Positions 1 to 26,303 of a DNA stretch of 26,303 bases are shown here, in pieces. Source of the DNA: a virus. A model generated the notes under the pieces. It was not told the DNA's origin. It did no database searches and saw nothing but the letters and a program-made list of their open reading frames with translations. The translations under genes were made by a program, and so were the position numbers. The stretch lies in IMG/VR virus record IMGVR_UViG_3300027987_000356, positions 1 to 26,303 of that record, one strand, 5' to 3'. The stretch's first letter is position 1. Every line of letters begins with the position of its first letter.

Positions 1-230
1 TGGATCACCCAAGACACGGCCTCATCATCATCGATCATCGAGATGAGATCCCATTCGTTGCGCTGGATTGCGTCCAGCCGCTCCGCATCGGCTTCGAGCT
101 CGGCGCAGCGCTCGAGGGCGGCGATGACTGTCCTGGCTTGCTCCGGATGAAGATGCACCTCTCCGCTCAGCGAACAAGAGAGCGAGCCCAGCTCCGACTT
201 CAGCGCTTCTGCCAGTTCCTTCGTGTTCAC
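1..230 (-). CDS. Small hypothetical phage protein, cut by the left window edge
   Basis: The frame opens with GTG at 230-228 and stays open to base 1, giving about 76 visible residues; the C-terminus is outside the window. The start is chosen because a GGAGG ribosome binding site lies at 238-242 and the GTG overlaps the TGA of the preceding leftward gene as GTGA, the junction used throughout this arm. The visible part is acidic and helical, with a run of Glu, Ala, Arg and Leu (ALERCAELEADAERLDAIQ) that may form a short coiled coil, followed by an acidic patch with three consecutive Asp. I recognise no domain. It is the last visible gene of the leftward early-type operon. Confidence 0.6.
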   Translation of the reverse strand, partial: MNTKELAEALKSELGSLSCSLSGEVHLHPEQARTVIAALERCAELEADAERLDAIQRNEWDLISMIDDDEAVSWVI

Positions 231-505
231 GTCTGATCCTCCTTGGGTAAGTGGGTTCTGCAAAGCTCTGCGCAGTAGTAGGCGACCTTCCATGGGTAAT
301 CGACGTGCCCGCAAGCGCTGAGCATGGCCTGGGCGACGCGATCGCGAGGAACGAACACGGGGGCGTGCCTCAGCACTTCCTGCCACACCGCGTGCTCCTC
401 GGCTTCGAGCCACTGCGGATAGATGCGCTCGGGTCGCTTCTCCTGCTCGCGGCCCAGAGCGTCGAATATGGCTCGGGCGATCGGGTCTCTTGGCGGCGGA
501 ATCAC
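227..505 (-). CDS. Hypothetical phage protein, 92 aa
   Basis: GTG start at 505-503 overlaps the TGA of the upstream gene (GTGA) and is preceded by a purine-rich GGAGGAG site. The product is charged, with an early helix (DPIARAIFDALGRE), a tryptophan-containing middle and a C-terminal part with two Cys and one His (CGHVDY, YYCAELCR). The spacing does not make a clear zinc motif. No family is recognised. Its downstream partner begins inside its stop codon, so the two are probably translated together. The opposite-strand frame over the same bases has no ribosome binding site and looks like a shadow. Confidence 0.6.
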   Translation of the reverse strand: MIPPPRDPIARAIFDALGREQEKRPERIYPQWLEAEEHAVWQEVLRHAPVFVPRDRVAQAMLSACGHVDYPWKVAYYCAELCRTHLPKEDQT

Positions 506-711
506 GGCTCTCTCCTCCAGGCTGCGCGGAGCTCCTCCGCCGCGTCCCTGCAGTGCATCTCCAGCTCTGCGAGCTCGCTGTCCCCGAGCTCCGGCGCAAG
601 GTTCCGCGCGTCGCGGACGAAGGCGTTATTCCGTGCGCAGTAGCGCTCGGCGAAGTAGCGCTCCGCCTCGAGTTGCTTCGGGGTCATCGGGCGCTTGAGA
701 TGGGGATTCAT
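502..711 (-). CDS. Hypothetical phage protein, 69 aa
   Basis: ATG start at 711, eight bases downstream of the stop of the preceding leftward gene, with AGGA as a modest ribosome binding site. The product is almost wholly helical and charged: a segment rich in Arg and Tyr at residues 15-30 (RYFAERYCARNNAFVRDAR) followed by an acidic helix (LGDSELAELEMHCRDAAEE). No signal peptide, membrane span or catalytic motif is visible. It could be a small DNA- or protein-binding accessory factor, but nothing in the sequence proves this. Its TGA overlaps the GTG of the next gene. Confidence 0.6.
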   Translation of the reverse strand: MNPHLKRPMTPKQLEAERYFAERYCARNNAFVRDARNLAPELGDSELAELEMHCRDAAEELRAAWRREP

Positions 712-719
712 GCTTCGTC

Positions 720-1013
720 CTACTCGTCGAGGAGTTGGTCGATTGAGAGTGGGAGGCCGGTCACAAGCCGCGTATCTATCTCATCGCCTTCCGTGAACCA
801 CTCCTCCTCCATCGGGTCGTACTCGACTGCGCCGTCTAAATAGGCGACAAGCCGCTCCATGGCCCTCTTCTCGGCGGCGCGGAGCTCTCTCGCGAAGAGT
901 GCCGGTCCGCATTCGCTGCAGTCCACAGCGGCGATATTGCCTGGGTGAGAGCACGCATCCTCTCCATTGGCGAGACGCGTTGCCGCCTTCTCGCGTTCGC
1001 TCTTGAGGCTCAT
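720..1013 (-). CDS. Hypothetical phage protein, 97 aa, three cysteines
   Basis: The frame stays open much further upstream, but the extension is a low-complexity Arg/Ala/Gly stretch overlapping two other small genes. ATG at 1013 has a GGGAGA ribosome binding site and overlaps the stop of the 50-residue membrane peptide (ATATGA), so it is the likely start. After a basic N-terminus comes a segment with one His and three Cys (DACSHPGNIAAVDCSECG, residues 20-37), a possible small metal site. A helical stretch and a strongly acidic C-terminal third (YDPMEEEWFTEGDEIDTR) follow. Function unknown; binding to a nucleic acid or host protein is only a guess. Confidence 0.62.
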   Translation of the reverse strand: MSLKSEREKAATRLANGEDACSHPGNIAAVDCSECGPALFARELRAAEKRAMERLVAYLDGAVEYDPMEEEWFTEGDEIDTRLVTGLPLSIDQLLDE

Positions 1014-1162
1014 ATCGTCTCCCTGCGGGTCACTGCGGCCATCAGCGCCCGCGCTCGCTCCTCGCCGAGCGTCCTGCGCAGCGCGCGGAGCGTTCCCAGC
1101 GCCAACCAGAGCACGCCGACGCACACGCCGAGCAGGAACGCGAGTAGGTGCGTCGTCCACAT
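1010..1162 (-). CDS. Single-span membrane peptide, 50 aa
   Basis: ATG at 1162 overlaps the TGA of the 28-residue peptide before it (TGATG), and its own TGA overlaps the next ATG, so the frame is locked between two coupled neighbours. Residues 5-25 form one hydrophobic helix (HLLAFLLGVCVGVLWLALGT), followed by a very basic tail (RALRRTLGEERARAL). A short N-terminus, one span and a positive tail suggest an inner-membrane protein with the tail in the cytoplasm. Small phage membrane proteins of this sort include holins, antiholins, spanin parts and superinfection-exclusion proteins. No endolysin is nearby to favour lysis. Confidence 0.55.
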   Translation of the reverse strand: MWTTHLLAFLLGVCVGVLWLALGTLRALRRTLGEERARALMAAVTRRETI

Positions 1163-1248
1163 CACAGTCCAAACCTCCAGACCTGCCAGGCGTAGGCCAG
1201 GGCAAGCCAGATCAGCAGAGCGGCGGAAAGGTAGGTGAGTGTTTTCAT
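1162..1248 (-). CDS. Very short membrane peptide, 28 aa
   Basis: ATG at 1248 has an AGGAGAC ribosome binding site and overlaps the TGA of the upstream 80-residue gene as ATGA. The peptide is nearly all one hydrophobic segment (LTYLSAALLIWLALAYAW, residues 4-21) with one Lys near the N-terminus and a short C-terminal tail containing Arg. Its length is below usual gene-finder limits. Support comes from the good ribosome binding site, exact coupling on both sides and the adjacent membrane peptide. With the 50-residue product it could form a two-part membrane device, but no homology can be claimed. Confidence 0.5.
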   Translation of the reverse strand: MKTLTYLSAALLIWLALAYAWQVWRFGL

Positions 1249-1487
1249 TGCAGGTCTCCTTCGCGCTCGCGTTCTATGACAGTGGTCGGATGCTGGACGA
1301 TGAGCTTGAGCTCCTTGAGCGCCTCCGTGTTCCGATCGATGGCGGCCACGAGTGCGGCGGCGCAGTCGTACAGGGCGACTCTGTCGAAGATCGTTCTTTC
1401 GCTGAAGTTATCGGGATCGTTGTTGATCCGATCGGACTGATTTTGCAGCTCTTCTGCGGTCATAGGCTTGGGCGTGTTATCGGTCAT
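1245..1487 (-). CDS. Hypothetical phage protein, 80 aa
   Basis: ATG at 1487 is preceded by GAAGGAGAC, a strong ribosome binding site; the longer frame upstream overlaps the next gene and was not used. The N-terminal third is polar and rich in Asn, Asp, Gln and Glu (residues 1-30). Residues 40-65 look like a single amphipathic helix (DCAAALVAAIDRNTEALKEL), and the end is charged. This resembles small phage helical-bundle proteins, but no family is named. Its TGA lies inside the start of the 28-residue membrane peptide. Confidence 0.6.
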   Translation of the reverse strand: MTDNTPKPMTAEELQNQSDRINNDPDNFSERTIFDRVALYDCAAALVAAIDRNTEALKELKLIVQHPTTVIEREREGDLQ

Positions 1488-1812
1488 TAGGGTCTCCTTC
1501 CCCTCTGATCTGGGCTGCAGACCTAGCGCCTTCTCGGATATATCTCCGAAGAGGCGCTTTGAGCTCCCATCCAGCGGGTATGCATTCCTCGACAAGTTGC
1601 TCGCATCGCTTGCGTTCCTGCTGCACGGCGCCCTCCAGTTCGATCGCGCGGCGGGCGGCGGCGATGAGGGCAAATGCGTGGTGCACTAGCGCCCCACGCA
1701 GCTCCGCAGCATCCAGATGGTTCTCTGCGAAGCTCCCCGTCAGTGCTGCCTTCGCCAACCGCTCCAGCTCATCGAGTTCGGATGGGGTGAGTGGACGTTC
1801 AGGAGCAGGCAT
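1477..1812 (-). CDS. Hypothetical helical phage protein, 111 aa
   Basis: The preferred start is ATG at 1812; a TTG two codons upstream (1818) is also in frame. The start lies inside the 3' end of the 33-residue membrane peptide (14-base overlap) with no strong ribosome binding site, so translation probably depends on coupling. The product is largely helical: a short Pro-rich start, a helix from about residue 10 (SELDELERLAKAAL), a long Ala/Glu/Arg helix at about 38-75 and a basic C-terminus. One Cys pair (CEQLVEEC) sits near residue 75. No known domain is recognised. Confidence 0.55.
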   Translation of the reverse strand: MPAPERPLTPSELDELERLAKAALTGSFAENHLDAAELRGALVHHAFALIAAARRAIELEGAVQQERKRCEQLVEECIPAGWELKAPLRRYIREGARSAAQIRGEGDPNDR

Positions 1813-1900
1813 AGGCAAGTCCGATAATCATGATGGCCAGGAAGGTCAGAATCATCGCTGTATGGATGAGGTCTGCCTTGTCCTGAGGGTCCATGTCCAT
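1799..1900 (-). CDS. Single-span membrane peptide, 33 aa
   Basis: ATG at 1900 has a GAGGAGAAG ribosome binding site that doubles as the last codons of the upstream gene, whose TGA is two bases away. An acidic N-terminus of about 11 residues (MDMDPQDKADL) is followed by one hydrophobic helix running nearly to the C-terminus (HTAMILTFLAIMIIGLAYAC, residues 14-32). This is typical of tiny bitopic phage membrane proteins, which include regulators of lysis, of host membrane enzymes and of superinfection. Nothing in the sequence chooses between these. Confidence 0.5.
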   Translation of the reverse strand: MDMDPQDKADLIHTAMILTFLAIMIIGLAYACS

Positions 1901-1902
1901 TT

Positions 1903-2220
1903 TCACTTCTCCTCTGCGAGCGCCAGGGCGGCGCGGGCTTGCTCGATGGCAGACGATTCCCGCGAGAATGCGGGCAATTTGTCCACGAGTTCGACGCACG
2001 CCCCCAACGCCTCCACGAGAGCGCCGTGGGCGTTGACTGCGCGGACGATGAGTTCGGCATTTGCGTGGTTCTCTGCGTCTACGGCTTCCGTATCTCGGGA
2101 TGAGGTATACCCAGCGCAAGCGGCCACGAGTCGCTCTCCGCTCCACACATGGCCGGCGACCTGCGTATTGCGTGGCGTCCGCGTGGTCCAGGGCAGCGGG
2201 CTGTGCTTCTCGCTACTCAT
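1903..2220 (-). CDS. Hypothetical phage protein, 105 aa, with a tail shared with its neighbour
   Basis: ATG at 2220 has an AAAGGAG ribosome binding site; the longer frame extends into the upstream gene and was rejected. Residues 1-40 have a SPLPW motif and strand-like polar sequence. The C-terminal half is helical: HANAELIVRAVNAHGALVEA, a second helix, then ARAALALAEEK at the end. The pattern ANAxLIVRAVNAHxxLVEAL recurs in many phage hypothetical proteins as I remember them. The upstream gene ends with a related pattern, so the two look like paralogues or share an exchanged module. Function unknown. Confidence 0.65.
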   Translation of the reverse strand: MSSEKHSPLPWTTRTPRNTQVAGHVWSGERLVAACAGYTSSRDTEAVDAENHANAELIVRAVNAHGALVEALGACVELVDKLPAFSRESSAIEQARAALALAEEK

Positions 2221-2605
2221 CGTCGGCTCCTTTGGCGAGCGCCAGGGCGGCGCGGGCTTTGGCAAGAAGCCCCGCGTCGATTTCGTCCGGAGTGACGAAG
2301 AGTCCCTCGGACCGCTGATCTGCGACTTCGCACTCGATGAACGCGACGCAATCGCCGAGCGCCTCCACGAGAGCGTCGTGTGCGTTGTGCTCGCGGACGA
2401 TCTGCTGGCGCCGACAGTCGCACTGATGCACGACGGCTTGCAGGAGATCCGGTAGGTGATCGAGCAGCTCAGCCTCCAGCTCGCGCCACCGGAAGATCGA
2501 GAAGGGCTTGGCGAGTGCAGCCTCTACGCTCATAGTGATCATCTCTCGTAACACTTCCGCGAGTCTCTCTTCTGGGGTTGGCTCGGTAATGGTCTTCTCG
2601 CTCAT
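2213..2605 (-). CDS. Hypothetical phage protein, 130 aa, related C-terminus to the next gene
   Basis: ATG at 2605 sits behind GCAGGGAGAC, the same leader used at 1013; the in-frame extension to 2650 crosses the intergenic hairpin side and was not used. The N-terminal half is an acidic helix (PTPEERLAEVLREMITMSV) and an aromatic segment (FSIFRWRELEAELLDHLPDL). A cluster HQCDCRR lies near residue 75. The C-terminal half shares NAHxALVEALGxCV and ARAALALA with the following gene. The 3' end overlaps that gene by eight bases. No enzyme motif is visible. Confidence 0.62.
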   Translation of the reverse strand: MSEKTITEPTPEERLAEVLREMITMSVEAALAKPFSIFRWRELEAELLDHLPDLLQAVVHQCDCRRQQIVREHNAHDALVEALGDCVAFIECEVADQRSEGLFVTPDEIDAGLLAKARAALALAKGADDE

Positions 2606-2654
2606 GCTGTCTCCCTGCGGCATCGCCGCACGTATTGAACGGTCATCCACGGGA

Positions 2655-2677
2655 AGCGCTGCCGAGGGCGCAGCGCT
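2655..2677. other. Perfect 8-bp inverted repeat between leftward genes
   Basis: AGCGCTGC at 2655-2662 pairs exactly with GCAGCGCT at 2670-2677 around a 7-base loop. It begins at the stop codon of the 61-residue gene on the leftward transcript and is followed by about 50 non-coding bases before the next ATG at 2605. There is no T run after it on either strand, so it is not a canonical intrinsic terminator. It may protect an RNA end or weaken read-through. Confidence 0.45.
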
Positions 2678-2862
2678 CAGTCGATCGGGTCGCTACCTCG
2701 CATGCGGTTGATCATGCGCAGTGCAGCGCGCAAAGCCTCTTCCCTCGCGCGGTACGGTCCAATGTCCTCCCATTGCCCCGTCTTCGACCACGCGATCCGC
2801 GCTTCGTGATCTGTGGAATAGTCCACCTGAATGTCGGAACTCGCGAGAACCCGAGGCTCCAT
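2677..2862 (-). CDS. Hypothetical phage protein, 61 aa
   Basis: ATG at 2862 follows the upstream stop (2865-2867) by two bases and has a GGGGGGAG ribosome binding site. The longer open frame to 3006 lies inside the zinc-finger gene and was rejected. The product has a strand-rich beginning (PRVLASSDIQVDYSTDHEAR), an aromatic middle (WSKTGQWEDIGPY), a short basic helix (AREEALRAALRMINRMR) and an acidic end. The strand-strand-helix order and the WxDxGPY-like turn suggest a compact alpha/beta fold, but I know no match. Confidence 0.6.
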   Translation of the reverse strand: MEPRVLASSDIQVDYSTDHEARIAWSKTGQWEDIGPYRAREEALRAALRMINRMRGSDPID

Positions 2863-2864
2863 GC

Positions 2865-3356
2865 TCACTCCCCCCTCTGCGCGCGCTCGCGCGCCTCCCA
2901 GTCCACATTCTCCGAAGCGGGAGGAATCGCCTTGCAGCTCCTCACGAGATGCCGATACATGCCCGATGCCCCGGCGCCAGACACCCACTTCCCGCACTGC
3001 AAGCAAGACACTCCGAGCGTCGCTCGCACAGGCTTCTCGCGCTTCGCCTTGCTCGCCCTCACGGCACGCGCAGGCTTCGCAGTCCGCCCCCGCTGCACAC
3101 GCTTCCGCGCCGTCTTGCGCGCCGGCCGCTCGACGGGCGCAGCCGCAGGCTCAGCCGAGGGACCGAGCACCGGAACCCGCGTGCAAAGCGCGCTCTCCGG
3201 CAACGTCACGTCTCCCGAAGACGTCGAGACCCGAACTCCCGTGAGCGTGAGCCACTTGAACTCCACCCGCTCCCCAGTGCTCCGCACCCAGAGCTCGCGC
3301 CCGGGCTGGAACCGCACCGCTGCGGAACGCTCAACCGCCATCTGTACCGCCGCCAT
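2865..3356 (-). CDS. C2HC zinc-finger protein with a basic linker, 163 aa
   Basis: ATG at 3356 is two bases from the upstream TGA and has a GGAGGGC ribosome binding site. Three parts are visible. Residues 10-65 are strand-rich and resemble a small beta barrel. Residues 66-115 are disordered, Ala/Pro-rich and then strongly basic with many Arg and Lys. Residues 116-145 carry C118-x2-C121-x14-H136-x4-C141, a zinc-finger pattern with Tyr-Arg before the His. An acidic tail follows. A zinc finger beside an Arg/Lys-rich linker suggests nucleic-acid binding, perhaps transcriptional control or host-factor capture. This is inference from motif spacing, not a family match. Confidence 0.65.
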   Translation of the reverse strand: MAAVQMAVERSAAVRFQPGRELWVRSTGERVEFKWLTLTGVRVSTSSGDVTLPESALCTRVPVLGPSAEPAAAPVERPARKTARKRVQRGRTAKPARAVRASKAKREKPVRATLGVSCLQCGKWVSGAGASGMYRHLVRSCKAIPPASENVDWEARERAQRGE

Positions 3357-3357
3357 C

Positions 3358-3561
3358 TCAGCAGCCCTCCGCAGCGACGCTCTCAACGTGAGAGCTGCCC
3401 ATGTCGAAAAGCGCGGCCATCTCATCCAGCCAGTGCTGGGCACCCGCGCGTGTTGGCCATAGAAGCGCCCGCTGCGGATCGCAGACCAGTCGATAGTGAT
3501 CCGAGCCCACTTCACTCGTGAGCCAGCGTCCGTCCCGAACGATTCCCCATCGTAGTTCCAT
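3358..3561 (-). CDS. Hypothetical phage protein, 67 aa
   Basis: ATG at 3561 is preceded by GGGAGG and the repeated leader TTCGAGCG. An in-frame ATG at 3696 would add 45 low-complexity residues and overlap the upstream gene by 20 bases; it is the less likely start. The product begins with strand-like sequence (ELRWGIVRDGRWLTSEVGSD), then has an aromatic and basic centre (YRLVCDPQRALLWPTRAGAQ) and a helix with an acidic patch. A small alpha/beta fold is plausible. No function is recognised. Confidence 0.6.
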   Translation of the reverse strand: MELRWGIVRDGRWLTSEVGSDHYRLVCDPQRALLWPTRAGAQHWLDEMAALFDMGSSHVESVAAEGC

Positions 3562-3577
3562 CGCTCGAACCTCCCTG
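3562..3577 (-). promoter_or_regulatory. Repeated translation-start leader, copy 1
   Basis: On the minus strand this reads CAGGGAGGTTCGAGCG directly before ATG 3561. The 13 bases GGAGGTTCGAGCG are identical to copy 2 at 3944-3956. GGAGG is the Shine-Dalgarno core and TTCGAGCG is the 8-base spacer. Conservation of the spacer as well as the core is unusual and suggests duplication or selection on the initiation region. Confidence 0.55.
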
Positions 3578-3607
3578 CCGAGTGCGTCGCTCGGCCTTCC
3601 ATTGCCA

Positions 3608-3624
3608 CCAGCCCCCGCGGCTGG
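3608..3624. other. Short hairpin in the leader of the 67-aa gene
   Basis: CCAGCC at 3608-3613 pairs with GGCTGG at 3619-3624 around five bases. It lies in the 115-base non-coding gap (3562-3676) between two leftward genes, about 50 bases upstream of the ATG at 3561. No T tract follows on either strand. The rest of this gap holds nothing I can name except the repeated start-site leader at 3562-3577. Confidence 0.35.
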
Positions 3625-3676
3625 CCCGTGAGACGCCCTGAGCCTCCCCAGGACGCCCCCCGTGCCCTCCGTAGGC

Positions 3677-3943
3677 TCAGCGAACCTCAATTCCATGGCT
3701 CAGCACGCGACATCCCGGAGTGCGCATCTGCGCAATGGCTGCCACGTAATCCCCCTGCCGGCCGAAAGGATCGGACGGCGCCTGTAGGTCCACGTCTGGA
3801 CCGAGGAGCGCGAACGGCACATGCACGCGCTCGCCTGTACGGGAGCCCTGGATGCGGCTCCAACGCTCCACAAGCCACCCGCGCCGCGTCTGCGTCACCA
3901 CAAACCCTGCCCATTGCCCTCGGCTCTCGAATCGCTTCGCCAT
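3677..3943 (-). CDS. Hypothetical phage protein, 88 aa
   Basis: The preferred start is ATG 3943, behind GAGGAGGTTCGAGCG. An in-frame ATG at 4024 would add 27 residues (ESFAARFARAFIRESERQ and so on) and would sit two bases after the upstream stop, so a 115-residue form is a real alternative. The 88-residue form is strand-rich: residues 10-30 (WAGFVVTQTRRGWLVERWSR), a basic turn, VHVPFALLGPDVDLQAP, then GRQGDYVAAIAQM near the end. This looks like a small beta protein. Family not recognised. Confidence 0.58.
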   Translation of the reverse strand: MAKRFESRGQWAGFVVTQTRRGWLVERWSRIQGSRTGERVHVPFALLGPDVDLQAPSDPFGRQGDYVAAIAQMRTPGCRVLSHGIEVR

Positions 3944-3959
3944 CGCTCGAACCTCCTCG
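3944..3959 (-). promoter_or_regulatory. Repeated translation-start leader, copy 2
   Basis: On the minus strand this reads GCGAGGAGGTTCGAGCG up to ATG 3943, sharing 13 consecutive bases with copy 1. It supports 3943 as a start even though the frame is open upstream. Confidence 0.5.
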
Positions 3960-4026
3960 CGCCCGTGCTGGCGCTCGCTCTCTCGAATGAATGCCCGGGC
4001 AAACCGAGCCGCAAAGCTCTCCATCG

Positions 4027-4203
4027 TCAGACGTCCCGCGGATACCGGAGCTCCCTCTGAACCGAGAGCACGCGCCACCCGTCACCATCCGGTCCGTCCA
4101 GAAACTTCTCTTCCGCATGCTCCGCGCTGTAGGCGCGCGTGCGCCAAGTGAACACCGGAGCCCCCGGCGAAGCGTCGCTGTAGCGAATCACGTACGTGCC
4201 CAC
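4027..4203 (-). CDS. Small conserved-looking phage protein, 58 aa
   Basis: The frame is open upstream to 4443, but that part overlaps the next gene and is Gly/Ala/Arg-rich. GTG at 4203 comes two bases after the upstream TAG (4206-4208) and has GGGGAG about ten bases before it, so it is chosen. The product opens with a strand (TYVIRYSDASPGAPVFTW), then an Arg-rich strand and a helix AYSAEHAEEKFLD, ending in DGWRVLSVQREL. The strand-strand-helix-strand order with a central AEEKF helix recalls small phage proteins of unknown role. Confidence 0.6.
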   Translation of the reverse strand: MGTYVIRYSDASPGAPVFTWRTRAYSAEHAEEKFLDGPDGDGWRVLSVQRELRYPRDV

Positions 4204-4205
4204 GG

Positions 4206-4448
4206 CTACCACTCCCCGAAAGTGCAGACCGGACCGCACCCGCCCGATTGATGCTTGCGCGACGCGAAGTGTGCGTGGATCGCCCGCGAGCGCTCCGCTT
4301 CCATCTCGCGGGCCCGCGCCCCGCTCCACTGCCGAGCCGGAGCCCCAGCCAGCAACTCCTGGCACCGCGGGCAGCTCGGATCCTTCCGCCCAAACGCCAT
4401 CCGGCAGTCCGCCGCGTGCCGCGTCCCCTCTCGCTTCGCCCATGCCAT
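4206..4448 (-). CDS. Conserved Cys/His-rich phage hypothetical protein, 80 aa
   Basis: ATG at 4448 follows GGGAGGTTTGAGCAG. Residues 10-30 (HAADCRMAFGRKDPSCPRCQ), the central APARQ and the end (CGPVCTFGEW) form a pattern I remember from many proteobacterial phage and prophage hypothetical proteins. Cys15, Cys26, Cys29, His58, His60, Cys71 and Cys75 could make one or two zinc sites. The first gene of the leftward operon is often a regulator or host-takeover protein. That role is inferred; the family has no assigned function that I know. Confidence 0.75.
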   Translation of the reverse strand: MAWAKREGTRHAADCRMAFGRKDPSCPRCQELLAGAPARQWSGARAREMEAERSRAIHAHFASRKHQSGGCGPVCTFGEW

Positions 4449-4466
4449 CTGCTCAAACCTCCCTGC
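4449..4466 (-). promoter_or_regulatory. Repeated translation-start leader, copy 3 (diverged)
   Basis: On the minus strand this reads GCAGGGAGGTTTGAGCAG before ATG 4448. It matches copies 1 and 2 in GGAGGTTYGAGC and has one extra spacer base. It is preserved although the codons around it would be read in another phase, which favours a signal at the RNA level. Confidence 0.45.
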
Positions 4467-4548
4467 GGCTGCGTCCGCCGCTCGATTCAGGTACACTATT
4501 GCGAAATACGATCCGCCACGCAAGTGCGAAAAATGAGGAGACACGTAA
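4467..4548. promoter_or_regulatory. Divergent control region between the leftward and rightward early-type genes
   Basis: About 80 bases separate two back-to-back genes. The centre (4490-4512) is clearly richer in A and T than its surroundings and must hold promoters for both sides if they are transcribed from here. A leftward candidate pair is TTGCGT and AATAGT 17 bases apart on the minus strand, which is weak. Two CACGYAAGTG sites lie at 4517-4526 and 4542-4551, the second covering the GTG start at 4549. Confidence 0.45.
4517..4526. promoter_or_regulatory. CACGCAAGTG, candidate operator 1
   Basis: This near-palindrome (CAC-N4-GTG) lies 25 bases before a second site that differs at one base. 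Position and spacing suit an autoregulated ribbon-helix-helix repressor. Operator function is inferred. Confidence 0.35.
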
Positions 4549-4551
4549 GTG
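4542..4551. promoter_or_regulatory. CACGTAAGTG, candidate operator 2 overlapping the GTG start
   Basis: The last three bases are the start codon of the ribbon-helix-helix gene. Sixteen of the 17 bases at 4543-4559 recur at 5288-5304. A bound protein here would block transcription of its own gene. Part of the resemblance could reflect coding sequence. Confidence 0.35.
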
Positions 4552-4821
4552 CCCGGAATCAAAGGACGCAGCGGAAGAAAGCCGGCGCCCGCCGCCGCCA
4601 AGTCGCGACCGTTCGCGACCTACTGGCCCCCGGAGCAGCTGCGCCAGGCCCGCCGCGCAGCGGCCGCGGCCGGCGAACCGCTCGCCGCCTACATCCGGGC
4701 CGCCACCCTCCAGCGGATCGAGCGGGAGACGCAGCCTCCCGCACACCCCGCTCCCCGACCCGCAACCCCGCACGTCGGCTCCCGCGCCGCCGCTGCTCTC
4801 CGCAAGCTGGAAACCGAGTGA
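4549..4821 (+). CDS. Probable ribbon-helix-helix DNA-binding regulator, 90 aa
   Basis: GTG at 4549 has a GAGGAG ribosome binding site at 4535-4540. The N-terminus is MPGIKGRSGRKP, a basic arm common at the front of phage DNA-binding proteins. Residues 20-58 fit a ribbon-helix-helix: a strand (PFATYWP), helix 1 (PEQLRQARRAAAAAG) and helix 2 (EPLAAYIRAATLQRIERE). Such proteins of the Arc/CopG type bind operators as dimers of dimers. A Pro/Ala tail ends the protein. The gene faces a divergent promoter region with tandem CACGYAAGTG sites, so it may control both arms. The fold call rests on pattern alone. Confidence 0.6.
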   Translation: MPGIKGRSGRKPAPAAAKSRPFATYWPPEQLRQARRAAAAAGEPLAAYIRAATLQRIERETQPPAHPAPRPATPHVGSRAAAALRKLETE

Positions 4822-5189
4822 GCAACGCCCCCCCAGAACGCATGATCGCCGCTCACGAGCAACGAAGAGCCAAGCTCTTGGCTAAATGCGAGCAGCGACT
4901 CATTCGACAGTCCGAGCTCACAAAGGACGCCGCACGCGAGACCCGGCGCAAAGCATGCCGCCGCTGGTACCGCAAGCAGAGGGCGCGCAAGCGACGCGCC
5001 GCCATCCTGCGCGAGCAGTCGCAACAGCGCGACGCCAACCGACTCGGCAAGTGCCTCTGCGGGCGCCGCGTCTACTCGCGATGGTCCTACGACCGAACCG
5101 CGCGAGAAAGCGACATCGATGCACTCGCCGCAGCCATCGGCATCGAATACGAGGAGCCCGGCCCAGACGATTCAACCGATGAGGGCTAA
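4818..5189 (+). CDS. Basic helical phage protein, 123 aa
   Basis: GTG at 4818 overlaps the upstream TGA (GTGA); ATG at 4842 is an alternative. Residues 9-75 are extremely rich in Arg, Lys and Gln and predict long helices (RRKACRRWYRKQRARKRRAA). A small element CLCGRR follows at about residue 85, then an acidic C-terminus (IEYEEPGPDDSTDEG). A basic helix with an acidic tail suggests nucleic-acid binding, perhaps working with the preceding regulator. No named family is recognised. Confidence 0.6.
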   Translation: MSNAPPERMIAAHEQRRAKLLAKCEQRLIRQSELTKDAARETRRKACRRWYRKQRARKRRAAILREQSQQRDANRLGKCLCGRRVYSRWSYDRTARESDIDALAAAIGIEYEEPGPDDSTDEG

Positions 5190-5286
5190 TCACCATGACA
5201 GAATCTGTACATGCGGATGGGCGAATTGTGTGAGGTGATAAAGCCCCAACTGCGAAACTTCCGATAAGGCGTATTCTGTTAAATAG

Positions 5287-5296
5287 GACGTAAGTG
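5287..5296. promoter_or_regulatory. GACGTAAGTG, candidate operator 3
   Basis: This differs from the site at 4542 only in its first base. The match continues through 5304, so 5288-5304 and 4543-4559 share 16 of 17 bases. It lies just downstream of an A/T-rich patch that could hold a promoter. Confidence 0.3.
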
Positions 5297-5309
5297 CTCG
5301 GAATTGCTC

Positions 5310-5329
5310 AGTATCCAGGAGAGGATACT
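5310..5329. other. 7-bp hairpin with AGGAGA in the loop
   Basis: AGTATCC at 5310-5316 pairs with GGATACT at 5323-5329, leaving AGGAGA in the loop. On a rightward transcript this exposes a Shine-Dalgarno-like sequence in the loop. No T run follows, so it is not an intrinsic terminator. It may act in the leader RNA. Confidence 0.4.
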
Positions 5330-5364
5330 TAGGACTTGAGGGTCCACTTGAGAGGTGACGCTGC

Positions 5365-5511
5365 ATGTGCCCGGAAACGCAAGATCCGGTCGGACCGGCT
5401 GTCTCCGAGGGCCGCATCGAGGCGATGTCGAAGGCGGGGGCATGGGGGGAAGCGTCCCTTTGCCGTATCTATACAACCCCCCTAGAAAATTCCCCAAAAA
5501 CGGCCCCGTAG
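5365..5511 (+). CDS. Doubtful small frame, 48 aa
   Basis: ATG at 5365 has AGAGGTGA about ten bases before it. The product contains EGRIEAMSKAGAWGEASLCR, which looks protein-like, but its last third runs through an A-rich patch and a candidate promoter. It does not end near the next start. The alternative frame from GTG 5367 begins VPGNARSGR and then becomes low complexity. It may be a small gene or a frameshifted remnant of one. Confidence 0.25.
   Translation: MCPETQDPVGPAVSEGRIEAMSKAGAWGEASLCRIYTTPLENSPKTAP
5460..5488 (+). promoter_or_regulatory. Candidate rightward promoter before the 5545 gene
   Basis: TTGCCG at 5460-5465 and TAGAAA at 5483-5488 are separated by 17 bases; each matches the sigma-70 consensus at four of six positions. 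An unusually A/T-rich stretch follows in a GC-rich surround, and the next gene starts 57 bases downstream of the -10 element. Confidence 0.35.
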
Positions 5512-5544
5512 TGGGTTACACACATGAGGTGAGAGGTGGGTCGG

Positions 5545-5754
5545 ATGTCGGAGTGGCGTCAGGAGCGATCGCGGGAGACGGCTCGGGAGCAGGGGGACGC
5601 CGGACCTGGAGCGGGTGGACGAGCTCTGGGCGTGCACGGGGTACCGCGGGGGCATCCGCTGCGGGGGTGGGCGCTGGGCCAGGCGAGGGTCGTCCTGGCG
5701 AGGATTAAGGGTGAGCGAGCGCGGCTTCGTGCTGCGCGGGAGGGTTCAGGGTGA
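5545..5754 (+). CDS. Small basic phage protein, 69 aa
   Basis: ATG at 5545 follows purine-rich GAGAGGTGGG. A GTG three codons upstream is possible. The N-terminus is charged and helical (SEWRQERSRETAREQGD), the middle is Gly/Pro-rich and the C-terminus is a basic helix (QARVVLARIKGERARLRAAR). A second frame over 5600-5690 also looks protein-like, so a frameshift cannot be excluded. Its TGA overlaps the next GTG. Function unknown. Confidence 0.45.
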   Translation: MSEWRQERSRETAREQGDAGPGAGGRALGVHGVPRGHPLRGWALGQARVVLARIKGERARLRAAREGSG

Positions 5755-6023
5755 GTCAGTCAGTGGAGGTTCGGTCGAATCGGGAGTCGGTGGCGAAGAT
5801 CCTCGCGTCGCGTCTCTCGGAAGGCTGCACGTCAGGTGAGTCGTGTGACAAGTGTCGGTCGATGATTGAGGGATCGGTGAAGGAGGCTCAGCGTCTGTTC
5901 GGGTATGCGCTGATGCAGGCGCTGGGGTTCGCGCTGGATCGGTCGGCTTCGCCTGCGGTGTTGCGGAACGCGCGCGGGGATACGGCGTCTGTGGATCTGA
6001 TCGAGCGGGTGCTGGAGCAGTGA
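5751..6023 (+). CDS. Hypothetical phage protein with a CxxC pair, 90 aa
   Basis: GTG at 5751 overlaps the previous TGA as GTGA. Residues 1-25 form a helix (RESVAKILASRLSEG). Cys26, Cys32 and Cys35 (CTSGESCDKC) could form a small metal site or a redox pair. A longer helix follows (EAQRLFGYALMQALGFALDR) with enough hydrophobic residues to pack as a dimer. It ends with an acidic helix. It is the last clear gene before the convergent terminator zone. Confidence 0.62.
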   Translation: MSQSVEVRSNRESVAKILASRLSEGCTSGESCDKCRSMIEGSVKEAQRLFGYALMQALGFALDRSASPAVLRNARGDTASVDLIERVLEQ

Positions 6024-6413
6024 GCGGTGTCTCTCGGAGTCCTACGAGGGGGAGTCTGAGGGGGAGGATTCCGGCGTTCGCTCGCGGGCACGAAAAAAGC
6101 CCGCCGAGGGGAGGTGTGGGCTCGACCGGAGTGGCGGAATGCCCCGCGGACCGGTGTTTCGCGTGCGCTCCAGGGCTGTTCGCTGCGCCCCCGCCCCGAT
6201 GGTCACGCCGGCCGTCCCTGCTGCGGGTCTGTCGTCCGACGTGCCGATCCCCGGCGCGGGCGATTCGCGACGGGATCGGGGTTTTTGTCACCGCCTTCCG
6301 CAGAGAGCCAGCCTGAGGCCAATCCGACCTGCCTTGCGTGACGGCCCTGGGGGTGCGACCCGGACCCGGACAGCCGCGGCAGGCGCGCTCCGAGCCCTGG
6401 TGCTGTTCCAGGT
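6024..6413. other. Convergent non-coding zone between rightward and leftward genes
   Basis: About 390 bases separate the 3' ends of two converging gene groups. The left part holds the terminator-like hairpin (6084-6122). In 6123-6413 I see only weak, Arg/Pro-rich frames on both strands without ribosome binding sites of note, and no tRNA, repeat array or mobile element. Confidence 0.45.
6093..6122 (-). terminator. Probable intrinsic terminator for the leftward accessory operon
   Basis: On the minus strand AGCCC (6122-6118) pairs with GGGCT (6102-6098) and is followed at once by TTTTTT (6098-6093). The loop is long (15 bases) and the stem short. A second stem, GCGGGC at 6084-6089 with GCCCGC at 6099-6104, brackets the T run and could act in the opposite direction. 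The site lies exactly where the 5545-6023 and 6414-8217 gene groups converge. Confidence 0.5.
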
Positions 6414-6677
6414 TCAGAGTTGTGCTGCGCTCTCCTCCTTCTGCTGGAGGTAGCGGTCGCGTCGCGCCGAGATCTGCTCTTGGCGCGCGAGGAGTTCAGT
6501 GCGCAGGGCATCGGAGAGATCGGAGACGCGGGCCGGGTGGATGGCCACGCGTCCGCTGCGTCTTCGCCGGCTCGAGAATCGGTCTTTGAAGCGCGGGTCG
6601 TTCGGCTGTTCGCGCGGGGTTTCGAGTTTCTCACCGCACATGCGGCAGTGCGTGATGCTGATCGGCGTGGAGCTCAC
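6414..6677 (-). CDS. Hypothetical phage protein with a CxxC pair, 87 aa
   Basis: GTG at 6677 overlaps the upstream TGA and has AGGAG at a suitable distance. Residues 11-14 are a CRMC pair in a context (THCRMCGEKLETP) typical of half a zinc ribbon. A basic stretch follows (RFKDRFSSRRRRSGR), then a long charged helix (DALRTELLARQEQISARRDR) likely to form a coiled coil. It is the last gene of the leftward accessory operon. A dimer that completes a zinc site is possible but not shown. Confidence 0.6.
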   Translation of the reverse strand: MSSTPISITHCRMCGEKLETPREQPNDPRFKDRFSSRRRRSGRVAIHPARVSDLSDALRTELLARQEQISARRDRYLQQKEESAAQL

Positions 6678-7012
6678 GAGGTGCGCTCCTGGTCGCTCTC
6701 GTTCGCGAGGGCGAAGAGCCGGATGGCCTCGACCTTCCAGGCCTCGGCGTCCTCGGTCTTATGCGCCAATGCCTGCGTCAGTGCGTTCACCTGATAGCGG
6801 AGCTGGCTGTTCGCCTCCTCGAGATCGGAGCGGGACAGCTTCGGCGTTCCGTAGCGGACCCAGCGCCAGAGTCGAGAGGAGTAGCGTACGAGCCAGTGCA
6901 GGCCGAACGGGTAGCAGGCCGATCGATCGTCCCATGCTCGCCAGTAAGCGACCGCATAGCCGCGCGGGATCATCTCTCCGGGTCGCACGAGTACGGCGAT
7001 GCGGTCGCTCAT
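6674..7012 (-). CDS. Conserved-looking phage hypothetical protein, 112 aa
   Basis: ATG at 7012 has GGAGG at a suitable distance and overlaps the previous stop (ATGA). The first half contains GEMIPRGYAVAYW and a Cys-Tyr-Pro-Phe-Gly motif followed by an aromatic, basic amphipathic segment (LHWLVRYSSRLWRWVRYG, residues 38-55). I remember similar xPRGYxVAW...CYPxGLH proteins in proteobacterial phages, all of unknown role. The second half is a coiled-coil helix. The Trp/Arg-rich segment may sit at the membrane surface. Confidence 0.65.
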   Translation of the reverse strand: MSDRIAVLVRPGEMIPRGYAVAYWRAWDDRSACYPFGLHWLVRYSSRLWRWVRYGTPKLSRSDLEEANSQLRYQVNALTQALAHKTEDAEAWKVEAIRLFALANESDQERTS

Positions 7013-7239
7013 GCGGATCCCTCCGCGCCTTCGGGCTTCTCGAGCAGCGCCCAGATCTGATCGGGTGTGTTCGCGAGGTCGAAGAAGCAGCCGGGCGTCT
7101 CGATCGACGCGCACGGTCCATCGGCCGTGAAGTAGATCGACTGGATCTCGTCGATGCGGATGTAGATGATGCGGCCGTGCTTGGACTCGGCGACCAGCCA
7201 GGTTCGATCCTTCAGGTCGGTCGCGAGTCGCGGCGTCAT
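7009..7239 (-). CDS. Small beta-rich phage protein, 76 aa
   Basis: ATG at 7239 overlaps the TGA of the lipoprotein gene and has a weak AAGGT ribosome binding site, so coupling probably matters. The centre is a run of strands (TWLVAESKHGRIIYIRIDEI, QSIYFTADGPCASIETPGC), followed by FFDLANTPDQIWALLEKPE. The pattern of strands and one C-terminal helix suggests a small pleckstrin-like or beta-sandwich fold. No catalytic motif is visible. Confidence 0.6.
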   Translation of the reverse strand: MTPRLATDLKDRTWLVAESKHGRIIYIRIDEIQSIYFTADGPCASIETPGCFFDLANTPDQIWALLEKPEGAEGSA

Positions 7240-7424
7240 CGGTCGACCTTGCAGTGCGGATACCACGCGTAGACGTCGGTGATCCCGCCCTTGCTGTCCA
7301 CGTAACGTTTCGCGAGCTGTCGGTGGACGGCCGGTTCGCAAAGCAGTCGCGGACCGGGCCGATGCACGCAGGCTGCGAGTAGGATCAGCGCGAGGATCGC
7401 GTAGCGCCTCATGCCCGCGTTCAT
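7236..7424 (-). CDS. Small phage lipoprotein, 62 aa
   Basis: ATG at 7424 overlaps the upstream TGA; ATG 7412 is an alternative. After two Arg comes a hydrophobic stretch and a clear lipobox, L-A-A-C, with Cys19 as the likely lipidated residue (ILALILLAACVHRPGP). The mature part of 44 residues has two further Cys and a basic helix (QLAKRYVDSKGG). Lipoproteins of this size in phages include outer-membrane spanin subunits and exclusion proteins. It is less Pro-rich than typical Rz1 and has no overlapping Rz-like gene, so that identity is not claimed. Confidence 0.65.
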   Translation of the reverse strand: MNAGMRRYAILALILLAACVHRPGPRLLCEPAVHRQLAKRYVDSKGGITDVYAWYPHCKVDR

Positions 7425-7717
7425 CCGTCTACCCTCGGAGCCGTCGGCGGCTCGACCACGTACTCGTCAGGATAGCGGCACGGGATGATGGCGACGATGT
7501 TGGTGGCGCCGCTGGGGTCGGTTCCGACCTGAAAAGTGACGTGCTCGAGGGTGCTCAGCAGGCGGAGCTTTCCCTCGGTGCCGCCGAACGCGCGCGCGTG
7601 ATGCTCTTCGAGCATCTGCATCGCCTGGTCCCAGATGGCCCCCAGGTTCTCGGCGAGTTGCTCCGGGGTCATCCGGATCTCGCAGTTGATCGCGACGGCG
7701 AACGGCTTGTCCTTCAT
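7421..7717 (-). CDS. Hypothetical phage protein, 98 aa
   Basis: ATG at 7717 has an excellent GGAGGCACC leader and begins just after a 13-bp hairpin. The first strand (PFAVAINCEIR) leads into a helix (PEQLAENLGAIWDQAMQMLE) with HHARAFGG at its end, then two strands (VTFQVGTDPSG and NIVAIIPCRY). The His pair and acidic residues might bind a metal, but spacing proves nothing. The end is Pro-rich. No named family is recognised. Confidence 0.62.
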   Translation of the reverse strand: MKDKPFAVAINCEIRMTPEQLAENLGAIWDQAMQMLEEHHARAFGGTEGKLRLLSTLEHVTFQVGTDPSGATNIVAIIPCRYPDEYVVEPPTAPRVDG

Positions 7718-7733
7718 GGTGCCTCCAACGTAG

Positions 7734-7767
7734 GGGAGCCCCGGCACCGTGAGATGCCGGGGCTCCC
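7734..7767. other. Perfect 13-bp inverted repeat
   Basis: GGGAGCCCCGGCA at 7734-7746 pairs over its full length with TGCCGGGGCTCCC at 7755-7767 around an 8-base loop. It lies between two leftward genes, 17 bases upstream of the ATG at 7717. No T run follows on either strand, so it is not a typical intrinsic terminator. It is the strongest hairpin in the window and could act as a processing site, an attenuator or a protein-binding site. Confidence 0.65.
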
Positions 7768-7771
7768 TGCA

Positions 7772-8032
7772 CTACGGCCCGAGTTGCGACGCCCGAGCTG
7801 GAGGTCCCGTGGTTCCCAGCAGGGCGTCGCGCTCTGAACCCTGCCCCGTGCCTCGTGCTCCGTCAAGGGCACTCCGGCGAGCGCGCTGGATCTTCTCGGC
7901 GGCCTCCCGCGCATCCCTGCGGAGTTGCTCGCGAAATCGAGCCGCCTTGGATCCTTCCAGGGGGGCGATTTTCTCGAGGTTCGCGTGGACCTGTGCTGCC
8001 GTTTGCCGCCCAATCGCGTCCCGGAGGCTCAT
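7772..8032 (-). CDS. Hypothetical helical phage protein, 86 aa
   Basis: ATG at 8032 is used because it overlaps the upstream TGA; the open frame extends to 8404 only as Arg/Pro-rich sequence. Residues 4-55 are a series of charged helices (RDAIGRQTAAQVHANLEKI, REQLRRDAREAAEKIQRAR), and the rest is Gly/Ser/Thr-rich and probably disordered. It has no membrane span or Cys. Such proteins can bind nucleic acid or another small phage factor, but nothing specific is visible. Confidence 0.58.
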   Translation of the reverse strand: MSLRDAIGRQTAAQVHANLEKIAPLEGSKAARFREQLRRDAREAAEKIQRARRSALDGARGTGQGSERDALLGTTGPPARASQLGP

Positions 8033-8217
8033 CGGGTGGCCTTCAGGGCGGCGATCTGCTGGCGCCGGAGGAGCTCGCAGAGGCTCGCGAAGCGGTCGGG
8101 CCCGGCCTCGATCCCCTGCTCGTCGAGCCAGGCGCGCGCCACGCGCTGACGCTGGGCGGCGAGTTGGGGCTTGCTGGCGATTTCGTCTGGGGGTAGGTTG
8201 TGCGTTGGGTTTGCCAT
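8029..8217 (-). CDS. Hypothetical phage protein, 62 aa, first gene of the leftward accessory operon
   Basis: ATG at 8217 has only AGGG before it and faces the divergent promoter region. The product begins with a polar arm (ANPTHNLPPDEIASKPQLAA) and has a helix-turn-helix-like run (RVARAWLDEQGIEAGPDRFA then SLCELLRRQQIAALKA). The second half could be a small DNA-binding fold, but no clear sequence signature supports it. The TGA overlaps the next ATG. Confidence 0.55.
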   Translation of the reverse strand: MANPTHNLPPDEIASKPQLAAQRQRVARAWLDEQGIEAGPDRFASLCELLRRQQIAALKATR

Positions 8218-8298
8218 ACCCTGCAGCTTCGCCCGTCGGGTCCTTCAAGTCAAGGAATCCACCCGGCGGGCGGGTTGCACAGCTGAGGAGCCAGAGCC
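8218..8298. promoter_or_regulatory. Divergent promoter zone before the late genes
   Basis: Eighty-one bases separate the leftward 62-aa gene and the rightward 64-aa gene. On the minus strand TTGACT at 8253-8248 matches five of six -35 bases, but the -10 position 17 bases away (GAAGCT) is poor. No good rightward sigma-70 pair is visible, so the late promoter may use another factor. GAGGAG at 8285-8290 is the ribosome binding site of the 8299 gene. Confidence 0.3.
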
Positions 8299-8493
8299 AT
8301 GGGCGAAGAGACCCCCGAGAAAGCCGTCGCGCCGGAGACCGCCCTCGCGCCGAAGCCCTACGACCTGCCGCCAGCAGGCACGAGCGACAAGGCGCGCCTC
8401 GCACGGTGTGAAGCGGCCCTGCACGCCATCGTCAACGGAAACGCCGGACCGACGGGACCGAAGGGACTCGCCCGACAGGCACTCGGTCTCTAA
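8299..8493 (+). CDS. Hypothetical phage protein, 64 aa
   Basis: ATG at 8299 has GAGGAGCCAGAGCC before it. The first 30 residues are Pro/Ala/Glu-rich and probably disordered (ETPEKAVAPETALAPKPYDL). A short helix with a single Cys follows (SDKARLARCEAALHAIVNG), then a Gly/Pro turn (NAGPTGPKG). It is the first gene of the long rightward block and may be a small virion or assembly factor. No known motif is visible. Confidence 0.6.
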   Translation: MGEETPEKAVAPETALAPKPYDLPPAGTSDKARLARCEAALHAIVNGNAGPTGPKGLARQALGL

Positions 8494-8535
8494 GCCCTCT
8501 CGGGCGCCGCGGCCTCGGCGCCGCCGCGTCTCCCG

Positions 8536-8562
8536 AGTTGCGACCCGGCGCCGGACGCAACT
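8536..8562. other. Inverted repeat between the 64-aa and 124-aa genes
   Basis: AGTTGCG (8536-8542) pairs with CGCAACT (8556-8562); two more C-G pairs can form after an A-A mismatch. The 81-base gap 8494-8574 otherwise holds GC-rich sequence and the GAGGTGA ribosome binding site. The 13 bases at 8532-8544 also occur at 7778-7790. Confidence 0.4.
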
Positions 8563-8574
8563 TGAGGTGACGCC

Positions 8575-8949
8575 GTGACACTCGCTCCGCGCAACTTTCT
8601 CACGCCGTCCGGCGGCCAGCAGTTCCTAGATCCGCCGGGTGCTGTCGTCGGGGCCACGGTCGGCACTGTGACCACGGCATGGCGTCCGATCCCGCCGTGG
8701 GTGGACCCGGCGTTCACCGTCAACGCTACGCTGAATAGCGGCACGGGCGGCCTGATCTACACGATCGAGGACAGCCCGGACCAGTCCATCGCGGCCGTAG
8801 TCGCCACGGTCACGCTCGCGGCGACGGGCGTGTACGTCGTGGTCGCGAACCGGGCGCTGAGCGCCTACTACCGGGTCAAGTACCAGGTGCTGACCGACGG
8901 TAACTGGAGTTTCTCGTCCTACGAGGCTGGGAAGCGGAGGGTGGCGTAA
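8575..8949 (+). CDS. Probable virion-associated beta protein, 124 aa
   Basis: GTG at 8575 follows GAGGTGACGCC. The whole protein reads as alternating strands with many Val, Thr and Ala (AVVGATVGTVTTAWRPIPPW, AAVVATVTLAATGVYVVVAN), Pro/Gly turns and no long helix. Residues 50-110 resemble a small beta-sandwich of the kind in phage head fibres or tail accessories, including YYRVKYQVLTDGNWSFS. It has no signal peptide, unlike the next gene. The TAA overlaps the next ATG (TAATG). The role is inferred from composition and neighbours. Confidence 0.55.
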   Translation: MTLAPRNFLTPSGGQQFLDPPGAVVGATVGTVTTAWRPIPPWVDPAFTVNATLNSGTGGLIYTIEDSPDQSIAAVVATVTLAATGVYVVVANRALSAYYRVKYQVLTDGNWSFSSYEAGKRRVA

Positions 8950-9596
8950 TGCGTGGCTGGAAAATCCTCGGCATTGCGCTGAGCTCCCTGGCAGCCGGAG
9001 TTGCGCTCGCGCAGCAGCTGCCGTCGCTGGAGTGGGGGCGAGTCACGCTTGTCGGATCCGACGGCGCGACGCAAGCCGGAACCTCCTCCAACCCGCTCAC
9101 GACCACGGGCGGAATACAGTACGCCGAGGACACCGTCGCGGCAGGCGGAGACCTTGTCACGCTCGCGGGCACCTACCGATTCGACACGCCCTTGGCCAGC
9201 GCCGGGAATCTGGACCGCACCGTCCTCATCACCGGGCCGAGCGGCCAGCTCTGGACGGGCCTCATCAACGGCACGACAGCAGTCGGCACCTCGAACCCGC
9301 TCCCGGTTCAAGAGCAGACCGCGACCGGGATCACGCTCTCGAATGTCTCGGTCGCTGCGTCGAGCTTCACCATCGCCGCAGCGAACTCGGCTCGGCTCTC
9401 TCTGGAGTGCTGCAACACGGGACTTGCGACGATCAACGTGAGCAAGGGCACGACGCCTGCGGTTCTGGATCAGACTTCGACGGTGATTTTACCGGGCGCG
9501 TGCTGGCGGGATGAGCCTCCGGTCTACACAGGCGCCGTTTACGGAATCGGCGACCAGGCGGACGGCGCCCTTTATTGCGAGCAGAAGACGCGATGA
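8949..9596 (+). CDS. Probable tail or surface structural protein with an N-terminal signal sequence, 215 aa
   Basis: ATG at 8949 overlaps the previous TAA. Residues 1-21 look like a Sec signal peptide: Arg/Lys start, hydrophobic core (ILGIALSSLAAGVALA) and an A-L-A|Q cleavage site. The mature part is all-beta and rich in Thr, Gly and Ser. The C-terminal domain (about 130-210) resembles a widespread phage structural domain in which RLSLxCxNxGxATINVSKG is followed by a strand and a GAVYGIGDQ-like turn. Four Cys lie in this last domain (ECCN, GACW, LYCE) and could pair as disulfides. Export of a virion component would be unusual; a secreted phage product is the alternative. Confidence 0.55.
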   Translation: MRGWKILGIALSSLAAGVALAQQLPSLEWGRVTLVGSDGATQAGTSSNPLTTTGGIQYAEDTVAAGGDLVTLAGTYRFDTPLASAGNLDRTVLITGPSGQLWTGLINGTTAVGTSNPLPVQEQTATGITLSNVSVAASSFTIAAANSARLSLECCNTGLATINVSKGTTPAVLDQTSTVILPGACWRDEPPVYTGAVYGIGDQADGALYCEQKTR

Positions 9597-9700
9597 CGAG
9601 GATAGCTTCTCGCCTCGAGCGCCTCGCACAGTGGGCCGCGATCCTCGGCGTGATTGCGCTTGCGTTCTGGGCGGGCGTCGTGCAGTGGGTTTGCACCTAG
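9593..9700 (+). CDS. Single-span membrane peptide, 35 aa
   Basis: ATG at 9593 overlaps the previous TGA (ATGA). A basic amphipathic start (TRIASRLERLAQ) leads into one hydrophobic helix rich in Trp (AAILGVIALAFWAGVVQW, residues 15-32) and a terminal Cys. Length, coupling and a single span match other tiny phage membrane peptides. It sits among adhesin-like genes rather than next to an endolysin. A holin-like or regulatory role is possible but unproven. Confidence 0.5.
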   Translation: MTRIASRLERLAQWAAILGVIALAFWAGVVQWVCT

Positions 9701-9715
9701 GGGAGGGGGGACGTC

Positions 9716-9970
9716 ATGCCGAGAATTGGCAGCGCTGAGGAGGTGCTCAAGCAGGTAGAGCCGCGTCGTCAATCCGAGTCCGAGCAGCGTCGTCGCCGAG
9801 CCATTGCCGATCTCGTAGGCGGGAACACGGCTGTGCGCTATCCGGACCGCGACGAGCGCTTCCTGTTCGATTCGATCGCGGACGCGGACCGCGAGATCGG
9901 CCTCCGCGAGGCTCGGAAACTGGACCGGATCCTCGCAGAGGCGGCCGCCAAGGATCGCGAGCAGCCGTGA
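9716..9970 (+). CDS. Hypothetical phage protein, 84 aa
   Basis: ATG at 9716 has GGGGAGGGGGG before it. The product is charged and helical: an early helix (SAEEVLKQVEPRRQ), an Arg-rich run (SEQRRRRAIADL), a short strand region and a long C-terminal helix (DADREIGLREARKLDRILAE). There is no Cys, signal peptide or membrane segment. It resembles small phage helical scaffolding or DNA-binding proteins in composition only. The TGA overlaps the next GTG. Confidence 0.58.
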   Translation: MPRIGSAEEVLKQVEPRRQSESEQRRRRAIADLVGGNTAVRYPDRDERFLFDSIADADREIGLREARKLDRILAEAAAKDREQP

Positions 9971-10173
9971 GCGTCCAGAGCTCGCCGGCGCGCGGGCGGC
10001 CCGTGAAGATGACCAGGGGCCCCCACCGGACCCGCAACGTGGTGTGCCCCGGCTCTGGCTGCGCCGCGGCGCGAGCGGCCGGACGCGCGATGGTGGGAGT
10101 GGCGATCGTGCCCAAGCTGCAGCGCGGCGTGGCGAAATGCCCCGACTGCGGGGCCACCCTCTCGATCAAGTGA
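9967..10173 (+). CDS. Small zinc-ribbon-like protein, 68 aa
   Basis: GTG at 9967 overlaps the TGA before it. A basic arm (ARGRPVKMTRGPHRTRN) precedes C27-x4-C32 and C58-x2-C61, the latter in CPDCGATL, the classic knuckle of a zinc ribbon. The spacing of 25 residues between the pairs is normal for the fold. Zinc ribbons in phages bind nucleic acid or RNA polymerase. Its place among structural genes suggests late-gene control or simply a small accessory role. No specific family is recognised. Confidence 0.6.
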   Translation: MSVQSSPARGRPVKMTRGPHRTRNVVCPGSGCAAARAAGRAMVGVAIVPKLQRGVAKCPDCGATLSIK

Positions 10174-10180
10174 GGCGGCA

Positions 10181-10393
10181 ATGCCCTGGACTCAGGAAAC
10201 CGGAATGCGATCGCCCTGGACGGAAGGGCAGGACGTGCGGCTCGCGCGCGGGCACACGATCCTCGCCTTCGACGTGGCGAAGATCTCGCAGCTCGACCAG
10301 CCCATCAGTGAGCTGACGGGCGGCTCGAGGAGCTCGTGGTCGCCGCCCGAGGATGCGGCCGACCGCACGTGGACGACCGAGGTGGCCCCGTGA
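10181..10393 (+). CDS. Hypothetical phage protein, 70 aa
   Basis: ATG at 10181 is preceded by GAGGCGGC. The product contains two Trp-rich short motifs (PWTQETGMRSPWTEGQD), a strand pair (VRLARGHTILAFDVAKI) and a polar C-terminus (SSWSPPEDAADRTWTTE). The repeated PWT and SWS motifs look like a small beta protein. Its TGA overlaps the GTG of the following adhesin-like gene, so they may be made together. Function unknown; a chaperone or small fibre subunit is only a guess. Confidence 0.5.
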   Translation: MPWTQETGMRSPWTEGQDVRLARGHTILAFDVAKISQLDQPISELTGGSRSSWSPPEDAADRTWTTEVAP

Positions 10394-11517
10394 CGCGCTG
10401 GGCGCTCCTCTGGGCGCTCCTCTGGTCCTTCGCCCTGCCTGCGGGCGCCCAGACGGACATCGGAGACTTCACCGACCTAGACCCGGTCATCGAGACCGCG
10501 AACCTGGCCGACCAGTGGCCCTCGCTGATCCGGGCCGTCCAGGGCCTGGGGGCGATGTTCTCGGCGAAGTACGCGACGGGCACCGAGCCGTCCGACGCGC
10601 TCCACGGCCTGATCCTGGCGGACGAGGCCGGGGTTCTGGCGAAGGCCTGGCGGATCCGGGTCGACACGAACGAGGACGTGCTTTTCGAGCGCAACACCGG
10701 GACCGACGCGACGCCGATCTGGACGACGAAGCTCACGATCGACACCTCGCTGGGGATCGGGACCTTCGCCCCGCTCGTACACCAGCACAACGCGACGGAC
10801 GTGAACGCCGGCACGCTCGCGGACGCCCGGATTTCCCAGAGCTCGGTGGACCAGTACGGGGTCTCGACCCCGACGGCAAACCGGCTGGTCAAGGGCAAGT
10901 CCGGGAGCTCCGAGATCGACGAGGGCTGGATCTCCGAGTTGGGAGTCACTCAGCACGAGGCGGCGCTGTCGATCGCGGGCAGCCAGCTCACCGGCGTTCT
11001 TGGGAAGGCGACGATCTGGATTCCCGCGTCCGCGATGCGCCCAACGACCACGGGTGGGTGCGCGCCGCTTACTCAAGTCGAATTGGCCGCCGGGAAGCCG
11101 GAGCTTCTCGTCATCGACTGCGACGGGACGACCGATGAATCGGTCACGTTCTTTGTCGCGATGCCGCATTCTTGGAACAAGGGGAACATCAGCTTCAAGT
11201 TCTTCTACACCGTAAACGCAGCAGTCAATACTACGGTGCAGTTTTCCCTGGTTCCACTTGCACTGGCGGATGACGACGCGATCGGCGTCACGACATTCTC
11301 CGGAGGCGCTGCGGTATCCGACACCTTCAAGAACACCGCCAATGACCTTGCCGTGTCGCCAGAGAGCGGGGGGTTCGCAGTCGCTGGATCGCCAGGAGAC
11401 GACGAGCTCACGTGGTTCTTACTGCAGCGCAATCCGTCCGTTGACACGACGACTCAGGACGCCCGCCTGCTGGGCATCACGCTGCTCTACACGCGAGACG
11501 CACACAATGACAATTAG
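10390..11517 (+). CDS. Tail fibre-like protein with an N-terminal signal sequence, 375 aa
   Basis: The open frame reaches back to 10336, but GTG at 10390 overlaps the previous TGA and starts a signal-like segment (TRWALLWALLWSFALPAGA|Q, cleavage about residue 20). Residues 35-120 have DANxxLFERN-like beta repeats. About residues 130-155 carry HNATDVNAGTLADARI, a motif seen in many phage fibres. The last 150 residues (IPASAMRPTTTGG... MPHSWNKGNI... VDTTTQDARLLGITLLYT) match in pattern a C-terminal domain I recall from phage fibre or tail proteins. GC falls from about 72% (10501-10620) to 52% (11161-11280), so the C-terminal receptor-binding part may be imported. An export signal on a fibre is unusual. 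Confidence 0.65.
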   Translation: MTRWALLWALLWSFALPAGAQTDIGDFTDLDPVIETANLADQWPSLIRAVQGLGAMFSAKYATGTEPSDALHGLILADEAGVLAKAWRIRVDTNEDVLFERNTGTDATPIWTTKLTIDTSLGIGTFAPLVHQHNATDVNAGTLADARISQSSVDQYGVSTPTANRLVKGKSGSSEIDEGWISELGVTQHEAALSIAGSQLTGVLGKATIWIPASAMRPTTTGGCAPLTQVELAAGKPELLVIDCDGTTDESVTFFVAMPHSWNKGNISFKFFYTVNAAVNTTVQFSLVPLALADDDAIGVTTFSGGAAVSDTFKNTANDLAVSPESGGFAVAGSPGDDELTWFLLQRNPSVDTTTQDARLLGITLLYTRDAHNDN

Positions 11518-12355
11518 GCGATCGCTCTCGCTTCTCTGCCTGATTCCGGCCCTTCTCGCGCAGCTCTCCGTCACGGAGATGATCGGGTTTGGTGCTGAAG
11601 GATCGCCCATCGTTCGGATCGCGATCGGTTCCTCGACGAACGGATACGTCATATGTTCCGCCATTCAAGCGATAGGGATCGATCCCGCAACATCCGTTGC
11701 CGGATCAGCGGTGTTCACGCTTGCGAACGGCGTCATCATCGGCAGCACGAGCACGAGCACTCCGGCGCTTGAGACCGGAGACTGTGGATCGTCGTGGAAG
11801 AGTGCGAATTGGGAACTCCGGATCGTGGTGGCCGGCACCGACTCTGCCCGCATACAGGGGAGGGGCGGGAATGCAGGAGCAGGAAGAGATCGCGCGATCA
11901 GTGATTGCGGTGTCTCATCAACTACGGCGGGAGGTGGAGGAGGAGGCGCAGGATCCAACGCAGGAAGTGGTGCGAGCTTGGGTGGATCCGATGGCACGGC
12001 AACGTCTGGCGGGGCGGGCGGAACAAGCAATCCAGTGGGCACGATCGACTGTTCTGCTGCTCAGAATGGCCAGGACGGCGGTGACGCAATCGAAGCGACG
12101 GACGGGGCTCCAAATCTGATACTGGCTCCGGAGTCAGGTGCCACTCTAGAAGTTTGGGGCGGCGGGGGCGGCGGGGGCGGAAACAATGATGCCTCGCCAT
12201 TCACGGGCGGTGCCGGTGGTTCACCAGGCATGCCTGGTGGAGCGACTCCTGGTGGAGGTACTAGCCCAGGAGACAATGGCCTTGCGTATTTCGAACCAGG
12301 CTCAGCCAGCGTAATCGAGGCCGGTCCGGGTACGATCGACGATCTGGGGACATAA
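11507..12355 (+). CDS. Glycine-rich adhesin-like protein with an N-terminal signal sequence, 282 aa
   Basis: ATG at 11507 overlaps the end of the preceding gene; an in-frame extension inside that gene was rejected. Residues 1-19 resemble a signal sequence (RRSLSLLCLIPALLA|Q). A beta-rich section follows, with Cys at spaced positions (YVICSA, GDCGSS, SDCGVS, IDCSAA). Residues 140-260 are dominated by Gly in runs such as AGGGGGGAGSNAGSG and WGGGGGGGGN. Poly-glycine sandwiches of this kind occur in phage tail-tip adhesins such as the S16 gp38 type. A host-recognition role fits, but the match is by composition. Confidence 0.6.
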   Translation: MTIRRSLSLLCLIPALLAQLSVTEMIGFGAEGSPIVRIAIGSSTNGYVICSAIQAIGIDPATSVAGSAVFTLANGVIIGSTSTSTPALETGDCGSSWKSANWELRIVVAGTDSARIQGRGGNAGAGRDRAISDCGVSSTTAGGGGGGAGSNAGSGASLGGSDGTATSGGAGGTSNPVGTIDCSAAQNGQDGGDAIEATDGAPNLILAPESGATLEVWGGGGGGGGNNDASPFTGGAGGSPGMPGGATPGGGTSPGDNGLAYFEPGSASVIEAGPGTIDDLGT

Positions 12356-12960
12356 TGGCAGGGCGACTTTCTGCGCGACACGCACTCACGAAGAAGGAGA
12401 TCGAGTTCTGCAAGGTCTTCAAGGCCGGACAGGGCAGAGAAGTGAACGCGCAGAAGCGAGAGGCGTACCGCAAGGCGTACTGCCACAGGCGCGGGGATGG
12501 GGCATGGATCTCCTTCGACTTCGACCACGAGCTTCTCACGAAAGAGAAGATCACGCAGCTCATGGCCAAGGCGGAGTCCGTTAGCGGACAAGAGATGCTG
12601 GCCCGAGCGGAAGCTATTCTCGAAGACTACTCCGTTCAGCAGTACATCAAGGAGCTGAGCGAGTCATCGGTCTCTCTGGCAGAGGGCGCGCTCCGCGAGA
12701 ACGTGCTCTTCGGGGACGAGAAGGAAGCGCGCTCCAGCGCGGACAAGATCCTCGGTCGCGAGGAGAAGGCGAGTCGCATCGAAGATATCGCCGAGCTTGC
12801 GCGTGTATTCGACGACGCTGGATTCGAGATCGTGGTGGACCTTCCTCAGGAGGTGCGAGCCGATGTGGTGTGCGACGACTGCGGGGCAGTGAAGCACGTC
12901 TCCCTGCCGGTTGAGGCGGTCGGGAAGTTCGTGTCTCCGTTCAAGCAGGAGGCCGACTGA
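12355..12960 (+). CDS. terS: Probable terminase small subunit, 201 aa
   Basis: ATG at 12355 overlaps the preceding TAA (TAATG), and its TGA overlaps the large subunit start. Residues 10-40 have the terminase small-subunit opening LTKKEIEFCKVFxxG with REAYRKAYC, a predicted helix-turn-helix for pac or cos site binding. The central helices (MLARAEAILEDYSVQQYIKE, DEKEARSSADKILGREEKA) match the oligomerisation region typical of the family. A C-terminal extension carries CDDCG (Cys173, Cys176), which is not standard. Position directly before the ATPase gene strongly supports the call. Confidence 0.75.
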   Translation: MAGRLSARHALTKKEIEFCKVFKAGQGREVNAQKREAYRKAYCHRRGDGAWISFDFDHELLTKEKITQLMAKAESVSGQEMLARAEAILEDYSVQQYIKELSESSVSLAEGALRENVLFGDEKEARSSADKILGREEKASRIEDIAELARVFDDAGFEIVVDLPQEVRADVVCDDCGAVKHVSLPVEAVGKFVSPFKQEAD

Positions 12961-14579
12961 TGGAGCTCGTGCGCGGAGGTCGCAGCCTGAGAATCACATT
13001 CAGCGACATCGCCGAGCGTCGCGCCTACCTGCGCATCCCTCCCGCGTCCCGTGTGAAGCTCGCGAAGATGGCGGGCGCGCCCTGGAACACGCAGGACCCC
13101 GATGCCGAGCTCTCGGACGAGCAGAAGGAGTTCCTCATGCGCCCCGAGCGCACGGTCTGTCTCGAGGCCGGGACCGGCGGCGGGAAGTCGATGATGTGCG
13201 GAATCCGGGCCGGGTGCGCACTCCTGTTGCCCTTCAATCAGGTCGGCATCCTCGGCGACCGCTACGACCACGCAGCGAAGGAGTTTCGCTACGCGTATCT
13301 GTTCATCCGCGAGCTGTTCAAGGGACACCTCGGACTATTCCCTCGCCTGCAGTACGTGTCTCAGCCGGGCCGGCATGAATACCACATCACGACGCTCTGG
13401 AACTCGTGGATGCTCGGCTGTTCGATGGACTCGCAGGAAGGCGCAGCGGTCTTGGGCGAGACGCTCAACATGGCGATTCTGTGCGAGGGTTCTCAGATTT
13501 CGACTCGAGTCCTGAATCGTCGCATCCTTCGCGCCACGGACCGCGCGATCGTTCGGCGGCGCGGATTCAAGCACGTGCGAGAGACGGGTTACCTGCTCGC
13601 CTTCACGACGCCGGATCAGCTCGAGGGTGCCGCGGCCGAAATGATCGAGCAGCGGGTGAAGCTCACGAAGGGGAAGCTCGAGAAGCTCCAGTACGGTCGC
13701 GTGCGCTGGGAGGACAGCTTTTACGCGAAGCGCGGCGTTCCGTCGACGATGAATCCGTCTTTCTCCCCATCGGTGCTCGAGGGTCGCCGGCTGACGATGA
13801 GCGAGTGGGAGTTCCAGGAGGTCTACGGGGGCGTCGCGTCGCCGGCATCAGGTCGCGTCTACTCGCACTTCTCGATGACGAAGCACGTCTTCAGGGACTA
13901 TCCAGAGACCGAGAAGCTGAGAGAGATGCGTTTCGGGCTCGGGATCGATACCGGGGAGACGTTTGCTGCGGTTCTGGTCGGTCTCGATCCGAAAATGGTC
14001 GCGTGGGTCATGGGCGAGCACTACGGTCGAAAGACCTCGACAGAGGAAGACGCCGCAGGGATCACGGTGCTTCTGCAGGGATTCTTCGAGCGACTCGGGT
14101 ACACGAAGATGGAGACAATCTGGGACCGACTTGATTTGTGCGTGGTCGACCCTAGCTCTCCGTTCAAGATCGATCTGATGGAGCAGCTCCCGGGCATGGA
14201 CCTATCGACTCCGTTCTGGGACATGGGCGGGTTCGATCAGTTGCCGACGGTTCTCCACATGAACGCGCTGATGCAGAACGATCAGATCATGGTCCACGAG
14301 GACTGTACCGAGCTCCTAGAGGAGCGGCGCAAGTGGATCTGGAAGTCTCAGCGCTCGCAAGCGCGCAAGGGCCACTTCTTCGAACGCGCGCCGATCAAGG
14401 AACACGACCACGGGTCGGACGCGGAGCGCTACATCGTGCTCTCGCTGAGGACCTACGGTCCGCTCGGGGCTGATGCTCCTCCGCCAGACGCGAACCGAGG
14501 AGGGCGTATGCGAGTAGGGGACGACCTGCTCGAGCTGATGGAGCGCGCGTCGGAAGGTGAGGTGATATGGGCTGGATGA
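12960..14579 (+). CDS. terL: Terminase large subunit, DNA-packaging ATPase and nuclease, 539 aa
   Basis: ATG at 12960 overlaps the small-subunit TGA (TGATGG). The packaging motor hydrolyses ATP to pump DNA into the prohead and cuts it at the end. Residues 69-77 (EAGTGGGKS) are the Walker A loop. The Walker B position (171-176, MAILCE) has Cys where Asp is usual, keeping the catalytic Glu. FTTP at 215-218 fits the coupling motif. The nuclease half shows Asp330 (GLGIDTGE), Asp397 (CVVDPSS) and Asp487 (HGSDAER), the expected acidic triad. Length is normal for the family. Confidence 0.88.
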   Translation: MELVRGGRSLRITFSDIAERRAYLRIPPASRVKLAKMAGAPWNTQDPDAELSDEQKEFLMRPERTVCLEAGTGGGKSMMCGIRAGCALLLPFNQVGILGDRYDHAAKEFRYAYLFIRELFKGHLGLFPRLQYVSQPGRHEYHITTLWNSWMLGCSMDSQEGAAVLGETLNMAILCEGSQISTRVLNRRILRATDRAIVRRRGFKHVRETGYLLAFTTPDQLEGAAAEMIEQRVKLTKGKLEKLQYGRVRWEDSFYAKRGVPSTMNPSFSPSVLEGRRLTMSEWEFQEVYGGVASPASGRVYSHFSMTKHVFRDYPETEKLREMRFGLGIDTGETFAAVLVGLDPKMVAWVMGEHYGRKTSTEEDAAGITVLLQGFFERLGYTKMETIWDRLDLCVVDPSSPFKIDLMEQLPGMDLSTPFWDMGGFDQLPTVLHMNALMQNDQIMVHEDCTELLEERRKWIWKSQRSQARKGHFFERAPIKEHDHGSDAERYIVLSLRTYGPLGADAPPPDANRGGRMRVGDDLLELMERASEGEVIWAG

Positions 14580-14938
14580 GCCGCAGGGAAAACGCCGGCC
14601 TGGCGGTGCTGCGCGAGGTTCTGTCAGAGGCTCGCCGGGAGAACGTCGAGCAGCGCCGCGAGCTGCGCGCGCTCGAGCGCGAGGTAGCGAGAATCGGGGG
14701 AGCCCTGGAGCAGCTCAACTCGGAGCTCGCTCGCATGCGAGCAGGAGAGATGACGGGACTCCTCGCCTCCCCTCCGAGAGATCCGAAAGAAGAGGAAGAC
14801 TCAGATCGCGAGGCCCAGGCGCTGCAGAGGCGCTTCCAGGATCGATTCGGGGATGGACTCAGTACAGAAGACATGGCGCGCCTGGTGGACGAGTATGAGC
14901 AAAGTATCGGGATTGGCGTAGATGACGCAGATGGCTGA
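14567..14938 (+). CDS. Coiled-coil protein between terminase and portal, 123 aa
   Basis: ATG at 14567 overlaps the terminase end by 13 bases and has GGTGAGGTGAT before it; ATG 14576 (ATGA overlap) is the alternative. Residues 10-60 form a long charged coiled coil (LREVLSEARRENVEQRRELR, LEREVARIGGALEQLNSELA). An acidic linker (DPKEEEDSDREAQ) and a helical end follow. The position between terminase and portal suggests a packaging or portal assembly helper. No named family is recognised. Confidence 0.6.
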   Translation: MGWMSRRENAGLAVLREVLSEARRENVEQRRELRALEREVARIGGALEQLNSELARMRAGEMTGLLASPPRDPKEEEDSDREAQALQRRFQDRFGDGLSTEDMARLVDEYEQSIGIGVDDADG

Positions 14939-17108
14939 GTACCAGCGCAAGAAGCCGTCCGTCGACAGCTCTGAGGCGATCCGGCGCCTGCGTCACGACG
15001 TAAAGGAAGAGAGAGAGGCACTCGAGGCGTGCGTGGTGAAGCACCTGAAGGCAGCCGAACTCTCGTCCCGCATCCGAGCGCTGCAGATCTTCGACAACGC
15101 CGCGATGCTGTGCGGGAATCACGACATCCGGTTTCGGTATCAGAACGGAGGGCGAGGCTTCTTCGCATTCCAGCACGGCGTTCACGATAAGTCACCGGAG
15201 GATCGCTACCTCCCGAAGACCTACGACAACAAACTGATCGGACCCACTGAGAAGCTGATCGCGCTCTTCTGCAAGGGGAAGCCGGAGCCTCGCATCGAGC
15301 CGAACTCCGAGCAAGTAGATGACCGGCAGGCAGCGGCGATCGGGGAGATCGTTGCGAAGCTTCACTTCGAGCGCCCGATCAAGCTCCCTTCACTGCGCCG
15401 AAGGATCGCTGCGACAGGGGCGCTCTGCGGAACGGCGATCGTCGAGACCGAGTACGGTCGCACGGATATCCCCGTGATCGTCCCGAAGACGAAGATGCGC
15501 GAGGTACCGGCATCGGAGCGCAAGCTATTCTTGCGCGATAGAGGCCTGCCGGATGATGCCACGGAAGAGGCGGTAGAGGAAGTCGCGGACGGCGAAACGG
15601 TCGAGATGAAGCCGGGGATCCGCGCGCACGTGTGGACCCCACTGCACTTCACGCCGAGCCCTGGAGCGGCGTCCGAGGATGACCTGATCTGGGGCGCACG
15701 GACGACGTTCGAGGACATGGATTCGATCTGGGACGTCTTCGAGCCGCAGAAGGGCGAGGGGGTCTATCTCGACGCTCTCGCCAAGGCCGAGCCCAGCGAC
15801 GGAGTGCAGAGCCCGATCTACTGGTGGTATCGCGTTCAGGACATCCTGGACGCCCCGCACAATCAGTGGGACGCGCTGGCGCCGAGTACCTGGAACCTCG
15901 GAACGCCGATGGCGGAGAATCACACGACCCACGTAGTCCTCGACGTGAAGCCGAACGTCCACTTTCCTCGGGGCCGGACTCTGTTCGTCGTGGGCGGAAA
16001 GCTCGTGGCATGCTTCGACGAGGGCCGCGCCTATCGTCCCGGGTACGAAGAGGTGCGCTGGAACGAGTGGGGGTTCTGGCGCTGGTTCCGCCTGGAGGGA
16101 CGCTTCTGGGGAATCGCCCCGCTGAGCCTGGCTACGCCGATGCAGCGAAAGATCGACACGATCGACGCGGCAATCAAGGCGAACCGCGACTTCATGGCAT
16201 TCGGTCAGTGGATGGTCCCGAGGCACGCCAATCTACAGAGAGGATTCTACTCGGGACTGCCCGGCGACTCGTGGAAGTTCAGGGACATCCCGGGTCACAG
16301 GCCTCCGGAGCGCGTGCGCAACGAGCCTCTTCCGCAGGAGCTGATTCAGGAGCGGGAATGGTTGACGGTCTCGATTCAGGACATCTTCGCTTCGACGCTG
16401 CGGAGCCAGGCGGTCTCTCCAAGCGCAGCGCGCGCCGGGGACATCATAGAGCTGCTCCAGAGCGAGAGGCTTGAGGGCAAAGAGCCGGCAGTTCAGGAGT
16501 TCGAAGGCGTCATCGAGACGATGGCGCAGAACGTCCTGATCGACATCCAATTCGGGCTCGCCGAGCAGCAGGACCCGGAGCTGACTCGTCGGATCCTGTC
16601 TGCGGCTCGCGACCACTCGGACATCGCGGTCACTACCTTCGTCGGAACGATGTTGCGTGACAACGTGCACGTCAAGATCGACATCGCTTCCGAGATTCTG
16701 GAGAGCAAGGAAGCGGTCGCGCAGAAGGCGCAGGCGCTCCTGCAGTATGCAGGAGAGATGCTCAGCCCGGAGCAAAGGCTCGGCGTCTTCGAGGCGATGG
16801 GCATGGGTCGGTGGATGAAGACGGTCGAGTCCGCGGCGATCCGCAGGACGAAGTGGATCATCTCCCAGGTGGTGGCGGGCGACCTCGAGGCCGCGCGGGT
16901 GAACCCGCGGATCGACGTCCCGACCCTGATGCTGCCCGAGCTGCAGACGTTTCTGTTGAGCGAGCGATTCCTAGGGATCGACCCGCGGGCACAGGCAACG
17001 CTGGAGCAGCTCTTCGACCAGGTGTTTGCGCTCGTCCAGCAGGAGATGCGGGCGCGAATGGAGGCGCAGAAGCGGGCCGCGGCGGCAGAGGGCAGTCAGG
17101 CGGCCTAG
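14922..17108 (+). CDS. Portal protein, 728 aa
   Basis: ATG at 14922 overlaps the previous gene by 17 bases; ATG 14931 is in frame too. The large size, the polar helical N-terminus, the central WTPLHFTPSPGA-type loop region, the tail of amphipathic helices and position between terminase and scaffold match podovirus-type (P22-like) portals. Portals form the 12-subunit ring through which DNA enters and leaves. The segment PLSLATPMQRKIDTIDAAIK followed by KANRDFMAFGQWM, and the later FASTLRSQAVSPSAARAGDI, fit the stem and channel helices. The C-terminus (EQLFDQVFALVQQEMRARME) is a barrel-like coiled coil. Confidence 0.8.
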   Translation: MTQMAEYQRKKPSVDSSEAIRRLRHDVKEEREALEACVVKHLKAAELSSRIRALQIFDNAAMLCGNHDIRFRYQNGGRGFFAFQHGVHDKSPEDRYLPKTYDNKLIGPTEKLIALFCKGKPEPRIEPNSEQVDDRQAAAIGEIVAKLHFERPIKLPSLRRRIAATGALCGTAIVETEYGRTDIPVIVPKTKMREVPASERKLFLRDRGLPDDATEEAVEEVADGETVEMKPGIRAHVWTPLHFTPSPGAASEDDLIWGARTTFEDMDSIWDVFEPQKGEGVYLDALAKAEPSDGVQSPIYWWYRVQDILDAPHNQWDALAPSTWNLGTPMAENHTTHVVLDVKPNVHFPRGRTLFVVGGKLVACFDEGRAYRPGYEEVRWNEWGFWRWFRLEGRFWGIAPLSLATPMQRKIDTIDAAIKANRDFMAFGQWMVPRHANLQRGFYSGLPGDSWKFRDIPGHRPPERVRNEPLPQELIQEREWLTVSIQDIFASTLRSQAVSPSAARAGDIIELLQSERLEGKEPAVQEFEGVIETMAQNVLIDIQFGLAEQQDPELTRRILSAARDHSDIAVTTFVGTMLRDNVHVKIDIASEILESKEAVAQKAQALLQYAGEMLSPEQRLGVFEAMGMGRWMKTVESAAIRRTKWIISQVVAGDLEAARVNPRIDVPTLMLPELQTFLLSERFLGIDPRAQATLEQLFDQVFALVQQEMRARMEAQKRAAAAEGSQAA

Positions 17109-17117
17109 GAGGCGAGG

Positions 17118-18092
17118 ATGGCGCTGTTCGAAAAGCAGGACGAAAGGGCTGAGGTCGATCCCCCCGAGAAGCCGAACGGGGAGGCGGAGGGAAAGGTCGC
17201 GCCGGAGGGCAACGACCCCGGCGATCCGAAACCGGACGATGGCGAGGACGACGAGGGCAAGCAGCCGTCGCTGTTCGCGAAGCCGCGCAAAGGTGAGGGG
17301 AAACCCCTTGACGAACGTAACTTCATCAATCACCCTCGATGGCAGGAGATGGTCGGCCAGCGGAAGGAGGCCATCTCGCGGGCGGAGACGGCAGAGCGCG
17401 CGCGCGATGAGGCGCAGCCCTTCCGGGACGCGATCCTCACGCACTACGGGAAGATCGAGAACCCCGTCGAAGCGCTCAACCGCGATGTCCGGATCCTCGA
17501 GGCCTGGGAGCAGCTCGCCGCGTCTGACCCGATGGTTCGCGCGGCCGGGGACAAGGTGATGGCGCTGGTGAGCCAGATGGAGGGCGGAGGCGGGGGGCCG
17601 ACGAGTCGATCGGCGCAGGCCAAGTCCGCGCCCGCAGCCGCCCCTGCCGAGGCCGCCGAGTCCAAGGGGCCCGATCCTTACGTCGTCCGGATCCTGGAGC
17701 GCGACGCGCGCAGCACCATCGAGTCGATCGCCCAGGAGAGCGGCTTCCTGAAAAAGTGGCAGACGCGCCTCGCCGAGGACCTCCTGCGCGAGATCCGGCA
17801 CGAGGGCGGCGATGCGCTCGCCAAGTTCGACCGAGAGGACGGAGAACGCCGGGCTCGCGCGTGGATCCAGCGCGGGAGCTACGAGGAGGCCGAGCTCACC
17901 GGGCGCCAGGTACGCGGTGGGCGCGCGCGCGCGACGCTGGGCTCGAACGGGGCACCGGCCGGCGGATCGTCCGCCGAAGCGCAGGAGGGCCGGGAGCGGC
18001 CGAGGGGCGTGAAGGCGGTGAAGAACTTGCGGGAGTGGGAAGAGCGGCACCAGGGACTCGTCTCTGGCATTGGCCGCTCCGTCGGCTCCTGA
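17118..18092 (+). CDS. Probable capsid scaffolding protein, 324 aa
   Basis: ATG at 17118 has the strong site AGGAGGCGAGG. The first 65 residues are very acidic and Pro-rich (DERAEVDPPEKPNGEAEGK). The middle is helical and charged with coiled-coil stretches (QRKEAISRAETAERARDEAQ). An Ala/Pro/Gly linker (170-190) and a basic C-terminal helix-rich part (RATLGSNGAPAGGSSAEAQE, then RGVKAVKNLREWEERHQ) follow. Disordered, charged proteins placed between portal and capsid genes are scaffolds in many podoviruses. The basic C-terminus would bind the acidic face of capsid protein. No protease motif is visible. Confidence 0.7.
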   Translation: MALFEKQDERAEVDPPEKPNGEAEGKVAPEGNDPGDPKPDDGEDDEGKQPSLFAKPRKGEGKPLDERNFINHPRWQEMVGQRKEAISRAETAERARDEAQPFRDAILTHYGKIENPVEALNRDVRILEAWEQLAASDPMVRAAGDKVMALVSQMEGGGGGPTSRSAQAKSAPAAAPAEAAESKGPDPYVVRILERDARSTIESIAQESGFLKKWQTRLAEDLLREIRHEGGDALAKFDREDGERRARAWIQRGSYEEAELTGRQVRGGRARATLGSNGAPAGGSSAEAQEGRERPRGVKAVKNLREWEERHQGLVSGIGRSVGS

Positions 18093-18096
18093 CGCT

Positions 18097-18146
18097 CGCG
18101 GGGAGCGCATCCCCGCGCACTGCGCCGGATCAGGGCGGACCTGATC
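18097..18146. other. Twin hairpins in the capsid-gene leader
   Basis: CGCGGGG (18097-18103) pairs with CCCCGCG (18111-18117) around seven bases. Eleven bases further on GATCAGG (18128-18134) pairs with CCTGATC (18140-18146) around five bases. Neither is followed by a T run. They lie in the 150-base gap 18093-18242, the largest gap in the late block. The rest of the gap is G-rich, with the ribosome binding site GGAG before 18243. The pair may help set the high level of capsid mRNA by end protection. Confidence 0.5.
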
Positions 18147-18242
18147 GACTTCGCAAACCCGGGGCGGATCCGGGGGCCAGGGGGAACTTGCGTCCGGGGA
18201 AGGCCCTCGAGACGGAGCGACCCGTGATGCGGAGTTTGCACC

Positions 18243-19475
18243 ATGCCTGCAGTGCTCGAGCTCACCGATGAGCTGGGGAAGCGTGTCTACGCGCCCTGGG
18301 AGATCGACGAGCTCCACAACGTCACGACGCCCGGGCTGAATGTGCTCGCGGCCAAGGGCTCGGCCCGCCTCGGCGGCACCGGGTTCTACGGCGCGGCGAA
18401 CACCCAGGGGAACCACGGCTACGGCCACATCCGACCCGGGGACCCGATCCCTCAGAGCCGGCAGACGCGCGACCGCCAGTGGGTCGCTCGGCCCCAGGTG
18501 CTCGCCGGTTCCTTCCAGCTCGACGGTCTGGCGATGGCCATCGGATCAGGCGACCCGATGACTTTCGCCAACATCTACGACCACAACGTCTCGTCGCTGC
18601 TCAAGCAGATGATGAGGTTCAAGAACCAGATCCTGTACAAGGACGGTTCGGGCCTCATGGCAACGTTCGTGACGCCGGTGGACGACTCGGTCGGTCCGCA
18701 CGTAATGGACGACGTCAGCGGATTCGTCGAGGGCCAGGTCGTCGACGTGATGGACGCGACCGCGACGACGCGGCACGTCTCCGACGCGAAGGTGGTCGCG
18801 GTCGACTGGCCGACGAACAGCCTGACCTTCGACAAGCCGATCCCGGCTGCAGTCGATGCGGGCGACCGGCTCTTCATCGCCGACTCGCAGGCGGCCTCCG
18901 GGGCGATCCTTCCGAAGGATCCGATCGGTCTCGCGGGATCGATCCTTTCGACCGGCGAATACCTCGGGATCAACCGGGACGAAGAGGCGAACTGGCGCGC
19001 GATCAACTACAGCGTCGGAAAGTTCCTGGACGAGGACGTCATCATGCGGATCCGGACTCGGATCCACGTGGAGACGGGTATCTCTCTGCAGGAGATGGGC
19101 GGAGAGTTCGTGATCGCGCTACATCCGATGCAGCTCGACGTCCTCTTCCGACTGGCGATCCCGCGGATCCAGTACGCAGCCGGCGGCGGCTTCGAGCTGG
19201 GCCATGACGGGTCTTTCACGTTCGGTGGGATGAAATTCCTGACGGACTACAACTGCCCGCCCAGCGTGGCGTATGTGGGCGACTGGATGTACCACCAGAC
19301 GCTCTACACGCCGGGCGGCGAGCTCCACATCGACACGGAGTACAACGGCGCCGCCCTCAAGTGGGTGGATGGGTACGACCAGGGGATCGTGGTGGCGAAG
19401 AGCTACTACACCTTCGTCAATCGGAAGCCGGTGTGTTTCGCGCGCCTCTACAACCTCACCGAGGTTGCCCGGTAA
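18243..19475 (+). CDS. Major capsid protein, 410 aa
   Basis: ATG at 18243 has CGGAG nine bases before it. The pattern of an N-terminal arm (ELTDELGKRVYAPWEIDELH), a region ILYKDGSGLMATF at about residues 128-140 matching the D/N-x-LYGDGSG loop of an HK97-fold capsid family, and the later beta-rich AEAxxLPRDP-like stretch support this call. A typical T=7 capsid subunit is 300-420 residues. It forms the icosahedral shell around the packaged DNA. It follows the scaffold and precedes head-completion genes. I see no obvious maturation cleavage site. Confidence 0.8.
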   Translation: MPAVLELTDELGKRVYAPWEIDELHNVTTPGLNVLAAKGSARLGGTGFYGAANTQGNHGYGHIRPGDPIPQSRQTRDRQWVARPQVLAGSFQLDGLAMAIGSGDPMTFANIYDHNVSSLLKQMMRFKNQILYKDGSGLMATFVTPVDDSVGPHVMDDVSGFVEGQVVDVMDATATTRHVSDAKVVAVDWPTNSLTFDKPIPAAVDAGDRLFIADSQAASGAILPKDPIGLAGSILSTGEYLGINRDEEANWRAINYSVGKFLDEDVIMRIRTRIHVETGISLQEMGGEFVIALHPMQLDVLFRLAIPRIQYAAGGGFELGHDGSFTFGGMKFLTDYNCPPSVAYVGDWMYHQTLYTPGGELHIDTEYNGAALKWVDGYDQGIVVAKSYYTFVNRKPVCFARLYNLTEVAR

Positions 19476-19771
19476 TGGCCGTCCTTTCTCACGCCGCGGT
19501 GACGGAACGTCTGCAGATCGGCAACTACGCCGTGCAGACGTTCCGCGCCACGGCGGGAGCGGCGGCCGCCGATGAGTGGATCGCCACGGGGTTTACGACC
19601 ATCGTGGCGGTCCTCGGGTATGCCGTTCTCGGCGCGACCGACAAGGGCATGAACTTTCAACCAAACGCGCGCGGAACGGGAGTCACCGAGGGCACGAATC
19701 CTGGAGACCTCGGCTGCGAGCAGGTGACCGGGAGCGCGGAATTTCAGGTCACCGTATTGGGGAGGCCGTAA
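19475..19771 (+). CDS. Probable small head-decoration protein, 98 aa
   Basis: ATG at 19475 overlaps the capsid TAA (TAATG); the longer frame lies inside the capsid gene. The product is beta-rich with Ala, Thr and Gly (RLQIGNYAVQTFRATAGAAA, ATGFTTIVAVLGYAVLGATD), and ends with a G-S-A-E-F-Q-V-T-V strand that looks like a beta-sandwich edge. Small proteins directly downstream of the capsid gene often decorate the shell. The motif GVTEGTNPGDLGCE resembles ones I remember from such proteins. No membrane span or Cys pair is visible. Confidence 0.55.
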   Translation: MAVLSHAAVTERLQIGNYAVQTFRATAGAAAADEWIATGFTTIVAVLGYAVLGATDKGMNFQPNARGTGVTEGTNPGDLGCEQVTGSAEFQVTVLGRP

Positions 19772-19774
19772 ATC

Positions 19775-20146
19775 ATGGCTGCGAAGACTCCGGTCTCGTA
19801 TGGGACCGCGGGATGGGTGGACCCGATCCTTGGGGCCTACGTGGGTCCGATTGCTACGAGCGAGGACTACCTAACGGACGGGACCTACGACCCATTTGCG
19901 CGGTCGAAGTACACCCAGCGTGAGGTGTTTTTCTCGGACATCGACGATGGCGACACGTGGGCCAGCGGGCTCCCGATCGTCAAGTGCTACTGGTGCGGAG
20001 ACGAGGGCGTCGCCGATGCGTGCCAGGCGAGCGCGGATGCGAACGGACTGGTGACGTTCGAGACCGTATCGACCTCGAACATCTCCGGATTCCTCCTGAT
20101 GTTGCTGGACGACCCGGACGGTCGCTACGGAAAGCGGATCGCGTGA
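19775..20146 (+). CDS. Probable virion protein, 123 aa
   Basis: ATG at 19775 comes three bases after the previous TAA. The sequence is polar and beta-leaning, with aromatic turns (WVDPILGAYVGPIATSEDYL, YDPFARSKYTQREVFFSDID). A small Cys cluster (KCYWCGDEGVADAC) could bind a metal or form a disulfide, which is unusual for this position. The second half (FETVSTSNISGFLLMLLDDP) has strand character. The context suggests a head-completion or minor capsid role. The TGA overlaps the next GTG. Confidence 0.5.
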   Translation: MAAKTPVSYGTAGWVDPILGAYVGPIATSEDYLTDGTYDPFARSKYTQREVFFSDIDDGDTWASGLPIVKCYWCGDEGVADACQASADANGLVTFETVSTSNISGFLLMLLDDPDGRYGKRIA

Positions 20147-20763
20147 GCCGCACTCCGCTCCACGATGAGCTCGATGGGCCGGCTCTGGATCCTGGGGTCC
20201 AGAGCCGGCTTCATCGGCTCGATCCGAACCTGCGGATCACGTGGTCGCGGTGGCAGGTGGACGGAAGAACGAGCCTACCGATCGTCACGCGACGCGGAGA
20301 GCGCATCTATGCTCCGGCGTTCACGCTCTGGCTCTGGTCTCCATCCGAGAGGCGCTGGTTCTGGGTTCAGGAGTACGCGATGCGCAGGCGCGTCGTGAGC
20401 GGCTTGATGACCGCCGACGGAATGCCGGCGACGCGGATGGAGGACATTCCGATCGGTCAGGTCTTCGGTCATGTCCAGGTCGCGGATCTTGAGGGAGCTC
20501 CGTCGCGGAAAGGATCCCCCGGTGCTCTGGCGAGGAAGCGGCTCGACGAGCTGGCGGCGCGCAAGATTCAGAAGGAACGGGAGCACAAGCAGCGCCGGAA
20601 GGAGCTGCTCAAGGCGAACCGGAAGCGGATCGGCGCGCTCGTGTTCGATGGGAAGTCCGGGAAGCGGCAGGCCAAGATCGTCAGTTTCGCGGGCCAAGTC
20701 AATCACTCGACTCCGGGCCAGATCCTTGAGGACGCACGCAAGGATGGATGGGAGGGCGTATGA
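20143..20763 (+). CDS. Hypothetical virion-assembly protein, 206 aa
   Basis: The frame is open from 19957, but GTG at 20143 overlaps the stop of the previous gene (GTGA). The first half has beta strands and aromatics (LRITWSRWQVDGRTSLPIVT, FTLWLWSPSERRWFWVQEYA). A region around 90-115 (SGLMTADGMPATRMEDIPIG) leads to a very basic helix (LARKRLDELAARKIQKEREH, KQRRKELLKANRKR). The C-terminus is short and polar. A basic helix in a late-block protein might contact packaged DNA at the neck. No known family is recognised. Confidence 0.55.
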   Translation: MSRTPLHDELDGPALDPGVQSRLHRLDPNLRITWSRWQVDGRTSLPIVTRRGERIYAPAFTLWLWSPSERRWFWVQEYAMRRRVVSGLMTADGMPATRMEDIPIGQVFGHVQVADLEGAPSRKGSPGALARKRLDELAARKIQKEREHKQRRKELLKANRKRIGALVFDGKSGKRQAKIVSFAGQVNHSTPGQILEDARKDGWEGV

Positions 20764-21401
20764 GTCTGAGAGGGATTCGAGAGAAGGTATTCGTGGTGAT
20801 GAACCCGTTCCCGAAGCCGCCAGATGGCGTGGTCTGGTCAGAGCGCTTTTTCGCGGAGCTGGGGCCGCGAACCGAACGCGGAGATCGACAGCCGATCCGT
20901 GGCGTGAGCATGGCGCGAGAGTTCTCGATGCTCGCCTGCACTTGGCGCTACTCGGGAGGTACGGACGTCGAGCAAATCCATCTGGCAGAGGGCGAGCACT
21001 TCGAGCTCAGGGAGCGAGAGGCGCGTAGCTTCTTGCGAGATCTGGGTCCGCTCGGTTACTGCATGCTCGAAAAGAGCGACGAGTCCTACGTCCAGTCGGA
21101 ACTCCAGAAGGCGGTGAGTCGATCCATCGACTACTACTTGAACCAGAAGAGAGGCATGGACAAGGTCTACGACCTTCAGGGAGTCCAGGGGGACAACGAC
21201 ACCCAGCTCTCTCGCCAGAGATCCGTGCATTGGATCTACTACGTCAACGAAGCCGTGGGTCAGATGCTCACTGAGTACCGAGACGACGGCATGAGCGAGG
21301 ATTTCGGGTCGCGCTGGTTCGCCGCACTGCCAGAGGACTTCCGGTCTCGCTGGCTCGGTAGCAGGGTTCGCTCACGAGCGCGGAAGTCTGCCGCGGCCTA
21401 A
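20760..21401 (+). CDS. Hypothetical virion-assembly protein, 213 aa
   Basis: ATG at 20760 overlaps the previous TGA (ATGA). The N-terminal part holds a strand and Pro-rich loop (VFVVMNPFPKPPDGVVWSER), then a Cys/Trp strand (FSMLACTWRYSGGTDVEQI). The middle is helical (FELREREARSFLRDLGPLGY). A long helix with SIDYYLNQKRGMDKVYDLQG and a C-terminal basic helix (SRWLGSRVRSRARKSAAA) follow. The position between capsid and neck genes suggests head-tail joining. No clear homologue can be named. Confidence 0.55.
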   Translation: MSLRGIREKVFVVMNPFPKPPDGVVWSERFFAELGPRTERGDRQPIRGVSMAREFSMLACTWRYSGGTDVEQIHLAEGEHFELREREARSFLRDLGPLGYCMLEKSDESYVQSELQKAVSRSIDYYLNQKRGMDKVYDLQGVQGDNDTQLSRQRSVHWIYYVNEAVGQMLTEYRDDGMSEDFGSRWFAALPEDFRSRWLGSRVRSRARKSAAA

Positions 21402-21413
21402 CGGAGGTGGGCC

Positions 21414-22127
21414 GTGCCCAGGGTACGACGGCAATGGTCCGACTTCGAGGCCCAGATCCGGAGGTGGATGCGCGAGGAGGATGAGGCGAACTCCGATGTG
21501 ACGGAGAACGACCTACTCGACTGCTGGAACGCCTCCTTGGATCTGCGCGCGGGTCAGATGGACGAGTCGCAGGAGGGCTGGAACACCGACAGCTTCTCCG
21601 TCGACATTGCGAAAGACCTGCGTCTCTACACGAAGCCGGAGGGCGCCGAGCGCATCCGGCGTGTCTCGATGCTGAGCGACGACGGGACTCGGCTGATCCC
21701 ACTGGTCCGAGACAACCGGATCGGCCTGTCTGTGGCTCTCCTCTCGACGAACACGGTCGGGAATGACGGAGTGATCCCTCGCTGGCGGCCTCGCGGCGAG
21801 TTCATCCTGATCGAACCGCCCTTTACCGCGGCGAAGACTGCTGGTCTCGTGGTCGAAGCGGACAGCGCGCCGATCTACTTCTCCGGGAACGACGCCGACA
21901 AGCTCGACCTTCGCTTTCCGGTTCGACTGGAGACTCTGCTGATCTACGACACGGTGGCCCTGCTGCTGGGAATCGAAGACCAGATGGGGAACACGGTAAG
22001 CGAGGACCCGCGAGAGCTTTCTCGGTTCCAGCTAGTCCATCGCAAGTACGAGCTCTGGTGGGAGGGCTACATCTCCGACCTGAGTTCCGACCCTGTCTTC
22101 GCGCGACCTGCGCCGTGGGCTGACTGA
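21414..22127 (+). CDS. Probable head-to-tail adaptor, 237 aa
   Basis: GTG at 21414 has GGAGGTGGGCC before it. The order after capsid and before nozzle matches the P22 gp4-type adaptor position. Residues 15-50 are helical (QIRRWMREEDEANSDVTEND) with DLLDCWNASLDLRAGQM after it, similar in pattern to head-completion adaptors. The middle is beta-rich, and the C-terminal third has a hydrophobic helix (LLIYDTVALLLGIEDQMGN) and an aromatic end. It would bind the portal ring and hold the tail. The role is inferred from order and helix pattern. Confidence 0.55.
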   Translation: MPRVRRQWSDFEAQIRRWMREEDEANSDVTENDLLDCWNASLDLRAGQMDESQEGWNTDSFSVDIAKDLRLYTKPEGAERIRRVSMLSDDGTRLIPLVRDNRIGLSVALLSTNTVGNDGVIPRWRPRGEFILIEPPFTAAKTAGLVVEADSAPIYFSGNDADKLDLRFPVRLETLLIYDTVALLLGIEDQMGNTVSEDPRELSRFQLVHRKYELWWEGYISDLSSDPVFARPAPWAD

Positions 22128-24535
22128 TGCGCAACAAACGCCGATTAGCCTCACACAAGCTATCGCTCTCTTCCGGGCTTCGGACGAACTTCCGGCCCGA
22201 GGAGGATGCTGGAGTCGCATGGCTGTCGTCTCAGAACATGGACGGATTCGACGAGTTCCGATCCGTCGGGAAGATCCCTGGATCCGAGCGGGTATCGGAT
22301 TCTCACGGCGCTGCGGTCAAGAGCCTCCACTATTTCGAGTATACCTCTCTAGAGGGAGCTCGAACGCGAGAGGCCTTATCTATATCAGACGGCAAGCTAT
22401 TCAGAATCAACGCCGATAAGTCTTTGACGGAGCTTTACAGCGGCCTGGTGAGCGAGCCGATGTCTGCTTTGACTGTCGGCAACGAAATCCATCTGACGTC
22501 CGAAAACCAGAGGTCACTCCCTACGGGAGGCGTCCAGTGGGACGGATACGAAGCGCGGAATTGGGGCCTGATCGCACCTGGAGCTACGCCTACGGTGCAT
22601 CTTGCACTGGACGATGACACGGGCTTCACATCGAATGCAGACACGGTTCACAGTGTCGACAGCTCCGTCAAGAGAGATGCAACCGCTAGCATCCGCGTAG
22701 ACAAGACCGGAACGACTGTCGTGGATGGATCCATCGGTATCGGAAGTTTGAGCCTGGATTTGACTGTAGGCGGAGACCTTCTTTATATCTGGCTGTTCGT
22801 ACCTGCGGGTGCCATGCAGGTCATGCAGACCAGTCCGGCTGTCCAGGTCCGATACGGAGATGCTGCGCTCGCAAACACCGACGACATCAATTTTGACGTC
22901 GGCGTTCTGAGGCGCGGGTGGAATCTTCTAGCGTGGGACAAAACCGCACCGACAGGCACGACTGGATCGGGAGCCACGCTGAGCTCGATCTCGAAAGTGG
23001 CTCTTACCTTCTATCTCAACGGAACAGGTCAGACTCAGTCCGGCTTCCGATGGGACATATTCTACGGCACCGACGAAGGGTCTCCTACTGCAGCGGTCGG
23101 AGCCTCCGGGACCATTTCTGCAGCAGTTCGGTATCGAGTGACTTTCGTCGATGACCGCGGCTTCGAAAGTAACGCAGGATCCGCGAGCAACTCCGTGAGC
23201 CCGTCCTCTCAGCAGGTGAGCCTGACGTCGATCCCGATTTCTGCGGACAGCTCCGTGATCGCTCGTCGCATTTACCGCGACAAGAACGGAGACGGAATCT
23301 ACTTGTTCGTCGATCAGATCGACGACAACGCAACGACTGCATACGCAGACAATACTTCCGACTCTTCTCTTGGAATAAGCCAGCCTCCACTTGCCGGTGA
23401 TGCGGACTTCGACAACTCTCCACCCGAGAGATTCCGCGACATCGCGCTGCATGAGAATCGCGTGATCGGGATCATCGCCGAGGATCCTAGCGTGATTGCG
23501 TTATCAAACGTGAACGGCCACGACGGTTTCCCGATCGTAGATCAACTACTCTTCGAGGATGAGCTGATTGCGTTCGAGAAGCATGCTCTCGGTACGCTGA
23601 TATACGCGACCGACAAGATCCTTCTTCTGACGGGGCTGGGCACTTTGTCCGACCCGGCCGAGGCGATCGAGACTACGAACCAGAGTGGGACGAACGGCAC
23701 TCGCTCAGTGGCGCGAACAAAGGGGCTCAACGTCACAGTTCGCGAGGTTGAAGTCTTCCTGGTCTCCGATCCATTCGACCCGTGGCAGTTGAACTTCCCG
23801 GTGCTCGATCAGTTCCGGGAGCTTGACGTCACTGCCTTGAGCGACATGCACATCCTGCACGACCGATCACGGTTCAGCGTTCACTTCATCGGGAAGACGG
23901 GCGCGACCTACGACACCTGGCTGAAGTACCAGTACGGCACTGCGGGCCAGTTCGAGGTCACGGGCGACGGCCCCGGCGTGGATCCGCAGGATCTGCGACA
24001 GGGCGCCTGGCGCACGATCTCGCTCCCGGCTTCGGTGGACCCGCAGTGTTCGGAGATGATCGAGCGTAGCCCGGACCGGGAGGAGCTCTGGATCGGCGGC
24101 GGCGATGGCTACGTGTACCACCTCTTCGACGATCCGGACGATGGAGCCGACTGGGCGGAGCAGCTCTCGAGCTCTCCGGTATCGGCCGAGGTGGAGTGGC
24201 AGGCGGTGCCTCTGGGCGTGACGGCGCACGCGCGAGGGCGGCCGCGCTACTTTGCGGTGGACGGGGTGTTTCCGGCGCAGTCGACCTGGACGGTGACGTT
24301 GACGCTGCTCGAGTCGCCAGAAGGTCCGGTGTACAAAACGGTCGTGTTCACGATGGTGCTGGGGCCCGGTGAGAGCTCTCCGATCCAGTCGATTCCCCGG
24401 AGCCTCGTGGGGATGCACGCGGAGTGGTGCCAGGTGAAGCTCTCGAATGCGACGGCCGGGGGAGTGGGGCTCTTCCGGAACGTGGAGCTCTTCTATATCC
24501 CGCGCGGTGATTTCCGCGGAGCGAGGGCGGCCTGA
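22127..24535 (+). CDS. Probable tail nozzle or stabilisation protein, 802 aa
   Basis: ATG at 22127 overlaps the previous TGA. The sequence is beta-rich throughout with spaced blade-like repeats (SISDGKLFRINADKSLTELY, LTVGNEIHLTSENQ, LYIWLFVPAG, VNGHDGFPIVDQLLF, GDGYVYHLFDDPD), as in the beta-propeller nozzles of P22 gp10- or T7 gp12-like proteins. An fn3-like region (about 310-410) contains AAVRYRVTFVDDRGFESNAG and a RRIYRDKNGDGIYLF strand. GC is about 48% at 22321-22440 but 68% at 24061-24180, so two parts of the gene may have separate origins. No peptidase or lysozyme domain is evident. Confidence 0.62.
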   Translation: MRNKRRLASHKLSLSSGLRTNFRPEEDAGVAWLSSQNMDGFDEFRSVGKIPGSERVSDSHGAAVKSLHYFEYTSLEGARTREALSISDGKLFRINADKSLTELYSGLVSEPMSALTVGNEIHLTSENQRSLPTGGVQWDGYEARNWGLIAPGATPTVHLALDDDTGFTSNADTVHSVDSSVKRDATASIRVDKTGTTVVDGSIGIGSLSLDLTVGGDLLYIWLFVPAGAMQVMQTSPAVQVRYGDAALANTDDINFDVGVLRRGWNLLAWDKTAPTGTTGSGATLSSISKVALTFYLNGTGQTQSGFRWDIFYGTDEGSPTAAVGASGTISAAVRYRVTFVDDRGFESNAGSASNSVSPSSQQVSLTSIPISADSSVIARRIYRDKNGDGIYLFVDQIDDNATTAYADNTSDSSLGISQPPLAGDADFDNSPPERFRDIALHENRVIGIIAEDPSVIALSNVNGHDGFPIVDQLLFEDELIAFEKHALGTLIYATDKILLLTGLGTLSDPAEAIETTNQSGTNGTRSVARTKGLNVTVREVEVFLVSDPFDPWQLNFPVLDQFRELDVTALSDMHILHDRSRFSVHFIGKTGATYDTWLKYQYGTAGQFEVTGDGPGVDPQDLRQGAWRTISLPASVDPQCSEMIERSPDREELWIGGGDGYVYHLFDDPDDGADWAEQLSSSPVSAEVEWQAVPLGVTAHARGRPRYFAVDGVFPAQSTWTVTLTLLESPEGPVYKTVVFTMVLGPGESSPIQSIPRSLVGMHAEWCQVKLSNATAGGVGLFRNVELFYIPRGDFRGARAA

Positions 24536-25794
24536 TGGCCTCAAGGCACGCGCAGCAGCGCCTGCGCACGATCGGGAGCCTGACGCTCGAGGGAGAGCAA
24601 CAGGCGGAGGCGCGGCGCGCAGGAGCCGAGCAGACGCTCCAGGCTGGCGAGCGCCTGCTGGGGACCGGCGCGCAGGTCTCCGGGGATCTCTTCGAGGGGA
24701 CGGGAGTTTCTGCGGCGGAGGCGCCCTACGTCGGCCGCTATGTCCTAGACGAGGGCGCGGCCCTGCAGTCGCTCAGCAAGCGGCGCCTGCCGGAGCTTCA
24801 GGCCGGCATGAAGGACGCGAACGACCTGCTCGACCGGGCGCAGGAGCTCGCTCGGGTCGGGAACACGCAGGGAGCCGAGGAGCTGCGCGCCCAGGCAGAG
24901 GGCGCACTCCTGGCGAAGCTGGGAGGCGGCGCGGGCGCCTACGGGTCGCTCGCGAAGAACCTGTTCTCGCTGCAGGGCAATCCCGAGCTCGAGGCGCGCG
25001 CGCAGCTGTCCTCCCCGACGGCCCGAACCGTCGGCGGGATGGTCCAAACCGGGCAGGCGCTCACCGACCCGATGTCGGACGAATCCCAGCGGATCCTGGC
25101 CGCGATCCAAGGTGCCCCTGTCGCCGCGCTCGAGCAGGGCGGGGCCTCCGCGAAGGAGGCGATCGATCTGGGGCTCGAGTCGAGCCTGCGCAGCCTGAAC
25201 TCAGGGGCGCGTGGGATCCAGCGCCAGGTGAGGGACCTCGGTGCCTCGAGGGGCGGCGCCGCGCGGCCGTTTCAGGAGATGGCGCTTTCGGGCCGCATGA
25301 TGGAGCAGATCGAGGGGGCGCGAGCGCAAGCCTACACCAACGCGGCGCAGTCGAAGGCGGAGATCGAGGCGAACATCTCGACGCAGAAGGCCGCCGTTCT
25401 CGCCGAGTCCGGTAAGTGGTTCGAGTCATTCCGGCAACAGTACGCGACGAACGCGACCGCGCTTGCGCAGTCGTTCCTTCAGAATCAGGGCGGGATCCGC
25501 GAGCAGTTCCAGGGAGCACTCGACAATCTTGCGGCGCTTGGCGCGCAGCTCGGCACGAAGATGAACGATACGGAACTCGCGATCACTGAGATGAGTCACC
25601 AGGAAGAAATGATGAAGCAACAGTTTCGGCTGGAGCGCGCTGCGTTTTTCGAGCAGAGCGCTTTCGACATGTTCGTACGGATGCCGTGGAATGAGATCCA
25701 GCCGACGACGATCAACCAGAATCTCAACACGGCGAGTCAGACGTTCTCGAACATCATCGGATCGTTCGGCGGCATGCTGGGCGGAGGTGGATGA
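24535..25794 (+). CDS. Probable internal virion or ejection protein, 419 aa
   Basis: ATG at 24535 overlaps the previous TGA. The product is almost all helix, rich in Ala, Gln, Glu and Leu, with a Gly-rich end (IIGSFGGMLGGGG). Long coiled-coil segments occur early (QRLRTIGSLTLEGEQQAEAR) and late (ISTQKAAVLAESGKWFESFR, HQEEMMKQQFRLERAAFFEQ). Two Gly-rich breaks (about 125-140 and 235-245) may be hinges. In podoviruses such proteins lie after the tail genes, are packed in the head and form a channel on infection. No lytic enzyme domain is visible. Confidence 0.55.
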   Translation: MASRHAQQRLRTIGSLTLEGEQQAEARRAGAEQTLQAGERLLGTGAQVSGDLFEGTGVSAAEAPYVGRYVLDEGAALQSLSKRRLPELQAGMKDANDLLDRAQELARVGNTQGAEELRAQAEGALLAKLGGGAGAYGSLAKNLFSLQGNPELEARAQLSSPTARTVGGMVQTGQALTDPMSDESQRILAAIQGAPVAALEQGGASAKEAIDLGLESSLRSLNSGARGIQRQVRDLGASRGGAARPFQEMALSGRMMEQIEGARAQAYTNAAQSKAEIEANISTQKAAVLAESGKWFESFRQQYATNATALAQSFLQNQGGIREQFQGALDNLAALGAQLGTKMNDTELAITEMSHQEEMMKQQFRLERAAFFEQSAFDMFVRMPWNEIQPTTINQNLNTASQTFSNIIGSFGGMLGGGG

Positions 25795-26303
25795 TGGGTG
25801 ACTTCTTCCAGACCCCGCCGCCCTCGAGACCCTTCTCTGCGATTGGCGGCGGCGGCCGAGTCGATCTCGCAGCCATGCGCGAGCGGCAGCATGATCGCGC
25901 GCAGCGGATCCAGTGGGAGGAGCAAGGGGGACCCGCGCTCGCGCAGCAGTACGAAGAGGCGTTCGCGCCGGCCAAGGAAGCCCAGGCCGAGGCCGAGAAG
26001 GCCGAGGCGGGGAGCCCCGAGCAGCTCGCCGCGCACGGTCGCTACCTGCAGTCGATCTCGAAGGGCATGCGCACGATGCTGCCGAAGCTGATGGGGCTCA
26101 GCGCGGGGGCGAATCCCTATGCACGACAGGCCGCCCAGGCGGGGACGCAGCAGCTCCTGCAGATGTACCAGATGGAGCTGCAGGCCGCTCAACAGGGCCA
26201 GGCGTCGAGGAGCGCCGCGCTGCAGGACGAGGTGAGTCGGGAGCAACTGGCGGACATGCGCGAGGCTCGCGCGGAGCGCCGCGACCTGGCCCCGCTGCGC
26301 AGG
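25794..26303 (+). CDS. Probable internal virion protein, cut by the right window edge
   Basis: ATG at 25794 overlaps the preceding TGA and has GGAGGTGG before it; ATG 25791 is in the same frame. The frame runs open for 170 codons to base 26303. After a Pro/Gly-rich start (FFQTPPPSRPFSAIGGGGR) the sequence is Gln/Glu/Ala-rich and helical (AQAEAEKAEAGSPEQLAAHG, QQLLQMYQMELQAAQQGQA), much like the previous gene. The two may form an ejection complex. Any enzymatic domain would be beyond the window. Confidence 0.6.
   Translation, partial: MGDFFQTPPPSRPFSAIGGGGRVDLAAMRERQHDRAQRIQWEEQGGPALAQQYEEAFAPAKEAQAEAEKAEAGSPEQLAAHGRYLQSISKGMRTMLPKLMGLSAGANPYARQAAQAGTQQLLQMYQMELQAAQQGQASRSAALQDEVSREQLADMREARAERRDLAPLRR

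Follow-up and report, generated by a model that had tools for sequence, protein, structure and literature searches.

Predicted Sec-type leaders on a tail fibre and its gp38-like tip adhesin in a phage genome, and a possible export of host-recognition proteins

Analysis of a 26,303-nucleotide viral DNA stretch (IMG/VR record IMGVR_UViG_3300027987_000356, positions 1 to 26,303; in the following the window) reveals three proteins of one operon, P0003, P0001 and P0002, which all carry a predicted Sec/signal peptidase I-type leader at the N-terminus. Judged from sequences and structural models, P0001 is a tail fibre whose C-terminal domain is of the carbohydrate-binding type, and P0002 is the gp38-like tip adhesin of this fibre. 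The leaders, the starts, the fibre and tip identity and the leaderless state of the relatives can be read from the sequences, while we infer from them that the proteins are exported, cleaved and oxidized, and where they end up. Host-recognition proteins of this phage may thus leave the cytoplasm ahead of lysis. Our preferred reading, to which we give somewhat less than an even chance, is that P0001 and P0002 are exported by Sec, fold outside the cytoplasm and at lysis join virions or act as a free adhesin.

The genes and leaders are located as follows (a slash marks the predicted cut):

8949-9596, + strand: P0003, ATG start inside a TAATG overlap
8949-9011, + strand: predicted Sec signal peptide of P0003, MRGWKILGIALSSLAAGVALA/QQ, matrix score 12.8, cut after residue 21
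9012-9596, + strand: mature part of P0003, beta-rich, family unassigned, 4 Cys (154, 155, 185, 210)
10390-11517, + strand: P0001, GTG start, GTGA overlap with the preceding gene
10390-10449, + strand: predicted Sec signal peptide of P0001, MTRWALLWALLWSFALPAGA/QT (matrix scan; GTG start)
11507-12355, + strand: P0002, start overlapping the P0001 stop (ATGACAATTAG)
11507-11560, + strand: predicted Sec signal peptide of P0002, MTIRRSLSLLCLIPALLA/QL (matrix scan; overlaps the P0001 stop)
12355-12960, + strand: next operon gene, abutting P0002 (TAATG), resembling a small terminase subunit in position and size (context only)
12960-14579, + strand: large terminase (phrog_2), directly downstream of the 12355-12960 gene

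The source is an uncultured tailed phage, probably short-tailed and not a myovirus. With terminase and capsid as queries no close relatives of it were found in IMG/VR; against phage records the capsid and the protein encoded at 22127 gave no matches and the terminase distant ones only.

A preliminary description of the window had placed Sec-type leaders on the genes at 8949, 10390 and 11507. Both their coordinates and the A/Q junctions (ALA/QQ in P0003, AGA/QT in P0001, LLA/QL in P0002) are correct, and the signal scan lies above the base rate. Each of the three starts is set by an overlap with the gene next to it (TAATG at 8949, GTGA at 10390, ATGACAATTAG at 11507). A Shine-Dalgarno-like GGAGG lies upstream of P0003 and a GAGG upstream of P0001; the P0002 start is preceded only by a weak GAG. 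Between 11507 and codon 25 of P0002 there is no ATG, GTG or TTG. Met25 was rejected as the true start of P0002, since translation from it would cut the conserved motif described below and since the purine run in front of this ATG directly adjoins it, leaving no spacing for a ribosome site.

The leaders were scored with a von Heijne-type matrix trained on 45 E. coli signal peptides, and the cut-offs were chosen after the scores of the three leaders had been seen. An n-, h- and c-region and a small-x-small site are found in all three, the c-region of P0002 being weak in the matrix scan. The scores are 12.8 for P0003, 2.1 for P0001 and 0.0 for P0002. Leave-one-out values of the training set have a median of 9.4, a 5th percentile of 1.0 and a minimum of -0.7, so that P0002 falls under the 5th percentile. 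The core of P0002 is the most hydrophobic of the three (2.80 over 10 residues), and all three cores, with about 11-16 residues, are short for membrane anchors. With the same cut-offs 18 out of 1218 genes (1.5%) from 184 other phage loci pass, which gives a probability of 0.0019 for at least 3 of 17; if only GC-rich loci are used, 6 out of 215 genes (2.8%) pass and P = 0.011. Leaders flagged in loci L110 and L127 were discarded as false positives at internal start codons. For P0002 a lipoprotein reading was dismissed, as there is no lipobox, and also a Tat reading, as an RR is present with following positions unlike the usual motif.

For P0003 no relatives could be found in IMG/VR, phages, Pfam, NCBIfam, PDB or the other phage loci examined, and a comparison with 398 genomes returned 14 noise-like matches only (E 0.001-0.01).

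The fibre P0001 is composed of the following parts:

10450-11001, + strand: fibre shaft / N-terminal part, low model confidence (AlphaFold mostly pLDDT <60)
11002-11517, + strand: C-terminal carbohydrate-binding-module-like beta-sandwich (IWIPASAM...), pLDDT mostly >90
11059-11061, + strand: Cys224, in the C-terminal domain
11119-11121, + strand: Cys244, in the C-terminal domain

The model shows a helix and low-confidence strands after the leader, and residues 127-173 are matched by the tail protein family phrog_21962 (E 4e-6). The model of the C-terminal domain reaches Z 11-12 against CBM36/6/35, and its sequence is 28-50%, mostly 35-50%, identical to 63 aligned relatives. The same domain occurs in gp74 of EBPR siphovirus 2; there, unlike in the window phage, the next gene downstream is not such a tip gene.

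The reading frames of P0001 and P0002 overlap by 11 nt, so the tip gene lies directly downstream of the fibre gene. Two regions were recognized in it:

11567-11593, + strand: conserved N-terminal tip motif SVTEMIGFG (motif scan)
11606-12193, + strand: gp38-like glycine-rich adhesin region, mature residues 16-211 (Foldseek, VIA-align)

PP01 and S16 gp38 are the top Foldseek matches of the P0002 model, and VIA-align gives Z 8.4 for PP01 (9v85) and 7.9 for S16 (6f45), the next entry having 4.1; because much of the glycine-rich part has pLDDT <50, this support rests on about 100-115 aligned residues. The T-even gp37/gp38 pairs (T2/PP01/S16-type) likewise consist of a fibre gene followed by a glycine-rich tip gene, and gp38 of T2 touches gp37 with its N-terminus (PMC12892980). 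However, P0002 shows no sequence-level match to T-even gp38 and no gp38 family match in Pfam, PHROGs or NCBIfam, and therefore we regard it as working like gp38 and not as a member of the family. The window differs further from the T-even pairs by Sec leaders on both genes, by the CBM-like C-terminal domain of the fibre and by the probably short-tailed phage. The fibre and glycine-rich adhesin look ascribed earlier to the products of 10390 and 11507 is thus borne out by their relatives and by the CBM-like and gp38-like folds.

Pairs of such a fibre and a glycine-rich tip recur in many other phages. Of the genes downstream of related fibres 77 out of 92 encode at least 20% Gly, and about 130 genes downstream of 166 related fibres carry the same N-terminal tip motif, in forms such as MLRVTQLSGFG or SFGYQVLGFG. 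These relatives sit in phage genomes, and many possess typical virion N-terminal modules. None of the 166 non-redundant fibres with a P0001-type C-terminal domain has a leader, nor do eight related fibres from bacterial genomes (about 175 leaderless fibres in all), and the tip genes beside the 166 fibres have no clear leader, one of them (L129) being ambiguous. Therefore the leader seems to be an add-on, and the export signal cannot be called conserved as the preliminary description did. The IWIPASAM fibre/GFG-motif tip family (marine, prophage) thus shares C-terminal domain, gene order and tip motif with the window, but lacks a clear leader and has Phe where the window has Cys.

The position of the P0002 leader is telling with respect to these relatives. 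SVTEMIGFG is the top-scoring stretch of the protein for the x-G-F-G N-terminal motif (z 4.6). Its Gly is residue 27 of the uncut protein and residue 9 after the predicted cut, compared with 8-12 in 81 leaderless relatives, so that cleavage would restore the usual N-terminus. Fifty relatives do have an N-terminal extension, which is hydrophilic (best 10-mer at most 0.65 versus 2.8 in P0002). Homologues starting downstream of the hydrophobic segment had been named beforehand as evidence against the leaders. Literally such homologues exist, but the P0002 leader is not thereby refuted, because no downstream start keeps the motif and because the leader ends exactly before the position at which relatives have their start Met.

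A leader was also detected on a tail-collar fibre, encoded at 2934-4142, of a second phage (L128, IMG/VR 3300043331_002389). This signal peptide, MIRPLRGLAAGLFLLAPIEAYA/ASA, stands directly before a tail-fibre module; in relatives without a leader this module starts at about residue 1-3. The fibre family is different from that of the window, and unlike P0002 the tip gene beside the IWIPASAM-type fibre of L128 is leaderless.

The cysteines announced for the mature parts are present, four in P0003, two in P0001 and four in P0002. At the position of Cys244 all 63 aligned relatives of P0001 have Phe, and 30 of them have a Cys at the partner position. Searching IMG/VR with the Cys form of this motif returned the window itself and no other contig, while the Phe form matches 46 out of 209 loci. 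That this Cys is unique to P0001 lends some support to the disulfide idea.

We propose that P0003, P0001 and P0002 gained a cleavable Sec signal sequence in the window phage. In the infected cell SecYEG would export the three proteins and signal peptidase I would remove their leaders, giving the tip protein its normal N-terminus. Folding would take place outside the reducing cytoplasm, where disulfides could form between Cys224 and Cys244 of the fibre and within the even Cys sets of P0002 and P0003. Nothing within the window suggests an outer-membrane secretion system, and the proteins would thus accumulate in the periplasm and come together with virions when the cell lyses. Our preference is that they would then dock on the virions as late-mounted fibres, a role as free adhesin being nearly as likely. 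A little more tentatively still we hold the full account, i.e. passage of fibre and tip through the host Sec system, periplasmic disulfides, mounting on virions or free release, and the grafting of leaders more than once (window and L128).

The less probable but serious alternative is that the proteins are exported adhesins without a place in the virion, secreted or periplasmic, which are freed at lysis and occupy receptors on debris and neighbours or coat the infected cell. The leaders on three proteins speak for this reading, exported phage-fibre-like MAT proteins are known on the Bdellovibrio surface (PMC10769870), and with the right end of the phage genome missing another, leaderless fibre could serve the virion. 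However, the genes lie directly before the terminase genes and beside the morphogenetic block, relatives of the same pair are found in phage genomes, many with virion-type N-terminal modules, and in a diderm host Sec by itself would bring the proteins no further than the periplasm.

It is unlikely that there is no export at all and the leaders are chance hydrophobic stretches or result from wrong starts. A few percent of phage genes (1.5-2.8%) pass the scan anyway, P0002 scores weakly and its Met25 is an in-frame ATG near the motif, but three leaders in one operon are hardly expected (P 0.002-0.011), the overlaps fix the starts, two of the genes have good ribosome sites, and a start at Met25 would cut into the motif. 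Even more improbable are uncut N-terminal anchors holding the fibres to the virion or, during assembly, to the inner membrane. All three proteins do have hydrophobic N-terminal segments; however, the cores, about 11-16 residues long, are short for this purpose, each segment ends in a small-x-small signal peptidase I-like site followed by Gln, and that of P0002 precedes a motif which is N-terminal in relatives. Because of the short cores and good cleavage sites we consider the anchor the least likely of the consequences proposed before.

Tails and fibres of tailed phages are taken to be built in the cytoplasm. If fibre and tip leave it before lysis, this would imply either that assembly has a second compartment, one with disulfide chemistry, or that a free pool of receptor-binding protein acts beside the virion. 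We know of no precedent for late docking of an exported fibre, and our search of a part of the literature met no account of tailed-phage fibres with signal peptides. Other phage proteins do use this route: the minor coat protein pIII of filamentous phages is exported via the host Sec system. The same system is used by an endolysin with signal peptide (PMC8951688) and by Lom (PMC12309495). Unlike the window proteins, none of these is a receptor-binding fibre or tip of a tailed phage. The Milano virion is reported to contain a large disulfide network, and the text of the paper does not mention signal peptides (PMC10811340); virion disulfides are thus possible without export signals.

The mosaic adhesive trimer (MAT) proteins of Bdellovibrio have signal peptides and are located at the predator surface, one of them with a tip disulfide (PMC10769870). 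These are bacterial genes for long fibres in which the signal is followed by a beta-rich domain of about 130 aa, whereas the window has phage genes beside a terminase and a separate tip protein. The window proteins might represent a link between phage fibres and such exported fibre-like bacterial adhesins.

Three genes of the window, encoding P0003 (8949-9596), the fibre P0001 (10390-11517) and the tip adhesin P0002 (11507-12355), start with predicted Sec/SPase I-type leaders; the protein starts match those of the preliminary description, whose observation is confirmed. The starts of P0003 and P0001 overlap the preceding stop codons (TAATG and GTGA) and that of P0002 overlaps the end of the preceding gene by 11 bases, as expected for a tightly packed operon, and two of the three genes have good ribosome sites. 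In each leader the n-region is net positive and the core uncharged, with core hydrophobicities of 2.2, 1.9 and 2.8 for P0003, P0001 and P0002 (Kyte-Doolittle, 10 residues). A home-made von Heijne-type scan, trained on signal peptides of 45 E. coli proteins, gave scores of 12.8, 2.1 and 0.0 in the same order (training set, leave-one-out: median 9.4, 5th percentile 1.0). With 'pass' cut-offs that were chosen after these three scores were known, 18 of 1218 genes pass in 184 other phage loci, including several plausible exported proteins, and three passes among 17 window genes correspond to P = 0.0019, or P = 0.011 against GC-rich loci only. Judged by these sequence properties, the predicted leaders are real features of the window.

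The last 170 residues of P0001 form a domain common to many phage fibres, mostly with 35-50% identity. Its model (pLDDT mostly >90) matches the carbohydrate-binding modules CBM36, CBM6 and CBM35 with Z 11-12, which indicates the fold class and not the function, because unrelated beta-sandwiches reach Z 10-11. We read the downstream gene for 97 non-redundant relatives of this domain: the gene after the fibre encodes at least 20% glycine in 77 out of 92, and in most of these tip genes the N-terminus shows a motif such as SFGYQVLGFGSGG or MLRVTQLSGFG. P0002 is the window's copy of this glycine-rich protein. It aligns weakly with some of the relatives' tip proteins (E 5e-4), and the clearly best structural matches of its predicted model are the gp38 tip adhesins of PP01 (Z 8.4) and S16 (Z 7.9), the next reaching 4.1; as model confidence is low (mean 56.7, much of the glycine-rich part <50), the gp38 match rests on about 100-115 residues. 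For P0003 no relatives were found in IMG/VR, phages, Pfam, NCBIfam or PDB, and 'fibre-like' is only an impression from its composition.

The relatives lack a clear leader. The scan covered 166 non-redundant fibres carrying the P0001 domain, drawn from bacterial contigs and from phages other than this one; it flagged two, both rejected as false positives at internal starts. None of eight further copies from 398 genomes carries a leader. The interpretation in the preliminary description is therefore partly supported: the leaders are real but not conserved. None of the downstream tip genes was flagged in the first scan; a later scan, which also tried internal starts, flagged that of locus L129, an ambiguous case with a conserved motif that is itself hydrophobic (5521-6462; the signal-like SKFRCSLLMTTALVGFMAGAALA|APP overlaps the motif). 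The neighbouring L129 gene (1354-4554) encodes a central-tail-fibre-J-like protein with the N-terminus MRRLSLLLATTALIAIPEPAPA|APVV.

Where the tip protein has a short N-terminus (81 cases), the motif glycine lies at position 8-12; in P0002 it lies at position 27, which becomes position 9 once the predicted cut is made. In about 50 tip proteins (L030, L040, L044, L058 and others) SFGYQVLGFG is preceded by an N-terminal stretch of some 20 extra residues that is basic and hydrophilic, with a best 10-residue mean of at most 0.65 versus 2.8 in P0002. An extension is therefore common in the family, and special in P0002 is a hydrophobic one ending in an SPase I site. Between leader and motif there is no alternative start codon, so that the leader is not removable by another start choice. 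By these comparisons the leader is an add-on.

Two other loci may be mentioned. L010:8079-10742 (the same phage in L013) has consecutive signal-peptide genes after a leaderless fibre/tip pair, four of which, when tested, matched no Pfam family above cut-off. In a bacterial genome, L244:1336-2013 encodes a tail-collar-domain protein with a signal-like N-terminus directly followed by Cys.

The mature P0003, P0001 and P0002 contain 4, 2 and 4 Cys, even counts that are weak evidence for export. More telling is Cys244 of P0001, which sits where 63 of 63 aligned relatives have Phe; at its putative partner, Cys224, 30 of the 63 also have Cys. A DNA pattern for the Cys variant hits the window and nothing else among the IMG/VR contigs; that for the Phe variant hits 46 of 209 comparison loci.

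The window is a whole virus record (26,303 bases, 65% GC) that probably covers only part of a larger genome. It is organized as follows:

First 8 kb, leftward: gene block
7236-7424, - strand, in this block: lipoprotein-like 62-aa ORF (MNAGMRRYAILALILLAAC|VHRPG), 4-base overlap with the upstream ORF
From ~8.3 kb, rightward: late operon, in the order large terminase, portal-size protein, major capsid, tail proteins
9593-9700, + strand: 35-aa ORF with one hydrophobic segment, start overlapping the P0003 stop (ATGA)
9967-10173, + strand: 68-aa ORF, weak phrog_6601 match, whose Cys-rich pattern CPGSGC...CPDC may be a zinc ribbon
12960, rightward, late operon: large terminase
14922, rightward, late operon: portal-size protein
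18243, rightward, late operon: major capsid

This layout, together with an internal-virion-protein match, suggests a short-tailed phage. It is very divergent, since a pattern search of IMG/VR found no relatives of capsid and terminase.

Leaders of the Sec type send proteins through Sec and have them cleaved by SPase I, and in the periplasm proteins can acquire disulfides via DsbA. P0001, P0002 and P0003 would then fold outside the cytoplasm and meet the virions at lysis, where fibre and tip could be mounted late. The exported pair might instead act as a free adhesin. We slightly favour late mounting, because the genes stand immediately ahead of those for the terminase and because in the relatives this pair carries N-terminal modules of the ordinary virion type. 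That the leaders serve as uncut anchors is less likely, since their cores are short and their cut sites good.

Among exported proteins that resemble fibres, the nearest that we could document are Bdellovibrio's MAT proteins (PMC10769870), which are bacterial. In the part of the literature covered, signal peptides are described for phage endolysins, for an esterase and for Lom, and we found no report of them on tailed-phage fibres. The case in the window is a gp38-like fibre/tip pair with predicted export signals.

A second case was met in the base-rate scan. In another uncultured phage, L128:2934-4142 encodes a fibre of the tail-collar type that matches phrog tail families (E 8e-30) and opens with the leader MIRPLRGLAAGLFLLAPIEAYA|ASA. 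The relatives of this fibre from Pam1 and ctkAd229 begin within about 3 residues of the leader's end point, and the annotated start of the Pam5 relative lies at that point. Together with the window, at least two phages therefore have a predicted Sec-type leader directly before a tail-fibre module.
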